From Pseudomonas mendocina (GTDB lineage: Bacteria > Pseudomonadota > Gammaproteobacteria > Pseudomonadales > Pseudomonadaceae): a stretch of 64,000 nucleotides of DNA. Each line of letters opens with the position of its first letter. Positions within the stretch are counted from its first letter, which is position 1. The position numbers and the translations under genes were made by a program. Below the pieces are notes generated by a model. It was not told the DNA's origin, made no database searches, and was given only the letters and a program-made list of their open reading frames with translations. Location: positions 1,674,001-1,738,000 of the forward strand of contig NZ_LR134290.1 in assembly GCF_900636545.1 (NCBI RefSeq), written 5' to 3'. Of this stretch, positions 1 through 64,000 are shown in pieces.

Positions 1-75
1 CGCGTGGCCGAGAACCCCTTATTACAGCCCGTTGTCCTACGTGCGCTGCTGGTGCCTGTGCCAGCAGCGGGTTGA
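1..75 (+). CDS. mucC: 3' end of mucC/rseC-like protein (partial)
   Basis: Only the last 24 codons are in the window, reading through RVAENPLLQPVVLRALL and ending in TGA at 73-75. In Pseudomonas the gene before mucD is mucC (RseC family), an inner-membrane protein of the algU-mucABCD envelope-stress operon, and its C-terminus has a similar LQPVVLRALL stretch. Assignment rests on this short similarity and on position, so it is moderate. The 36-nt gap to the likely mucD start suggests the genes are co-transcribed. Confidence 0.6.
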   Translation, partial: RVAENPLLQPVVLRALLVPVPAAG

Positions 76-110
76 GTGTGTCCGAGTTTTACATGGGGAG
101 TCGTAGTTCG

Positions 111-1535
111 ATGAGAAAACTCAAGTCCATTGCACCGCTGCTGGCGGTTGCGTTGCTCTGGGGGCAGAGCTTTTTGGCTCAGGCCAGCCTGCCCGACTTT
201 ACCGATCTGGTGGAGGAGGCCTCGCCTGCTGTAGTCAACATCAGTACCCGACAGAAGATGCCCGAGCGCGCCGTTGCCGGCCAGCCAGGTCTGCCCGACC
301 TCGAAGGGCTGCCGCCGATGTTCCGTGAATTCTTCGAGCGCAGCATCCCGCAGGTACCGCGCAACCCGGGCGGTCGTCAGCGTGAGGCGCAGTCGCTGGG
401 CTCCGGTTTCATCATTTCGCCTGACGGCTACATCATGACCAACAATCACGTGGTCGCCGATGCTGACGAGATCATCGTGCGTCTGTCCGATCGTAGCGAG
501 CTGGAGGCCAAGCTGATTGGTGCCGATCCGCGCAGTGACGTTGCGTTGCTCAAGGTCGAGGGCAAGGATCTACCGGTGGTGCGTCTGGGCAAGGCCGACG
601 ACCTCAAGGTTGGTGAGTGGGTACTGGCCATCGGTTCTCCGTTCGGTTTCGACCACTCGGTGACCGCCGGTATCGTCAGTGCCAAGGGGCGTAACCTGCC
701 GAGCGACAGCTACGTGCCGTTCATCCAGACCGATGTGGCGATCAACCCGGGTAATTCCGGCGGCCCGCTGTTCAACCTGCAAGGCGAGGTCGTGGGTATC
801 AACTCGCAGATCTTCACTCGCTCCGGCGGTTTCATGGGGCTCTCCTTCGCCATTCCGATGGAAGTGGCCATGCAGGTCGCTGATCAGCTCAAAACAGACG
901 GCAAGGTCACTCGCGGCTGGCTCGGTGTGGTGATCCAGGAAGTGAACAAGGACCTGGCTGAATCCTTCGGCTTGGAGAAACCGGCTGGCGCGCTGGTTGC
1001 GCAGGTGCTGGAAGACGGTCCTGCGGACAAGGGCGGCCTGCTGGTGGGCGACGTGATTCTCAGCCTCAATGGCAAGCCGATCATCATGTCGGCCGACCTG
1101 CCGCATCTGGTCGGCGGATTAAAGCCCGGCGAAAAGGCCGAATTGGACGTGGTGCGTGACGGTTCGCGCAAGAAGCTCGACGTCACGGTCGGTACGCTGC
1201 CTGAAGAAGGCCAGGAGCTGGCCTCGTCGGGTTCGGCGCAGGGTGCCGAGCGCAGCAACAACCGCTTGGGCGTGACGGTGGTCGAGCTGACTGCCGAGCA
1301 GAAGAAAGGCCTCGATCTGAAGGGCGGTGTCGTGGTCAAGGAAGTGCTCAATGGTCCGGCTGCCATGATTGGTCTGCGTCCGGGCGATGTGATCACTCAC
1401 CTGAATAATCAGGCTATCGATTCCACCAGCACCTTCACCCAGGTGGCGCAGGAATTGCCGAAGAACCGTTCGGTGTCCATGCGTGTTCTGCGTCAGGGGC
1501 GTGCCAGCTTCATCACGTTCAAGCTGGCTGAGTAA
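111..1535 (+). CDS. mucD: MucD, DegP/HtrA-type periplasmic serine protease
   Basis: 474-aa periplasmic protease/chaperone that degrades misfolded envelope proteins and restrains AlgU-dependent alginate production. The start at 111 is preferred over upstream TTG/ATG codons: it follows GGGGAG (95-100) and gives a clean Sec signal (MRKLKS, hydrophobic core, AQA). The trypsin-like triad is visible as His113 in NNHVVADAD, Asp143 in DPRSDVA and Ser216 in NPGNSGGPL. Two PDZ domains follow (about residues 235-330 and 375-470). Length is normal for MucD. It sits directly after the mucC end and is followed by a hairpin terminator. Confidence 0.95.
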   Translation: MRKLKSIAPLLAVALLWGQSFLAQASLPDFTDLVEEASPAVVNISTRQKMPERAVAGQPGLPDLEGLPPMFREFFERSIPQVPRNPGGRQREAQSLGSGFIISPDGYIMTNNHVVADADEIIVRLSDRSELEAKLIGADPRSDVALLKVEGKDLPVVRLGKADDLKVGEWVLAIGSPFGFDHSVTAGIVSAKGRNLPSDSYVPFIQTDVAINPGNSGGPLFNLQGEVVGINSQIFTRSGGFMGLSFAIPMEVAMQVADQLKTDGKVTRGWLGVVIQEVNKDLAESFGLEKPAGALVAQVLEDGPADKGGLLVGDVILSLNGKPIIMSADLPHLVGGLKPGEKAELDVVRDGSRKKLDVTVGTLPEEGQELASSGSAQGAERSNNRLGVTVVELTAEQKKGLDLKGGVVVKEVLNGPAAMIGLRPGDVITHLNNQAIDSTSTFTQVAQELPKNRSVSMRVLRQGRASFITFKLAE

Positions 1536-1548
1536 TCCGGCCAATACT

Positions 1549-1578
1549 GAAGAAGGGCGCTTTCGAGCGCCCTTCTTC
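1549..1578 (+). terminator. Terminator hairpin after mucD
   Basis: A perfect 12-bp inverted repeat, GAAGAAGGGCGC with GCGCCCTTCTTC around a TTTCGA loop, lies 13 nt after the mucD stop. There is no long T-run; the 3' arm itself ends TTCTTC. It separates the muc operon from lepA. Confidence 0.75.
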
Positions 1579-1685
1579 GTGTCTGCCCTGTACTGTGCAG
1601 ACGTGACGCGGTTATGAGGGATCAGGTACAATCCGCGGCTATTTTCGGCAAGCGTCTTGCCTGTGCCTTCTTCGAGTGTTGATCC

Positions 1686-3485
1686 GTGAGTGACCTGAGT
1701 CATATCCGCAATTTTTCCATCATTGCCCACATTGACCACGGCAAGTCCACCCTGGCTGACCGTTTCATCCAGATGTGCGGCGGCCTCGCTGCGCGTGAAA
1801 TGGAGGCTCAGGTACTGGACTCCATGGATCTGGAGCGTGAGCGCGGCATCACCATCAAGGCCCACAGCGTCACCCTTCACTACAAGGCGAAGGACGGCAA
1901 GACCTACCAGCTGAACTTCATCGATACGCCCGGCCACGTGGACTTCACCTACGAAGTCTCACGCTCGCTGGCTGCATGCGAGGGTGCGTTGCTGGTGGTG
2001 GACGCCGGTCAGGGCGTCGAGGCACAGTCGGTCGCCAACTGCTACACCGCCATCGAGCAGGGGCTGGAAGTGATGCCCGTGTTGAACAAGATGGACCTGC
2101 CCCAGGCTGACCCGGACCGCGTCAAGGACGAGATCGAGAAGATCATCGGCATCGACGCTACCGACGCCGTGGCCTGTAGCGCCAAGAGCGGCATGGGCGT
2201 GGACGAGGTGCTTGAGCGTCTGGTGCAAACCATCCCTGCGCCCGAGGGTGAGATCGATGCGCCGCTGCAGGCGCTGATCATCGATTCCTGGTTCGACAAT
2301 TATCTGGGCGTGGTCTCGCTGGTGCGCGTGCGCCAGGGCCGCGTGAAGAAGGGCGACAAGATTCTGGTCAAGTCCACCGGCAAGGTGCACCTGGTCGACA
2401 GCGTCGGTGTATTCACCCCGAAACACACCGCTACTGCTGATCTTAAGGCCGGTGAAGTGGGCTTCATCATCGCCAGCATCAAGGACATTCATGGTGCGCC
2501 GGTTGGTGACACCCTGACCCTGTCCTCGACCCCAGAGGTCGAAGTACTGCCGGGCTTCAAGAAGATCCAGCCGCAGGTATACGCCGGTCTGTTCCCGGTC
2601 AGCTCCGACGATTTCGAGGACTTCCGCGATGCCCTGCAGAAGCTGACCCTCAACGATTCGTCGCTGCAATACGCGCCGGAAAGCTCCGATGCACTGGGCT
2701 TCGGTTTCCGCTGCGGCTTCCTTGGCATGCTCCACATGGAGATCATCCAGGAGCGCCTGGAGCGCGAGTACGATCTGGACCTGATCACCACCGCGCCGAG
2801 CGTAATCTACGAGATCGAGCTCAAGACGGGTGAAACCATCACCGTGGACAACCCGTCCAAGTTGCCGGACGTTTCGGCAGTGGCCGACTTCCGCGAGCCG
2901 ATCGTCACCGCGACCATCCTGGTGCCGCAGGAGCACCTGGGTAACGTCATCACCCTGTGCATCGAGAAGCGTGGCGTGCAGCGCGACATGCAATTCCTCG
3001 GGTCGCAAGTTCAGGTTCGCTACGACCTGCCGATGAACGAAGTGGTGCTGGACTTCTTCGACCGTCTGAAGTCGACCAGCCGTGGTTATGCGTCGCTGGA
3101 CTATCATTTCGACCGCTACCAGTCTGCCAACCTGGTCAAGCTGGACGTACTGATCAACGGCGACAAGGTCGATGCTCTGGCCTTGATCGTTCACCGCGAC
3201 AACGCGGCCTACAAGGGCCGTGCCTTGACCGAGAAGATGAAGGAACTGATTCCTCGGCAGATGTTCGATGTGGCGATCCAGGCAGCCATCGGCGGTCAGA
3301 TCATCGCGCGGACCACTGTCAAGGCGCTCAGAAAGAACGTACTGGCCAAATGTTACGGTGGCGACGTGAGCCGTAAGAAGAAGCTGCTCGAGAAGCAGAA
3401 GGCCGGTAAGAAACGCATGAAGCAGGTTGGTAACGTGGAGATCCCACAGGAAGCCTTCCTCGCTGTGCTCAGGTTGGATAGCTAA
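1686..3485 (+). CDS. lepA: Elongation factor 4 (LepA), translational GTPase
   Basis: 599-aa cytoplasmic/membrane-associated ribosomal GTPase of the EF-G family, implicated in ribosome back-translocation or 30S biogenesis. The start is GTG ([20 protein letters not shown]). The G1 box AHIDHGKS is near residue 13, G3 DTPGH near residue 78, and G4 NKMD near residue 132. EF-G-like domains and the LepA-specific C-terminal domain ([20 protein letters not shown]) follow. Length matches the family. It is first in a long cluster with lepB only 6 nt downstream, the classic lepA-lepB-rnc-era order. Confidence 0.97.
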
Positions 3486-3491
3486 GGCTCT

Positions 3492-4346
3492 ATGTCGATC
3501 AATTTCCCGCTCCTGTTGGTTATCGCGGTCGCCGTCTGCGGCTTCCTGGCCCTGATCGATCTGATTCTGCTGGCTCCGCGCCGCCGTGCGGCGATTGCGG
3601 CGTACCAGGGGCGGGTCGACGATCCTGACGACAGGGTGCTGGAACGTCTGAGCAAGGAGCCCTTGCTGGTCGAGTACGGCAAATCCTTCTTCCCGGTGCT
3701 GGCCATCGTGCTGGTGCTGCGCTCGTTTCTGGTGGAACCGTTCCAGATTCCTTCCGGGTCGATGAAGCCGACCCTGGAAGTGGGCGATTTCATCCTGGTC
3801 AACAAGTTCGCCTACGGCATTCGTCTGCCGGTGATCGACGAGAAGATCATCGAGGTGGATAACCCGCAGCGCGGCGATGTGATGGTGTTCCGCTATCCCA
3901 GCGACCCGACCATCAACTACATCAAGCGCGTGGTGGGACTGCCGGGTGATCGCATCGAGTACACCCAGGGCAAGCGTCTGCTGATCAATGGCGAGCCGGT
4001 GGCCGAAAAGCTGATCGGTGAGGAGCCGGGCAGCCTGGGTGGTGCGATGCTCTACCAGGAGCGTCTGGGCCAGGTCGAACACACCATCCGCAAGGAAATG
4101 ACCCGCATGCGCCGCGAGCCCGGCGGCCAATGGGTGGTGCCGGAAGGGCACTACTTCATGATGGGCGACAACCGTGACAACTCCAACGACAGCCGTTACT
4201 GGCGCGATCGTCATATTCCTCAGGAGCTTTGGGGCATGGTCCCTGACGACCATATCGTCGGCAAGGCCTTCGCCATCTGGATGAGCTGGCCGGAACCCAA
4301 GACCAGCAATCTGCCCAACTTCTCTCGGGTCGGCCTGATTCATTGA
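3492..4346 (+). CDS. lepB: Signal peptidase I (LepB)
   Basis: 284-aa inner-membrane peptidase that removes Sec/Tat signal peptides at the periplasmic face. Two N-terminal hydrophobic segments (about residues 5-27 and 66-80) flank a cytoplasmic loop. The catalytic Ser90 lies in IPSGSMKPTL and the general-base Lys145 in NYIKRVVGLPGDR. The C-terminal signature GDNRDNSNDSRYW is present. It begins 6 nt after lepA, so translational coupling is likely. Conserved signature and synteny make this assignment secure. Confidence 0.97.
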   Translation: MSINFPLLLVIAVAVCGFLALIDLILLAPRRRAAIAAYQGRVDDPDDRVLERLSKEPLLVEYGKSFFPVLAIVLVLRSFLVEPFQIPSGSMKPTLEVGDFILVNKFAYGIRLPVIDEKIIEVDNPQRGDVMVFRYPSDPTINYIKRVVGLPGDRIEYTQGKRLLINGEPVAEKLIGEEPGSLGGAMLYQERLGQVEHTIRKEMTRMRREPGGQWVVPEGHYFMMGDNRDNSNDSRYWRDRHIPQELWGMVPDDHIVGKAFAIWMSWPEPKTSNLPNFSRVGLIH

Positions 4347-4437
4347 GCACTGGCGCGCTGTTCAATACAGCGCGCCAGGCTATAACTAGTCTTGCCGTAT
4401 CGGCATTCCAACAAGACCGAATCTTCTGGGGATATAC

Positions 4438-4815
4438 ATGAAATTCGCGCGCTCGCAGCAGGGGCTTTCCATTCTGGGTTGGCTGGTGGTTCTGGCCGTG
4501 GTGGCATTCTTCGCCAGTACGGCGTTCAAGGTGCTGCCGCATTACATGGACTATATGTCCATGGAGAAAATCATCACGTCGGTGGAAACCGATAAAGCGG
4601 CCGACGTGCGGACCATCAACGAGTTTTACAACCACGTCAGCAAGGGCATGCAGGTCAATAACATTCGTGACCTGAACATGCGCGACGCTCTGCAGGTCAA
4701 GGTGGAGAACAACGAGTTCCAGGTCCACCTCAAGTATGAAAAACGCGAGCCGCTGATCGAGAACCTCGATCTGGTGGTGAATTTCGACAAAGAATTTCGT
4801 GTACGGATGCCGTGA
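4438..4815 (+). CDS. DUF4845 membrane protein
   Basis: 125-aa protein with one N-terminal hydrophobic segment (about residues 12-30, [18 protein letters not shown]) and a soluble, charged C-terminal part predicted outside the cytoplasm. This DUF4845 family lies between lepB and rnc in many pseudomonads and other gammaproteobacteria. Its function is not established. The ATG at 4438 follows GGGGATATAC. Its stop overlaps the rnc start (GTGA), consistent with coupled translation in the lepA-pdxJ cluster. Confidence 0.85.
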
Positions 4816-5501
4816 GTCCCAATCTGTCCCGCCTCGAGCGCAAGCTCGGCTATAGCTTCAAGGATCAGGACCTGATGGTCCTGGCCCTGACCCATCGCAG
4901 TTTCGCCGGCCGCAACAATGAGCGGCTGGAATTTCTCGGTGATGCCATTCTCAATTTCGTAGCCGGTGAGGCGTTGTTCGAGCGCTTCCCGCAGGCCCGC
5001 GAAGGGCAGTTGTCGCGTTTGCGCGCACGCCTGGTCAAGGGCGAGACGCTGGCCGTACTGGCCCGCGGTTTCGAACTGGGCGAATACCTGCGCCTGGGTT
5101 CCGGTGAGCTGAAGAGCGGCGGTTTCCGCCGTGAGTCGATCCTGGCTGATGCCCTGGAGGCGCTGATCGGCGCCATCTACCTGGACGCCGGGATGGAGGC
5201 GGCGCGCGAGCGCGTGCTGGACTGGCTGACCGGTGAGCTGGACGGCCTGACCCTGGTCGACACCAACAAGGATCCGAAAACGCGCCTGCAGGAGTTCCTG
5301 CAATCGCGTGCCTGCGAGCTACCTCGTTACGAGGTGGTGGACGTTCAGGGCGAGCCGCACTGCCGTACCTTCATGGTCGAGTGCCAGGTGGCCCTGCTCA
5401 ATGAAAAGACCCTGGGCCAGGGCGGCAGCCGGCGTATAGCCGAGCAGGTCGCTGCGGCTGCGGCGCTGATCGCCCTCGGGGTGGAGAATGGCAATGACTG
5501 A
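4812..5501 (+). CDS. rnc: Ribonuclease III
   Basis: 229-aa double-strand-specific endoribonuclease that processes rRNA precursors and structured mRNAs. The GTG start overlaps the end of the DUF4845 gene. The RNase III signature [12 protein letters not shown] (about residues 36-47) carries the metal-binding acidic residues, a second acidic cluster is in [12 protein letters not shown], and a double-stranded RNA-binding domain occupies about residues 155-225. Length is typical. Its last 14 nt overlap the longest era reading frame. Confidence 0.97.
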
Positions 5502-6393
5502 TGTACCTGTGACTCGCTGCGGCTACGTCGCCATCGTCGGCCGGCCCAACGTGGGCAAGTCGACGCTGCTCAACCACATCCTCGGACAGAAGCTGGCGAT
5601 CACCTCGCGCAAGCCGCAGACCACTCGCCACAACATGCTCGGGATCAAGACCGAGGGCGATATCCAGGCCGTCTACGTCGATACGCCCGGCCTGCACAAG
5701 CACAACGACAAGGCGCTCAACCGCTACATGAACCGCAGTGCGTCCACCGCGCTGAAGGATGTCGACGTGGTGGTGTTCGTGGTCGACCGCACGCGCTGGA
5801 CCGACGAGGATCAGTTGGTGCTGGAGAAGGTGCAGCACGTCAAATGCCCGATCCTGCTGGCGGTGAACAAGGCCGATCGCCTGGAAGACAAGAGCGAGCT
5901 GCTGCCGCATTTGAACTGGCTGGCCGAGCAACTGCCGCAGGCCGAGATCGTGCCGATCTCCGCGCTGCAGGGCCAGAACCTCGACACGCTGGAAAAGCTG
6001 GTGGGTGAGCGCCTGCCGGAGTCCGAACATTTCTACCCGGAAGACCAGATCACCGACCGCTCCAGCCGCTTCCTGGCGGCCGAGCTGATCCGCGAGAAGA
6101 TCATGCGTCAGCTCGGTGCCGAGCTGCCGTACCAGATCACCGTGGAGATCGAGGAGTTCAAGCAGGAGGGCCGCATTCTGCATATCCACGGTCTGATTCT
6201 GGTGGAGCGTGACGGACAGAAGAAGATCATCATCGGTGACAAGGGCGAGCGCATCAAACGTATCGGTCAGGATGCGCGCAAGGACATGGAAACCATGTTC
6301 GACTCCAAGGTGATGCTCAACCTCTGGGTCAAGGTCAAAGGTGGCTGGTCCGACGATGAACGCGCCCTGCGTTCGCTGGGTTACCTGGATTGA
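5488..6393 (+). CDS. era: GTPase Era
   Basis: 301-aa GTPase that binds the 3' end of 16S rRNA and acts in 30S maturation. The P-loop GRPNVGKS lies near residue 18, G3 is DTPGLH, G4 is NKAD, and a C-terminal KH domain contains the [13 protein letters not shown] loop. Two in-frame ATGs (5488 and 5494) are possible; both overlap the rnc end, and GGGGTGGAG lies just upstream. The second would give MTDVP, closer to the usual Era start. Family and synteny are certain. Confidence 0.97.
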
Positions 6394-6450
6394 TCGCGGT
6401 GCCATGCGCATCCTCGGTGTTGCGCGTGGCGCATTCTGGCGGTTACTTAC

Positions 6451-7140
6451 ATGACTTCTGCCGCCTACGTTCTGCATAGCCGCCCGTACAAGGAAAGCAG
6501 CGCCTTGGTGGACTTCTTCACCGTCCAGGGCCGTATCCGCGCAGTGCTGCGTGCGGCACGCGGCAAGGTCGGCAGCATTGCCCGACCATTTGCCCCACTG
6601 GAGCTGGAACTGCGCGGGCGCGGCGAGCTGAAGAGTGTCGGCCGTCTGGAAAGCGCCGGCATCCCGCTGCTGCTGACCGGCGAGGCGCTGTTCTCCGGGC
6701 TCTACCTCAACGAATTGCTTATTCGCCTGCTGCCGGCCGAAGACCCACACCCAGCGATGCTCGAACACTACGGCCTGACCCTGCAGGCGCTGGCTGCCGG
6801 CCGGCCGTTGGAGCCGCTGCTGCGCGCATTCGAATGGCGCCTGCTGGACGAGCTGGGCTATGGTTTCGCCCTGGATCGCGACCAGCACGACCAGGCCATC
6901 GACCCCGCCGCGCTGTATCGCTGGCAGCAGGACATCGGCTTGGTGCCGGTGGTACAACTGCAGCCTGGCGTGTTTCTGGGGCGCGAGCTGCTGGCCATGG
7001 CTGAAGCCGACTGGCAGACACCGGGCGCGCTCGCTGCCGCCAAGCGCCTGATGCGCCAGGCGCTGGCCCCTCATCTTGGTGGCAGGCCACTGGTCAGCCG
7101 CGAACTTTTCATGACGCTCAAGGAGTCCAAGCGTGACTGA
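6451..7140 (+). CDS. recO: DNA repair protein RecO
   Basis: 229-aa recombination mediator of the RecFOR pathway that loads RecA on SSB-coated gaps and anneals strands. The N-terminal OB-fold starts with [19 protein letters not shown], followed by the helical domain. The zinc-finger cysteines found in some RecO proteins are not evident, as is common in pseudomonads. The ATG at 6451 has a poor ribosome-binding site. The end overlaps pdxJ by 8 nt, the conserved era-recO-pdxJ arrangement. Confidence 0.95.
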
Positions 7141-7879
7141 GGCCAATCGTATTCTGCTCGGCGTGAACATCGACCACGTCGCCACCCTGCGCCAGGCTCG
7201 CGGTACGCGCTACCCGGACCCGGTCAAGGCCGCGCTGGACGCCGAGGAAGCTGGTGCCGACGGCATCACCGTGCACCTGCGCGAAGACCGTCGGCACATC
7301 CAGGATCGCGATGTGCGCGTGCTGGCTGACGTGCTGCAGACGCGGATGAACTTCGAGATGGGCGTCACCGACTTCATGCTCGGTTTTGCCGAGCAGATTC
7401 GCCCGGCGCATGTCTGCCTGGTACCGGAGACCCGCCAGGAGCTGACTACCGAAGGTGGCCTGGACGTAGCAGGTCAGGAAGCCCGCATTGCCGCGGCGGT
7501 GGAGCGTCTGACGCTGGCCGGTTGCGAGGTGTCGCTGTTCATCGACGCCGAGGAGCGGCAGATCGAGGCCGCCATGCGCGTCGGCGCGCCAGCCATCGAA
7601 TTGCACACCGGACGTTATGCCGATGCCCACACGGCAGAGGAGGCGGCTCATGAACTGTCGCGTATTCGCGATGGCGTGATCTGCGGCCTCAACCACGGGC
7701 TGATCGTCAATGCCGGTCACGGTTTGCATTACCACAACGCCGAGGCCGTGGCCGCGATTCCCGGCATCAACGAACTGAACATTGGCCACGCCATCGTCGC
7801 CCATGCGCTGTTCGTCGGCTTCAAGCAGGCGGTTGCCGAGATGAAGGCGTTGATCGTGGCGGCGGCCTACCGCGGCTAG
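7133..7879 (+). CDS. pdxJ: Pyridoxine 5'-phosphate synthase PdxJ
   Basis: 248-aa cytoplasmic enzyme that condenses 3-amino-1-hydroxyacetone phosphate with deoxyxylulose 5-phosphate to form pyridoxine 5'-phosphate, the last ring-closing step of DXP-dependent vitamin B6 synthesis. The GTG start overlaps recO and follows AAGGAG. Family motifs seen are [35 protein letters not shown] and [14 protein letters not shown]. Last gene of the lepA-pdxJ cluster. B6 supply is relevant to the PLP-protein cluster at 31-37 kb, though no direct link is visible. Confidence 0.97.
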
Positions 7880-7885
7880 TGGACT

Positions 7886-7948
7886 CTGTGGGAGGGGCTT
7901 CAGCCGCGACTTTCCTGTGACGCATCGCCGCTGAAGCGCCTCCCACAG
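7886..7948. repeat. REP pair downstream of pdxJ
   Basis: An inverted pair, CTGTGGGAGGGGCTTCAGC facing GCTGAAGCGCCTCCCACAG, forms a long imperfect hairpin. It matches the other REP palindromes at 21.2 and 59 kb and lies between the convergent pdxJ and LysR genes, where it may also end transcription. Confidence 0.85.
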
Positions 7949-7958
7949 CGCGGTGCTC

Positions 7959-8843
7959 TCAGCCCTGCGCGAACGCCTGAGTCATCTGTGTGGCAAGCGC
8001 CTCGATGGCGTCATTACTCTGATGACCACGAATCAACTTGATGTGGTACTCACCCAGCGCGGGCAGCCCCTGTTCCGCGCCGAGCCGCCGCAACGGTGGC
8101 TTGACCAGGCTGCGCGGGAAGGGCGCGATGGCCAGGTCGGCGGTCATCGCTGCTTCCTGGCCGGCACACTGTTCGCAGGAATAGGCGATGCGGTAGCTCA
8201 GACCCTGGCGATCCAGTGCATCGAGGGCGGTCCGGCGCCAGGCGCAGCCTGGGTTGGCCAGTGCCAGCGGTAGCGGTGAGCGTTGTATGGCCAGGCCGCC
8301 ATCGCGTCCGGCCCAAACCAGTTCTTCGGAATAGATCACTTCACCGCGCGTGTCGTCCAGGCCGTCATTGCCGGCATTGATCAGGGTCAGATCCAGTTCG
8401 CCGGCATCCAGCTTGGCCACCAGTTCCACGCTGCGTCCCACGTTGACCTCGACTTCCACACCCGGGTGGCTGCGGGCGAACAGCATGAGTACGCCAGGTA
8501 GCACACGGTCACCGATATCGTTCGGCGTGCCAAAGCGTACGCGACCGGTCAGCGTCGGGGTAAGAAAACGGGCCACGGCCTCCTCATTGAGTTTGAGCAG
8601 GCGCCTGGCATAGCCCAGCAGTACCTCGCCCTCGGTGGTGAGTTGCACGCGCCTGGCTTCGCGGATGAACAGGCGCTGACCGAGGGTTTCCTCCAGGCGC
8701 TTGATTTGCAGGCTCACGGCAGCCGTGCTGCGAAACACCTGGGCGGCGGTGCGGGTAAAGCTGCCGCTGTCGGCGATGGCGACGAAGGTGCGCAACACAT
8801 CGCTTTCCAGAAGCGGCAGGGCGGTCGGAGCGGTGGCGTTCAT
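7959..8843 (-). CDS. LysR-family transcriptional regulator (LrhA/HexA-like)
   Basis: 294-aa DNA-binding regulator. The N-terminal winged helix-turn-helix covers about residues 14-72 (FVAIADSGSFTRTAAQVF, then QIKRLEETLGQRLF), followed by a LysR substrate-binding domain. The N-terminus resembles the LrhA/HexA/PecT branch. Two cysteines (SCEQCAG, about residue 227) could be redox- or ligand-related, which is only inference. It is divergent from a small ORF at 8959, with an AT-rich intergenic region likely to hold both promoters. The target is unknown. Confidence 0.9.
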   Translation of the reverse strand: MNATAPTALPLLESDVLRTFVAIADSGSFTRTAAQVFRSTAAVSLQIKRLEETLGQRLFIREARRVQLTTEGEVLLGYARRLLKLNEEAVARFLTPTLTGRVRFGTPNDIGDRVLPGVLMLFARSHPGVEVEVNVGRSVELVAKLDAGELDLTLINAGNDGLDDTRGEVIYSEELVWAGRDGGLAIQRSPLPLALANPGCAWRRTALDALDRQGLSYRIAYSCEQCAGQEAAMTADLAIAPFPRSLVKPPLRRLGAEQGLPALGEYHIKLIRGHQSNDAIEALATQMTQAFAQG

Positions 8844-8958
8844 GATCGTTAAAAATTACTTAATATTGAATTTGATATTTGTCGTTTGTTTGAACGATAG
8901 GGGCGTTTCATCCTGATCGCAAGCCCGGCATTAGTCGGTAGCGACAGGAGGAAAGGTG

Positions 8959-9225
8959 ATGAAAGGTTCAAATCGTTGCGACAAACCCCGCCCGCCCATG
9001 CCCGAGTTCTACATGCCGGCCATGTGGCCGCTGGATCTGCAGAACGCAATCGTCGACTGGATTGGTGCCTGGTTCTGGCGTCGGCGCATGCGTCGTCTAT
9101 TGGCGCAGGACACCGAGGGGGCTATTCGTCTGGGTAGCGCCCGTGGTGTGGTGGAGCAGGGCGCTGGTGAGCCGCTGCGTTTGATCGCCCAGCGGCGTGC
9201 GCGTTGGTTACGCGGTGACTGTTGA
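8959..9225 (+). CDS. Small hypothetical basic protein
   Basis: 88-aa protein of unknown function. The ATG at 8959 has an excellent ribosome-binding site (ACAGGAGGA, 8945-8953). It has a proline/methionine-rich start (PRPPMPEFYMPAMWPLDL) and an arginine-rich middle (WFWRRRMRRLL) after a short amphipathic stretch. It is loosely reminiscent of DUF1127-type small Arg-rich proteins, but the family signature is not visible. Position opposite a LysR gene suggests it may be that regulator's target. Confidence 0.65.
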   Translation: MKGSNRCDKPRPPMPEFYMPAMWPLDLQNAIVDWIGAWFWRRRMRRLLAQDTEGAIRLGSARGVVEQGAGEPLRLIAQRRARWLRGDC

Positions 9226-9236
9226 GGTCGAGCGTG

Positions 9237-9505
9237 TAGGACGTACCGAGCGGCGACCCCTTTGCGAGGCGGTACGCTGCTGGAGTGTCGGGTGTTGGTG
9301 GCGGACTGTTCGCTGGCGCTCCTGAGTCCACCCTACGAACTCAGGCCTAGGGCTGGTATTAAGGGAGCGCATGGCAGGCCGTAGGGCGTACTCGCGAAGC
9401 AGTACGCCGTTGGTGGGGGCGTATTGGGCGTGGATGTGGTGCTGGGTCCGGTATGGGCTGGCTGACTGTGCGCTTCGCTACGAGCGGCCGGCGTACCTGT
9501 CTGCC
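9237..9505. repeat. Two degenerate copies of a dispersed intergenic repeat
   Basis: The gap between the small ORF and cmoB holds two related stretches. One runs GAGCGGCGACCCCTTTGCG to TCCACCCTACG (9247-9340); the other contains CGAAGCAGTACGCCGTTGG (9394-9412). The same words recur at 41.7, 42.9-43.1 and 44.0 kb. No convincing coding sequence is seen here. Confidence 0.6.
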
Positions 9506-10474
9506 CTAAGGCTTGTGCGCGATCAGCACGGCGCGGGTCGGTGCCGGCAGGCCTTCGACGGTGCGGCTGTGGTCGGCTGGGTCGAGGAATTCGGGCAGTG
9601 ATTGGAAGCGCATCCACTCGGTGGCGCGTTGCTCCTCCACCGAGGTGGTGCTGACGTCGACGCAGCGTACGTCCTCGAAACCGGCGCGGCGTAGCCAGCG
9701 CTCCAGTGCCGGTACCGAGGGCAGGAACCAGACGTTGCGCATCTGCGCATAGCGATCCTCGGGCACCAGCACCTGCTCGGCATCGCCTTCTACCACCAGG
9801 GTTTCCAGCACCAGTTCACCGCCTTTGACCAGCGCATCCTTGAGGTCGAGTAGATGGTCGATGGGCGAGCGACGGTGGTAGAGCACGCCCATGGAGAATA
9901 CCGTGTCGAAGCCCTGCAGCTTGGCCGGCAGTTCCTCGAACGCCAGCGGCAGGTGCCATACCGGTTGCTCTGGCAGATAGCGCTTCATCGCCAGGAACTG
10001 GCAGAGGAACAGCCAGTTGGGGTCGATGCCGACCACGCTGTCGGCACCCGCACCAAGCATGCGCCACATGTAGTAGCCGTTGCCGCAGCCGACGTCGAGG
10101 ATGCGCTTGCCGGCCAGATCCAGATGCGGGGCGACGCGCTGCCACTTCCAGTCCGAGCGCCATTCGGTGTCGATATGCACGCCGAACAATTCGAACGGAC
10201 CCTTGCGCCAGGGGATCAGCCCCTGCAGGGCCGTTTTCAGCTGCGTGCGCGTGGCCTCGTCACAAGCGCCGCCGAAGGAGAAGCGCTGCAGCAGCTCCAC
10301 CTCACTCACCGGTAATTCAGGCAATGCCTGCACGGCGCCGTACCAGCGCGCCAGGTCGCCGTGACCGATGGCCAGCTTGGCATCGAGCTGGCTGGGCAGC
10401 TCGCATGTCCAGTCTTGCAACGGAGTACCAGCAAGCTGTGCTTGCAGGGCGTCCAGATCCAGATCGCGCATCAT
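9506..10474 (-). CDS. cmoB: tRNA U34 carboxymethyltransferase CmoB
   Basis: 322-aa enzyme that transfers a carboxymethyl group from carboxy-SAM to 5-hydroxyuridine at tRNA position 34, giving cmo5U, which widens wobble decoding. The SAM-type Rossmann motif [16 protein letters not shown] is near residue 120. Other family motifs are the [15 protein letters not shown] stretch and [15 protein letters not shown]. Two adjacent ATGs are possible starts; the first overlaps the cmoA stop as ATGA, so translation is coupled to cmoA upstream on this strand. Confidence 0.95.
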
Positions 10475-11214
10475 GGCAGGGCTACCAGCGAGGCGAAGTT
10501 AAGGCACTGGAACCAGGGCACTACCTTGCTGAAACCGGCAGCCAGCAGGCGTTCGCGATGCTGCTCGAGGCTATCGGGCAGCATCACCTTCTCGATGGCG
10601 CTGCGCTTCTGCGCGATTTCCAGCTCGCTGTAGCCGTTGGCACGTTTGAAGGCGACATGCAGCTCGGTGAGCAGCTCATGCTCGGCGGCGTCCTCGAAAC
10701 GCAACTTCTCCGAGAGGATCAGCGCGCCACCGGGCAGCAGGGCCTGGTGAACGCGGGTGAGCAACTCCAGGCGCTGCGCTGGCGGGATGAACTGCAGGGT
10801 GAAGTTGAGTGTGACCAGCGAGGCCGTTTGCAGCTCAAGGGCGAGAATGTCGGCCTCTATCACCTCCACCGGTAACAATTCCTGGAACATGGCGTCCTGG
10901 GCGTGGAGGTATTCGCGGCAGCGCTCGACCATGGCCGGTGAGTTGTCCACGGCGATTACCTTGCAACCATCGACACGCACATGGCGGCGTAGCGCCTGGG
11001 TCACCGCGCCGAGCGAAGCGCCGAGGTCGTACAGGGTGGTGTGGGGCTGAGCGAACTGACCCGCTAGCACGCCAATGTTTTCGACGATGGTCGGGTAGCC
11101 CGGCACCGAGCGCTTGATCATGTCCGGGAAGACTCGCACCACATCCTCGTTGAAGACGAAGTCGGGCACCGCGGACAGGGGCTGGGAAAATAGACGATCG
11201 GGTTCTTGGCTCAC
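10471..11214 (-). CDS. cmoA: Carboxy-S-adenosyl-L-methionine synthase CmoA
   Basis: 247-aa enzyme that converts SAM and prephenate to carboxy-SAM, the donor for CmoB. The start is set at GTG 11214, giving [13 protein letters not shown] as in other CmoA proteins; the reading frame runs 18 codons further upstream without family similarity. Motifs seen are [13 protein letters not shown] near the N-terminus, [13 protein letters not shown] (SAM loop), [13 protein letters not shown] and [11 protein letters not shown]. It forms a tight cmoA-cmoB operon. Confidence 0.94.
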
Positions 11215-11271
11215 GGCAGTCGCAACGGCTAGCGGGAAAGGCCGGCATTTTAGCCAAGTGTGGCGCAACAG

Positions 11272-11913
11272 TCAGGCGTTGTTGCTGCGCTGGAACGCCG
11301 AAGCGGCAATGCCCCACTGGCCGAGCCAGTAGGTGAGGATGATGGCGTAAGGCGCCGCGTCGAAACTGGCGACGAAGCGGTCGATACCGATCAGGCTGTC
11401 GGAGAGCACGAACAGCGTCGCGCCACCGGCGGCCAGCCAGGTGGAGCGCGGCTGCAGATCCGGGTGGCCAATGCGGGCCAGGGCGCGCCAGAGCATCAGG
11501 CTGATCGCCGTGGCATAGCAGGCCACCGGAATCAGCAACTCGCCGAGCCCGCTGCTGGCCAGCACGGCGAACATCGCACCGCCGGCAATCAGTGCCAGCA
11601 GCAGGGCCGCGAAGGCAGGCCGCCGGCTGTCGGAGCAGTAGGCGCGCAGGTAGGCCAGGTGGCCGACCAGGAAGGCGCCAAGGCCGAACACGAACAGATC
11701 GCCAGGCCAGTCCAGCAGGAGGTCGCCGGCCAGGGAAAACAGCAGGCCAACGGTGATCCAGCGGCGATAGGTGCCGGCCGGCGCCTGGCGCAACCACAGA
11801 AGCAGGGCGATCACGGGTATGCCTTTGCTCAGCAGGCTGAGCTGTGTATCGCCGGTGATCCGGCCGTAGAGAAACAGCGCAGCACCCAACAGACCGAGCA
11901 GCAACCAGTGCAT
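11272..11913 (-). CDS. Lysoplasmalogenase-like membrane protein (YhhN/TMEM86 family)
   Basis: 213-aa polytopic membrane protein with about eight hydrophobic segments. The start at 11913 (MHWLLLGLLGAALFLYGR) follows GAAGGGAG; the frame extends upstream without a plausible start. YhhN-family features include SLAGDLLLDW (about residue 66) and FVLSDSLIGIDRF (about residue 165), with conserved acidic residues in membrane segments. Family members hydrolyse the vinyl ether bond of lysoplasmalogens in animals; the bacterial substrate is uncertain. It is divergent from the sigma factor gene. Confidence 0.85.
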   Translation of the reverse strand: MHWLLLGLLGAALFLYGRITGDTQLSLLSKGIPVIALLLWLRQAPAGTYRRWITVGLLFSLAGDLLLDWPGDLFVFGLGAFLVGHLAYLRAYCSDSRRPAFAALLLALIAGGAMFAVLASSGLGELLIPVACYATAISLMLWRALARIGHPDLQPRSTWLAAGGATLFVLSDSLIGIDRFVASFDAAPYAIILTYWLGQWGIAASAFQRSNNA

Positions 11914-12065
11914 GACATGACTCCCTTCATTATTGGAATGCGCGACTATGCCCAGTGGTCGAAAGGCTGCCAATGCAAGGGATGCCAAATCGAGGGGCGG
12001 ATCGTGCCGCCACTCGACGTCCTCCGCTGGATTGTGCAACGTAGGTGTTCGTTCAGGAGAAGCGC

Positions 12066-13301
12066 ATGTCGATATCGCCACCGGTCAGCGAACTGATCGA
12101 ACGCCTATACCGCGAGGAATCGCGCCGGGTACTGGCGACCCTGATTCGCCTGCTCGGCGACTTTGACCTGGCCGAGGAGGCGCTGCACGAGGCGTTTCGC
12201 AGCGCAGTCGAGCAGTGGCCGCGTGACGGGCTACCGGACAATCCGCACGCCTGGCTGGTGTCCGCTGGGCGCTTCAAGGCCATCGACAACCTGCGCCGGC
12301 AGCGCCGCTTTCAACCGCTGGATGAGCAGGCCGAATTGCCTGACGAGAATGGCGCCTGCGAGGGCGAGCTGCTTGAAGATGATCGCCTGCGCCTGATCTT
12401 CACCTGCTGCCACCCGGCGCTGGCCAGCGATGCCCAGGTGGCGCTGACGTTGCGCGAGGTGTGCGACCTGACCACCGAGGAGATCGCCCGCGCCTTCCTC
12501 TCCAGCCCGTCGACCCTGGCCCAGCGCATTGTGCGGGCCAAGGCGAAGATTCGCGATGCGCGCATTCCTTACGAGGTGCCGGGGCGCAGCGAGCTGCCTG
12601 AGCGTCTGGATGCGGTGTTACGGGTGATCTACCTGGTGTTCAACGAAGGTTATTTCGCCAGTTCCGGTGATTCGCTGACCCGCAGCCAGCTGTCCGACGA
12701 GGCGATTCGGCTGGGCCGCCTGCTGCTGGAGTTGCTGCCCGAGCCGGAAGTGGAGGGGCTGCTGGCGTTGATGCTGCTGCACGAGTCGCGCCGCGCTGCG
12801 CGCAGCGGTGTAGATGGCGAGGTGATTTTGCTGGAAGCCCAGGATCGCAGCCTGTGGAATCGCGAATTGATCGCCGAGGGCGAGGCGTTGGTGCTACAGG
12901 CGCTGCACTCGCGGCGTTTCGGCCCATACAGCCTGCAGGCGGCGATTGCCGCGGTGCATGCCGAGGCGGCCAGTCTGGAAGACACCGATTGGGTGCAGAT
13001 CGTCGGCCTGTATGACGAGCTGCTGCGCCTGAGTCCGTCGCCAGTGATCGAACTCAACCGCGCCGTGGCGCTGGCCATGCGCGATGGCGAGCAGGCTGGG
13101 CTGTTGGAGATCGACCGTCTTCTGGCTGCGGGTGAACTGGACGGTTACCACCTGGCCCATGCGGCGCGGGCCGATCTGCTGCGCCGCTTGGGCCGCCGAG
13201 AGCAGGCGATTGCAGCCTACCGCCAGGCCCTGGCGCTGGCGCAGCAAGGACCGGATCGGCAGTTTCTGCAGAGAAGGCTGGAGGAGCTAGGTGACCCGTA
13301 G
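12066..13301 (+). CDS. ECF42-type RNA polymerase sigma factor with long C-terminal extension
   Basis: 411-aa extracytoplasmic-function-like sigma factor. The ATG at 12066 follows AGGAGA (12055-12060). Region 2 spans about residues 5-75 (LLGDFDLAEEALHEAF, HAWLVSAGRFKAIDNLRR) and region 4 about residues 120-170 (LTLREVCDLTTEEIARAFL, TLAQRIVRAKAKIR). The rest is the DUF6596/TPR-like extension typical of ECF42, containing LLHESRRAAR near residue 240 and ending in RADLLRRLGRREQAIAAYR-type repeats. ECF42 genes usually lie beside DGPF/YCII-domain genes; none is present here. No anti-sigma gene is adjacent. Confidence 0.9.
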   Translation: MSISPPVSELIERLYREESRRVLATLIRLLGDFDLAEEALHEAFRSAVEQWPRDGLPDNPHAWLVSAGRFKAIDNLRRQRRFQPLDEQAELPDENGACEGELLEDDRLRLIFTCCHPALASDAQVALTLREVCDLTTEEIARAFLSSPSTLAQRIVRAKAKIRDARIPYEVPGRSELPERLDAVLRVIYLVFNEGYFASSGDSLTRSQLSDEAIRLGRLLLELLPEPEVEGLLALMLLHESRRAARSGVDGEVILLEAQDRSLWNRELIAEGEALVLQALHSRRFGPYSLQAAIAAVHAEAASLEDTDWVQIVGLYDELLRLSPSPVIELNRAVALAMRDGEQAGLLEIDRLLAAGELDGYHLAHAARADLLRRLGRREQAIAAYRQALALAQQGPDRQFLQRRLEELGDP

Positions 13302-13375
13302 AGTGTGCTGTACGCACCGAAACTCTTCGGTGCATACGCTCGGTGCGCACGGCGCACCCTACGGAGCGGGCGTAC

Positions 13376-16219
13376 TTAGCCCGCGACCAGCACGCGAATC
13401 GCTTCCAGGCGCAGGGCAGCCTTGTCGAACATCGCCAGACTCTGTTCGCGCTGCTCACGCAGGGCGTCGATCTCGCTGTCGCGCACGCTTGGGTTGACCG
13501 CGCGCAGGGCGACCAGGCGCGCCAGTTCTTCGTCCAGTTCGGCGATCAGGCGGCGTTTGGCCTCGGCGACGCGTTCGACATGGCGCGGCATGACCTTGGC
13601 TTCGGCGTCGTTGATCTGCTTGGCCAGTACGTCGCGCTGGGCCTGGACAAACTTGTTGGCGCTGGCGCGCGGCACGCTTTCAAGCTGATCGTTGAGGGTC
13701 TCGAAACCGACCTTGGGTGCAAGGTCGTTGCCATTGGCGTCGAGCAGGCAGCGCAGCGCAGCCGGCGGCAGGAAGCGGCCGAGCTGCAGCTTGCGCGGGC
13801 CGACCACTTCGCTGACGTAGAGCAGCTCCAGCAGCACGGTACCGGGTTTGAGCGCCTTGTTCTTGATCAGCGCGACTGCGGTGTTGCCCATCGAGCCGGA
13901 CAGCACCAGGTCCATGCCGCCCTGCACCATGGGGTGTTCCCAGGTGAGGAACTGCATGTCCTCGCGGGCCAGCGCCTGCTCGCGGTCGTAGGTGATGGTC
14001 ACCGCCTCGTCGTCGCCCAGCGGGAAGCTGGCGTCCAGCATCTTCTCGCTGGGACGCAGGATCAGGGCATTGTCGGAGTGGTCTTCGCTGTCGATGCCGA
14101 AGGCGTTGAACAGCTCTTCCATGTAGATCGGCAGGGTGAACTGGTCATCCTGCTCGAGGATCGCCTCGACCAGTGCTTCGCCTTCACCGGCACCGCCGGA
14201 GTTCAGCTCCAGCAGGCGGTCGCGACCGCTGTGCAGCTCGCCCTCGAGGCGAATGCGCTCGGCGGTGGCTTCCTCCACCAGTTGTTGCCACTGGCCGTCG
14301 TCGCCGTTTTCCAGCAGCGGCAGCAGGCGTGGGCCGAACTGGTGCTGCAGGGCGTTGCCGGTGGGGCAGGTGGCCAGGAAGGCATTCAGCGCCTGATGGT
14401 ACCACTGGAACAGGCGCTCCTGCGGGCTGTTCTCCAGGTACGGCACGTGCAGCTGGATGCGGTGTTTCTGGCCGATACGGTCGAGACGACCGATGCGCTG
14501 TTCGAGCAGGTCCGGGTGCGCCGGCAGGTCGAACAACACCAGGTGATGGGCGAACTGGAAGTTGCGGCCTTCGGAGCCGATTTCCGAGCAGATCAGTACC
14601 TGGGCGCCGAACTCTTCGTCGGCGAAGTAGGCGGCAGCGCGGTCGCGCTCGAGGATGCTCATGCCCTCATGGAACACCGTGGCCGGGATGCCGGAGCGCA
14701 CGCGCAGGGCGTCTTCCAGGTCCAGTGCGGTTTCGGCGTGGGCGCAGATCACCAGCACCTTGAATTTTTTCAGCATCTTCAGGGTGTCGATCAGCCACTC
14801 GACGCGCGGATCGATGCGCCACCAGCGCTGCTCGTCGTCGACTTCTTCCTGCGCCTGGTAGCTGACTTCCGGGTACAGCTCGGCATGCTCGCCCAGTGGC
14901 AGCTCCAGGTACTCGTCCGGGCTCGGCAGCGGGTAGGGGTGCAGTTCGCGCTCGGGGAAGCCCTGCACGGCGGCGCGGGTGTTGCGGAACAGCAGGCGGC
15001 CGGTGCCATGGCGGTCCAGCAGCTCGCGCACCAGGCGGGCGCGGGCATCATCATCGCCGCTATCTACGGCATCGAGCAGCTCGCGGCCCTCATCGCCGAG
15101 GAAACTGCCGATGGCGTCGCGGGCCTGGGCGCTGAGCTTGCCCTGGTCGAGCAACTCCTGCACGGCCTCGGCAACCGGGCGGTACTGGCTGCTTTCGGCG
15201 CGGAAGGCTTCCAGGTCGTGGAAACGGGCAGGGTCGAGCAGACGCAGGCGGGCGAAGTGACTGTCCTGGCCGAGCTGTTCCGGGGTGGCGGTGAGCAGCA
15301 GCACGCCGGGGATGACCTCGGCCAGTTGCTCGACCAGCGAATATTCGGCGCTGGCCTGTTCCGGGTGCCAGACCAGGTGGTGGGCTTCGTCGACCACCAG
15401 CAGGTCCCAGCCGGCAGCGAACAGCGCGTCCTGGGCTTTCTCGTCGTCCTTCAGCCACTCCAGGGCGACCAGCGCCAACTGGCAGTCCTCGAAGGGGTTG
15501 CTGGCGTCGCTCTCCATGAAGCGCTCGGCGTCGAACAGGGCTACATCGAGGTTGAAGCGACGGCGCATCTCCACCAGCCACTGGTGCTGCAGGTTTTCCG
15601 GAACCAGGATCAGCACGCGGCTGGCGCGGCCGGAGAGCAACTGGCGATGGATCACCAGGCCTGCTTCGATGGTCTTGCCCAGGCCGACTTCGTCGGCCAG
15701 CAGTACGCGCGGGGCGATGCGGTCGGCCACTTCACGGGCGATATGCAATTGGTGGGCGATCGGCTGGGCGCGGGCGCCGCCCAGGCCCCACAACGACGAC
15801 TGCAGCAGGCGGCTGTTATGCTCCAGGCTGTGATAGCGCAGGGCGAACCAGGCCAGTGGGTCTATCTGGCCAGCGAACAGACGGTCGCTGGCCAGGCGGA
15901 ACTGGATGAAGTTCGACAGCTGGGTTTCCGGCATGGTGACCGGCTGGTGCTGAGCATTGAGACCGTGGTAGACCAGCAGACCGTCGACGTCCTCGACTTC
16001 CTGCACGGTGAGCTTCCAGCCTTCGAAATGGGTGATCTCGTCACCCGGAGCGAAGCGCACACGGGTCAGTGGGGCATTGCGCGTAGCGTATTGGCGGGTT
16101 TCGCCGGTGGCCGGGTAGAGCACGGTGAGTAGGCGGCCGTCCTCGGCGAGGATGGTTCCCAAACCCAATTCCGCTTCGCTGTCACTGATCCAGCGTTGCC
16201 CCGGTTGATACTGCGCCAT
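13376..16219 (-). CDS. rapA: RNA polymerase-associated helicase RapA (HepA)
   Basis: 947-aa Swi2/Snf2-type ATPase that binds RNA polymerase and promotes its recycling after transcription. The N-terminal Tudor-like region begins [19 protein letters not shown]. The Snf2 ATPase core has Walker [15 protein letters not shown] near residue 175 and DEAH box [10 protein letters not shown] near residue 280. The helicase C-terminal domain has [15 protein letters not shown] and [13 protein letters not shown] (about residues 545-590). Length matches family members. Single gene; the downstream gap holds a GGTGCGCACGGCGCACC palindrome. Confidence 0.97.
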
Positions 16220-16381
16220 GCCTGTCTCCCGTGTGAAAAAGCCGGCTATGGTAACGGATGCCGAGCCGTGGCCAAAGCGGTCGTGGCACTATCATTGCGT
16301 CCGTCAGTCGAAAGTGTAGCGAGCACAGGCTAAAGTCGCGGATGACGGGGCCGACAGCCTGACCAAAGGAGGTGCTGAAAC

Positions 16382-16675
16382 GTGCTACCGCCTATCCCCC
16401 ATAGCCTGGTGCCGGTCACGGCCACGCAAGACGTGATCAAGCCCAAGCCCGAGATTCCTCCGGTGACCCCGGCCGAGGGCAGCGCCAAGGAAAGTGCGCT
16501 GAGCCTCGACAAGCGTCATCCACAGGAAACCGAGGAGCTGCTGCGCGATGAGCAGCGCCGTCGCCAACGGCGTGTCTACACCCCTGAACAGCTGGCCGAG
16601 GCCGAGCCGGAAGAGGTGGAGCAGGCGCTGGGCGATCTTCCGCGACAGGGGCTGTGGGTAGACGTTGAAGTTTAA
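16382..16675 (+). CDS. Small proline/glutamate-rich hypothetical protein
   Basis: 97-aa, low-complexity, hydrophilic protein. A GTG start at 16382 is chosen because AAAGGAGG (16365-16372) lies 9 nt upstream. The first third is proline-rich (PPIPHSLVPVTATQ, KPKPEIPPVTPAEG) and the rest is charged with an RRRQRRVYTPEQLAEAEPEE helix. Orthologues lie between rapA and alkB in other pseudomonads; some databases label them aspartate-semialdehyde dehydrogenase, which the sequence does not support. Function unknown, probably disordered. Confidence 0.75.
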   Translation: MLPPIPHSLVPVTATQDVIKPKPEIPPVTPAEGSAKESALSLDKRHPQETEELLRDEQRRRQRRVYTPEQLAEAEPEEVEQALGDLPRQGLWVDVEV

Positions 16676-16709
16676 GGCACTCCTTTCATTCTCGTTCATG
16701 TAGATCGTC

Positions 16710-17309
16710 ATGCTATTCGCCGACCCCTTGCCCGCACTTGCCGATGCCGAGCTGGACTACCTGCCCGGCTGGGTCGACACCGCTCTTGCCGACAGCTGGT
16801 TCCAGGCCCTGATCGAGCAAACCCCTTGGCAACAGCCAGAGCTCTTCATTCACGGGCGCTATCACCGCACGCCACGGCTCACCGCCTGGTATGGCGAGCC
16901 GGAGGCGCGTTATCGCTATTCCGGCAAGCTGCATGAGCCGTTGCCCTGGACGCCCCTGCTGGACGAGATTCGCCAGCGGGTCGCGAAAGAGGTCATGCAG
17001 CCGCTCAATGCCGTGCTGCTCAACTACTACCGTGACGGCCAGGACTCCATGGGCTGGCACAGCGATGCCGAGCCGGAGTTGGGCCGTGATCCGCTGATTG
17101 CTTCGCTCAACCTGGGCGGCAGCCGTCGTTTCGATCTACGCCGCGTTGGTAGCACGCGCATCGAACACTCGCTGACGCTGGAGCACGCCTCACTACTGGT
17201 CATGCGCGGGCCGACCCAGCATCATTGGCAGCATCAAGTGGCGAAGACGCGACAAGCCTGCGCGCCGCGCCTGAATCTGACCTTTCGCCTGATCCGGTTT
17301 CCGCTATGA
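16710..17309 (+). CDS. alkB: AlkB-family 2-oxoglutarate/Fe(II) dioxygenase
   Basis: 199-aa oxidative demethylase of the AlkB/ALKBH2-like group, expected to remove methyl groups from alkylated bases in DNA or RNA. The iron-binding HxD is in GWHSDAEPELG (about residue 116), the distal His is in PTQHHWQHQVAK (about residue 170), and the 2-oxoglutarate Arg is in RLNLTFRLI near the C-terminus. The nucleotide-recognition segment RLTAWYGE is present. The stop overlaps the next small gene as ATGA, so the two are co-translated. Confidence 0.92.
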   Translation: MLFADPLPALADAELDYLPGWVDTALADSWFQALIEQTPWQQPELFIHGRYHRTPRLTAWYGEPEARYRYSGKLHEPLPWTPLLDEIRQRVAKEVMQPLNAVLLNYYRDGQDSMGWHSDAEPELGRDPLIASLNLGGSRRFDLRRVGSTRIEHSLTLEHASLLVMRGPTQHHWQHQVAKTRQACAPRLNLTFRLIRFPL

Positions 17310-17467
17310 GCAATGATGACAAGCTGATTGATTTCGCCGCCGAGCGCGACAAGCGTATCCACGATCTCAATGACAAGCGCCTAAATGAGATGCGCCAGGT
17401 CTTCGAGCAGGTTTTGCCACTGGGCAAGGCCAGGAAGAAGTCCAAGAACAAACCCAAGAAACGCTGA
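17306..17467 (+). CDS. 53-aa basic hypothetical protein
   Basis: A short protein starting MSNDDKLIDFAAERDKR and ending in a lysine-rich tail (KARKKSKNKPKKR). Its ATG overlaps the alkB stop codon. The N-terminal half should form a charged amphipathic helix and the tail is likely nucleic-acid- or ribosome-binding by charge alone. Such small ORFs follow alkB in other pseudomonads. Function unknown. Confidence 0.7.
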   Translation: MSNDDKLIDFAAERDKRIHDLNDKRLNEMRQVFEQVLPLGKARKKSKNKPKKR

Positions 17468-17536
17468 AGCTCCCGCCACTTGTTCGTTATGCGCGGCCGT
17501 CAGGCCGTGCTTCCCGCCTCGTACCCCCTCGATTTC

Positions 17537-17601
17537 TTGACCTGGGTCAGTATTCCCCTTGGCCTGGTCGCGCCTGCTCGCCAGCCATTGATCCAGGTCA
17601 A
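17537..17601 (+). promoter_or_regulatory. Two ANR/FNR boxes upstream of ccoM
   Basis: TTGACctggGTCAG (17537-17550) and TTGATccagGTCAA (17588-17601) match the ANR/FNR dyad TTGAT-N4-ATCAA, the second very well. A -10-like TGATAAC lies at 17620-17626, placing the second box near -40 of a likely start site, as in class II activated promoters. This predicts induction at low oxygen. Confidence 0.65.
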
Positions 17602-17667
17602 TTTTCCCGCCGCCAGCGCTGATAACGTGAAGCCATCCCAGACAGACAGGCGCAAAAGGAGACAGCC

Positions 17668-17784
17668 ATGTTCGTCGATACAGTAGTTCTCGCCGGAGTC
17701 GGCACCGTTCTTCTGATGGTCGCGTTCTTCGGGGGTGTTGGTTACTTCATCTGGAAGGATGCTCACAAGCGCAAGCAGAGCTGA
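17668..17784 (+). CDS. ccoM: CcoM-like small subunit of cbb3 cytochrome oxidase
   Basis: A 38-aa single-pass membrane protein: MFVDTVVLAGVGTVLLMVAF opens it, GYFIWKDAHKRKQS closes it. The ATG follows AAAGGAGA (17655-17662). CcoM, described as an assembly/stability subunit of cbb3 oxidase in P. stutzeri, has this length, an aliphatic helix with Gly residues and a WKDxxK-type basic tail; the match is from memory of the family. Two ANR boxes upstream and a strong terminator downstream show a self-contained oxygen-regulated transcript. No other cbb3 gene is nearby. Confidence 0.7.
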   Translation: MFVDTVVLAGVGTVLLMVAFFGGVGYFIWKDAHKRKQS

Positions 17785-17817
17785 TCCTTCCAGTTCACTG
17801 GGCACGCAAGGCAATTC

Positions 17818-17843
17818 GGGCGACTTCGGTCGCCCTTTTTTTT
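17818..17843 (+). terminator. Rho-independent terminator after ccoM
   Basis: GGGCGAC-TTCG-GTCGCCC hairpin (17818-17835) followed by eight T residues (17836-17843). A textbook intrinsic terminator 34 nt after the ccoM stop. Confidence 0.92.
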
Positions 17844-17922
17844 GGCTCGCCATCCCAGGCGAGAGCACGGATTCGTTAGGCACCCTGGAGTAGCAGGTAC
17901 TCACGCCTCTGGACAGATATAG

Positions 17923-17934
17923 TTAGCTAGCTAA
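17923..17934. promoter_or_regulatory. Perfect palindrome TTAGCTAGCTAA upstream of the efflux operon
   Basis: A 12-bp perfect palindrome lies 77 nt before the FUSC start in an AT-rich patch. Similar TTAGCTAGCTAA-like operators are bound by MarR-family regulators that control FUSC/EmrAB-type pumps. No regulator gene is adjacent here, so the binder is unknown. Confidence 0.45.
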
Positions 17935-18010
17935 TAATTGAGTTTCGCACGGAGGCGGAACCCAATCGCTACAGCTATGTTCAGAGCTGAGATTTCTTCA
18001 GGTAGCCATC

Positions 18011-20053
18011 GTGCGTGACTCCTTGCTGGTGTTCCTTGCACCAAGCCCGCAAGCCGTTCAATTCGCCATCAAGACCCTGCTCGGCGGTGGTCTGGCATTG
18101 TGGTGCGCACTGCGTTTTGGCCTGGAGCAGCCGCAGTGGGCACTTATGACCGCGTTCATCGTTGCCCAGCCGCTATCCGGCATGGTGGTGCAAAAGGGCC
18201 TGGCACGACTGCTCGGCACGCTGGTTGGCACCTTCATGGCAGTGGTGATGATGGGGCTGTTCGCCCAGGCGCCGCTGTTGTTCGTGCTGGCGTTCGCCTT
18301 GTGGCTGGCGCTTTGCACGGCATCCTCGACCATGTTGCGCAGCGCCTGGTCATACTCCTTCGTGCTGGCCGGCTACACGGTCGCGATCATCGCCTTGCCG
18401 GCCATCGGCAAGCCACACGTGGTGTTCGACGAAGCCATCGCCCGCTGCACGGAAATCTGCCTGGGCATCATCTGCGCCACCCTGAGCAGCGCTTTGCTCT
18501 GGCCGCAGCGAGTCGAGCGGCAACTGGCGCAACAGGCGCGAGACGCCTGGCAGGCCGGCGTCGCCGCATCGCGCCAGGCGCTGGCCGGTGAGGCCGGCTC
18601 CCGCCAGGGGCTGCTGGAGGTGCTGGCGCGTATCGTCGCCGTCGATGCTCAGCGTGAGCATGCCTGGTTCGAGGGCGCGCAAGGCCGCCAGCGAGCCATT
18701 GCGTTGCGGGTGCTGAGTCGCGATCTGCTCGGCATGTTGCGCCTGGCCCGCGGTGTGGCGCGGCAGTGGCGGCAACTGAGCAGCTCCAAGGCACAGGCTG
18801 TTGCGCCCTGGCTGCAGGTGGTGGATGAGCGCCTGCAACAGGCGCAACCGACAGGTTTGCCGGAGTTGGTCGAGCAACTGCGCCAGGCGGCGCAGGACGA
18901 AGAATTGAGCAGCGGCCAGCAACTGTGTCTGGAGCGCTTGATGGTGCTGCTGTTGCGCGTCGAGGACGCCAGTCGCGCCTTGCTTGCAGTCGAGGAGGGC
19001 AGGGCGCCGGCCGATGCGCCACGCGCTCTGTCCTGGCACTACGACTGGCAGAGCGCGCTGGTTTATGGCTCGCGTAGCGCCTTGACCTTTCTCACCCTGG
19101 CAGCCTTCTGGCTGGCCACAGGCTGGACCCACGCCACTGGTGCGTTGCTCCTGGCCTGCGTGGTCTGCAGCCTGTTCGCGCGGCTCGAAGCCGCGCCGCA
19201 GATCGGCATGATGTTCTTGCGCGGTATCTTCTACGCGCTGCCGGTAGCGTTTTTCGTCGGCCAGATTCTGATGCCGCAGATCGATGGCTTCGTGATGCTC
19301 TGCATGGTGCTGGGCGTGCCGCTGTTCTTTGGTGTGTTGGGCATGGCCAAGCCGGCGACGGCCGCCACATCCACTTCCTTCTGTCTGCATTTCATCGTGC
19401 TCTGCCTGCCGGCGCCGGGTGTCGGCTACAACGTCGAATTCTTCCTCAATGAAGCGCCGGGCATGCTGATAGGCGTGGGTTGCGCGGTGATGGCGTTCAA
19501 GCTGGTAGTGCTACGCAATCCGGTCTGGCATGGCCGCCGCCTGATGCAGGCGATCCTGGCCGACCTCGGTCGGTTGACCCGCCGCGACTTGGGGCGTGCC
19601 GAAAACTGGTTCGGCGGGCGTATGGCTGATCGTCTGATCCAGCTGGCGCGGCACTATCCGGCGCGGCCGGATCAAACGCGCAGCCGCTGGGACGATGGCG
19701 TGGCGGGTCTCGACCTGGGCGACGAGTTGTTGCATCTGCGCAAGTGCCTGGCCAATGCCGATGCCGGCCTGGCTCGGTCGCAGCAGCGCTTTCTTGAGCA
19801 CCTGGAGGACGCGCTGGAGCGCGGTCCTGCACCGGGCCGTGAAGACGTTCTGGACGCAGCGGTGGCTGAGCTGCAGGAGGCCCTGCGCGCCTGCTCGCCC
19901 AGCATCGACAAACGCCTGGCCGAGGCGGCGCTGTTGCAACTGCAGAACGGCTGGCGCCATTGGTGTTACTTCAGAGCCTGTGCAGGATCTAGCGAGCTAG
20001 AGCCCTGCAAGGCAAAAGCAGGCGAGGACGCGGAGTTTACGAGCTGTAAATGA
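18011..20053 (+). CDS. FUSC-family (AaeB-like) efflux transporter
   Basis: 680-aa inner-membrane protein of the fusaric-acid-resistance family. It has two hydrophobic blocks (about residues 15-160 and 345-490), each of several helices, separated by and followed by soluble domains, the usual FUSC layout. GTG start at 18011. The last 27 residues (from FRACAGSSELEPCKAKAG on, with three unusual Cys) are encoded by the MITE-like repeat at 19971-20116, so the native C-terminus has been replaced. Followed by DUF1656 and HlyD genes as in aaeB-aaeX-aaeA systems that export aromatic acids; the substrate here is not known. Confidence 0.9.
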   Translation: MRDSLLVFLAPSPQAVQFAIKTLLGGGLALWCALRFGLEQPQWALMTAFIVAQPLSGMVVQKGLARLLGTLVGTFMAVVMMGLFAQAPLLFVLAFALWLALCTASSTMLRSAWSYSFVLAGYTVAIIALPAIGKPHVVFDEAIARCTEICLGIICATLSSALLWPQRVERQLAQQARDAWQAGVAASRQALAGEAGSRQGLLEVLARIVAVDAQREHAWFEGAQGRQRAIALRVLSRDLLGMLRLARGVARQWRQLSSSKAQAVAPWLQVVDERLQQAQPTGLPELVEQLRQAAQDEELSSGQQLCLERLMVLLLRVEDASRALLAVEEGRAPADAPRALSWHYDWQSALVYGSRSALTFLTLAAFWLATGWTHATGALLLACVVCSLFARLEAAPQIGMMFLRGIFYALPVAFFVGQILMPQIDGFVMLCMVLGVPLFFGVLGMAKPATAATSTSFCLHFIVLCLPAPGVGYNVEFFLNEAPGMLIGVGCAVMAFKLVVLRNPVWHGRRLMQAILADLGRLTRRDLGRAENWFGGRMADRLIQLARHYPARPDQTRSRWDDGVAGLDLGDELLHLRKCLANADAGLARSQQRFLEHLEDALERGPAPGREDVLDAAVAELQEALRACSPSIDKRLAEAALLQLQNGWRHWCYFRACAGSSELEPCKAKAGEDAEFTSCK

Positions 20054-20116
20054 GCAGTCCGAGCCTGTTTTTAACGCAGCAGGGCCGACGCGCAGCAGAT
20101 CGTGGACAGGTTCTGA
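19971..20116. mobile_element. MITE-like palindromic element (146 bp)
   Basis: Terminal inverted repeats TCAGAGCCTGTGCAGGATCT (19971-19990) and AGATCGTGGACAGGTTCTGA (20097-20116) match at 17 of 20 positions. It has no transposase. It covers the last 27 codons and stop of the FUSC gene and ends 12 nt before the DUF1656 start. A clear target duplication is not seen. I recall similar repeats from other Pseudomonas genomes but cannot name the family. Confidence 0.7.
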
Positions 20117-20128
20117 GAGGAGAAGCCC

Positions 20129-20332
20129 ATGGGCTTACATGAATGGTCGCTGGGCGGCGTATTACTTAGCCCGATGGCGGCGTACGCGGTATTGGCGCTG
20201 TTGCTGACCGGCGTGTTGCGCCTGAGCTTGCAGCGCATCGGGCTGTCGCGCTGGATCTGGCATGAAGCCCTGTTCGATTGTGCCTTGTATGTCTGCGTGC
20301 TGGCGGCGGTAATTGCCGTCCTGGCGCATTGA
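20129..20332 (+). CDS. DUF1656 (AaeX-like) small membrane protein
   Basis: 67-aa protein with two hydrophobic helices (about residues 10-30 and 46-66) separated by RIGLSRWIWHEALFD. DUF1656 proteins accompany FUSC pumps and HlyD adaptors. The ATG follows GAGAGGAGAAGCCC, whose first bases lie at the edge of the upstream MITE-like element. Eleven nt separate it from the adaptor gene, so it is part of one operon. Its mechanistic role is unknown. Confidence 0.88.
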   Translation: MGLHEWSLGGVLLSPMAAYAVLALLLTGVLRLSLQRIGLSRWIWHEALFDCALYVCVLAAVIAVLAH

Positions 20333-20343
20333 GGAGAGAAAGC

Positions 20344-21195
20344 ATGCGTTCGACCATCCGCGTCGGCATCACCCTGGCCATGGTGGCGGCAGCGATTTTC
20401 GCCGGCTCCTGGATCTGGCAGCACTACATGTACTCGCCCTGGACGCGCGACGCCCGTGTGCGCGCCGATGTGGTGACCATCGCCCCGGACGTGTCTGGCT
20501 GGGTAGTCGAGCTCAAGGTGCACGACAACCAGCAGGTCAAGGCGGGCGATCTGCTGATGACCATAGATCGCGACCGCTACCAGGCGGCGGTGGAGAAAGC
20601 CAAGGCGGTGGTGGACATTCGCCGCCAGCAACTGAGCCTGCGTGAGCATGAGGCTTCGCGCCGCTCGCGCCTGGGTGCCCAAGCGATCAGTGCCGAGCTG
20701 CTGGAAAACGCGCAGATCAACGCCGAAATGGCGCGCAGCGAATATCGCGAGGCGCAGGCTGAGCTGCGTGTGGCCGAGCTGAACCTCGCACGCAGCGAGG
20801 TGCACGCACCGCGCGATGGACAGATCACCAACCTGGTGCTGGCGCAAGGTAACTACGTGAACGCCGGGCAGGCAGTGATGGCGCTGGTCGATACCAACTC
20901 TTTCTACGTGCAGGCGTATTTCGAGGAGACCAAGCTGCCGCGAATAAAGGTTGGCGCGCTGGTGGAGGTCTGGCTGATGGGCGGTGATCAGCAGATTCGC
21001 GGTGAGGTGGAAAGCATCAGTCGCGGTATCACCGACCGCAACGCCAGCCCGGACGGGCAACTGCTGGCCGACGTCGAACCGACGTTCAACTGGGTGCGTC
21101 TGGCGCAGCGCATTCCGGTGCGCATCAAGCTCGATCAGGTGCCCGAAGGCATGGTGCTGAGCGCCGGCATGACTGCCAGCGTGCGGGTGGAGTAG
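20344..21195 (+). CDS. HlyD-family periplasmic adaptor (AaeA-like)
   Basis: 283-aa membrane fusion protein with an N-terminal anchor (about residues 6-25). The lipoyl half-motifs are PDVSGWVVELKVHDNQQVKAGD and APRDGQITNLVLAQGNYV-like segments flanking a short coiled coil (about residues 85-145), followed by a beta-barrel domain (YFEETKLPRIKVGALVEVWL). The ATG at 20344 follows GAGGAGAG. It links the FUSC pump to an outer-membrane channel; no channel gene is in this operon, so a shared one is likely used. Confidence 0.92.
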   Translation: MRSTIRVGITLAMVAAAIFAGSWIWQHYMYSPWTRDARVRADVVTIAPDVSGWVVELKVHDNQQVKAGDLLMTIDRDRYQAAVEKAKAVVDIRRQQLSLREHEASRRSRLGAQAISAELLENAQINAEMARSEYREAQAELRVAELNLARSEVHAPRDGQITNLVLAQGNYVNAGQAVMALVDTNSFYVQAYFEETKLPRIKVGALVEVWLMGGDQQIRGEVESISRGITDRNASPDGQLLADVEPTFNWVRLAQRIPVRIKLDQVPEGMVLSAGMTASVRVE

Positions 21196-21210
21196 GGCGT
21201 TTTCGCAGTT

Positions 21211-21269
21211 GTAGGAGCGGCTTCAGCCGCGAGCTCTTCTAGGGTAATCGCGGCTGAAGCCGCTCCCAC
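21211..21269. repeat. REP inverted pair
   Basis: GTAGGAGCGGCTTCAGCCGC and its inverted partner GCGGCTGAAGCCGCTCCCAC surround a short loop. Same family as the REPs at 7.9 and 59 kb. It lies in the gap between the convergent HlyD and codA genes. Confidence 0.9.
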
Positions 21270-21330
21270 GGTCGCTGTTCGCATGAGGATTATCGTGTTT
21301 GCCCTTCTGCCGTTTATGGGAGATTGATCG

Positions 21331-21444
21331 CTCCCACGCTCCGCGTGGTAGCTCAGTCTAGGACGCTCTGCGTCCGCTGCGGTTCAGGGATCGCCAAGCG
21401 GGACGCGGAGCGCCCCAGGTGCAGGTGCCCACGCAGAGCGTGGG
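21331..21444. repeat. Palindromic repeat with CTCCCACGC/GCGTGGG ends
   Basis: CTCCCACGCTCCGCGTGG (21331-21348) and CCCACGCAGAGCGTGGG (21428-21444) border a GC-rich stretch with further short inverted words. It has no coding potential. A fragment of the same type (AGAGCGTGGGAACGATC) occurs near 48.4 kb. Confidence 0.6.
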
Positions 21445-21465
21445 TACCATCAACACATCTGAGCG

Positions 21466-22701
21466 TCAGGCGCGTTCGATCTGTGCCGGGGTACGGCGCA
21501 TCAACACCTTGCCGTGGCGCACCGACACCAGCGCGTGGCCCTGGCTGCGTACCATCTCGTAATCGTCCGGCGCCGACAGGATCAGCAGGTTGGCTGGGCG
21601 CCCCACTTCCAGGCCATACCCTTCACCCAGGTTCAGCGCGCGCGCCGAGTTGTCGGTGATCAGATCCAGGCTGCGCTTGAGGTCTTCATAACCGAGCATG
21701 TGGCAGATGTGCAGGCCGGCTTCGAGGATGCGCAGGATGTTGCCGTTGCCCAGCGGGTACCAGGGGTCGACGATGGAATCCTGGCCAAAGCACACGTTCA
21801 TCCCGGCGCGGTCGATCTCCGCCACGCGGGTCAGGCCCCGGCGTTTCGGGTAGGTGTCGAAGCGGCCCTGCAGATGGATGCTCTCGGTGGGGCAGGAGAT
21901 GAAGCTGATGCCGCTCATCTTCAGCAGGCGGAACAGCTTGGAGCAGTAGGCGTTGTCGTAAGAGCCCATGGCGGTGGTGTGGCTGGCGGTGACGCGCGCG
22001 CCCATGCCACGCACGCGGGCTTCCTCGGCCAGCACTTCGAGAAAACGCGACTGCGGGTCGTCGGTCTCGTCGCAGTGCACGTCCACCAGGCAGCCTGTGC
22101 GCTCGGCCAAGTCCATGAGGAACTTGATCGACGACACGCCCTGGTCACGGGTGTTCTCGAAGTGTGGGATGCCGCCAACCACATCGGCGCCCAGCTCGAT
22201 GGCTTGCTCCATCAACGCGCGCCCGTTGGCGTAGGACTCGATGCCCTCCTGAGGGAAGGCGACGATCTGCAGGTCGATCAGGTGGCGGGTTTCCTCGCGC
22301 ACTTCGAGCATGGCCTTGAGCGCGGCCAGGGTTGGGTCGGTGACGTCGACGTGGGTACGCACGTGCTGGATGCCGTGGTCGACCAGCATGTCGATGGTCT
22401 TCCTGGCGCGGGTCTTGGTGTCTTCATGGGTGACCAGCGCCTTGCGCTCGGCCCAGCGCTCGATGCCCTCGAACAGGGTGCCGCTCATGTTCCAGGCCGG
22501 CTCACCAGCGGTGAGGGTGGCGTCGAGGTGGATGTGCGGCTCGACGAAGGGCGGCACCACGAGATTGCCGGTTGCGTCCAGATCGCCCTCGGCGATGGGG
22601 TGCAAGGCGTGCTGGGCGTCGATGGCGGCGATGCGTTCGCCGTCCAGGGTGATGCGGTGCAGGCCGTCGCGGCCGCGCAGGCGGGCATTGTGGATGATCA
22701 T
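21466..22701 (-). CDS. codA: Cytosine deaminase
   Basis: 411-aa metal-dependent amidohydrolase converting cytosine to uracil. Metal-site motifs are HIHLDAT (about residue 56), HCDETDD (about residue 208), the [10 protein letters not shown] helix with the next His, and [11 protein letters not shown] with the catalytic Asp (about residue 307). Length agrees with bacterial CodA. It is the last gene of codB-pucR-codA, 11 nt after the regulator gene, so it should be expressed with the permease. Related isoguanine or creatinine deaminase activity cannot be excluded. Confidence 0.93.
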
Positions 22702-22712
22702 CAGGTTTCCTC

Positions 22713-23936
22713 TCAGGCAGGCGACGACAGGCGCCGGATCAACAGCGCAACGCTGATGTTCAGGCGGTCGTGCGGATCTTCGAATGAGCAGCCGGTCAGC
22801 GCTTCGATGCGCTGTAGACGGTAGCTCAGGGTGTTGCGGTGAACGTTCAGGCGTTGCGCAGCCAGGGCCAGGTTGCCGTTTTCCTGGAACCAGGCTTCCA
22901 GGGTCGGCATCAGCACCGGCTGGTGACGCGAGTCGTCGCCAATCAGCGGGCCGACCACGCGCTCGACGAAGCGATCGAGCAGGCTGCGGTCGCGGATCGC
23001 GCCGAGCAGTTCCAGCACGCCCAGCTCATTGAAACTGCACAGGCCCAGGCGCTCGGGAAAACGTTGCGCCACGCTCAAGGCCTGGCGTGCTTCACCCAGG
23101 CCCTGGGCGAAACGCGGTGCATCGCAGCCTGCGCTGCCCAGGCCGAGGAACAGGCGTAGCGGGCCGAGTTGCGGGCGCAGTTCGTCGAGCAGCGTGGTCA
23201 TGGCCTGGCGGTTACGTGTTTCGGCGTGGGCATCGTGGCAGGGCAGCAGGGCAATCCAGTGGCGGCCCTGGCTGACCAGCGGCAGCGCGTCACCGAGTTC
23301 GCCCAGGCTCTGCTCCAGGCGCCGTTGCAGCAGTTGTTGGCGAGTCTGTAGCTGACGTTCGGCGTCTTCATCTGGCAGGTCACCGAACAGTTGCTCGCTG
23401 CCGTCGAGGCGCAGTAGCGCCACCTGACGCGGTACATGCAGGGCCAGGCCGAGGCTGTCGCCGCGTTGCAGCAGCACCTCGAGTGACTGGTAATCGCCGT
23501 CGAGCACCTGTTCCAGCACATGCTGGCGCGAGCGACCGAGCTGCTGCGCTTGCACCAGTGCGGTGCCGATGGCCTGGGTGACCACCACCATCTTCAGCGC
23601 GTAGGGCTGCTCGATCAGCGGTAGGTTCAGGCGCTCGGCCTCGGCGATGACGCTGGGCGGGATGGCCTGTATGAACTCCGCGCCAGTCAGGATGACCATA
23701 CCGGCGACCACGCGCTCATGGCCCTCGCGCACCAGGCGCAGCAGGTTGGCTTCGTCACGTGGGTGGTTGATGCCGGTGACGAAGATCAGCTCGCCACCCA
23801 TCACCCAGTCGGCGATGCCTTCGTTCTCCGCCACGTAGGGCCAGCGCACGGCATTCTCGCGCCCGGCCTGGCCGGCACGCAGCTGCATGCTGGCCAGATC
23901 GGGCAGGGCGAGCACGTCAGCGACGGTCAGGCTCAC
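22713..23936 (-). CDS. PucR-family transcriptional regulator
   Basis: 407-aa regulator. The N-terminal PucR sensor domain covers about residues 1-125 ([21 protein letters not shown] onward). The C-terminal CdaR/PucR helix-turn-helix is [20 protein letters not shown] then [13 protein letters not shown] (about residues 345-390). PucR proteins control purine and pyrimidine catabolism. It is placed between codB and codA with an ATGA overlap to codB, so it is probably an autoregulated activator of the cytosine operon. Confidence 0.9.
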
Positions 23937-25204
23937 GCGCCGGCGACCTGCTGACGGCCGACCAGGGCTTTGTTCAGTTCGAACAGCATGACGTAGGCCA
24001 GGGCAGCCACGGCGATGCCCACCAGCGGCGCGACCCAGGGCGAGAAGTAGGCGCTCAGCGCACCGATCAGGTAGGCGCCCAGGCCGACCCAGTTGAACGC
24101 TGGCAGGCGCACCTCGGCCAGTTTCGGGTAGCGCGCGCGGTGGCCGTAGAAGAAGTCAGCCATGATCACACCGCCAATCGGCGGGATGATCGAACCGAGC
24201 AGAATCAGGAAGGGGATCAGCATCTCGTACATGCCGCCGATGGCCAGCAGGGTGCCGATGCCGGCGCCGACCAGGGTCACGGTCTTGCGCTTGCCGGTGC
24301 GCAGCAGGTTGCAGCCGGCGGCGGCGAAGTTGTAGATGGTGTTGTCCTGGGTGGTCCACAGATTGAGGAACAGCATGACCACGGCGGCCATGGACAGCCC
24401 CTGCAGCACCAGCACCTCGACCACGTCCGGCTGTTGGTAGACGATGGCGCCGTAAGCGCCGGCGACGATCATCAGGCCGTTGCCGATGAAGAAGCCGACC
24501 ATGCTGGCCAGCACCGCGACGCGGCCGCTCCTGGCGAAACGCGTCCAGTTGGTGGCCTGGGTGGCGCCGCTGACGAAGGTGCCGAACACCAGGGTAATGG
24601 CCACGCTCAGGCTCATGCTCTCCTTGGGCTCGACCGCCAGCAGCCCGCTCAACCCGCCGATATCACGGGTAGCGATCCACAGCGACACCACCAGCAGCAC
24701 CAGCATGGCCGGCACGGCGACGCGCGAGAGCAGATCCAGGCCCTTGTAGCCGACGAAGGCGGTGAGGCAGAAACCGAAGCCGAACAGCACCATCAGCGGG
24801 ATGGTCAGGCTTTCGGGCAGGCCAAGGATCTTCACCAGGATGATGGCGATGGTCGCCGTGCCCCAGGCGTACCAGCCGATCTGGGTGAAACCCAGGAGCA
24901 TGTCGGACAGCTTGCTGCCCACTTCGCCGAAGCAGAAACGGCCCATCAGCACCGAGTTCAGGCCGCTGCGGCAGGCAATCAGGCCCAGCACCGCGGCGTA
25001 CAGACCGAGCAACAGGTTACCGATCACCGCGGCCCAGAGCAGGGTGGTGAAGTCGAAGGCCATGCCGATCTTGCCACCGGCGAACATAGTGGCGGTGAAG
25101 AAGGTGAAACCGAACAGCAGGATGGCGGTGGAGAACAGCCCCTTGCGCGCGCCGTTGGGCACCTCGCTCAGGGGGTAATCGCTATCGGGGGTGGCATGGC
25201 TCAT
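23933..25204 (-). CDS. codB: Cytosine permease CodB (NCS1 family)
   Basis: 423-aa inner-membrane proton symporter for cytosine with about twelve hydrophobic segments. The start at 25204 (MSHATPDSDYPLSEVPNGAR) is chosen; the frame continues upstream without family similarity. NCS1 features include the early FGFTFFTATMFAGGKIG segment and GRFCFGEVGSKLSDMLLGF (about residues 90-110). It is the first gene of the operon codB-pucR-codA. Confidence 0.92.
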   Translation of the reverse strand: MSHATPDSDYPLSEVPNGARKGLFSTAILLFGFTFFTATMFAGGKIGMAFDFTTLLWAAVIGNLLLGLYAAVLGLIACRSGLNSVLMGRFCFGEVGSKLSDMLLGFTQIGWYAWGTATIAIILVKILGLPESLTIPLMVLFGFGFCLTAFVGYKGLDLLSRVAVPAMLVLLVVSLWIATRDIGGLSGLLAVEPKESMSLSVAITLVFGTFVSGATQATNWTRFARSGRVAVLASMVGFFIGNGLMIVAGAYGAIVYQQPDVVEVLVLQGLSMAAVVMLFLNLWTTQDNTIYNFAAAGCNLLRTGKRKTVTLVGAGIGTLLAIGGMYEMLIPFLILLGSIIPPIGGVIMADFFYGHRARYPKLAEVRLPAFNWVGLGAYLIGALSAYFSPWVAPLVGIAVAALAYVMLFELNKALVGRQQVAGA

Positions 25205-25414
25205 GGACCTGGCTCCGGTAAGAGGGTGAGGCCTTGGCGATAGCAGGGGACGTGCCAGAAAGCAGTGCAGCAGTCTGCTTGGCAAGGTGATCAAAGGGGC
25301 TTGTACAATATGCACAAAGAAACGCACTTATGGCAGTGCAAGGTCGCTCAAGATTTGTGAGTGTAGAACAAAAGTGGTGCGCAGCACTGTAGCCACGCAC
25401 CAGCTTGCAGCGCC

Positions 25415-25885
25415 TCAGTTGACGGTGACCTGCGGCATCGGCGGCATGGTTACGGTCTGCTCGGCGCTGGGGGCGAGCACTTCGGCTTCGCCGTCCACTA
25501 CCTGCTTGCCATCCTGGTTGAACACGCGGGTGGCGATGCGCACGCGGTTCTTCGGCAGTTTTTCCAGCACTTCCAGCTTCACGGTGAGGGTGTCGCCGAG
25601 TTTTACCGGGCGGGTGAACTTGAGCTGCTGGCCGAGGTAGATGGTGCCTGGGCCAGGCAGGTTGCAGGCGATGGCGGCGCTGATCAGCGCGCCGGTGAAC
25701 ATGCCGTGGGCGATGCGCTCCTTGAACATGGTCTCGGCGGCGAAGGCGGCGTCCAGGTGCACCGGATTGTTGTCGCCGGAGACGGCGGCGAACAGTTGCA
25801 CGTCGCGCTCTTCAACCTGTTTCTCGAAACTCGCCTGCTGGCCGATTTCGAGGGCCTCGTAGGGGATGTTGGTTACCTGGGTCAT
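25415..25885 (-). CDS. phaJ1: MaoC-type (R)-specific enoyl-CoA hydratase, PhaJ1-like
   Basis: 156-aa single hot-dog hydratase. The hydratase-2 motif LFAAVSGDNNPVHLDAAFA carries the catalytic Asp and His (about residues 30-45), followed by FKERIAHGMFTGALISA. Such enzymes divert beta-oxidation intermediates to (R)-3-hydroxyacyl-CoA for polyhydroxyalkanoate synthesis. The start at 25885 follows GGAGTGTCC. It overlaps the upstream hydrolase gene (ATGA). The neighbour order matches PA3302-PA3299 of P. aeruginosa, where PA3302 is PhaJ1; the symbol rests on that order and on remembered similarity. Confidence 0.85.
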   Translation of the reverse strand: MTQVTNIPYEALEIGQQASFEKQVEERDVQLFAAVSGDNNPVHLDAAFAAETMFKERIAHGMFTGALISAAIACNLPGPGTIYLGQQLKFTRPVKLGDTLTVKLEVLEKLPKNRVRIATRVFNQDGKQVVDGEAEVLAPSAEQTVTMPPMPQVTVN

Positions 25886-26832
25886 GGACACTCCTTGATT
25901 GGGCTTCGACCATGGCTCAGCGCCTGCTGCAGCCAATCGATCAGGTGGGCGGTGACCTCGTCGCGATTGCTCTCGTTGAGCAACTCATGACGGGCCTCGG
26001 GATAAATCTTCAGTTGCACGTCGCGCACGCCGGCTTCGCGCAGGGCGCCCGCCAGGTCACCCAGGCGCTTGCCGTCGCTGACCGGGTCGCGTGAGCCGCC
26101 GATCACCAGCAACGGCAGGTTGGCATCGATCTGCGCCAGGTTCTCGACCGGGGTGATGTATTGCAGGCCATCGAGCAGGTCGCACCACAACTGCGTGGTG
26201 CAGACGAAACCGCACAGCGGATCGGTCACGTATTTATCCACTTCCGCTGCATCGCGGCTGAGCCAGTCGAAGGCCGTGCGGTTGGGCTTGAAGGCCTTGT
26301 TGAACGAGCCAAAGGACAGGTAATCGATCACCTTGCTGCGCCCCTTGGGACCCAGACGCCAGCGCTCGAAGCCGGCGATCAGCCGGGCAGTCTTGTACAG
26401 TGCCACGGGCTGGTAGTTGGAGCCCGAGAGTACGGCGCCCTGCAAGCTGCAACTGTGCCCCAGCAGGTAGGCCATGCCGATGTAGCTGCCCATGCTGTGG
26501 CCGAACAGGAAGATCGGCGCCTGTGGGTAGCGCTGGCGGATATGGTGATTGAGCGAGGCCAGGTCGCCGACCACCTTGTCCCAGCCACCTTCGTCGGCGT
26601 AGTGGCCGAGCACGCCTTGAGCGGCGCTCTGGCCGTGGCCGCGCTGGTCCAGCGCATAGAGATCGAAGCCGGCGGCTACCAGGCTTTCGGCCAGGCGTGC
26701 ATAGCGCAGGCTGTGCTCGGCCATGCCGTGGGACAGCATGACCACCGCGCGCGGCGGCTGATCACCATGCCAGTGGTTGACGTGCAGGTGAAGACCGTCC
26801 TGGGTGGCCAGGGGAAAGGCGTTGTGGCGCAT
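25882..26832 (-). CDS. Alpha/beta hydrolase, monoacylglycerol lipase/lysophospholipase type
   Basis: 316-aa serine hydrolase. The oxyanion/HG region is VVMLSHGMAEHS (about residue 30), the nucleophile elbow GHSMGSYIG (about residue 108), the acid GGSRDPVSDG (about residue 244) and His in PEARHELLNE (about residue 278). The start at 26832 (MRHNAFPLATQDG) has family-like context; the frame extends further but without support. It overlaps phaJ1 and is divergent from fadD2, suggesting a lipid-degradation unit that releases acyl chains for activation. Confidence 0.9.
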   Translation of the reverse strand: MRHNAFPLATQDGLHLHVNHWHGDQPPRAVVMLSHGMAEHSLRYARLAESLVAAGFDLYALDQRGHGQSAAQGVLGHYADEGGWDKVVGDLASLNHHIRQRYPQAPIFLFGHSMGSYIGMAYLLGHSCSLQGAVLSGSNYQPVALYKTARLIAGFERWRLGPKGRSKVIDYLSFGSFNKAFKPNRTAFDWLSRDAAEVDKYVTDPLCGFVCTTQLWCDLLDGLQYITPVENLAQIDANLPLLVIGGSRDPVSDGKRLGDLAGALREAGVRDVQLKIYPEARHELLNESNRDEVTAHLIDWLQQALSHGRSPIKECP

Positions 26833-27042
26833 GGCGAATCCTTGTGCCGGAGATTGGCGGCATTGTGCACCTTGGCCGTCACCAGGCAAAGCACTGCGGT
26901 TTTCTTCGAAGTGGTAAAGATCGGTTACGAATCACAACATTTATTGCGAAATTCAGCCCATCAATGACGCCTTCGAGCTATTTGCGGCTCGGCTCTAAGC
27001 TGCTACTTTCCGGGCAGTCAGATCACTTCAGGGGAAGAGGAC

Positions 27043-27050
27043 AAGAACAA
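27043..27050 (+). promoter_or_regulatory. Crc/Hfq-type A-rich motif at the fadD2 start
   Basis: AAGAACAA fits the Pseudomonas catabolite-activity motif AANAANAA and ends on the A of the fadD2 ATG, just after the AGGGGAAGAGG ribosome-binding site. Hfq/Crc bound here would block initiation. Motif match only. Confidence 0.45.
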
Positions 27051-28738
27051 TGCAACCTGATTTCTGGAACGACAAACGCGCCCCTGGCGTGCCCAACGAT
27101 ATCGACCTGTCCAGCTACAAGTCGGTGATCGAAGTGTTCGAGCGCTCGTGCAAGCGCTTCGCCGACCGACCGGCCTTCAGCAATCTCGGCGTCACGCTGA
27201 CCTATGCCGAGCTGGATCGCCTCTCCGCGGCCTTCGCCGCCTACCTGCAAAAGCAAACCGACCTCAAGCCGGGTGATCGCATCGCGGTGCAGATGCCCAA
27301 CGTGCTGCAATATCCCATCGCGGTGTTCGGCGCCATGCGCGCCGGGCTGATCGTGGTCAACACCAACCCGCTGTACACCGCCCGTGAGATGCGCCACCAG
27401 TTCAAGGATGCCGGTGTGCGTGCGCTGGTGTACCTGAACATGTTCGGCAAGCTGGTGCAGGAAGTACTGCCGGATACCGAGATCGAGTACCTGATCGAAG
27501 CCAAGATGGGCGACCTGCTGCCAAGCCTCAAGGGCTGGCTGGTCAACACCGTGGTGAAGAAGGTCAAGAAGATGGTGCCGGACTACCATCTGCCCCAGGC
27601 CATTCCCTTCAAGCATGTGCTCAAGCAGGGGCAGGGCCAGGCGCTGGCGCCGGTCAAGGCCAGCCACGACGACATCGCTGTGCTGCAGTACACCGGCGGC
27701 ACCACTGGCGTGGCCAAGGGCGCCATGCTCACCCACGGCAACCTGGTGGCCAACATGCTGCAGGTCGATGCCTGCCTGTCGCAGCTCGGCCCGGACGGCA
27801 CGCCGTTGATGAAGCAGGGCCAGGAGATCATGATCGCGCCGCTGCCGCTGTATCACATCTATGCCTTCACCGCGAACTGCATGTGCATGATGGTCAACGG
27901 CAACCACAACGTGCTGATCACCAACCCGCGCGACATCCCCGGCTTCGTCAAGGAGCTGGGCAAGTGGAAGTTCTCCGCGCTGCTGGGCCTGAACACCCTG
28001 TTCGTCGCGCTGATGGATCACCCCGAGTTCAAGAACCTGGACTTCTCCCACCTCAAGGTCACCAACTCCGGTGGTACCGCGCTGGTCAAGGCGACTGCCG
28101 AGCGCTGGCAGCAGATGACCGGCTGCACCGTGGTCGAAGGCTACGGCCTGACCGAGACATCACCGGTGGCCAGCACCAACCCCTACGGCGACAAGGCGCG
28201 CCTGGGTACGGTCGGCATTCCGGTGCCGGGCACGGCGTTCAAGGTGATCGATGATGACGGCAACGAACTGCCGGCCGGCGAACGCGGGGAGCTGTGCATC
28301 AAGGGCCCGCAGGTGATGAAGGGTTACTGGCAGCGCGAGGAAGCCACCGCCGAAGTGCTCGATGCCGAAGGCTGGTTCAAGACCGGCGACATTGCCGTGA
28401 TCGACCCGGACGGTTTCGTGCGCATTGTCGACCGCAAGAAGGACATGATCATCGTCTCGGGTTTCAACGTGTATCCCAACGAGATCGAGGATGTGGTCAT
28501 GGCGCATCCGAAAGTCGCCAGCTGCGCGGCCATTGGCGTGCCGGACGAGAAGTCCGGGGAGGCGGTCAAACTGTTCGTGGTGCCGCGTGACGGCGGTGTC
28601 ACCGCGGAAGAGCTCAAGGCCTACTGCAAGGAAAACTTCACCGGCTACAAGGTGCCCAAGCACATCGTGTTCAAGGATTCGCTGCCAATGACCCCAGTCG
28701 GCAAGATCCTGCGCCGCGAGCTGCGCGATATCGCCTGA
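27050..28738 (+). CDS. fadD2: Long-chain acyl-CoA synthetase FadD2
   Basis: 562-aa AMP-forming fatty-acyl-CoA ligase that activates exogenous fatty acids at the inner membrane. The adenylation P-loop YTGGTTGVAKGAMLTH is near residue 215, the VEGYGLTETSP motif near residue 364, GWFKTGDIAV near residue 440 and the hinge/catalytic GFNVYPNEIEDV and PVGKILRREL Lys region at the C-terminus. It precedes the paralogue fadD1 by 390 nt, the order seen at PA3300-PA3299. Confidence 0.94.
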   Translation: MQPDFWNDKRAPGVPNDIDLSSYKSVIEVFERSCKRFADRPAFSNLGVTLTYAELDRLSAAFAAYLQKQTDLKPGDRIAVQMPNVLQYPIAVFGAMRAGLIVVNTNPLYTAREMRHQFKDAGVRALVYLNMFGKLVQEVLPDTEIEYLIEAKMGDLLPSLKGWLVNTVVKKVKKMVPDYHLPQAIPFKHVLKQGQGQALAPVKASHDDIAVLQYTGGTTGVAKGAMLTHGNLVANMLQVDACLSQLGPDGTPLMKQGQEIMIAPLPLYHIYAFTANCMCMMVNGNHNVLITNPRDIPGFVKELGKWKFSALLGLNTLFVALMDHPEFKNLDFSHLKVTNSGGTALVKATAERWQQMTGCTVVEGYGLTETSPVASTNPYGDKARLGTVGIPVPGTAFKVIDDDGNELPAGERGELCIKGPQVMKGYWQREEATAEVLDAEGWFKTGDIAVIDPDGFVRIVDRKKDMIIVSGFNVYPNEIEDVVMAHPKVASCAAIGVPDEKSGEAVKLFVVPRDGGVTAEELKAYCKENFTGYKVPKHIVFKDSLPMTPVGKILRRELRDIA

Positions 28739-28746
28739 CTCCAGAG

Positions 28747-28770
28747 CCCCTTCTCGCGGTAGAGAAGGGG
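28747..28770 (+). terminator. Hairpin after fadD2
   Basis: CCCCTTCTC-GCGGTA-GAGAAGGGG, a perfect 9-bp stem starting 9 nt after the stop. No T-run follows, so termination may be partial. It implies that fadD1 has its own promoter. Confidence 0.65.
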
Positions 28771-29128
28771 CTTCCCGCCTCCCGCTGCCATCGGCAGTCC
28801 AATTGTTGTGATTTCGTAACCGCCAATACCTGTTGCATGCGCTACCGCACTGCATCGGTCACACTTACGCGCTAGGCTCCAAACGCTGCAATATGCGAGC
28901 TAGAGGCTTTTCGCGGATTATCGGCGGAAAATACAGGTCGTGACTTGTTGGTCTTTTTTGGTCACTTTTGCGACTGCGTAGGCCATGCTTGGTGCTGGTG
29001 GGCCTCTGGCAAAGCTGCTACTCTCGGCGCGCTTCCGGGCCGTGGGCCAGCGGTAAAGCGAGCTAAACACACAACAAACAACCGCCTGCGCGCGGTGAAG
29101 ATCAGCTGTTGCTTAGGAGTGGGCTTCC
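28771..29128. other. fadD2-fadD1 intergenic region
   Basis: 358 nt without a convincing ORF. It presumably carries the fadD1 promoter; TTGGTCTTTTTTGGTCAC (about 28948-28965) and the A-rich ACACAACAAACAACC (about 29070-29084) stand out, but no confident sigma-70 or PsrA site is recognised. AGGAG at 29116-29120 is the fadD1 ribosome-binding site. Confidence 0.5.
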
Positions 29129-30817
29129 ATGACCGAAAACTTCTGGAAGGACAAGTATCCCGTTGGGGTTGCTGCCGAAATCAATCCCGACCAGTACCCG
29201 AACATCCTCGCGGTATTGAAAGAGTCCTGCCAACGCTTCGCCGACAAGCCTGCTTTCAGCAACCTGGGCAAGACCCTGACCTACGGCGAGATCTACAAGC
29301 TCTCCGGTGACTTCGCCGCCTACCTGCAGAAGCACACCGATCTCAAGCCCGGCGACCGCATCGCCGTGCAGTTGCCCAACGTCCTGCAGTATCCCGTCGT
29401 GGTCTTCGGTGCCATGCGCGCCGGCCTAGTGGTGGTCAACACCAACCCGCTGTACACCGCACGGGAAATGGAGCACCAGTTCAACGACTCCGGCGCCAAG
29501 GCGCTGATCTGCCTGGCCAACATGGCCCACCTGGCCGAGCAGGTCGTGCCCAAGACCGGGGTGAAGACGGTGATCGTCACCGAAGTCGGCGACATGCTGC
29601 CGACCTTCAAGCGTCTGCTGGTCAACTTCGTGATCAAGCACGTGAAGAAGATGGTGCCGGCCTACAACCTGCCGCACGCCGTCAAACTCAACGACGCCCT
29701 GGCCAAGGGCCGCGGCCAGAGCTTCAGCGAAGCCAACCCGAGCAACGCCGATATCGCCGTGCTGCAGTACACCGGTGGCACCACCGGCGTGGCCAAGGGC
29801 GCGATGCTTACCCATCGCAACCTCGTGGCCAACATGCTGCAGGTCAAGGAGCTGATGGGCGCCAACCTCAATGAAGGTTGCGAGGTGCTGATCGCGCCGC
29901 TGCCGCTCTATCACATCTACGCCTTCACCTTTCACTGCATGGCGATGATGCTGATCGGCGGCCACAACATTCTGCTGACCAACCCGCGCGACCTGCCGTC
30001 GGTGATCAAGGACCTGGCCAAGTACCGCTTCACCGGCTTCGTCGGCCTCAATACCCTGTTCGTTGCCCTGTGCAACAACGAGGACTTCCGCAAGCTGGAC
30101 TTCTCCAGCCTGAAACTCACCGTCTCCGGCGGCATGGCCCTGCAGCTGGCCACGGCCGAGCGCTGGAAGGACGTCACCGGTTGCGCCATCTGCGAAGGCT
30201 TCGGCATGACCGAGACCAGCCCGGTGGCCACGGTCAACCCGTTCAGCGCCATCCAGCTCGGCACCATCGGCATTCCGGTGCCATCGACCCTGTGCCGCAT
30301 CATCAATGACGACGGCCAGGAGCTGGCCATCGGCGAAATCGGCGAGCTGTGCGTGAAAGGCCCGCAGGTGATGAAGGGCTACTGGCAGCGCCAGGAAGCC
30401 ACCGATGAAATCCTCGATGCCGATGGCTGGCTGAAGACCGGCGATATCGGCCTGATCCAGGAAGACGGCTACCTGCGCATCGTCGACCGCAAGAAGGACA
30501 TGATTCTGGTGTCCGGCTTCAACGTCTACCCGAACGAGCTGGAAGACGTGCTGGCGACCCTGCCGGGCGTGCTGCAGTGCGCTGCCATCGGTGTGCCGGA
30601 CGAGAAATCCGGCGAGGCGATCAAGGTGTTCGTGGTGGTCAAGCCGGGCGAGAGCGTGACCAAGGAGCAGGTGATGGAGCACATGCGCGCCAACCTCACC
30701 GGCTACAAGGTGCCCAAGGCTGTCGAGTTCCGCGACGTGCTGCCGACCACCAACGTCGGCAAGATCCTGCGCCGCGAACTGCGTGACGAAGAGCTGAAGA
30801 AACTGGGCAAGAAGTGA
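29129..30817 (+). CDS. fadD1: Long-chain acyl-CoA synthetase FadD1
   Basis: 562-aa paralogue of FadD2 with the same architecture: YTGGTTGVAKGAMLTH P-loop, CEGFGMTETSPVATV, GWLKTGDIGL, GFNVYPNELEDV and NVGKILRREL. The two proteins are clearly a diverged tandem pair of equal length. In P. aeruginosa the pair differs in chain-length preference and induction; here only duplication can be seen. The N-terminal TENFWKDKYPVGVAAEIN is typical of pseudomonad FadD1. Confidence 0.94.
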   Translation: MTENFWKDKYPVGVAAEINPDQYPNILAVLKESCQRFADKPAFSNLGKTLTYGEIYKLSGDFAAYLQKHTDLKPGDRIAVQLPNVLQYPVVVFGAMRAGLVVVNTNPLYTAREMEHQFNDSGAKALICLANMAHLAEQVVPKTGVKTVIVTEVGDMLPTFKRLLVNFVIKHVKKMVPAYNLPHAVKLNDALAKGRGQSFSEANPSNADIAVLQYTGGTTGVAKGAMLTHRNLVANMLQVKELMGANLNEGCEVLIAPLPLYHIYAFTFHCMAMMLIGGHNILLTNPRDLPSVIKDLAKYRFTGFVGLNTLFVALCNNEDFRKLDFSSLKLTVSGGMALQLATAERWKDVTGCAICEGFGMTETSPVATVNPFSAIQLGTIGIPVPSTLCRIINDDGQELAIGEIGELCVKGPQVMKGYWQRQEATDEILDADGWLKTGDIGLIQEDGYLRIVDRKKDMILVSGFNVYPNELEDVLATLPGVLQCAAIGVPDEKSGEAIKVFVVVKPGESVTKEQVMEHMRANLTGYKVPKAVEFRDVLPTTNVGKILRRELRDEELKKLGKK

Positions 30818-30843
30818 TTCGGGCCCGTTGAAACGTCCCCCAG

Positions 30844-30869
30844 CCCCTCTCCCGCAAGCGGGAGAGGGG
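30844..30869. repeat. Perfect 12-bp-arm palindrome after fadD1
   Basis: CCCCTCTCCCGC-AA-GCGGGAGAGGGG lies 26 nt after the fadD1 stop. A common intergenic palindrome type in pseudomonads that can form a strong hairpin. No T-run follows; the real terminator is the next hairpin. Confidence 0.75.
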
Positions 30870-30898
30870 AGCCAAGCGCGCATCCATCGACTGAAATG

Positions 30899-30920
30899 AC
30901 CCGCTACGGCGGGTTTTTTA
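30899..30920 (+). terminator. Intrinsic terminator between fadD1 and the MocR gene
   Basis: ACCCGC-TACG-GCGGGT hairpin followed by a T-run (30914-30919). On the other strand it lies at the end of the convergent MocR gene, whose stop is at 30918, so it may serve both. Confidence 0.8.
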
Positions 30921-32399
30921 TTGCCTGGCGCGCAGCAGGCCGGCCAGCTTTTTCACCGCAGGCTCCAGTTCGTGCGGGGCGTGCGCGGCGAAGCCCATCA
31001 GGATGCCGGCGGTGCGCTGCTCGGTGGCGTGCAGAGCGCTCAGCCCCAGCAGGTCGATGCCGGCCTGTCTGGCGGCAGCCACCAGCTCGTCTTCGTCGAT
31101 GTCGCGGATGAACACGCAGGGCATCTGCATGCCGCCGCTCGGCACCCGTGGCTGCACGAAGTCGCTCAGATGCTCGCGCACCAGTCGCGCCAACACGTCG
31201 CGGCGTTCGGCGTAGACGGCGCGCATGGTGCGGATATGCGCGCCGAAATGGCCACCCTCGATGAAGCGCGCCAGGGTGAGTTGCGGGATCGGCGCGCTGT
31301 GCCCGTCGAGCAGGGTGCGGGCCACGGTCATCGGCGCGACCAGCGCCTGCGGCAGCACCATGTAGCCGATGCGCAGGCCGGGAAACAGGGACTTGGTGAA
31401 GGTGCCGATGTAGATCGTGCGTTCGTAGGGGTCGAGCCCCTGCACGCAGGCCTTGGGTTTGCCGTCGTAGTGGAATTCGCTGTCGTAGTCGTCCTCGATG
31501 ATCCAGCCCTGCTGGCGCTGCGCCCACTCGATGATGGCCAGGCGGCGATCCAGCGCCAGCGTCGCGCCCGTCGGAAACTGGTGCGACGGAGTGAGGAACA
31601 CGGCTCTGGCGGATTCGCCCGCCTGATTCAGGCGCTCCACCTGCATGCCATGTTCATCCAGCGGCACGGGCATGCAATGCAGGCCGGCGGCCTCGAAGGC
31701 CTTGCGTGCGCCGTGGTAGGCCGGGTCTTCGATGAGGATGCGCTCGCCGGCATCGAGCAGCACCGTGGCGCACAGGGTCAGTGCCTGTTGCGAGCTGGTG
31801 AGGATCAGCACCCGTTCCGCCGTGGCGTTGGCACCGCGTTCGAGGTTGATGTAGTCGGCGATGGCGCGGCGTAGCGCCTCCATGCCCTGTGGCGGGCTGT
31901 GCAGCAGGGCGCGATGGCCCTGTTCCTTGAGCACCTGGCGTTGCAGGCGCTCCCAGGTCGGCAGCGGAAAACTGCGGGTTTCCGGTACGCCGGGGGCGAA
32001 GGGGCGCGGCATGAGGAAATCCCGCACGCCGCCGTTGTGGAACAGGGCGTTGCCGCGCTGGCTCAGACGCGGCGTCGCCGACTGCGGCGCGCGTGCCCGG
32101 GCCTTGCCGCGCCCCGGCAGGCGCTGCGTGCGCTCGGAGACGAAACTGCCGCTGCCGACGCGGCGCTCGATGAAGCCCTCGGCATGCAGTTGGCTGTAGG
32201 CCGCCTCCACCGTATCGCGCGATACCGCCAGGGACTTGGCCAGGGCGCGTGAGGCCGGCAGGGATTTGCCCGCGTCGAGCACGCCATCGAGGATCAACTG
32301 GCGAATCGCCCGCTGCACGCGCAGATGCAGGGGCTGGGCGCCATGGGCCGGGTCGTCGATCCAGGCTTTGACGGATTCGAGTTGGGCATGCTTGAACAA
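30918..32399 (-). CDS. MocR-type PLP-dependent regulator (GntR HTH plus aminotransferase domain)
   Basis: 493-aa chimera. A GntR winged helix at about residues 20-90 (LHLRVQRAIRQLILDGVL, SRALAKSLAVSRDTVEAAY) is joined by an Arg/Ala-rich linker to a fold-type I aminotransferase domain (about residues 130-490). The PLP Schiff-base Lys is in GTFTKSLFPGLRIGYM, and EDDYDSEFHYDG holds the cofactor Asp/Tyr. MocR proteins such as PdxR, GabR and TauR sense PLP or its amino-acid adducts. It is divergent from the BenE-YggS-aminotransferase-GlyA operon with a palindrome between, so it likely controls that operon. The effector is unknown. Confidence 0.93.
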   Translation of the reverse strand: MFKHAQLESVKAWIDDPAHGAQPLHLRVQRAIRQLILDGVLDAGKSLPASRALAKSLAVSRDTVEAAYSQLHAEGFIERRVGSGSFVSERTQRLPGRGKARARAPQSATPRLSQRGNALFHNGGVRDFLMPRPFAPGVPETRSFPLPTWERLQRQVLKEQGHRALLHSPPQGMEALRRAIADYINLERGANATAERVLILTSSQQALTLCATVLLDAGERILIEDPAYHGARKAFEAAGLHCMPVPLDEHGMQVERLNQAGESARAVFLTPSHQFPTGATLALDRRLAIIEWAQRQQGWIIEDDYDSEFHYDGKPKACVQGLDPYERTIYIGTFTKSLFPGLRIGYMVLPQALVAPMTVARTLLDGHSAPIPQLTLARFIEGGHFGAHIRTMRAVYAERRDVLARLVREHLSDFVQPRVPSGGMQMPCVFIRDIDEDELVAAARQAGIDLLGLSALHATEQRTAGILMGFAAHAPHELEPAVKKLAGLLRARQ

Positions 32400-32423
32400 T
32401 TGGTCTGTATTCCTATGCGAAAG

Positions 32424-32443
32424 TGGCCTGATAAATCAGGCCA
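32424..32443. promoter_or_regulatory. 20-bp inverted repeat, putative MocR operator
   Basis: TGGCCTGATAAATCAGGCCA has 9-bp perfect arms around AA. It lies between the divergent MocR (start 32399) and BenE (start 32507) genes. A TATAAC-like -10 at 32453-32458 would place it over the -35 region of the benE promoter, a position suited to activation or repression. Confidence 0.6.
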
Positions 32444-32506
32444 TTCTAGGCTTATAACGTTGCCTCGCAAGCCTTCTCCCATTCCATCAGGAGCCCTTGT
32501 CAGGCC

Positions 32507-33748
32507 ATGTCCGCGCATTCCTCGTTCTCCTCCCTCCGTCCGGGCGACCTCACCCACCCCATCGTGGCGGGGCTGATCTCGGTCATCGTCAACTATGGCG
32601 GCACCTTCATCCTGGTGTTCCAGGCGGCCAGGGTGGCCGGGCTCAGCCCGGAGCTGACGGCCTCCTGGGTGTGGTCGGTGTCCATTGGCGTGGGGGTGAC
32701 CGGTATCGTCCTGAGCTGGATGGCGCGCGCGCCGATCATCACTGCCTGGTCGACGCCGGCGGCGGCATTTCTGGTGACGGCACTGGCCACCACGCCCTAT
32801 GCCGAGGCCGTCGGCGCGTACCTGATCTCGGCGGCGGCCTTCGTCCTGCTGGGGTTGTCCGGCTGGTTCGAGCGGGTCATCCGCCTGATTCCGAACGGGG
32901 TGGCGGCCGGGTTGCTGGCGGGCATCCTGTTGCAGTTCGGCATCGGCGCCTTCGCCAGCGTCAGCCTCGACCCGCTGCTGGCCGGGGTGCTGATCGTCAG
33001 CTACCTGGCGTTCAAGCGCTTGAGTGCACGCTATGCGGTGGTCGGCATCCTGCTGCTGGGCCTGGCCTTCCTGCTGCTGCAGACGCGGGTCGACCTCTCC
33101 AGCGTCAGCCTGGCACTGGCGGCGCCGGTGTTCACCGCGCCTGCGTTTTCCCTCAATGCACTGCTGAGCGTGGCGCTGCCGCTGTTCCTGATCACCCTGA
33201 CCGGGCAGTACATGCCCGGCATGCTGGTGTTGCGCAACGATGGCTTCAGCACCAGCGCCAACCCCATCGTCACCCTGACCGGGCTTGGCTCGCTGCTGAT
33301 GGCGCCGTTCGGCTCGCATGCCTTCAACCTCGCCGCCATCACCGCTGCCATCTGCACCGGGCGCGAGGCCCACGAAGACCCCTCCAAGCGCTGGATCGCC
33401 GGGATCGCCGCCGGGGCGCTGTACATCCTGGTGGGCATCTTCGGCGTCACCCTGGCGGCAGTGTTCATGGCCTTTCCGGCGACCTTCATCGCTACGCTGG
33501 CCGGCCTGGCGTTGCTCGGCACCATTGGCGGCAGCCTGGCCAGCGCCATGGCCGATGCACGAACCCGCGAGGCCTCGCTGATCACCTTCCTGGCGGCGGC
33601 TGCCAATATCAACCTGCTGGGCATCGGTGGTGCGTTCTGGGGGCTGGTGATCGGGTTGCTGGCCTATGCCGTGCTCAATGGGCGCTGGTCGCCACGCCCG
33701 GCGCAGGCCGGCGCGGCGGAACTGCCGGTGAACAAGGGGGTGAACTGA
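32507..33748 (+). CDS. BenE-family (benzoate/H+ symporter-like) transporter
   Basis: 413-aa inner-membrane protein with about twelve hydrophobic segments. BenE-type signatures include the N-terminal PIVAGLISVIVNYGGTF, WSTPAAAFLVTALATT (about residue 85), LTGQYMPGMLVLRNDGFS (about residue 240) and FGSHAFNLAAITAAICTG (about residue 268). The family name comes from benzoate import, but no aromatic catabolism gene is nearby. It heads an operon of PLP-dependent proteins, so an amino-acid-like or B6-related substrate is plausible (inference). It is followed without gap by the yggS-like gene (TGATG). Confidence 0.88.
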   Translation: MSAHSSFSSLRPGDLTHPIVAGLISVIVNYGGTFILVFQAARVAGLSPELTASWVWSVSIGVGVTGIVLSWMARAPIITAWSTPAAAFLVTALATTPYAEAVGAYLISAAAFVLLGLSGWFERVIRLIPNGVAAGLLAGILLQFGIGAFASVSLDPLLAGVLIVSYLAFKRLSARYAVVGILLLGLAFLLLQTRVDLSSVSLALAAPVFTAPAFSLNALLSVALPLFLITLTGQYMPGMLVLRNDGFSTSANPIVTLTGLGSLLMAPFGSHAFNLAAITAAICTGREAHEDPSKRWIAGIAAGALYILVGIFGVTLAAVFMAFPATFIATLAGLALLGTIGGSLASAMADARTREASLITFLAAAANINLLGIGGAFWGLVIGLLAYAVLNGRWSPRPAQAGAAELPVNKGVN

Positions 33749-34551
33749 TGCCGGCCGATCATTCCACCGCCACCCGTCACGACCACCACGGGCGTTATCC
33801 CGAGGCCGCCTCGGTGGAGGATTTTCGCCACAACCTGGCCGAGGTGCAGCGCCGCATCGAGGCGGCCTGCCAGCGCGTCGGCCGTGACCCGGCCTCGGTG
33901 CGCCTGCTGCCGGTGAGCAAGACCAAGCCCGAGGCCAGCCTGCGTCTGGCCTATGCCGCCGGCTGCCGGATGCTCGGCGAAAACAAGGTGCAGGAAGCCC
34001 ATGGCAAGTGGCTGTCCATGCAGGACCTGGGCGACCTGCAGTGGTCGGTGATCGGCCACCTGCAGACCAACAAGGCCAAGCTGGTAGCGCGTTTCGCCAC
34101 GGAATTCCAGGCCCTGGACAGCCTGCGCCTGGCCGAGGCGCTGGATCGCCGCCTGCAGGTCGAAGGCCGTGCGCTGGACGTGTTCGTGCAGGTCAATACC
34201 TCCGGCGAGGCCAGCAAGTACGGCCTCGCACCCGAGGATGTGGCGGCGTTCGTCCAGGCACTGCCGGCGTTCTCCGCACTGCGGGTGCGCGGGCTGATGA
34301 CCCTGGCGCTGTTCTCCAGCGAGGCTGAGCGGGTGCGCCAGTGCTTCGTGCGCCTGCGTGAGCTGCGTGACCGACTGCGCCAGGACGCGCCGTCTGGCGT
34401 CGAGCCGGAGGCGCTGTCGATGGGCATGTCCGGGGATTTCGAGATCGCCATCGAAGAGGGCGCCACGGTGGTGCGCGTCGGCCAGGCGATCTTCGGTGCG
34501 CGGTCATTGCCGGATAGCCACTACTGGCCGGGCGCCGTGCCCGCTGAATAA
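33748..34551 (+). CDS. YggS-family PLP-binding homeostasis protein (PLPBP)
   Basis: 267-aa PLP-binding alanine-racemase-N-fold protein. PLP Lys is in LLPVSKTKPEAS, with LGENKVQEAHGK, WSVIGHLQTNKAK, FVQVNTSGEASKYG, LMTLA and SMGMSGDFEIAIEEG motifs as in YggS/ProSC. It carries a His-rich N-terminal extension of about 30 residues (TRHDHHGRYPEAASVEDFR) relative to usual 230-aa members. The start codon overlaps the BenE stop. The usual pseudomonad yggS sits beside pilT/proC, so this looks like a second, cluster-specific copy. YggS has no known catalysis and buffers PLP and amino-acid pools. Confidence 0.92.
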   Translation: MPADHSTATRHDHHGRYPEAASVEDFRHNLAEVQRRIEAACQRVGRDPASVRLLPVSKTKPEASLRLAYAAGCRMLGENKVQEAHGKWLSMQDLGDLQWSVIGHLQTNKAKLVARFATEFQALDSLRLAEALDRRLQVEGRALDVFVQVNTSGEASKYGLAPEDVAAFVQALPAFSALRVRGLMTLALFSSEAERVRQCFVRLRELRDRLRQDAPSGVEPEALSMGMSGDFEIAIEEGATVVRVGQAIFGARSLPDSHYWPGAVPAE

Positions 34552-34588
34552 CCCTGATCCTTTCCACTGCTGCCGTGAGGTTCGATCC

Positions 34589-35770
34589 ATGTCCACCGCT
34601 CATTCCCATCTGATGCGTGCCTATGCCCGCCAACCGCTGTCCTTCGTTCGTGGCAGCGGTGCGCTGCTGTGGGACGAGCAAGGCGTGGAGTACCTCGATG
34701 CCATCGCCGGCGTGGCGGTCACCAGCCTCGGCCATGCGCACCCGGAGATCACTGCGGTCATCGCCGAGCAGGCCGGGATGCTGCTGCACACCTCCAACGT
34801 CTTTCGCATCGACTGGCAGGAGCGTCTGGGCGAGCGCCTCTGCGCGCTCACCGGGATGCAGCGGGCGTTCTTCTGCAACTCGGGCGCCGAGGCCAACGAG
34901 GCGGCCCTCAAGCTGGCGCGCCTGCATGGCCAACGCAAGGGCGTCGCCAGGCCCACCGTGCTGGTGATGGATAACGGCTTCCATGGGCGCACCATCGGCA
35001 CGCTGTCCGCCTCGGGCAACCCGGCGAAGCAGGCCGGCTTCGAGCCCTTGCTCGATGGCTTCGTGCGCGTGCCCTACGACGATATCGAGGCCGTGCGCCA
35101 GGCCGCCGAACAGCACCCGGACATCGTCGCGGTGCTGCTCGAGCCGGTGCAGGGCGAGGGCGGCATCCGCGTCGCCAGCATCGCCTACCTGCGCGAACTG
35201 CGGGCCCTGTGCGACCGGCATGGCTGGCTGCTGATGCTCGACGAGATCCAGGCCGGCATGGGCCGTACCGGCGCCTGGTTCGGCCACCAGCATGCGGGCA
35301 TCACGGCCGACGTGATGACCCTGGCCAAGGCCCTGGGCAATGGCCTGCCCATCGGCGCCTGCGTGGCGCGCGGTGAGGCCGCCGACCTGTTCTCTCCGGG
35401 GTTGCACGGCTCCACCTTCGGCGGCAACCCGCTGGCCTGTCGGGTGGCCTGCAGCGTGCTCGACATCATGCAGCGCGACGAACTGCCAATGCGCGCCGCC
35501 GTGCTCGGCGAGCGTCTGCTCGGGCGTTTGCAGCAGGCGCTGGGCGATCACCCCGAGGTCATCGCCATTCGTGGCCGGGGCCTGATGGTCGGCATCGAGT
35601 TGAGCCGCCCCTGCAAGGAACTGGTGGGGCGTGCACTGAGCGAACAACGCCTGCTGATCACCGTGACCCGTGACAGCACCATCCGCCTGCTGCCGGCGCT
35701 GATCTGCAGCGAAGCGCAGATCGACGACATCGCCCAGCGCATTACCCAGCTACTGAAACCTGCGAACTGA
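34589..35770 (+). CDS. Class III aminotransferase (acetylornithine-type)
   Basis: 393-aa PLP-dependent omega-aminotransferase. [18 protein letters not shown] (about residue 93), the [14 protein letters not shown] stretch, [20 protein letters not shown] with the cofactor Asp, and [13 protein letters not shown] with the Schiff-base Lys (about residue 248) are all visible. It most resembles ArgD/AstC enzymes, but context is not arginine metabolism, so the amino donor is unknown. The ATG at 34589 follows GTGAGG. 37 nt after yggS and 19 nt before glyA, hence one operon. Confidence 0.92.
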
Positions 35771-35789
35771 CCCACGAGGAAATGACCCC

Positions 35790-37064
35790 ATGTATGACGC
35801 CGCCCTGAGCCTGGCCGATTTCGACCCCGAACTGGCCGAGGCCGTGCGCCTCGAAGAAGGCCGCCAGGAGGATCACGTCGAACTGATCGCCTCCGAGAAC
35901 TACGCCAGCCCGCTGGTAATGGCGATCCAGCACTCGGTATTCACCAACAAGTACGCCGAAGGTTACCCCGGCAAGCGCTACTACAGCGGCTGCGAGCATG
36001 TGGACGTGGCCGAGCGTCTGGCCATCGAACGACTCAAGGCGTTGTTCGATTGCGACTACGCCAACGTCCAGCCGCACGCCGGGGCCCAGGCCAATGCTGC
36101 GGTATTCCTGGCGCTGACCAATCCGGGCGACACCGTGATGGGCATGAACCTGGCGCAGGGTGGCCACCTTACCCACGGCAACCCGTCCAATTTCTCCGGG
36201 CGGCATTACCGCATCGTGCCCTATGGCCTGGACCCGGAAACCGGCCTGATCGACTACGACGAGATGGAGCGCATCGCCCTGGAGACCCGGCCGAAGATGC
36301 TGATTGGCGGCTTCTCCGCCTATTCGCGGCACAAGGACTGGGCGCGCATGCGTGCCATCGCCGACAAGGTGGGTGCCATTTTCTGGGTGGACATGGCGCA
36401 TGTCGCCGGCCTGGTGGCGGCGGGTGAATACCCCAGCCCGCTGCCCCATGCTCATGTTGTCACCAGCACCACCCACAAGACCCTGCGCGGCCCACGTGGC
36501 GGCATCATCCTGGCCAAGGGGCAGGGCGAGGACTTCTACAAGCGGCTCGATTCCGCGGTATTCCCCGGCATCCAGGGCGGCCCGCTGATGCATGTGATCG
36601 CCGCCAAGGCGATCGCCTTCAAGGAAGCGCTGCAACCCGAGTTCAAGACCTATCAACGCCAGGTATTGAGCAATGCCCGGGCCATGGCTGCGGTGCTGCA
36701 GCAGCGTGGTTATCGCATCGTCTCGGGCGGCACCGACAACCACCTGATGCTGATCGACCTGTCCGACCGGCCTTACACCGGCAAGGAGGCGGATGCCGCC
36801 CTGAGCGACGCGCACATCACCGCCAACAAGAACTCCGTGCCCAACGACCCGCGCTCGCCATTCGTGACCTCGGGGCTGCGCATTGGCACGCCGGCCGTGA
36901 CCACGCGAGGCTTCGGCATCGCCGAATGCGAGCGCCTGGCCGGCTGGCTGTGTGACGTGCTGGATGCTCTGGTGGCAGATGGCGAAACGCAGGTGGCGGT
37001 GCGTGATCGGGTGCGTGAGCAGGTGACCGAGCTGTGCCGGCGCTTTCCGGTTTACCGCCGCTAG
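35790..37064 (+). CDS. glyA: Serine hydroxymethyltransferase
   Basis: 424-aa PLP enzyme interconverting serine and glycine with tetrahydrofolate, or cleaving beta-hydroxy amino acids. Motifs seen are [15 protein letters not shown] (residue about 30), [42 protein letters not shown], the Schiff-base Lys in [14 protein letters not shown] (about residue 230) and [15 protein letters not shown]. The start follows CGAGGAAATG. Pseudomonads usually carry more than one glyA; this copy is the last gene of the MocR-linked operon and may be dedicated to that pathway. Confidence 0.94.
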
Positions 37065-37097
37065 CCACCAGGCCGCTCCCAGGCAACTTTCGATAGG

Positions 37098-37129
37098 GCG
37101 CCTGGCGGCATCTCCTTGCCGCCAGGCGC
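37098..37129 (+). terminator. Strong hairpin after glyA
   Basis: GCGCCTGGCGGC-ATCTCCTT-GCCGCCAGGCGC, a perfect 12-bp stem 34 nt after the stop. No T-run, but this is likely the end of the PLP-protein operon transcript. Confidence 0.7.
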
Positions 37130-37236
37130 TCGTGCTCGGTATCGCTCGCCAGCCGCATTGCGCAATCGGAGCGGTCGGGCGCTGGCGGAAATTGCCTGGA
37201 TCGTCTGGTAGACAGGCCGATCATAGACGCGGCAAA

Positions 37237-37247
37237 TGGTCATACCA
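37237..37247. promoter_or_regulatory. FadR-subfamily GntR operator-like site TGGTCATACCA
   Basis: Matches the TGGT-N3-ACCA dyad bound by FadR-subfamily GntR regulators (LldR, PdhR, GlcC, FadR). It lies 90 nt before the chemoreceptor start in an otherwise AT-rich promoter region. Confidence 0.4.
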
Positions 37248-37336
37248 GTTTTTGCTTTTCTCTGTTCTTTTGCGGTCAGCAGATTGGCAATATGCCGGCT
37301 TGATAACATCAAAGCGCCGGTAAAGGTGTACTGCCA

Positions 37337-39022
37337 ATGATCCTCTCTCTGCGTCTGCGTTCCAAAGTGCTGCTGCTGGCTTTGGGGCCTATCTGCCTGT
37401 TGACCCTGTTGCTCAGCTCCATCGCTTTCGTCGTTCTCGGTAACCTGGCCGATCATCAGGAGGCCCAGACCCGGGCCAAGCTGGTGGCGGACCGCAAGGC
37501 CGAGATCAAGCAATACGTCGAGCTGGCGCTCAATGCTATTGCCCCGCTGTACCAGGCGTCCGCCGACGGTGACATGGCCGCGCGCGCCCAGGCTGTCGAG
37601 GTGCTGAAGCGGCTGTCTTATGGCGCGGATGGTTACTTCTGGGGCTACGACAGCAACGTCCGTCGCGTGCTGCAGGGCAATACCAATGACCGCATCGGCG
37701 AGGATTTCAGCGGCTACCGCGACCCCAACGGTATCTACGCCATTCGTGAGCTGGTGCGAGCCGGCACCGATGGCAGCCATTACGTCGACTACAGCTTCGT
37801 CCTCGGCGACGGCAAGGTGTTGGTGCCCAAGGTCGGTTATTCGCATCACCTGCCCAAGTGGAAGATGGTCTTTGGCACCTCGGTCAATCTCGACGGCGTG
37901 GAGCGCGACGTCCAGGCTGCGCGTGCGCAGTTTCAGGAGAGCGTCGACCGTCTGCTGATGGTCATGGCGGGCTCTGCCATTGGTCTGCTGCTGGTGCTGG
38001 CCCTGTTGTCCCTGCCGCTGGCGGCATCGATCACCAAGCCGGTGCAGCTGATCAAGAGCAAGCTCGATGACATGGCTGCCGGGGAGGGGGACCTGACCCA
38101 GCGCCTGCCGGTCACCAGCCAGGACGAGCTGGGGGAACTGGCAACCTCCTTCAATGCCTTCGTCGCCAAGATTCATGCACTGGTGCAGCAGGTGTCGGTG
38201 ACCACCGATCAGCTGTTCGGTCTGGTCGGCGGCGTATCCAGCCAGGCCCAGCGTTCCGAACAGGCCATGGCCGGGCAGCGCCATGAGACCGATCAGGTCG
38301 CCACTGCCATCAACGAGATGTCCGCTGCGGCCCATGAGGTGGCGCAGAGTGCCCAGCGCGCCGCCGAGGCTGCGCGTGAGACGGACCAGCAGGGGCACGA
38401 GGCCAAGCGGGTGGTCGATGGCAGCATCGCCCACATCCATGATCTGGTGGGGGAGGTGCGCAGCAGCAGTGAGTCACTGGACAGCCTGCGCCGTGATGTA
38501 CAGGGCATCGTCAGTGTGCTGGAGGTGATCCGCGCGATCGCCGACCAGACCAACCTGCTGGCCCTCAATGCCGCCATCGAGGCAGCGCGCGCGGGCGAGG
38601 CTGGGCGTGGTTTCGCCGTGGTCGCAGATGAAGTGCGCGCCCTGGCCAGCCGCACTCAGCAGAGCACGGGCGAGATCCAGGGCATGATCGATCGTCTGCA
38701 GAATGCGACCAGCGAGGCGGTGGCGGCTATGCAGCGTGCCAGCCAGATGGGTGACAGCACCCGTGAGCAGGCCAGCCATGCCGGCGAGGCGCTGGACAGC
38801 ATCGCGGTGTTGATCGGCACCATCAACTCGATGAACGCGCAGATCGCCAGCGCTGCCGAAGAGCAGACGGCCGTGGCCGAAGAGATCAACCGCAGCGTGC
38901 ATCAGATCGCCGTCGCGGTGGACGAAGTCGCCAGCGACGCGGCGCAGGGTGCGCAGGCCGCTCGCGACCTCGACGGCCTGGGTGGGCGTCTGCAGGGGCT
39001 GGTCGGCCAGTTCCGCGTCTGA
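37337..39022 (+). CDS. Methyl-accepting chemotaxis protein with sCache_2 sensor
   Basis: 561-aa transmembrane chemoreceptor. TM1 is about residues 10-35. The periplasmic single-Cache domain (about residues 40-205) contains [17 protein letters not shown] and [14 protein letters not shown], typical of sCache_2 sensors for short organic acids. TM2 is about residues 212-236, HAMP about 237-290, and the signalling hairpin tip reads [20 protein letters not shown]. No CheR-binding pentapeptide is at the C-terminus. Transcribed alone. The upstream GntR-like site hints at control by lactate, pyruvate or glycolate. Confidence 0.93.
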
Positions 39023-39034
39023 GTATCGAGCGCT

Positions 39035-40207
39035 TCAGTCCGTCGCGACGCCCAGGGGGCGGCGTTGGTGATTGGGGCTGAAGCGCACGGCCATGGCCAT
39101 CAGCAGCACGGTTGCCAGTGCCATCAGCTGCCAGCTCAGGCTCAGGTCCGTGCTGTAGCGGCGCAGCACGCCCGCCAGCACCGGCGCGCACGCTGCAATC
39201 AGGTAGCCGCCACCCTGGACGAAGGCCAGCAGCTCGCCCGTCTGCTGCGGGTCTTCCAGGTGATCCTGGGCGACGACCAGCGACAGCGGGAACAGACCGC
39301 CGATCCCGACACCCAGCAGCAGGGCGACGAGTACCACCAGTGTCTGCGGCGCCAGCTGCAGGACTATCAGGCCGGCGAGAAGCGACAGCAGCACCAGCGC
39401 CAGCAAGGGGCGTCTATCCGGGAAGCGAGACAGCAGGCTTGAGAGCAGCAGGCCGGCGACCACCTCGCACAGCGTCAGCGCCGCCAGCAGCAGGCCACTG
39501 GCCTGAGCGCTCCAGCCCAGAGCCGTGTAATAGGGTGGTAGCCAGGCCAGCACCAGGGTATAGCCGGCCGTGCCAATGCCGAAGAAGCTCATCAGCAGCC
39601 AGGCCCTGGGCCAGCGCCAGGGCGCGAGCGGTGGTGTGGCGATTGGTGCAGCTGCCGGCTTGGCCGGCGCTGCACGACGCCATAGCGCCGCGCCGAGCAG
39701 GGCCGGCAGTGCCCAGCCCGCCAGTGCCCAGGACCAGCCCACCGACTGCGCCAGCCAGGGCGTGAACGCTGCACCGAAAGCGGCACCGGCCATGATCGCG
39801 CAGCTGTAGAAACCGATCAGGCGGCCACTGTCTGCGGCGAAGCGCGACTTGATCAGGCCAGGCAACAGCGCCTGAACGAAGGCGATGCCGGCACCGGCGA
39901 GCAAGGCGCTGATGATCAGCGTATTGCCGTCGGGCAGCAGGCCACGCAGCAGGCAGGCGAAGGCGATCAGCAGGGTGCCGAGGAAAATGCCCGCGCTGTC
40001 GCCAAGGCGTCGACGCAGCGGGCCGGAGGCCAGCGCCCCCAGCCCCATGATGACCACGGGCAGGCTGGTCAGCAGGCTGGCGCCGACATGATCCAGGCCG
40101 GTATCGAGCTGGATGCGGTCGAGTAGCGGGCCGATGGCTGCCAGTACCGGGCGCAGGTTCAGACCGAGCAGGATGATGGCGATCAGCAACAGATTCTCGC
40201 GCTTCAT
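39035..40207 (-). CDS. CynX/NimT-family MFS transporter
   Basis: 390-aa membrane protein with about twelve hydrophobic segments. The opening MKRENLLLIAIILLGLNLRP and VGASLLTSLPVVIMGLGAL is characteristic of the cyanate/nitroimidazole (CynX/NimT) MFS branch, whose substrates are largely unknown. The start at 40207 overlaps the stop of the DMT transporter gene (ATGA); the frame continues upstream without support. Forms a two-transporter operon opposite a MarR gene. Confidence 0.9.
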   Translation of the reverse strand: MKRENLLLIAIILLGLNLRPVLAAIGPLLDRIQLDTGLDHVGASLLTSLPVVIMGLGALASGPLRRRLGDSAGIFLGTLLIAFACLLRGLLPDGNTLIISALLAGAGIAFVQALLPGLIKSRFAADSGRLIGFYSCAIMAGAAFGAAFTPWLAQSVGWSWALAGWALPALLGAALWRRAAPAKPAAAPIATPPLAPWRWPRAWLLMSFFGIGTAGYTLVLAWLPPYYTALGWSAQASGLLLAALTLCEVVAGLLLSSLLSRFPDRRPLLALVLLSLLAGLIVLQLAPQTLVVLVALLLGVGIGGLFPLSLVVAQDHLEDPQQTGELLAFVQGGGYLIAACAPVLAGVLRRYSTDLSLSWQLMALATVLLMAMAVRFSPNHQRRPLGVATD

Positions 40208-41106
40208 GCCTGGGCCTCCTGCGCGCTGCGCCAGGCCACCAGCAGCACACCGCCGACGATGCACAGCGCGGCCAGCAGCATGCTCAGGCTGCCTTGTTCA
40301 CCGAGCAGGCCAATGGCAATGGCGGCGCCGGTGATCGCTGCCACCGAGCCGATCTGGCTAAGAAACACGGTGCCGGCCAGGTTCTGCAGGATGAAGAACA
40401 GCGCATACACCGCAGCGAACAACAGCATCTGCCCCGCCAGCAGGCCAACAGCCTTGGCATTGTCCAGATGCGGCGCGAAGTCGACGCCGAGCAGGGCGGT
40501 AGGAACCAGCAGCAGCGCGCCGCCGAGCAGCATGCCGGGGGCCAGTGACAGCGGGCTGGCGCCACTCGGCCAGTAGCGGGCGCGGTAGATATTGCCCAGT
40601 GCCAGGAACACCGGCACGCTCAGCGCGCCCAGCACCCACAGCATCGGGCTGTCGCCGCTGTTGATCTTGCCCAGCGCCAGCAGCAGGCTGCCGGCCAGGC
40701 CGATGCAGATGCCCAGCAGACGGATGCGGCTCAACCCCTCCATGCGCAGGGCCAGGGCCAGCAGGTAGGTGATCAGCGGTGGGAAGGCCAGGCACATCGA
40801 GGCGAAGCCGGCGCCGACATGGCCGATGGAGCTGAACAGCAGGGCATTGGGCACCGCGATGCTGAGCAGGCCGGAGGCCAGGTAGTAGCGTTGCTGAGGC
40901 AGGCTCATGCCGGGCCGTTCTCCTCGCAGCCAGGCGAACAGCAACAGCAGCAGACCACCACCGAGCAGACTCCAGAGCAGGAAGGCCATCGGCTGCCATC
41001 CGCTGCCACTGGCCAGCTTGACCAGATTGCTGGTCAAGCCCATCAGCGTACCAATGGTGAACAGCAGCGAAACGGCCAGAAATGGCCGATATTGAGTGCC
41101 CGACAT
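40204..41106 (-). CDS. EamA/DMT-superfamily transporter
   Basis: 300-aa protein with ten hydrophobic segments in two EamA-like halves, beginning YRPFLAVSLLFTIGTLMGLTS. LSIAVPNALLFSSIGHVGAGF (about residues 80-100) and the second-half QIGSVAAITGAAIAIGLLGE segment fit the drug/metabolite transporter pattern. Substrate unknown. First gene of the DMT-MFS operon; its promoter region contains the palindrome at 41161-41178 shared with the divergent MarR gene. Confidence 0.9.
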   Translation of the reverse strand: MSGTQYRPFLAVSLLFTIGTLMGLTSNLVKLASGSGWQPMAFLLWSLLGGGLLLLLFAWLRGERPGMSLPQQRYYLASGLLSIAVPNALLFSSIGHVGAGFASMCLAFPPLITYLLALALRMEGLSRIRLLGICIGLAGSLLLALGKINSGDSPMLWVLGALSVPVFLALGNIYRARYWPSGASPLSLAPGMLLGGALLLVPTALLGVDFAPHLDNAKAVGLLAGQMLLFAAVYALFFILQNLAGTVFLSQIGSVAAITGAAIAIGLLGEQGSLSMLLAALCIVGGVLLVAWRSAQEAQA

Positions 41107-41160
41107 GCACGTGCCTCCTTGGTGTGAATACGCTACGATGGCAACATTCTTTTTGAAAGG

Positions 41161-41178
41161 TATCTTGATAGCAAGATA
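41161..41178. promoter_or_regulatory. MarR-type operator palindrome
   Basis: TATCTTGATAGCAAGATA has 7-bp perfect arms (TATCTTG/CAAGATA) and sits 13 nt before the MarR start and 55 nt before the divergent DMT start. Typical autoregulatory MarR operator placement. Confidence 0.7.
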
Positions 41179-41191
41179 AATCGAGGGCGAT

Positions 41192-41695
41192 ATGCAAGAC
41201 CGCGCACAATTGGCCGCCGAACAGTGGCAGCGACAGCGGCCCGACCTGGATGGTTATTCCATGGCGGTGATCGGCCGCCTGGGCGAGTTGAGTCAAGTGA
41301 TCAGCCGCGACCATCTGCTGCCGTTCTTCGCCGAACACGGGCTGCAGGCCGGCGAGTTCGACCTGCTCGCTACCCTGCGGCGCTCGGGCGAGCCCTACGC
41401 GTTGATGCCTACTGCCCTGTACGAGAGCGCGATGATTTCCTCGGGCGGCATGACCAGCCGTATCGACCGTCTGGAAAAGGCCGGGCTGATCGAGCGGCGC
41501 AAGCACCCCAGCGACCGCCGTGGTGTGCTGGTGGCGCTGACGCCGGCCGGCTTCGAGTTGATCGACGGCATGCTCGACGCCCATGTGGCCAACCTGCAGC
41601 GTGTGCTCTCAGGGTTGACCGCCGATGAGCAGCGGGCGTTGCATCAATTGCATGGCAAGCTGTTGGCGGGGCTGGCGCAGCAGGGCGCTGAGTGA
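41192..41695 (+). CDS. MarR-family transcriptional regulator
   Basis: 167-aa winged-helix repressor-like protein. The DNA-binding core covers about residues 50-120 (FDLLATLRRSG, GGMTSRIDRLEKAGLIERR, SDRRGVLVALTPAG with the wing Asp-Arg). It is divergent from the DMT-MFS transporter pair and its palindromic operator lies between them, so it probably represses export or import of a small ligand and its own synthesis. The ligand is unknown. Confidence 0.92.
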   Translation: MQDRAQLAAEQWQRQRPDLDGYSMAVIGRLGELSQVISRDHLLPFFAEHGLQAGEFDLLATLRRSGEPYALMPTALYESAMISSGGMTSRIDRLEKAGLIERRKHPSDRRGVLVALTPAGFELIDGMLDAHVANLQRVLSGLTADEQRALHQLHGKLLAGLAQQGAE

Positions 41696-41737
41696 TTGAC
41701 GAAGGTGCCCGTGCTCGCGACGGCAGGGGCGGAGGGC

Positions 41738-41866
41738 GGATCGGGCGGCGATCCGTTCTCGAAGCATTACGCCGTTGGAGTTCTGAACGATGCTCGTGCT
41801 GCCTGGCTTGGCATCGCTCGGCGGGCTACTCGCTGCGCTCGTGAGGCCGCCCTACTGGATTGCCTC
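41738..41866. repeat. Dispersed intergenic repeat copy
   Basis: Contains GGGCGGCGATCCGTTCTCGA, a central CTGCCTGGCTTGGCATCGCT and the end GCGGGCTACTCGCTGCGCTC then GTGAGGCCGCCCTACT. Related copies lie at 9.3, 42.9-43.1 and 44.0 kb. The 309-nt gap between the MarR and AraC genes holds nothing else recognisable. Confidence 0.6.
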
Positions 41867-42004
41867 CGGTCATCGGGGCTGCGCCGTACTCGGTGTGCAG
41901 CAAGTGGGAACGATCAACAGGCCCAACTGAGCAAATGCGGCTAGGCGCCGGCACGGCGCCATTGCATAGGCTAGCGCTCACCGTATTCCTGGAGTTTCTG
42001 CACT

Positions 42005-42874
42005 GTGTCCGTTCGGTCATCTTCCTCTGCTTACACACAGCGTTTCGAGGCTGTACTCGCCTACATTGAGGCCAACCTCGATGGCGATCTGTCGGTCAAG
42101 GCGCTGAGTCAGGTGGCCAGCTTTTCGCCCTTTCACTTCCATCGGCAGTTCGGCGCATTCATTGGCGTACCGGTTTCACGCTATGTGCAACTGATGCGAC
42201 TGCGGCGCGCTGCGCATGGGCTGGTGGCTCGGGCCGAGCTCTCGGTATTGAACGCCGCGCTCCAGGCTGGTTTCGAAAGTCCTGAAGCGTTCAGCCGGGC
42301 GTTCAGGCGAGCGTTTGGCATGTCGCCCAGCGAATTCAGAAAGGCGCCCAATTGGCATGTGTGGAATACGGTATTCGCCATCCCTCACTTTTCAAGGACT
42401 GTCGTCATGCACGTACAAATCGTCGATTTCTCTCCCGTCCGCGTCGCTGCATTGGAGCACTGTGGCCCACCCGAACGGGTCGATCAGAGCGTCAACACCT
42501 TCATCCTGTGGCGCATGCAAAGCGGGCAATCGCCGGTAGCATCGAGTCGTTCTTTTGGCATTCCATACGGCAACCCCGATACCACGCCAGCGCACGAGTT
42601 TCGCTTCGCCATTTGTGGCGAGATTCGACAGGCCGTGGCCGCGAACGAATTCAACGTTCGCGAGCTGACCATACCGGGCGGACGTTATGCCGTGGTTCGG
42701 CATGCGGGCTCCCCGGATCATATCGGCGAAACGATCTATCCGATCTACCGCGATTGGCTGCCGAACAGCGGCGAGGAACTGCGCGACCAGCCACTGTTCT
42801 TTGAATACCTGAGCGTTTACCCCGAGACGCCCAAGGATCAATGGCAAACGGATATCTATGTGCCGCTGCGTTAG
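42005..42874 (+). CDS. AraC-family regulator with GyrI-like effector domain
   Basis: 289-aa regulator of the Rob/SoxS-like type. The double helix-turn-helix is N-terminal (about residues 10-115: LSVKALSQVASFSPFHFHRQF, ALQAGFESPEAFSRAFRRAF, GMSPSEFR), and the C-terminal half (about residues 135-289) is a GyrI-like ligand-binding domain (VVMHVQIVDFSPVRVAALEH, IPGGRYAVVRHAG). Such proteins sense drugs or small amphiphiles. GTG start at 42005 has a weak ribosome site. No obvious target gene adjacent; both flanks are repeats. Confidence 0.92.
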   Translation: MSVRSSSSAYTQRFEAVLAYIEANLDGDLSVKALSQVASFSPFHFHRQFGAFIGVPVSRYVQLMRLRRAAHGLVARAELSVLNAALQAGFESPEAFSRAFRRAFGMSPSEFRKAPNWHVWNTVFAIPHFSRTVVMHVQIVDFSPVRVAALEHCGPPERVDQSVNTFILWRMQSGQSPVASSRSFGIPYGNPDTTPAHEFRFAICGEIRQAVAANEFNVRELTIPGGRYAVVRHAGSPDHIGETIYPIYRDWLPNSGEELRDQPLFFEYLSVYPETPKDQWQTDIYVPLR

Positions 42875-42885
42875 GGGCCTGGGGT

Positions 42886-43078
42886 GTACCGGGCGGCGAT
42901 CCGTTCGCGAAGCAGTACGCCGTTGGCGTTTCGCTGGTGCGCCGAGGTGCCTGGTTTGGCATGGCCCGGCGGGCTGTTCGCTGGCGTCCTGAGGCGTTTT
43001 GAACGATCCTCATGCTGCCAGGCTTGGCATGGCCTGGCGGGCTACTCGCTTCGCTCGTGAGGCCACCCTACTGGCTTG
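42886..43078. repeat. One full and one partial tandem copy of the dispersed repeat
   Basis: The first copy runs from ACCGGGCGGCGATCCGTTCG through GCGGGCTGTTCGCTGGCG. The second part (about 43004-43078) repeats the module CATGCTGCCAGGCTTGGCAT and GCGGGCTACTCGCTTCGCTC then GAGGCCACCCTACTGG. No ORF of credible composition covers it. Confidence 0.65.
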
Positions 43079-43140
43079 CAGCGTACTCGGTGAGTTCCCT
43101 TGCACACGAGAATCGGGCAGGCAGGCACTGGAGAAATATC

Positions 43141-43875
43141 ATGCGTTTCTTTCTAGGGGTTCACACCATCGCCTTGGGTGCCATGTTTCTGGCCTGTTCC
43201 GCTACGGCACAGGAGTGGATCAATATCGATATCTGGGGCAACGGTATTCTGGGCCAGTCGGCGCTTCGGCATGCGCAGGAAGCGACCACGCAGGGTACCG
43301 ACGAAGCCGATTCTGATGGGCCTGGAACTTCTGGCCAGGCGCGCTCGGGAGACGCTGCCGCACTGTTCTTTGAGCGCTCAAGCGATTTGACCAGCCAGAT
43401 CGAAGAGGGCGTCGCACAACGGCTGTCCGGCATGGTTTCGGTTCGATTCCAGATGGAGGATCCGTCTTACCTGGTGAGAACGGCAGGCACCCGCGCCATT
43501 TACCGTCAGGAGCTGGAAAAGCGTGGCCTGCCGGAGGATTCTCTCACTGGGGCTACGGCGCTGTTCCTGGCCGTCGGCTGGGAACTCGCCAATGGGCGCT
43601 CGCTTTCGCAAGCACAAACGGCAGCCATTTTCCGGCAGACCGCCAGTGGGCTACAGAGCTCTCCCCTGGCTCGTCAGAGTGACGCTGAGCGACAGCAGGA
43701 ATCCGAGATGCGCCTGATAATAACTGCGCTATGGCTTGAGGAGGCGCGCGTGCGCGCATCGTCATCTCGGCCGACACAGGATCTGGCTGATGCGGTGTGG
43801 CGTGACCTGAAGGCGATCACCGGCAATGACATGCGTGCCTATGCAGTGACCGCGAACGGTTTCACCGAGCGTTGA
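43141..43875 (+). CDS. Secreted protein of unknown function
   Basis: 244-aa protein with a Sec signal (MRFFLGVHTIALGAMFLACS, cleavage near ATAQ). A low-complexity Gly/Asp/Ser segment at about residues 48-75 leads into a helical domain (about residues 80-240) with VSVRFQMEDPSYL and ALFLAVGWELANGRSLSQAQ. It may belong to a DUF6683-like group, but I am not certain. ATG at 43141 follows GGAG. Flanked on both sides by dispersed repeats, so it looks accessory. Base composition is somewhat lower in GC than the core genes. Confidence 0.6.
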   Translation: MRFFLGVHTIALGAMFLACSATAQEWINIDIWGNGILGQSALRHAQEATTQGTDEADSDGPGTSGQARSGDAAALFFERSSDLTSQIEEGVAQRLSGMVSVRFQMEDPSYLVRTAGTRAIYRQELEKRGLPEDSLTGATALFLAVGWELANGRSLSQAQTAAIFRQTASGLQSSPLARQSDAERQQESEMRLIITALWLEEARVRASSSRPTQDLADAVWRDLKAITGNDMRAYAVTANGFTER

Positions 43876-43966
43876 TGCCGGACAATTGATGAATCGATGG
43901 CTCCCATGCTCCTGCGTGGGCGCGAACCCGTGGTGCTCTGCTTCGCCAGGGAGAGGGCATGGTCGT

Positions 43967-44062
43967 AGGGCGGCGATCCGTTCGCGAGGCAGTATGCCTC
44001 TGACCTTGGCTGGCGGACTGCTGGCTGGCGCTGCGAGCGGCCTAAGTTCCGGTTCAGCCTTC
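43967..44062. repeat. Dispersed intergenic repeat copy
   Basis: AGGGCGGCGATCCGTTCGCG, then GGCGGACTGCTGGCTGGCGC and TGCGAGCGGCCTAAG. Shares the modules of the copies at 9.3, 41.8 and 42.9 kb and lies just after the end of the amine-oxidase gene. Confidence 0.6.
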
Positions 44063-44089
44063 GGCTACGCACGCCAATGCTTGCTTTCG

Positions 44090-45352
44090 TTAGCCTCGAT
44101 GTGAGGCCTCGACGGCCGTGGCCCATGCTTTCAAGGTGTCTCGAGCGGCCAGGGCAATTTCCTTGTCGCTGTGGCCGGCGAATTCACGCTCCACCGCATC
44201 CGCCGCGATGAGCCCGGCTATGGTTGGCTTGCCGAGTGCATCGGTCAGATCCAGCCATTCGACCCAGCTTGCAGGCGTGTCGTACCAACGCAGATAGCCT
44301 GTCGGCGAACGTGGCCACCAGCGCTGGTCGAACTGCAGCACGACCTTCTCGAGTTTGCCCATACCCAGGTGGGCCAGGGCGTCCTGTTGGGCCGGCGGAA
44401 GTTCGGGGAGGAAGCACAGGGTCTTGAGTACGCCGAGCGGCACGGTGCAGATGCAGAAGTCACCGCGCTCCTCATTGATGCGCAGCTCACTGTTCTGCCA
44501 GTCGATCCGAGTGACGGGCTGGCCTAGGCGGATGTCGAGGCCGGAGGCCAGGTGCTCGATGATCTGGCTGTAGCCGCCGGGTAGAAAGCGATCATCGTTA
44601 CCGACACCTTCTTCGTCGAGGGAGTCCACCGAAAGCTCTGCAAGCGGCAGGCAGGCCTCGATAATCAGGTTGCCGTCGATCGCATAACGTGTTGCCCTGG
44701 CGTGGGCCGGGTCCAGGCTGGCCAAGTAGCACCCGATGCCTTCGCTCAGCGGGCGGCTGCGGTCGATACCCTGGCGCAACGCCTGCCAGGCTTCATTGAT
44801 ACCGTGAACCGGCCCGTCGCTGGCAGCCGACAACGGTTGACTGAAGTCGGTCTCCACCATGTTCATCCCGAGATGTTCCGCTTCGCGGGCCAAGGCATTG
44901 GCCGAGAATTGCTGCAACCAAGCTGCGCCGACGTCTACGGTCACCGAGCCCAGTTGCAGGCTGTGGGTGCGGCCGCCAATGCGTTCCCGCGCTTCGATCA
45001 CGACGCAGTCGACGCCGCTGGCTCGCAAGTGGCGGGCGGCTCCTAGGCCGGCACAGCCCGCGCCTATGACAATCACTCGTCGGGCTCCGGCCTGGACGGC
45101 GAGGCGGGCCGCGCGAATACCGTCGTCCCAGGCACCGTGGGTCATGGCTGGCGCCTCGGGATTGCAGGCTTCGCCAGCGATGACAAGCCGCCCGTCCAGG
45201 CACTCGCCCAGTACACCCCGATGTTCCGGCCGGCCGCCGGGCAGCAAGGTGCTGTATGCACCCAGGCTGTAGGCATCTTCACTCCAGTGGGTAACGTGCC
45301 AGGCGGTGGGGTGGTAGATGGAAGACTCCATCTCAACACTCGACTTGTTCAT
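44090..45352 (-). CDS. Flavin amine-oxidase-like protein with apparently permuted domain order
   Basis: 420-aa FAD protein. The start at 45352 (MNKSSVEMESS) follows AAGAAGG. In normal monoamine oxidases the FAD Rossmann motif is near the N-terminus and the segment W-x-D-x-Y-x-x-G-A-Y-S...AGEA...HGA is C-terminal. Here THWSEDAYSLGAYSTLLPGG and GRLVIAGEACNPEAPAMTHG occupy residues 21-74, and the Rossmann motif VIVIGAGCAGLGAARHL follows at 93-109 with ARERIGGRTHS. The chain ends at AARDTLKAWATAV, just where that segment would normally follow. All parts seem present once, so this may be a working circular permutant. Substrate unknown. Confidence 0.8.
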   Translation of the reverse strand: MNKSSVEMESSIYHPTAWHVTHWSEDAYSLGAYSTLLPGGRPEHRGVLGECLDGRLVIAGEACNPEAPAMTHGAWDDGIRAARLAVQAGARRVIVIGAGCAGLGAARHLRASGVDCVVIEARERIGGRTHSLQLGSVTVDVGAAWLQQFSANALAREAEHLGMNMVETDFSQPLSAASDGPVHGINEAWQALRQGIDRSRPLSEGIGCYLASLDPAHARATRYAIDGNLIIEACLPLAELSVDSLDEEGVGNDDRFLPGGYSQIIEHLASGLDIRLGQPVTRIDWQNSELRINEERGDFCICTVPLGVLKTLCFLPELPPAQQDALAHLGMGKLEKVVLQFDQRWWPRSPTGYLRWYDTPASWVEWLDLTDALGKPTIAGLIAADAVEREFAGHSDKEIALAARDTLKAWATAVEASHRG

Positions 45353-45594
45353 GAACGTAACCTTCTTCCGTTGACTCGTTTTCAATTGGGAGCCGTCCTG
45401 GCGCCAGGTGAGCGGCGGCACTTCGCCGTCGTCATGATCGATAGTCTGCTTCCTCAGAAGCAGGTCACCATGCTGATGGTCTCGAGCGCCTCATGCGGGC
45501 CTATGTCTATCTTTATTTCCTGACGGTAAACGGCCGTTGACAAGGGGCGCAATAGCTCGGAAACAGCGAGGTTCTCCGGTCAATTGCCGCCCAC

Positions 45595-46488
45595 TCACAT
45601 CCGGTGATGTTCCACCAGGAAATCCACAAACACCCGCACCCGCGCCGGCATCGCTGAGCCGCCGACGAACACCGCATGAATCGGTTCCCTGTCGCCGGGG
45701 TTGAAGGCTTGCAGCAGCGGCACCAGATCACCGCGCTGGATGTCCTCGGCCACGGTGAACTCGCCGATGCGCGCGATGCCGGCGCCAACACGGGCGAATT
45801 GCGCCAGCGCCTCGCCGCTGCTGCATTCGATATTCCCGCAGACCTTGAGCGAGAACGCCTGGCCATCGCGGATGAATGGCCAGTTGGGTTCGGCACGGCG
45901 GAAGTTGAAGCGCAGGCAGTTGTGCTGCAGCAGGTCTTCCGGCTGCTGCGGTGTGCCATGGCGCTCTAGGTAATCGGGGGAGGCCACCACCACCTGGCCG
46001 GTTTCGCCGACTTTTCGTGCGGTCAACGGGCTGTCCGGCAGATGGCCGAAGCGCACGGCCACGTCCGCCTGGCCGCCGAGAATGTCGACCACTTCGTCGC
46101 CCAGGCTGAGGTCAACGGTGATGTTCGGGTAACGCGCGCTGAAGGCCGCCACCAGCGGCACGATGGTCATTCGGCCATGGCCGAGCGCAGCGCTGACGCG
46201 CAAGCGCCCCCGTGGCACGCCCTGATCGGCGATAGCTTCTTCGACTTCCGCCATATCGGCAAGGATGCGCCGCGCGCCGCGCAGGTACGCCTCGCCCTCG
46301 GCGGTGAAGGTGATCGCGCGGGTGGTGCGCAGCAGCAGACGGGTGCCAAGGCGCTGCTCGGTGCGCGCGATGATGCGGCTGACTGCCGAAGGTGTCAGCC
46401 CTAGTACGCGCGCGGCGGCCGATAGGCTGCCTTGCTCCGCCACGCTGGCGAAAACGAGCATTTCGCCTGATCGGCCGTTGAAGTCCAT
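45595..46488 (-). CDS. LysR-family transcriptional regulator
   Basis: 297-aa regulator. The start at 46488 (MDFNGRSGEMLVFASVAEQG) is the usual position for the family; the frame extends 13 codons upstream. The helix-turn-helix SLSAAARVLGLTPSAVSRII is at about residues 21-40, followed by RTTRAITFTAEG and a periplasmic-binding-like effector domain. It belongs to the large subgroup that controls a divergent transporter gene; the MFS gene starts 95 nt away on the other strand. Confidence 0.92.
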   Translation of the reverse strand: MDFNGRSGEMLVFASVAEQGSLSAAARVLGLTPSAVSRIIARTEQRLGTRLLLRTTRAITFTAEGEAYLRGARRILADMAEVEEAIADQGVPRGRLRVSAALGHGRMTIVPLVAAFSARYPNITVDLSLGDEVVDILGGQADVAVRFGHLPDSPLTARKVGETGQVVVASPDYLERHGTPQQPEDLLQHNCLRFNFRRAEPNWPFIRDGQAFSLKVCGNIECSSGEALAQFARVGAGIARIGEFTVAEDIQRGDLVPLLQAFNPGDREPIHAVFVGGSAMPARVRVFVDFLVEHHRM

Positions 46489-46583
46489 TTGTGCTCCGTA
46501 AGCAAAGGTGTTTGCCAGAAATGCCATCTACCGCCGCCAAGGTTTGGATCCTAGCATTCGCGGCATAGATGAGGAGACTTCCC

Positions 46584-47750
46584 ATGCGTATCAATCCACC
46601 ACTCGTTGCACTCGCCATCGGTGCCTTTGGCATCGGTGTCACCGAGTTCGCCCCCATGGGCATGTTGCCGGGCATCGCCAGCGATCTCGGCGTTTCCATT
46701 CCCGCTGCCGGCCTGCTGGTCAGCGCCTACGCCTTGGGCGTGCTGCTCGGCGCGCCACTGATGACCCTGACCACCGGCAAGATTCCCCGGCGCTACCTGC
46801 TGATCGGGCTGATGGCCATCTTCACCCTGGGCAACCTGATGTCGGCCCTGGCCACCGACTACTACAGCCTGCTGATCGCGCGGGTGGTGACCTCGTTGAA
46901 CCACGGCGCCTTCTTCGGCGTTGGTTCCATCGTCGCCGCCAGTGTGGTCGCGCCGGACAAACGCGCCGGGGCGGTGGCGGCGATGTTCATGGGTCTGACA
47001 TTGGCGACCATTGGCGGCGTGCCGTTGGCGACCTGGTTCGGTGAGGTGTTCGGCTGGCGTACGGCTTTTGCGGGCATTACCGGCCTGGGCGTATTGGCCA
47101 TGCTCGCGCTGTGGTTCGCGCTGCCCAACGTGCCGCTGCCGAAGAGCGACGGCGTGCTGGCGGAAATCCGCGTGCTGGGCCGTGGCCCGGTGCTGGCGGC
47201 CCTGGCCCTGACCGTGATCGGCTCCAGCGCGATGTTCACCGTGTTCACCTATATCGCACCGATCCTCAGCAGCGAGACCCAGGCGTCCACCGCCTTCATC
47301 ACCGCCATGCTGGTGCTGTACGGCATCGGCCTGACGCTGGGCAACGTGTGGGGTGGCAAGGCGGCGGATCGCTCCGTCGATCGCACCCTGATCGTCTCGC
47401 TGAGTGCGCTGATCCTGGTCTTGCTCGCCTTCACCGTGCTGATGCGTTGGCCACTACCGGCCGCGGTGGCCATCCTGATCTGGGGCATCGCCAGCTTCGC
47501 CATCGTGCCGCCGTTACAGATGCGCGTGATGGAAGCCGCCAAGGCCGCACCCAACCTGGCCTCGGCGGTGAATATCGGCGCGTTCAACCTCGGTAACGCG
47601 ATTGGCGCGGCACTGGGTGGAGCGGTGATCAAGGCGGGGCTGGGCTACCCGGCGATCTCCTTGGCCGGCGCTGCGATGGCCGGGCTGGGGCTGCTGATGG
47701 TGCTAGGGTTTGTCTGGCGCTCCAGGGCGGTGACGGCTGCGGTGGCCTGA
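46584..47750 (+). CDS. MFS efflux transporter (AraJ/YdhP-like)
   Basis: 388-aa, about twelve-helix transporter of the DHA1 drug:H+ antiporter type. It begins INPPLVALAIGAFGIGVTEF, and motif A-like GAPLMTLTTGKIPRRYLLI is at about residues 57-75 with RVVTSLNHGAFFGVGS near residue 100. The ATG follows GAGGAGAC. Under probable control of the divergent LysR protein. Substrate unknown; relatives export arabinose, purines or drugs. Confidence 0.92.
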   Translation: MRINPPLVALAIGAFGIGVTEFAPMGMLPGIASDLGVSIPAAGLLVSAYALGVLLGAPLMTLTTGKIPRRYLLIGLMAIFTLGNLMSALATDYYSLLIARVVTSLNHGAFFGVGSIVAASVVAPDKRAGAVAAMFMGLTLATIGGVPLATWFGEVFGWRTAFAGITGLGVLAMLALWFALPNVPLPKSDGVLAEIRVLGRGPVLAALALTVIGSSAMFTVFTYIAPILSSETQASTAFITAMLVLYGIGLTLGNVWGGKAADRSVDRTLIVSLSALILVLLAFTVLMRWPLPAAVAILIWGIASFAIVPPLQMRVMEAAKAAPNLASAVNIGAFNLGNAIGAALGGAVIKAGLGYPAISLAGAAMAGLGLLMVLGFVWRSRAVTAAVA

Positions 47751-47800
47751 GAGGGAACAACTGGGAAGGGGCGGATTGAACGACTCCACCCCTTTCTGGT

Positions 47801-48250
47801 TTAGGCCTTCGCAGCAGGGCTCAAGCGAAAGCTGACACCCATGCGATTGAACGCGTTCATGGCTGCGATAGCCGCCGTAAGGTCGACCAGGTCTTTCGGA
47901 GTGAATGCAGACGATGCCGCGGCATAAGCCTCATCGGAAACATGCGTTTCGCCGACCAGGGTCACTTCTTCCGTCCAGGCCAAGGCGGAACGTTCCTGCT
48001 CGGAAAACAGATGCGCGGCCTCATGCCAGACCGGCACCAGAACGAGCTTTTCTACTGACATACCTCCCTTGATCAGATCTCGCGAATGGATATCGATGCA
48101 GTGCGCGCATCCATTGATTTGCGATGCCCGCAAGAACACGAGATGGATGAGCTGAGGCGGCAGGTTCGTTCCGGTGGTGACGTAATGGTGCAGCCCTCCC
48201 AGCGCTTTTGCTGCACCGGGTGAAGCCTCAAACCAATTAAGACGAGTCAT
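47801..48250 (-). CDS. Carboxymuconolactone decarboxylase/AhpD-family protein
   Basis: 149-aa alkylhydroperoxidase-like protein. The CxxC-x3-H motif is seen as QINGCAHCIDIHSRDLIKGG (about residues 45-64), the redox and proton-relay residues of AhpD-type enzymes, and EEVTLV plus a TAAIAAMNAFNRMGVSF C-terminus fit the YnjA/AhpD-like group. It probably protects against peroxides. Single gene, with the next 190 nt upstream non-coding. Confidence 0.9.
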   Translation of the reverse strand: MTRLNWFEASPGAAKALGGLHHYVTTGTNLPPQLIHLVFLRASQINGCAHCIDIHSRDLIKGGMSVEKLVLVPVWHEAAHLFSEQERSALAWTEEVTLVGETHVSDEAYAAASSAFTPKDLVDLTAAIAAMNAFNRMGVSFRLSPAAKA

Positions 48251-48412
48251 AGAGCAGTACCCTTTATGGATGGTGGAGTCGGTAAGGTCTGCTCAATTAA
48301 GACAACTAAGAGGATCAAGGTATTGATCCAATTAAGGGCTTAATGAGTGGTCCACTTTGCGGCGTGGCCGTTGTGGCTTTTGATGCGCTAGAGCGTGGGA
48401 ACGATCATGAAG

Positions 48413-48434
48413 AGGCGAGGGCATGCCCTCGCCT
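48413..48434. terminator. Perfect palindrome, probable terminator of the small-gene pair
   Basis: AGGCGAGGGCATGCCCTCGCCT, an 11-bp-arm perfect palindrome immediately beyond the stop of the minus-strand gene at 48441. On the minus strand it is followed by TCTTCATGATCG, not a T-run. A CTAGAGCGTGGGAACGATC repeat fragment adjoins. Confidence 0.5.
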
Positions 48435-48440
48435 GATTTG

Positions 48441-48743
48441 TTACAGCCGCAATTCCGTCCGCAAGGCCTGATGCTCGCCGCCCAACGGCGAACACAACCG
48501 CTGGTGGATGCGGCTGAGAAAACCCAGCTCGAAGGCATGGCGCTGTGCACCCGGCGGATACAGCTGGCGCTCCAGCAGCAGATTGGCCCAGAGCCAGCCG
48601 CTGTTGGCGTCGTCCAGCCAGGCCTGAGCTGTTTGCACACCGTGGCCGAAGCTCGCCTGGCAATCTGCGTTCCAGCCAAATTCGGCAGGCGGTTGCCCGT
48701 CATGACCGGGCAGATGGGTGAGATAGCGTTGCAGTTCAATCAT
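48441..48743 (-). CDS. Hypothetical protein, second gene of small operon
   Basis: 100-aa hydrophilic protein of unknown function, Trp- and His-containing (FGWNADCQASFGHGVQTAQ, WLDDANSGWLWANLLLE). The start overlaps the end of the upstream gene by 8 nt. I do not recognise a family. Composition is close to the core genome, yet it sits at the edge of the AT-rich island and downstream of a structured leader. Confidence 0.6.
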   Translation of the reverse strand: MIELQRYLTHLPGHDGQPPAEFGWNADCQASFGHGVQTAQAWLDDANSGWLWANLLLERQLYPPGAQRHAFELGFLSRIHQRLCSPLGGEHQALRTELRL

Positions 48744-48978
48744 GCTCGGCCCTCCCGGCTGCCTGGGCGATGGCTCGGCGGTAGAGCACGATCAACTCGC
48801 TCAGCAGCGCGTTGGTGGTGCTGGCCAACTCAGGCTCCGGCATCCGCCGCAACAGCTTGGTCAGCAAAGCCGCGCGGTACTCGGCTGCTGCCTGCAATGG
48901 GCACTCGTCGGCCACATGGCTGTGCAAGGGATTGCGTTGCGTGGGGAAGGGGATAACGACGGATTCAGACTTGGTCAT
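48736..48978 (-). CDS. Hypothetical protein behind structured leader
   Basis: 80-aa protein, MTKSESVVIPFPTQRNPLHS then a mostly helical region (AAAEYRAALLTKLLRRMPEP, LLSELIVLYRRAIAQAAG). A strong ribosome-binding site, GGAGG, lies 9 nt before the ATG. Unknown function. Many Pseudomonas small genes with a leader like the one at 49.07-49.29 kb carry short unrelated proteins, so the leader may be more informative than the sequence. Confidence 0.65.
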   Translation of the reverse strand: MTKSESVVIPFPTQRNPLHSHVADECPLQAAAEYRAALLTKLLRRMPEPELASTTNALLSELIVLYRRAIAQAAGRAEHD

Positions 48979-49069
48979 GCAGCGCCTCCAAAACGGAAGT
49001 CGACACGACAGCCAGCAGCCCAGGGCGGAGCCCTTGGGTAAAAGGGGGATAGTGCATTTTCCTTATGCT

Positions 49070-49290
49070 CCTCGAACGTTTAAGGAGCCGCGTTCCACCC
49101 GTTACCACACGGAATGGAGGCGGACCGTGCAAGGGTGGTAAACCGGCGTCCGAGGGAACCGGCCAGGCCGAAGCCTGCCTCACACGGCCCGCCATAAATG
49201 CACGAGAAAACAGCAGGCACAAAAAAAGCGCCTGCTCTCGACTATGGCGCTACCGCGCCCGGACAAAACGGGTTACCACACCCGGTCACG
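49070..49290 (-). ncRNA. C4-antisense-RNA-like structured leader
   Basis: The region upstream of the minus-strand gene pair has no ORF but dense inverted repeats. TTACCAC occurs at 49102-49108 and 49273-49279 and its complement GTGGTAA at 49135-49141, so the middle segment can pair with either flank but not both. Other stems are CAGCAGGC/GCCTGCTC (49211-49237) and GGCCAGGCCGAAGCCTGCC. This layout, and phrases such as GGGCCGTGTGAGGC, resemble phage P1/P4 C4 RNAs and leaders found before small genes in pseudomonads. Family membership is from memory. Confidence 0.45.
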
Positions 49291-49481
49291 GGATTGACCG
49301 TGACGAGGCGGACTGTAGCGCGGGGGGGAGGACAGGGCAAGGTGCGGAGTAGCAGATATCGGCCAGAAGCGAACCATGCAGCATGCATTGCGCCATGCTA
49401 TCTAACTGAGCGGAGTCTCTCAGGACGCGCGCAAACGGCCTCAGATCTCGAAGGTGCAGCTACCACCAAGGGAACGTTCAA

Positions 49482-49583
49482 TTACCGGCGCGGAAGGGAG
49501 CGCATGTGCTGGCACACGGTTTCCCACTGCCCAAGCCGGAAACGGTCATACTGGCGAACCAGAACAACTTTTCCATCTTTCAT
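49482..49583 (-). CDS. 33-aa small basic protein
   Basis: ATG at 49583 preceded by TGGAGAAAACGCC; the product starts MKDGKVVLVRQYDRFRLGQW and ends CQHMRSLPRR. The strong ribosome site, beta-strand-like VVLVRQY and basic composition suggest a real gene rather than chance. Short proteins with a VRQYxRFR core exist in Pseudomonas phage-like regions, as far as I recall. It lies upstream of the C4-like leader on the same strand. Function unknown. Confidence 0.5.
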   Translation of the reverse strand: MKDGKVVLVRQYDRFRLGQWETVCQHMRSLPRR

Positions 49584-49872
49584 GGCGTTTTCTCCATCTG
49601 ATCTCAGCGGGCCGCTGACAGCCTTTACACGACATATGCAAAGCAAGCTTATGCGTGGGGCAGGAGGGAGATTCCTAGGTGGTAGCTGCAGGCATAATGC
49701 TACCAGCGTCTCAAGTGTTATGAAAAGTGACCTTGACGGGCCAGTAGTCTAAGGCTCAGGTACGGCAAGTAAATCAGGGTTTCGTCAGCGCCTCGGGTGA
49801 TCCTGGCACTTTGCAAGCGACCAATTTGCAAATAGGCTTGAGCACATATGCCCCTCCAGCTAAGGACAGCTC
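49584..49872. other. Non-coding stretch before the AAA_13 gene
   Basis: 289 nt of mixed composition, with no recognisable gene, repeat or hairpin. It must carry promoters for the AAA_13 gene (+) and the small ORF (-). The ribosome-binding site of the ATPase is AAGGACAG at 49861-49868. The neighbouring stretch 49291-49481 likewise shows nothing recognisable. Confidence 0.5.
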
Positions 49873-52026
49873 ATGATCAACAGAATCCTGTTGCGCAACG
49901 TCTCCAGCTATTCTCCGACATCCGTCGTTACCATCGCGTCTTTGAAGCGTGTGAATATTTTCTACGGCCAAAACGGCACCGGCAAAACCACCATCAGTAG
50001 CTATCTGCAGAATCCTACCGACGCTCGGTTCAATCTATGCCAGCTCGATCCAGTCAAAACTGATCGCGAAATTTTGGTTTATAACCACATCTTCATGGAG
50101 AAAAACTTTCATGAGGCTTCTTCCCAACCCGGTGTATTTACCCTCAACGAGGGCAATATTGAAGCGGACAAGGCGATAACTGCGGCTGAACAAGCCATCA
50201 GCTCGCTCACTGCCACTCACAATGCTCATATGGCGGATGGCAGCCAAGCAAAAGCTGCACAAGAGGCGGCCAGAGCCAGGCTTAAGGACAATGTCTGGAA
50301 GCTAAAGGGTCGCTTTGACAACAGTGCACTTGAATATTGTTTCAGCCGACTAAACACCAAAGACCGATTGATTGAGGCAGCTTCTCAGATTGCATTGGTT
50401 AGCACCGCCGATACGGTTGAGGAACTCCTTGCCGAGGCTGCCCAGTTGCAAGGTGCGAGTGATGTGGAGCTTCCAGGTATTCCCCGGTTAAGGTTTGAGG
50501 GAAGGGGAATAGAAGCCGATCCGATCCTGGCAGAAGTAATCGCCGGTAAGGGCGACTCATATCTGTCGGCACTGATCCAAGAGTTGGGTAGCTCAGATTG
50601 GGTTAAGCACGCACTAAGATTCGAATTGCACTCAAAAGATCAGTGCCCCTTGTGCCAGCAGCCACTGCCGGGAAATTTCTACTCTGAGATACGTAAGGTT
50701 TTTGACCAGACCTATGAAAAGCGACTGACGGCACTTACCCTTCTCCAACAGCAGTACACAGCCGCTGCTGAGCAGCTTCTTCGCCAAAGCGAGATCCCGA
50801 TTTACGACGTAGAGTCGGTTCAGATTCATGTGGCTAACCTACGGACTGTTCTTCAGAAAAATATTCAGGCCATAGCGGCCAAGGTGGCCAGTCCTTCAGC
50901 GGTTACCACCCTAGATGCTACCGATGTACTGATTACATCCCTTAACGATGCAATAGACGTTGAGCAGAAGAAAGTCGATGAATTTAATGCCAAGATCAAA
51001 CACAAACAGGCCCATCTGAACAGCATCAAAGATCGATTCTGGAACTGGTTTAGAAATGAGTGCGAGCCCTATTTTGCAGCGTTTGATGCGGAGGATCATC
51101 TACTGACGCAAAAGCGGCAGACCGCCAAAGATGGGGTTGTGCAGATACGCGCCGAAATAGCCGCCCAGCGTGACATCATCACGGCGTCTCGTGCTGAGAC
51201 CACAAACGTTGATCAGTCTGTGGAGAACATTAACCAGTGGCTTCAAACCTTGGGTTTGAGGGGGTTCGAGCTGATCAAGGAGGAGGGTACAGTACCTCAA
51301 TACCGCCTGCATCGCCCGGGGCAGAGTGATGGGGTATTCAAGACATTGAGTGAGGGAGAGAAAACACTGATTTCGTTTCTTTATTTCCTAGAAGTTTGTA
51401 ATGGAGAACTGAACGCTGTAGGTAGCGGCCTCAAAAGTGAACGCATCATTGTGATTGATGACCCTATTTCGAGCTTGTCCCACAACTATGTTTACGACAT
51501 CGCCTCGCTGATTCGCCGCCTGGTGCTTCACCCTAAAACACGCTTCAAGCAGGTCATCATCCTGACTCACAACCTGTTTTTCTTCCATGAGATGCATAAA
51601 TTGCTGAAGGACGATAAGGAAGACGCACTCGCTCTATTCCGTATCACCAAAGCCGATTACAGCAATGTGGTACCCATGAGGGAGAACGAAATTCAAAATG
51701 ACTACCAAGCGTTCTGGCAGGCGCTCAAGGACGCACTCAACGGCTCGGTCTCTCCGAATGTTATTCCTAATATCATGCGAAACATTCTGGAGCATTACTT
51801 TACCTTCGTACATCAGAAAGACAGCCTACGCCAAGCCTTGCTGGAACTGAGTGACGAGAATCCTCAGTTCCGAGCACTCTACAGGTACGTAAACCGAGAG
51901 TCTCATGCGGACTCGGTTAATCTGACTGACTTTGGAGAGATTGATCCGAAAGTCTTTATCGAGCGGTTTAAAGATGTTTTCATTAAAACCAATTTTGAAG
52001 CTCATTTCGATAAGATGATGACCTAG
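49873..52026 (+). CDS. AAA_13 (RloC/PrrC-like) ATPase with zinc hook
   Basis: 717-aa SMC/ABC-type ATPase. Walker A is FYGQNGTGKTTISSYL (about residues 31-46), the signature LSEGEKTLISFLYFLE (about residue 492), Walker B IIVIDDPISSLSHN (about residue 529) and H-loop ILTHNLFFFHEM (about residue 566). Between the ATPase halves, coiled coil flanks DQCPLCQQPLPG (about residue 256), a CxxC zinc hook. The C-terminal part has YRYVNRESHADSV. AAA_13 proteins include the anticodon nucleases PrrC and RloC and other phage-defence ATPases; whether this one has nuclease residues cannot be judged. More AT-rich than its surroundings and encoded alone, hence probably acquired. Confidence 0.85.
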   Translation: MINRILLRNVSSYSPTSVVTIASLKRVNIFYGQNGTGKTTISSYLQNPTDARFNLCQLDPVKTDREILVYNHIFMEKNFHEASSQPGVFTLNEGNIEADKAITAAEQAISSLTATHNAHMADGSQAKAAQEAARARLKDNVWKLKGRFDNSALEYCFSRLNTKDRLIEAASQIALVSTADTVEELLAEAAQLQGASDVELPGIPRLRFEGRGIEADPILAEVIAGKGDSYLSALIQELGSSDWVKHALRFELHSKDQCPLCQQPLPGNFYSEIRKVFDQTYEKRLTALTLLQQQYTAAAEQLLRQSEIPIYDVESVQIHVANLRTVLQKNIQAIAAKVASPSAVTTLDATDVLITSLNDAIDVEQKKVDEFNAKIKHKQAHLNSIKDRFWNWFRNECEPYFAAFDAEDHLLTQKRQTAKDGVVQIRAEIAAQRDIITASRAETTNVDQSVENINQWLQTLGLRGFELIKEEGTVPQYRLHRPGQSDGVFKTLSEGEKTLISFLYFLEVCNGELNAVGSGLKSERIIVIDDPISSLSHNYVYDIASLIRRLVLHPKTRFKQVIILTHNLFFFHEMHKLLKDDKEDALALFRITKADYSNVVPMRENEIQNDYQAFWQALKDALNGSVSPNVIPNIMRNILEHYFTFVHQKDSLRQALLELSDENPQFRALYRYVNRESHADSVNLTDFGEIDPKVFIERFKDVFIKTNFEAHFDKMMT

Positions 52027-52157
52027 CTGGATTTAGGTGTGCACTGGTTCAGCTGGAGTTGGAGTCGATGAGTAAGCCTAATTTCTTCTCTTTCATTCGA
52101 ATATCTAACAGGTGTGATTTACACAAAGGTCGACAGCTCAACTGCAAGCCACTAACT

Positions 52158-53477
52158 TCAGATGGCGCGACGTGGTTTCCTACGAAGTTTTCGCTGCGCC
52201 GCCTTTCGCAGCAGTATCCGCGCTCGCGGGTTGTCCCCAGAGGCTTCTCTCTGTGCCTGTCTAATTAGCTCTCGGATCTTAGATGCAGAGTTTATAATGA
52301 TTATGTTCATGGTGAGCAGGTCAGCATCCTCTGTTTCCAGGCAGAGTTCTGCAATCATCATCGATAAAGACGCAGTAGTGTAGTTTGCCGCTACCTCACA
52401 ACCATAGGCTGGGGGGATCACGGCACCATCAACGTTGCCTGGCCCAAGACTAACCCGAGTGAGAGTAGCAAGAGCGCCGCCGTGGACTGTGCTGTTTGCC
52501 TCTTGGTAGCCACGCCGCAAAGTTTCCAGCCCGACATGACTCTCCAAATCTCTGAATGTGGTCTTGGCGCGGCCAAGCTCTACCGATGCCCACCCGAAGT
52601 CCTTAGAAAAGGCGGCTCCGAACTTGGCGACCATCGCGTCCTTCTGTCTGCGCAAGTCGTATATATATCGATCGTTATAGGCATTTGTCGCTCTAGCTGT
52701 GCCGCTAGCCCTGTCAGTATCAAGAAGTCGCAGCTCTTCTACCCAATGATGGGATAGATACATCTGAGCACACTTGTCGGATCGAGTGGCCAAGAACATT
52801 GTGATGACACAGATCTCATGAAGTGAACGCCACCTTGCCAATGCGCCGTCAGCGTATCCAGCTCTTGCCAGTGTAATAATTTCGCCAACGACCTCATATG
52901 CTCGAGCGACAAGCTTGCTCAATGCAAATGAGGTATTTGGCTTGGAGTAGGCCCCCTTGCGATGTAGAACAGCAGTATGATTCCACTCCAGAACGATATG
53001 CCTCAGAAGATCTAATTGTTCAATAGGTTTCCCCCACATGCGTTGAACTTTTTCTGCTCGTTCTGAATGTGCTTTTCTTAGGTAAAGCGAGTGCTCAATA
53101 GCCTGTTCTGAGATGCGATCGCCGATAAATTCAGCCACGCTTGAAAGTGCATTGGGGACGGCTTGCGAAATCGCCTCAGTCACGTTTTCCCATACATCCT
53201 TGATTGAATCCCTCAGCTCATCGATAAGTCCCTGTATCGTCGCTTGAATTTCTTTCTCATTGTCTCCAAATGCACATGGAGGGTTTATGTCGATTTGGAT
53301 TTTCTCTCCTTCTGCATTAAGGAGCGCGGCCGTCAAGTTTCGGATTTCTTCCTCCGTAAGACTAATTTTTCGCCGTTCTGCAGCCCTGGCCAGCGCTAAT
53401 GGAAGCAGTTTTTCCATGGAGGTGGACTGCGCAATGCAACGATCAAGCGTTTTCTGAATCGAAAGCATTTTTTTCAC
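52158..53477 (-). CDS. DUF5677-family protein
   Basis: 439-aa mostly helical protein. A GTG start at 53477 is preferred (AGGAG 5 nt upstream); ATG 53468 is an alternative. The central domain (about residues 150-400) has the DUF5677-like pattern LVARAYEVVGEIITLARAG and GALARWRSLHEICVITMFLA, where RWRSLH fits an R-x4-H pair as in HEPN nucleases, although this may be chance. The C-terminus is very basic (RKAAQRKLRRKPRRAI). It is convergent with the AAA_13 gene in the same AT-rich island. Function unknown. Confidence 0.7.
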   Translation of the reverse strand: MKKMLSIQKTLDRCIAQSTSMEKLLPLALARAAERRKISLTEEEIRNLTAALLNAEGEKIQIDINPPCAFGDNEKEIQATIQGLIDELRDSIKDVWENVTEAISQAVPNALSSVAEFIGDRISEQAIEHSLYLRKAHSERAEKVQRMWGKPIEQLDLLRHIVLEWNHTAVLHRKGAYSKPNTSFALSKLVARAYEVVGEIITLARAGYADGALARWRSLHEICVITMFLATRSDKCAQMYLSHHWVEELRLLDTDRASGTARATNAYNDRYIYDLRRQKDAMVAKFGAAFSKDFGWASVELGRAKTTFRDLESHVGLETLRRGYQEANSTVHGGALATLTRVSLGPGNVDGAVIPPAYGCEVAANYTTASLSMMIAELCLETEDADLLTMNIIIINSASKIRELIRQAQREASGDNPRARILLRKAAQRKLRRKPRRAI

Positions 53478-53501
53478 TGCGGCTCCTAGTAGGCTGAGCA
53501 A

Positions 53502-53859
53502 TATTTTGAGTGTACCCAGCTATGAACTGGCCTTGCCGCTAAACGAATCAGGCTGTCCTCAATGGGGATGCAGAAACCTAACAAGGACAGAAGTTTGTAT
53601 CCTTTGTTCTTTAGCAGGTCAGCCCGTAAGCGGCTATTGATCGATTGGTGCGATTCGGTATCCCAATTCTGAGGGCCACTGCTAAGTCGCAGTGAAATGG
53701 ATACGCAAGATACTGACGAGCATAGCGACTGTCTGCTTTTGGCCGAAACCCGCCGTTCCCCTACGCCTTAATCTCGCACTGTTCAACTGCGGTATAGCCT
53801 GCCCGCCATAAGCCGTAATCTGCGACAATCCCGCCTTTGCCCTGATTGCCCCGATCCAG
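53502..53859. other. Island-to-hrpA junction, non-coding
   Basis: 358 nt. The first half is AT-rich like the island. ATAGCGACTGTCTGCTTTTG and GGCCGAAACCCGCC (about 53722-53755) look like a repeat fragment often seen at genome-island edges. The last 60 nt return to high GC before hrpA. The hrpA ATG lacks a strong ribosome-binding site. No gene is seen. Confidence 0.45.
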
Positions 53860-56800
53860 ATGACTGACCTCGCCACGCTGCAGAACAACATCGACCACGT
53901 CATGATCGCCGAGCGCCATCGTTTGCGCCGGCAGTTGCATGAGCTGCAGAAGCAGCCCGATGAGACCAAGCTGGCGCAGTGGCTGGCGCGTTTTCAGGCG
54001 TCCAGCGACAAGGTGGCGGCGCGGCGTAGCAGCATCCCGGCGATGCGCTACGACGATGCGCTGCCGATTGCCGCCAAGCGTGATGAGATCAAGGCCGCGC
54101 TGGAGAAAAGCCAGGTGGTGGTGATCGCCGGTGAGACGGGGTCGGGCAAGACCACGCAGTTGCCGAAGATCTGTCTGGAGATTGGCCGGGGCGTGCATGG
54201 GCTGATTGGCCATACCCAGCCGCGCCGGCTGGCGGCGCGCAGTGTGGCGACGCGGGTAGCCGAGGAGATCGGTACGCCGCTAGGCGAGCTGGTCGGTTAT
54301 CAGGTGCGTTTCGAGGATCAGAGCAAGGACGGCACGCTGATCAAGCTGATGACCGACGGCATCCTGCTCGCCGAGACGCAGCATGACCGCTTTCTGGAAA
54401 AGTACGACACGATCATCGTCGACGAGGCCCACGAACGTAGCCTCAATATCGACTTCCTGCTCGGCTATCTGAAGACCCTGCTGCCGCGTCGCCCGGATCT
54501 GAAGCTGATCATCACTTCGGCGACCATCGATCTGGAGCGGTTCAGTAAGCATTTCAACGACGCGCCGATCATCGAGGTATCTGGCCGCACCTATCCGGTG
54601 GAAACCTGGTATCGCCCGCTGGCGGCGGAGGTGGACGAGGAGGGCGAGCGTCTGCTCGATGACCTGTCCATCGACCAGGGCATTCTCGCCGCGCTGGACG
54701 AGATCGCCGAGCACGAGCGCAGCGTGGGCAAGCGCCCCGGCGATGTGCTGGTGTTCCTGCCCGGTGAGCGCGAGATTCGCGAGGCCGCCGAGGTGCTGCG
54801 CAAGGCCAACCTGCGCTTTACCGAGGTGCTGCCTTTGTATGCGCGGCTGACGCCGGCCGAGCAGCAGAAAATTTTCGCGCCCATGCCGGGGCGCAAGATC
54901 GTGCTGGCCACCAACGTCGCCGAAACCTCGCTGACCGTGCCGGGCATCCGCTATGTGATCGACAGCGGCACGGCGCGCATCAGCCGCTACAGCTACCGCG
55001 CCAAGGTGCAGCGCCTGCCCATCGAGCCGGTGTCGCAGGCCAGCGCCAACCAGCGCAAGGGCCGTTGCGGGCGGGTCGAGCCGGGCATCTGCATCCGCCT
55101 GTACAGCGAGGAGGATTTTCTCGGTCGCCCTGAATTCACCGACCCGGAGATTCTGCGCACCAACTTGGCGGCGGTGATCCTGCAGATGCTGCACCTGCGC
55201 CTGGGCAGCATCGAGGACTTCCCCTTTATCGAGCCGCCAGACGGCAAGGCTATCAGCGACGGCTTCAACCTGTTGCAGGAGCTGTCGGCGGTCAACCGCG
55301 AAAGCCAGCTCACGCCCATCGGCCGGCAACTGGCGCGCCTGCCCATCGACCCGCGCCTGGGGCGCATGGTGCTGGAAGGCGCCAAGCAGGGCAGCCTGGA
55401 GGAGATCCTTATCGTCGCTGCCGCGCTGTCGGTGCAGGACCCGCGCGAGCGACCGATGGATCGCCAGCAGGCCGCCGACCAGGCGCACGCGCAGTGGAAG
55501 GATGTGGACTCGGACTTCGCCGCGCTGATCAACCTGTGGCGCGGCTTCGAGGAGAAACGCCAGGAGCTGGGCAGCAACCCGCTGCGTACCTGGTGCAAGA
55601 AGAACTTCCTCAACTACATGCGCCTGCGCGAATGGCGCGATGCGCACCGGCAACTGGTGCTGATCGCCCGTGATCTGCAGTTGAGTGGCAATGCTTCCCG
55701 TAGGAGCCCGCTTGCGGGCGATGATGGTCAGACGGATCGCCGGCAAGCCGGCTCCCACAAAGGCGAGCCGCAGCCGACCAAGGACACCCGCGTCAACGCC
55801 ATCGCCCGCCAGCAGGCCGAGGCCAGCGAGGCGGCGGTGCGGGCGAAGAACTACGCCGCCGTGCACAAGGCGATTCTTGCCGGCCTGCTCAGCCAGATCG
55901 GCCAGAAGACCGAGGAGGGCGACTACCTTGGCGCGCGCCAGCGACGTTTCTGGATTCACCCCTCCAGCGTGATCGGGCGCAAGAAGCCCAACTGGGTGAT
56001 GGCCGCCGAGCTGGTGGAAACCACCAAGCTGTTCGCCCGTATGGTGGCCAAGATCGAGCCGGACTGGATCGAGCCGCTGGCGGCGCATCTGGTGAAGAAG
56101 AACCATCTTGAACCGCATTGGGAGAAGAAGCGCGGCCAGGTGGTGGCGTTCGAGCAGGTCACCCTTTACGGCATGATCATCGTCGGTCGCCGCCCGGTGC
56201 ATTACGGCCCCATCGACCCGCAGGTTTCCCGCGAGATGTTCATTCGCGAGGGGCTGGTGCGTGGCGAGATCAACAGCCGCGTGCGCTGCCTGACCGCCAA
56301 CCGCCAGTTGCTCGAACGCCTCGACGAGCTGGAGGCCAAGTCGCGCCGCCGCGACATCCTCGCCGACGAGGAAACCCTGTTCGCCTACTACGACGCGCGC
56401 ATCCCGCAGGACATCTACCAGGCCGCCAGTTTCGAGAGCTGGTACAAGAAGGGCAGCGCGGCCGATCCGCAACTGCTGATCATGCGTGAGGAGGACGCCC
56501 TGGCCCGTGACGCCAGGGAAGTCACCTCCGCGCAGTACCCGGACACCCTACGCATCGGTGAGCTGCAACTGCCGCTGTCCTACCACTTCGAGCCCAACCA
56601 CCCGCGTGACGGCGTGACCCTGCGCGTGCCGGCACCGCTGTTGCCGCAACTGCAGCCCGAGCGCCTGGAATGGCTGGTGCCGGGCCTGCTGGAAGTCAAG
56701 TGCGTGGCGCTGGTGCGTGGCCTGCCCAAGGCGCTGCGCAAGAACTTCGTGCCGGTGCCGGACTTCGTCGGCGCCGCGCTGGACAAGCTGGTGTTCGGCC

Positions 56801-57903
56801 AGGGTTCGTTGCCGCAGGCGCTCGGCGCCGAGCTGCTGCGCATGACCGGCGCGCGAGTGTCCGACGAGGCCTGGGCGGAAGCGGCTGAAAGCATCGAAAA
56901 CCACCTGAAGATGAATATCGAGGTGGTGGATGCGCGCGGCAAGTTCCTCGGCGAAGGTCGTGACCTGGCCGAGCTGACCGCGCGTTTCGCCGAGGCCAGC
57001 CAGGCTGCCTTGGCCATCCCGCAGCAGAGCGACAAGCCGAAAGCGGTGGAGGCCAAGGCATTCGCCGAAGTGGCCGAGAAGGCGCAGCAGAAGATTGCCG
57101 GGCTTTCCATGACCGTCTACCCAGCGTTGGTGGAGGAGGCGGGCGTGGTCAAGGAAGGGCGCTTCCCGACCCAGGCCGAGGCCGACTTCCAGCACCGCCG
57201 TGCGCTGCAGCGTCTGCTGTTGCAGCAACTGGCCGAGCAGGCCAAGTTCCTGCGCGGCAAGCTGCCGGGGCTGACCGAGCTGGGCCTGCTCTATCGCGAT
57301 ATCGGCCGCGTCGAGGCGCTGGTGGAGGACATTCTGCTGGCCAGCCTGGATGCCTGCATCCTCGAGGGTGAGGCCACGCTGCCGCGCGATGGCGCGGCCC
57401 TGGCGCAGCTGGCCGAGCGCAAGCGTGGCGACTGGACGGCGCATGCCGAACGTATCGCCCGCCAGGTGCTGGAAATCCTCAAGCTGCACCATGACCTGCA
57501 GAAGCGCTTCAAGGGCAAGATCGATCTGGCCCAGGCCATGGCGCTGAACGACATCAAGCAGCAACTGGCCAATCTGGTGTACGCCGGATTCGTGCGCGAG
57601 ACGCCGGGCGAGTGGCTCAAGGAAATCCCGCGTTATCTGAAGGCCATCGAACAGCGTCTGGACAAGGTCGGTGCGCAGGTGCAGCGTGACCGCGTATGGA
57701 CGGGCGAGCTCACCGGCTACTGGGAACAGTACAAGGCGCGTGCTGCCAAACATGCCCAGGAAGGCAAGCGCGATGCGCAGCTCACGCTGTATCGCTGGAT
57801 GCTGGAGGAGTACCGCGTGTCGCTGTTCGCCCAGCAACTGGGTACGAAGATGGCGGTATCGGACAAGCGCCTGAGCAAGCAGTGGACGCTGGTTGAAGCG
57901 TGA
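53860..57903 (+). CDS. hrpA: ATP-dependent RNA helicase HrpA
   Basis: 1347-aa DEAH-box helicase. Walker A GETGSGKTTQLPK is at about residue 91, motif II DEAHERSLNIDF at about residue 189, SAT (ITSATIDLERFS) at about residue 220, and motif VI QRKGRCGRVEPG at about residue 397. OB-fold and HrpA-specific C-terminal domains follow. HrpA helps resolve stalled or collided ribosomes and processes some mRNAs. At about residues 610-640 the chain is encoded by an inserted REP pair (SRRSPLAGDDGQTDRRQAGS), making it longer than usual homologues of about 1300 aa. The frame is intact, so function is probably retained. Confidence 0.94.
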   Translation: MTDLATLQNNIDHVMIAERHRLRRQLHELQKQPDETKLAQWLARFQASSDKVAARRSSIPAMRYDDALPIAAKRDEIKAALEKSQVVVIAGETGSGKTTQLPKICLEIGRGVHGLIGHTQPRRLAARSVATRVAEEIGTPLGELVGYQVRFEDQSKDGTLIKLMTDGILLAETQHDRFLEKYDTIIVDEAHERSLNIDFLLGYLKTLLPRRPDLKLIITSATIDLERFSKHFNDAPIIEVSGRTYPVETWYRPLAAEVDEEGERLLDDLSIDQGILAALDEIAEHERSVGKRPGDVLVFLPGEREIREAAEVLRKANLRFTEVLPLYARLTPAEQQKIFAPMPGRKIVLATNVAETSLTVPGIRYVIDSGTARISRYSYRAKVQRLPIEPVSQASANQRKGRCGRVEPGICIRLYSEEDFLGRPEFTDPEILRTNLAAVILQMLHLRLGSIEDFPFIEPPDGKAISDGFNLLQELSAVNRESQLTPIGRQLARLPIDPRLGRMVLEGAKQGSLEEILIVAAALSVQDPRERPMDRQQAADQAHAQWKDVDSDFAALINLWRGFEEKRQELGSNPLRTWCKKNFLNYMRLREWRDAHRQLVLIARDLQLSGNASRRSPLAGDDGQTDRRQAGSHKGEPQPTKDTRVNAIARQQAEASEAAVRAKNYAAVHKAILAGLLSQIGQKTEEGDYLGARQRRFWIHPSSVIGRKKPNWVMAAELVETTKLFARMVAKIEPDWIEPLAAHLVKKNHLEPHWEKKRGQVVAFEQVTLYGMIIVGRRPVHYGPIDPQVSREMFIREGLVRGEINSRVRCLTANRQLLERLDELEAKSRRRDILADEETLFAYYDARIPQDIYQAASFESWYKKGSAADPQLLIMREEDALARDAREVTSAQYPDTLRIGELQLPLSYHFEPNHPRDGVTLRVPAPLLPQLQPERLEWLVPGLLEVKCVALVRGLPKALRKNFVPVPDFVGAALDKLVFGQGSLPQALGAELLRMTGARVSDEAWAEAAESIENHLKMNIEVVDARGKFLGEGRDLAELTARFAEASQAALAIPQQSDKPKAVEAKAFAEVAEKAQQKIAGLSMTVYPALVEEAGVVKEGRFPTQAEADFQHRRALQRLLLQQLAEQAKFLRGKLPGLTELGLLYRDIGRVEALVEDILLASLDACILEGEATLPRDGAALAQLAERKRGDWTAHAERIARQVLEILKLHHDLQKRFKGKIDLAQAMALNDIKQQLANLVYAGFVRETPGEWLKEIPRYLKAIEQRLDKVGAQVQRDRVWTGELTGYWEQYKARAAKHAQEGKRDAQLTLYRWMLEEYRVSLFAQQLGTKMAVSDKRLSKQWTLVEA
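55701..55759. repeat. REP pair inside the hrpA coding sequence
   Basis: TAGGAGCCCGCTTGCGGGCG (55701-55720) and its inverted partner GCCGGCAAGCCGGCTCCCAC (55739-55758) form a typical Pseudomonas REP doublet. It is read in frame within hrpA, between the helicase core and the KNYAAVHKAILAGL segment. Confidence 0.85.
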
Positions 57904-58001
57904 TCGGCGTGGCCTGGGCTGTACTGCCCGGGCCGGCGCGGCAGGGTAGGGCGCCTGGCGTCCGATTCGAAGTGGTTCCACTGTGAAGGTTGAAGTGAGA
58001 C

Positions 58002-58271
58002 ATGAGCGCAAAAGATGAAAGCGCTGGGCTGAGCCGCCGTGGCTGCCTGGGGCTGTTTGTGGTGGGGCTGCTGTTTGTCATTTCGTTGGTTGCCGGTTTT
58101 ATCTACTTCGTCACCCGCCCGCAGGGTGGCGAGATTGAAGCGGGTGAGCGCGCGGCCATCGTCGCCTGCTGGGAGCGCAGCAAGGGCGCCGACAGTGAGC
58201 GTGCCTTCACTGTGGAAAGTTGCCAGGAAATGGAGAAGCAGTTCCTGCGTAAGTTCGGCGAAAAACCATGA
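58002..58271 (+). CDS. Small single-pass membrane protein
   Basis: 89-aa protein. The N-terminal cytoplasmic stretch (MSAKDESAGLSRRG) is followed by one helix (LFVVGLLFVISLVAGFIYFV, about residues 18-37) and a short soluble domain with two cysteines (VACWERSKG, VESCQEMEKQ) that could form a disulfide outside the cytoplasm. ATG overlap with the next gene (ATGA) shows a two-gene operon with the thioredoxin-like protein. Function unknown. Confidence 0.75.
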   Translation: MSAKDESAGLSRRGCLGLFVVGLLFVISLVAGFIYFVTRPQGGEIEAGERAAIVACWERSKGADSERAFTVESCQEMEKQFLRKFGEKP

Positions 58272-58843
58272 GTGTGTTCAGCCGCCTGACGCTCAAGCAC
58301 TTTGTGCTGGGCTTCTTTGTCGTGGTGTTGGCGACAATCGTGTTGATCTGGTGGCTCAGCGGCGCGGCGTATTTGCGGCCCTATGCCGAGCAGACGGTGA
58401 TCTTCGGTCAGGGTGAATTGAAGCTGCCGCCTGAGCTGGCCGGCCCCGGGCCGATCCGCGTGGTGCACTTCTGGGACCCGGACTGCCCCTGCAACGGGGA
58501 AACCGACGCGCACCTGCGCTACCTGATCGGCCTGCACCGTAACGCCGATGTCGAGTTCTACAGCGTGCAGAAGCCGGGCAGTAAGGGCGAGATTGCGCCG
58601 TTTCTGCGTGGGCGGATGAAGCCCTTGCCGGGCATCGAGGGTATGGAATCGCTGCCAGCCAGCCCGGCCCTGGCGATCTGGGATCGCGACGGCAAGCTGG
58701 CCTATGCCGGGCCTTACAGCGAAGGGTTGGTGTGCAACTCCAGCAACAGCTTCGTCGAGCCGGTGCTCGATGCGCTGACCCAGGGGCGCCATGTTTCCCT
58801 GGCCAGCGGGTTGGCGGTGGGGTGTTATTGCGCCTGGAAGTAG
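58268..58843 (+). CDS. DUF6436 thioredoxin-fold-like membrane-anchored protein
   Basis: 191-aa protein with an N-terminal anchor (HFVLGFFVVVLATIVLIWWL, about residues 11-30) and an extracytoplasmic domain. VVHFWDPDCPCNGETDAHL (about residues 67-85) has the position of a thioredoxin-like CxC redox site. Further cysteines lie in GLVCNSSNSF and at the end in VGCYCAWK. It is probably a thiol-disulfide or metal-handling protein by fold; the family function is not known to me. Co-translated with the small membrane protein upstream. Confidence 0.75.
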   Translation: MSVFSRLTLKHFVLGFFVVVLATIVLIWWLSGAAYLRPYAEQTVIFGQGELKLPPELAGPGPIRVVHFWDPDCPCNGETDAHLRYLIGLHRNADVEFYSVQKPGSKGEIAPFLRGRMKPLPGIEGMESLPASPALAIWDRDGKLAYAGPYSEGLVCNSSNSFVEPVLDALTQGRHVSLASGLAVGCYCAWK

Positions 58844-58884
58844 TGGCGTAGCCCGTCCCACAGACGCCTTTGCCGGCCGCGCAA

Positions 58885-59062
58885 GCCGGGGCATATATCG
58901 AATCGTCCCGGGTTGCGTGTGGGTTTAGGTGAAGCTATCGCGGCTGAAGCCGCTCCTACAGGTGCATGGCGCCTGCAGACGTTCAGCAGTCCCGTGGGAG
59001 CGGCTTCAGCCGCGATGCTTTTGGCTGCGCTCAATTGCCCCGGATTGCATCCGGGCTACAAC
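58885..59062. repeat. First unit of a duplicated REP-containing block
   Basis: About 178 bp comprising CCGGGTTGCGTGTGGG, a REP doublet (ATCGCGGCTGAAGCCGCTCC ... GGAGCGGCTTCAGCCGCGAT) around a TGCATGGCGCCTGCAGACG loop, and CCCCGGATTGCATCCGGGCT. Nearly identical to 59196-59372. Confidence 0.85.
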
Positions 59063-59064
59063 GC

Positions 59065-59088
59065 TGTGCCTGTGCCTGTGCCTGTGCC
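59065..59088. repeat. Hexanucleotide microsatellite (TGTGCC)x4
   Basis: Four exact tandem TGTGCC units between two REP elements. Copy number may vary between strains through slippage. Confidence 0.9.
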
Positions 59089-59202
59089 TGTGGGAGGGGC
59101 TTTAGCCGCGATGTTTGTCGCGGCTAAAGCCCCTCCCACAAAAGCCCTCCCACAAAAGCCCCCTAGTCGGCCGCAATTGCGTAGCCCGGATGCAATCCGG
59201 GG
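59089..59202. repeat. REP palindrome of TTTAGCCGCG type plus inverted GTAGCCCGGAT element
   Basis: TGGGAGGGGCTTTAGCCGCG and CGCGGCTAAAGCCCCTCCCA form a near-perfect hairpin (59090-59139), followed by a second CCCTCCCACAAAAGCCCC fragment and by GTAGCCCGGATGCAATCCGG, which is the inverse of the element ending both flanking blocks. Confidence 0.8.
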
Positions 59203-59372
59203 CACATATCCAATCGTTCCGGGTTGCGTGTGGGTTAGGCAGAGCTATCGCGGCTGAAGCCGCTCCTACAGGTGCATGGCGCCTGCAGACGTTCAGCAAT
59301 CCCGTGGGAGCGGCTTCAGCCGCGATGCTTTTGGCCGCGCTCGATTGCCCCGGATTGCATCCGGGCTACAAC
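59196..59372. repeat. Second unit of the duplicated REP-containing block
   Basis: Aligns with 58885-59062 at an offset of about 310 nt with only scattered substitutions and one or two indels. The REP doublet core is unchanged. Confidence 0.85.
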
Positions 59373-59518
59373 ACCAGCCGTCTTTCGCCTCTACTTGACC
59401 CCTCTCTGCGCTCAGCCCGTCGCAAAGCTGACGTTTCTCACCTGCACATTTTGAATTCTTGAAGTTTTCTCAATGTCAAGGCCTGGCGAGCTGCTGGCGG
59501 GCAGCATCTTTCGTGTCA

Positions 59519-59532
59519 TTGATTCCTGTCAA
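59519..59532. promoter_or_regulatory. ANR/FNR box upstream of cyoA
   Basis: TTGATtcctGTCAA is a strong match to the ANR dyad and has the same half-sites as the box before ccoM. It is 324 nt before cyoA. In pseudomonads ANR is reported to repress cyo at low oxygen; the transcription start is not identifiable here, so activator or repressor geometry is open. Confidence 0.6.
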
Positions 59533-59589
59533 TTTGCTGACAAAAAGCTCTAAACCGGGGCTGTGATCTTTTGTCGCACCCCTTTGCTT

Positions 59590-59613
59590 CTTTGCCGGCT
59601 TCTCCCGGCAAAG
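59590..59613 (+). promoter_or_regulatory. Perfect hairpin in the cyoA upstream region
   Basis: CTTTGCCGG-CTTCTC-CCGGCAAAG, a 9-bp stem with 6-nt loop and no T-run, 243 nt before cyoA. Could be a 5' UTR structure, a regulator site, or the end of an upstream transcript. Confidence 0.45.
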
Positions 59614-59855
59614 TGTTTCAAATCTTTGCGTATATGTTGCGAAATATGTCGAGCGAGTGCGGAAAAACGCCCCTTAAGTAGGCTGCTAACTAATTGTGCG
59701 AGGCGGTCATAGCCTGCAACATCCGCGCTTCCCACGGTTTACCGCTTCGCTTGCACGGATGCTCAAGCTCTGAGTTCTCGCTGCCGGCCTTTTACTCGAT
59801 GGGCCGCACGGCAACTGAAGCCGACTGTGGGGCTCACTCAGTTGAAGGTCGTGAC

Positions 59856-60773
59856 ATGAAAGAAGAGAAATACCATCGTTGTGTGCGCTGGCTGGTGATG
59901 GCGATTGCCTTCTCGGCGCTCGGTGGATGTGACTGGGCACTGTTCAACTCGAAAGGGCAGATCGGTGTCGAGCAGGGCAATCTGATCCTGATCTCCATCG
60001 GACTCATGCTGATCGTGGTGGTACCCGTGATCATCATGACCTTCCTGTTTGGCTGGCGTTATCGCGAGTCGAACGAGAAGGCCACCTACATGCCCGACTG
60101 GGCACATTCGCACAAGATCGAACTGGTCGTCTGGGGCGTTCCCCTGATCATCGTCGCCGTTCTGGCGGTCATCATCTGGCAAACCTCGCATTCGCTCGAC
60201 CCCTATCGCCCGATCGAATCGGACAAGCCGGCGCTGAACATCGAAGTCGTCTCGCTCGACTGGAAATGGCTGTTCATCTACCCGGACCAGGGCGTGGCCG
60301 TGGTCAATGAGCTGGTGATTCCGGAGAAGACGCCGGTGACCTTCCACATCACCTCCGACACGGTGATGAACGCGCTGTCGATCCCGCAGCTCGGCGGGAT
60401 GATCTACGCCATGGGCGGCCAGCGCACCCAGCTCAACCTGATCGCCAACGAACAGGGCGAGTTCTTCGGCCAGTCCGGCAACTTCAGCGGCGAAGGCTTT
60501 TCGGCCATGCGCTTCACCACCCACTCGGTCAGCGACGACGCGTTCGCGCAGTGGGTCGACAAGGTCAAGCAATCGCCCGAGGTCATGGACTTCGCCACCT
60601 TCAAGCAGGTGGGCGAGCCCGGCGAAATGGTCAACCACCGCTACCCGGTCTACCCGATCCGTTACTTCGGCCAGGTCGAACCGAACCTGTTCAACAAGGT
60701 GATCGGGCAGTACGTGACCCTGAAAGATTCCCACAGCACGGCCATGCACGAAGCAGCGGAGGTGCAGGAGTGA
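59856..60773 (+). CDS. cyoA: Cytochrome bo3 ubiquinol oxidase subunit II (CyoA)
   Basis: 305-aa membrane-anchored subunit. A lipoprotein signal ends FSALGGC (lipobox, Cys about residue 27), followed by two transmembrane helices and a periplasmic cupredoxin-like domain ([20 protein letters not shown]) that lacks the CuA ligands, as expected for a quinol oxidase. The ATG follows GAAGG. The start region ATGAAAGAAGAGAAATA is A-rich and could bind Hfq/Crc. First gene of cyoABCDE. Confidence 0.95.
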
Positions 60774-60775
60774 AT

Positions 60776-62764
60776 ATGTTTGGAAAACTGACTCTGGATG
60801 CGATTCCGTACCACGAGCCCATCATCATGATCACCCTGGCCGTCGTGGCGCTGGGTGGTCTGGCGTTGTTCGCGGCGGTGACCTACTTCAAGAAGTGGGG
60901 CTACCTGTGGAGCGAGTGGCTTACCTCGGTGGACCACAAGAAAATCGGCGTGATGTACATCCTCGTCGCGCTGGTCATGCTGGTGCGTGGCTTCGCCGAC
61001 GCGATCATGATGCGTACCCACCTGGCGATGGCCCACGGTGACGGGCAGGGCTACCTGCCGCCCGAGCACTACGACCAGATCTTCACCGCGCACGGCATCA
61101 TCATGCTGATCTTCGTGGCCATGCCCTTGGTCACCGGCCTGATGAACATCGTCGTGCCGCTGCAGATCGGCGCGCGTGACGTGGCCTTCCCCTACCTGAA
61201 TTCGCTGAGCTTCTGGCTGTTCGTCGGCGGCGCGCTGCTGATCAATCTGTCGCTGGGCCTGGGCGAGTTCGCCAAGACCGGCTGGGTGGCTTATCCGCCG
61301 TTATCGGGGATCAAGTTCAGTCCGGGTGTGGGGATGGATTACTACATCTGGAGCATGCAGTTATCAGGCTTGGGGACGACGCTGACCGGGGTCAACTTCA
61401 TCGCCACCATCCTCAAGATGCGTGCACCGGGCATGAGCCTGATGAAGATGCCGATCTTCACCTGGACCATTCTGGTGACCTGCGTGCTGATCTGCGGCGC
61501 CTTCCCGCCGCTGACCGCGACCCTGGCGATGCTGTCGCTGGACCGCTACCTGGATTTCCACTTCTTCACCAATGAACTGGGCGGCAACCCGATGATGTAC
61601 GCCAACCTGTTCTGGATCTGGGGTCACCCGGAGGTGTACATCCTCATCCTGCCGGCGTTCGGCGTGTTCTCCGAAGTGGTGGCGACCTTCTCGCGCAAGA
61701 CCCTGTTCGGTTATGCCTCGATGGTCTGGGCGACCGCGGCCATCGGCGTGCTGTCGTTCGTGGTGTGGCTGCACCACTTCTTCACCATGGGCTCGGGGGC
61801 CAGCGTCAACGCCTTCTTCGGCATCATGACGTCGATCATCGCCATCCCCACCGGGGTGAAGATCTTCACCTGGCTGTTCACCATCTTCCGTGGCCGTCTG
61901 CAACTGAACGCCATGACCTGGATGACCCTGGGCTTCCTCGTGACCTTCTCCATCGGCGGCATGACCGGTGTACTGATGGCGGTGCCGGCGGCGGACTTCG
62001 TGCTGCACAACAGCCTGTTTTTGATCGCCCACTTCCACAACGTGATCATCGGCGGTGCGGTGTTCGGCTACCTGGCCGGCATCATCTACTGGTTCCCGAA
62101 AGCCTTCGGCTTCAAGTTGCTCGACCGCTTCGGCCGCTACTCCTTCTGGTGCTGGCTGATCGGCTTCTACTTCGCCTTCATGCCGCTGTACGTGCTGGGC
62201 TTCATGGGCATGACCCGTCGCCTCAACCACTTCGACAACCCGGCCTGGGTGCCGTGGGTGCAGGTGGCCGTGGTCGGCGCAGTGCTGATCGGTATCGGCA
62301 TCGTCTTCACCGTGGTGCAGTTCGTCACCAGCTACATCAAGCGCAAGGAAAACGTCGACGTGAGCGGCGACCCCTGGGACGGCCGCACCCTGGAGTGGGC
62401 GACGTCCTCGCCGCCACCGTTCTACAACTTCGCGGTCATCCCGACGGCGGACAAGATCGACGCCTTCTATGAGGCGAAGAAGAACGGTGTCGAGCTGATG
62501 CCTGCGCCAGAGCACTACGAGCCGATCCACATGCCGAAGAACACCGGCAACGGCCTGGTGGTGTCGGCGTTCGTCATCGCCTTCGGCTTCGCCATGATCT
62601 GGCACATCTGGTGGCTCGCCATCGCCGGCCTGGTCGGCGCCGTGGTCAGCTTCATCGTGCGTTCCTACGACGAAGACATCGACTACTACGTGCAGCCCGA
62701 AGAGATCGCGCGGATCGAGCAGGCGCACCACCAAACCAAAGCCAACGCAGTCGTACAGGCCTAA
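60776..62764 (+). CDS. cyoB: Cytochrome bo3 ubiquinol oxidase subunit I (CyoB)
   Basis: 662-aa catalytic haem-copper subunit with about fifteen helices, reducing oxygen to water while pumping protons. [15 protein letters not shown] carries the low-spin haem His. [17 protein letters not shown] holds the CuB His and cross-linked Tyr, WLHHFFTMG the two further CuB His, and [11 protein letters not shown] the haem ligands. ATG 60776 follows GCAGGAG; a GTG two codons earlier is possible. Two nt after the cyoA stop. Length matches E. coli CyoB. Confidence 0.97.
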
Positions 62765-62766
62765 CC

Positions 62767-63393
62767 ATGACCGCTTACGAACCCCATTTTCCACATGACG
62801 CTCATGGCCACTGCCATGAGCACCACCACGACACCAGTGGTATCAAGCTGTTCGGCTTCTGGGTCTACCTGATGACCGACTTGCTGATCTTCGCCACGGT
62901 GTTCGCCACCTTCGCGGTACTCAGCAACTCCTTCGCGGGTGGCCCCACCGCCAAGGAAATGCTCAGCCCGGGCCTGCACCTGGTGCTGGTGGAAACCTTC
63001 GCGCTGCTGTTCTCCAGCATCACCTACGGCATGGCCATGCTCGCCACCTACCGTGGCGACAAGGGCGCGGTGCTGCGCTGGCTGGGCATCACCTTCCTGT
63101 TCGGTGCGGCCTTCATCAGCATCGAGCTGTACGAGTTCCGCCACCTGATCCATGAAGGTGCCGGGCCGCAGGTCAGCGCCTACTGGTCGGCGTTCTTCAC
63201 CCTGGTCGGCACCCACGGCCTGCACGTCAGTGCCGGTCTGCTGTGGATGCTGGTGCTGATGTTCCAGGTCGGCAGCCGTGGCCTGACCGACACCAACAAG
63301 ACCCGCGTGGGGCTGCTCAGCCTGTTCTGGCACTTCCTCGACGTGGTGTGGATCTGCGTGTTTACCGTCGTCTACCTGATGGGGGTGCTGTAA
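62767..63393 (+). CDS. cyoC: Cytochrome bo3 ubiquinol oxidase subunit III (CyoC)
   Basis: 208-aa membrane subunit with five helices. A His-rich N-terminus ([19 protein letters not shown]) precedes [20 protein letters not shown], typical of Cyo[26 protein letters not shown] near residue 140 is the subunit III signature region. Two nt after cyoB and directly abutting cyoD. Confidence 0.95.
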
Positions 63394-63729
63394 ATGGCTC
63401 ACCAAGACCATCACGCCGCCCATGCCGTGGGCTTCAAGGACTACCTGACCGGTTTCATCCTGTCGGTGATCCTCACCGTGATCCCTTTCATGCTGGTCAT
63501 GCACCCTGAAGTGCTGGGCCTGAGCCGTGGCGCGACCCTGATCACCGTGGTGCTCTTCGGCCTGGCGCAGGTGCTCGTCCACCTCGTGTACTTCCTGCAC
63601 ATGAAGACCGACGCAGAAGGCCGCTGGAACGTCGTTTCGATGATCTTCACCGTGCTGATCATCGCGTTCGTGGTCGGCCTGTCGGTCTGGATCATGTGGA
63701 GCATGCACTATCACATGATGATCAACTGA
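63394..63729 (+). CDS. cyoD: Cytochrome bo3 ubiquinol oxidase subunit IV (CyoD)
   Basis: 111-aa three-helix subunit (about residues 18-38, 46-68, 78-100) that aids CuB assembly in subunit I. The N-terminus has the His-rich [18 protein letters not shown], and [20 protein letters not shown] is the family signature. Starts directly after the cyoC stop and overlaps cyoE by one base (TGATG). Confidence 0.94.
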
Positions 63730-64000
63730 TGCTGGCGCTCCTGAAGCAGTACCTCAACCTCGCCAAGCCGGGCATCGTCTTCGGGAATCTGATTTCCGTG
63801 ACGGGCGGTTTCTTCCTGGCTTCGCGTGGCGATATCGATATGGCGCTGTACTTAGCGACAGCGCTGGGGGTTTCCCTGGTGATCGCCTCAGGCTGCGTGT
63901 TCAACAACTACATCGATAGGGACATCGACCAGAAGATGGAGCGCACGCGTAATCGCGTCCTGGCGCAGGGGCTGGTTTCACCTGCGCACGCCATCGTCTA
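63729..64000 (+). CDS. cyoE: Protohaem IX farnesyltransferase CyoE (5' part)
   Basis: The first 90 codons are in the window and the frame is open to the edge. The product begins [20 protein letters not shown] and has the prenyl-diphosphate-binding Asp motif [15 protein letters not shown] (about residues 70-84), with two hydrophobic segments. It makes haem O for the bo3 oxidase. The ATG overlaps the cyoD stop, the usual cyoDE arrangement. Confidence 0.94.

Follow-up and report, generated by a model that had tools for sequence, protein, structure and literature searches.

The window, a stretch of 64,000 nucleotides from Pseudomonas mendocina, carries on its reverse strand an open reading frame with no internal stops whose 420-residue product we call the window protein (Table 1). 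Rereading the frame and its translation confirmed the motif positions, the coordinates, and the ribosome-binding site at the start that a preliminary description of this DNA had reported. Near the N terminus lies a moved segment with the layout VTHW...GAYS...AGEA...HGA followed by a helix, in which AYS occupies residues 32–34, AGEA residues 59–62, and HGA residues 72–74. The FAD Rossmann motif VIVIGAGCAGLGAARHL follows at residues 93–109. In our structural model the helix ends at residue 87 and the first Rossmann strand starts at residue 92.

Table 1. Features of the permuted gene, in window positions
Feature	Position	Strand	Note
Permuted flavin amine oxidase gene	44090..45352	-	420 aa; ATG start at 45352; stop included
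AGAAGG, ribosome-binding-site-like	45361..45366	-	8 nt upstream of ATG
Residues 12–88, segment that ends ordinary amine oxidases, here in front	45089..45319	-	LSD2, FMS1, MAO A/B, and Pfam matches
Linker, residues 89–91, from moved helix to Rossmann strand 1	45080..45088	-	Model secondary structure
Residues 92–128, FAD Rossmann GxGxxG through GGR	44969..45079	-	Begins ordinary amine oxidases
K336 codon	44345..44347	-	Alignment with LSD2 K661
Residues 396–419, last helix, stops at the cut point	44096..44167	-	Model and superposition

Segment order and fold of the window protein

Monoamine oxidases (MAO), LSD1, and polyamine oxidases are heavily studied enzymes in which the Rossmann motif comes first and the flavin-contacting tail last. 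The Pfam family PF01593 matched the window protein with 182.2 bits (cut-off 19.8) in three stretches that, in chain order, cover positions 371–441, 2–102, and 190–369 of the 443-position model (own-genome Pfam search). All parts of the family, including the GxGxxG and GGR FAD motifs, are present once and in cyclically swapped order, as in a circular permutant; the usual linear order, with the Rossmann part first and AGE..HGA last, is typical of PF01593 yet lies outside its Pfam cut-off, and the window protein lacks it.

Structural databases gave the same picture. Human LSD2 chain positions 337–413, 524–631, and 697–771 aligned with residues 91–166, 252–352, and 9–83. A profile built from ten permutants showed the swap against LSD2 more strongly than the single window protein did: Its body scored 161.0 bits on 335–673 and its front piece 51.2 bits on 698–771. 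Searched alone, the N-terminal piece matched LSD2 (E 2.5e-7, chain 702–771) and FMS1 (E 5.6e-6, positions 437–500) at their C-terminal ends, with weak matches (E 0.017–0.11) to MAO A 387–458 (2bxr) and MAO B 380–450. The swapped order proposed from the letters of the sequence is thus real, far beyond chance.

Each part occurs once, as the preliminary description had held. In six-frame profile searches of the whole window, each test part exceeded 0 bits at a single place; the moved segment did so at the permuted gene (117.1 bits), and no second copy was found in the 64 kb, the sole other match reaching −0.7 bits. The cut point is continuous in the ordinary numbering: Residue 415 of the model superposes on LSD2 745, and residue 9 aligns with chain index 697, approximately entry residue 743 (entry numbering equals chain index plus 46, an offset derived from alignment and superposition). 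The chain accordingly ends just before the usual place of the moved segment, again as first described.

A second AF2-type model of the window protein is confident and has the amine-oxidase fold in its body, with LSD, MAO, and polyamine oxidases as its nearest folds; with chain order kept, Foldseek aligned it to LSD2 at a TM score of 0.65–0.67 of the query. Its input combined 10 permuted rows with ordinary relatives cut into pieces. The moved segment is predicted to pack where the C-terminal segment lies in ordinary enzymes, and because the ordinary relatives entered as split pieces, this packing between the swapped parts rests on the 10 permuted rows and the network's learning. The first AF2 model (10 rows) reached a pLDDT of 58.9 and a TM score of 0.29 to the best PDB rows, and its fold searches were excluded from the fold evidence. 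There is good support for a genuine circular permutation, conserved among relatives, whose product is predicted to fold as an amine oxidase.

Homologues and distribution of the permuted order

To classify homologues, we read the order of three short profiles—N for the moved segment, R for the Rossmann part, and C for the later body—along each frame, with R-C-N as ordinary and N-R-C as permuted. All three profiles matched in 108 distinct frames, of which 33 were permuted and 75 ordinary. This ratio gives no prevalence, because loci were selected for scoring best with permuted profiles; L082 and L098, which matched R and C only, were left out of the order classes. The permutants comprise a gamma group of 19 (16 from Pseudomonadaceae, 3 from the genus of G032), L004 from G029, and 13 from another class of the phylum, probably Alphaproteobacteria (G795, G1178). 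Where computed, their identity to the window protein was 30–88%, and PF01593 matched 9/9 members of homologue set A4. Homologues in many assemblies and genera share the permuted order.

The 13 second-class permutants (L070, L075, L086, L106–L108, L118, L119, L129, L130, L132, L133, and L138) have an R-to-C gap of ~40 residues, vs. ~70 in the Pseudomonas ones. Tat-like leaders are marked by a twin-arginine motif; by eye, all 13 carry one ahead of the moved segment, and such leaders also occur in ordinary relatives, e.g., L056 and L042. One Pseudomonas genome, G001, holds two permuted paralogues (C2:245063-246286 and C7:45831-47081), with 86% and 76% identity to the window protein.

Six peptide patterns, scanned against genome contigs, returned ten loci, nine of them in Pseudomonas with 56–86% identity over nearly the whole length. 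The tenth (L040, ~3898–4545), from an Actinomycetes MAG, is a fragmented permuted copy that has frame changes and lacks some parts but retains the N-R-C order; barring a misbinned contig, it suggests that the family extends beyond the phylum. Seven IMG/VR contigs (L146–L151, L157; five of them 66–79 kb) carry ordinary-order amine oxidase genes, with VPGAY in place of HGA in L147, L148, and L151. Among the 20 best of 34 records in a plasmid tblastn search, none spans 80% of the query at a single site.

The permuted form is patchy and uncommon. Within the genus, 11 of 298 genomes matched at E 1e-40; order was read in 10, G673 not among them, giving 8 permuted and 2 ordinary (L056, L057). Of 38 relatives, 34 matched at E 1e-3, with the permuted order in four (G000, G001, G029, and G032) and, among the matches listed for the remainder, short hits mostly on the Rossmann part. 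An even draw across the class yielded 8 matches in 369 genomes; only the window's own genome was permuted and the other 7 were ordinary, and the form is therefore rare in the class. Across the phylum 23/398 genomes matched, 5 with the permuted order (G000, G728, G806, G795, and G971) and 18 with the ordinary one. Matches elsewhere were 27/289 in the class of G795 (permuted in G795 and G1178), 27/292 in its order (9 permuted), 3/6 in the family of G032 (3/3 permuted), 6/17 in that of G1178 (4 permuted), and 1/22 in that of G029 (permuted).

Selection, conserved residues, and proposed function

Both the moved segment and the body are under purifying selection. Against nine relatives, Nei-Gojobori dN/dS was 0.106–0.243 for the whole gene, 0.08–0.34 for the moved segment, and 0.10–0.22 for the body; these values are rough for 6/9 pairs because dS exceeds 1 there, and the three pairs with dS < 1 gave 0.12–0.17. 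Invariant in 33/33 permutants are W23, G31, A59, G60, E61, and A74 in the moved segment and G97, G99, G102, E120, G126, G127, R128, and K336 in the body, and the same positions are largely conserved in 74 ordinary rows. Lysine at the K336 position, found in all 33 permutants, occurs in 63/74 ordinary rows; it falls on LSD2 chain index 615 (entry residue 661 with the offset of 46), which we take to be the catalytic lysine.

Two further positions were compared with MAO through equal-length matched spans. Ala32 corresponds to MAO A 406 and MAO B 397, presumably the flavin-linked Cys of the covalent-FAD monoamine oxidases; position 32 is Ala in 17/19 and Gly in 2/19 gamma rows and Ser in 13/13 second-class rows. 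Because Ala32 stands where MAO has this Cys, FAD in the window protein is probably non-covalent. Met70 corresponds to MAO A 444 and MAO B 435, the second cage tyrosine.

The nearest solved structures include the oxidase domains of LSD2/KDM1B and LSD1/KDM1A (PDB 4gu0, 4fwe, 2ejr), which, unlike the window protein, have the ordinary order. The window protein is bacterial and 420 residues long, and none of the additional LSD1 and LSD2 domains matches it; a SWIRM domain next to the oxidase domain gave no Pfam match among 20 families up to E 10. MAO A/B, FMS1, and maize PAO have the PF01593 parts, FAD Rossmann motif, GGR, and AGE segment in common with it, although the window protein has them in swapped order, and its nearest ordinary-order relatives in the tree, bacterial amine oxidases such as L056, L042, L122, and L123 (several with Tat-like leaders), likewise differ in being R-C-N. 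NCBIfam, searched with 6 proteins, offered no name: Every match shown fell short of the cut-off, and most lay on the Rossmann part.

We consider it very probable that the window protein is a bacterial flavin amine oxidase of PF01593 that has undergone circular permutation in nature. The opening would lie in the loop that leads from the final helix of the substrate domain into the first strand of the last FAD-contacting segment; a short stretch of residues would now tie this segment to Rossmann strand 1, and the two swapped parts would pack as in the ordinary enzyme. FAD would be held without a covalent bond, and an amine would be oxidized with the help of Lys336 and H2O2 released. We propose that the window protein is an FAD-dependent, H2O2-forming amine oxidase, presumably cytosolic.

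Genomic context gives no substrate because neighbors differ among the seven relatives listed and the window (rough ORF caller); no conserved gene neighborhood was found among these seven. Ten scanned neighbors included a GST-like gene in L038, an SDR in L034, a zinc alcohol dehydrogenase in L031, and LysR and MFS genes in the window. The LysR/MFS pair lies beside the permutant at window 45595–47750 and also in P. composti L031 (5357–7509), where the permutant is on the opposite side of the pair. On the other flank, the gene at 43012–43875 has a weak DUF6683 match (26.2 bits, cut-off 23.6). In P. veronii, a glutathione-S-transferase-like gene (L038:3402-4022) overlaps the start of the permuted gene, which suggests an operon.

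A conserved permuted protein might instead have become a binding or regulatory protein, and the second cage-tyrosine position, Met in 19/19 of the gamma group, points that way. We find this improbable: Lys336 and the FAD-motif residues are kept in 33/33 permutants, and the second-class permutants have Thr at the cage position in 13/13 cases, as LSD-type enzymes presumably do. Far less credible still is that sequencing or assembly rearranged the DNA, or that two amine oxidase genes fused by chance, the tail of one to the head of the other. Tandem amine oxidase genes do exist (L084, below), and a fusion between such genes could look alike; against this, the same order recurs across many assemblies and genera, in 33 distinct frames whose identity to the window protein, where computed, is 30–88%, both parts are under purifying selection, and the window genome is a single contig. 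Since the swap is shared by relatives from several bacterial families, the rearrangement is natural and stable, and the assembly error that would have undone the preliminary reading is refuted by this conserved order. The single contig, the shared order, and purifying selection likewise rule out a pseudogene or a sequencing artefact.

Origins of the permutation

Trees were built from rows rearranged to the ordinary order, after reducing 108 rows to 107 (L155 removed for a weak N score) and then to 88 (rows >80% identical removed); reduced trees held 84 rows, without L004, L101, L149, and L046. Permuted rows fell in a Pseudomonas/G032 clade, on a long branch leading to L004, and in a second-class clade. 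Starred branches force three changes in the first tree and two in three other trees, among them the tree lacking L004 and the three other rows and that on the body alone. After re-ordering, the nearest ordinary rows to the window protein, L122 and L123, are 35% identical to it.

We lean toward at least two, perhaps three, separate permutations of amine oxidases—in the Pseudomonas group, in L004, and in the second-class group with Tat-like leaders—always in the same loop. Somewhat doubtful, in our judgment, is one ancient permutation inherited by the gamma and second-class groups and misplaced by the trees. The same cut region in 33/33 permutants (by eye) would fit a single event, as would the long branch of L004, and AU tests against a single permuted clade reject it only modestly on largely overlapping data (P = 0.036, 0.035, 0.029, and 0.031). 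It conflicts, however, with the forced changes on starred branches and with the bootstrap, in which one origin appeared in 0% of 200 trees for each of the four trees; moreover, L070, L075, and L086 are 39–47% identical to their nearest ordinary rows vs. 31–33% to the window protein.

As to mechanism, the preliminary description had paired a conserved permutation with tandem duplication and trimming. The permutation stands on its homologues, selection, and the confident model; the duplication route lacks intermediates, with the segment at both chain ends in 0/108 frames. Duplication is the earliest proposed model of permutation (PMC3320104). L084 carries two ordinary-order amine oxidase genes in tandem (475–1722 and 1762–3006), the second ATG 45 bases past the first stop and 244/414 residues identical (59%), and the permuted profile spans their junction, matching the first gene at its end and the second in its body. 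The pair is a model for a permutation precursor; such precursors exist, though in a distant branch. Because simply trimming a tandem pair would not on its own keep a leader, the second-class events probably needed an internal deletion or insertion.

What is new to the sources searched is the order of parts; both fold and family are known. The available text of PMC3320104 lists saposin/swaposin, DNA methyltransferases, and transhydrogenases as natural circular permutants, the same kind of rearrangement with a preserved fold but in folds other than that of the window protein; no flavin enzyme was found among its permutants, and the term FAD is absent from that text. No permuted amine oxidase turned up in titles and abstract beginnings of the open-licence PMC literature, where absence is weak evidence.

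A conserved permutant means that the amine oxidase fold can do without its usual order of parts, and it offers protein engineers a cut point kept by nature. Annotation by N-terminal motif or single Pfam hits misdescribes such genes. Families with both permuted and ordinary forms allow direct comparisons to test how circular permutations arise; if the permutation did occur repeatedly, the joint would mark a hot spot of natural permutation in a drug-target fold that has been studied intensively.
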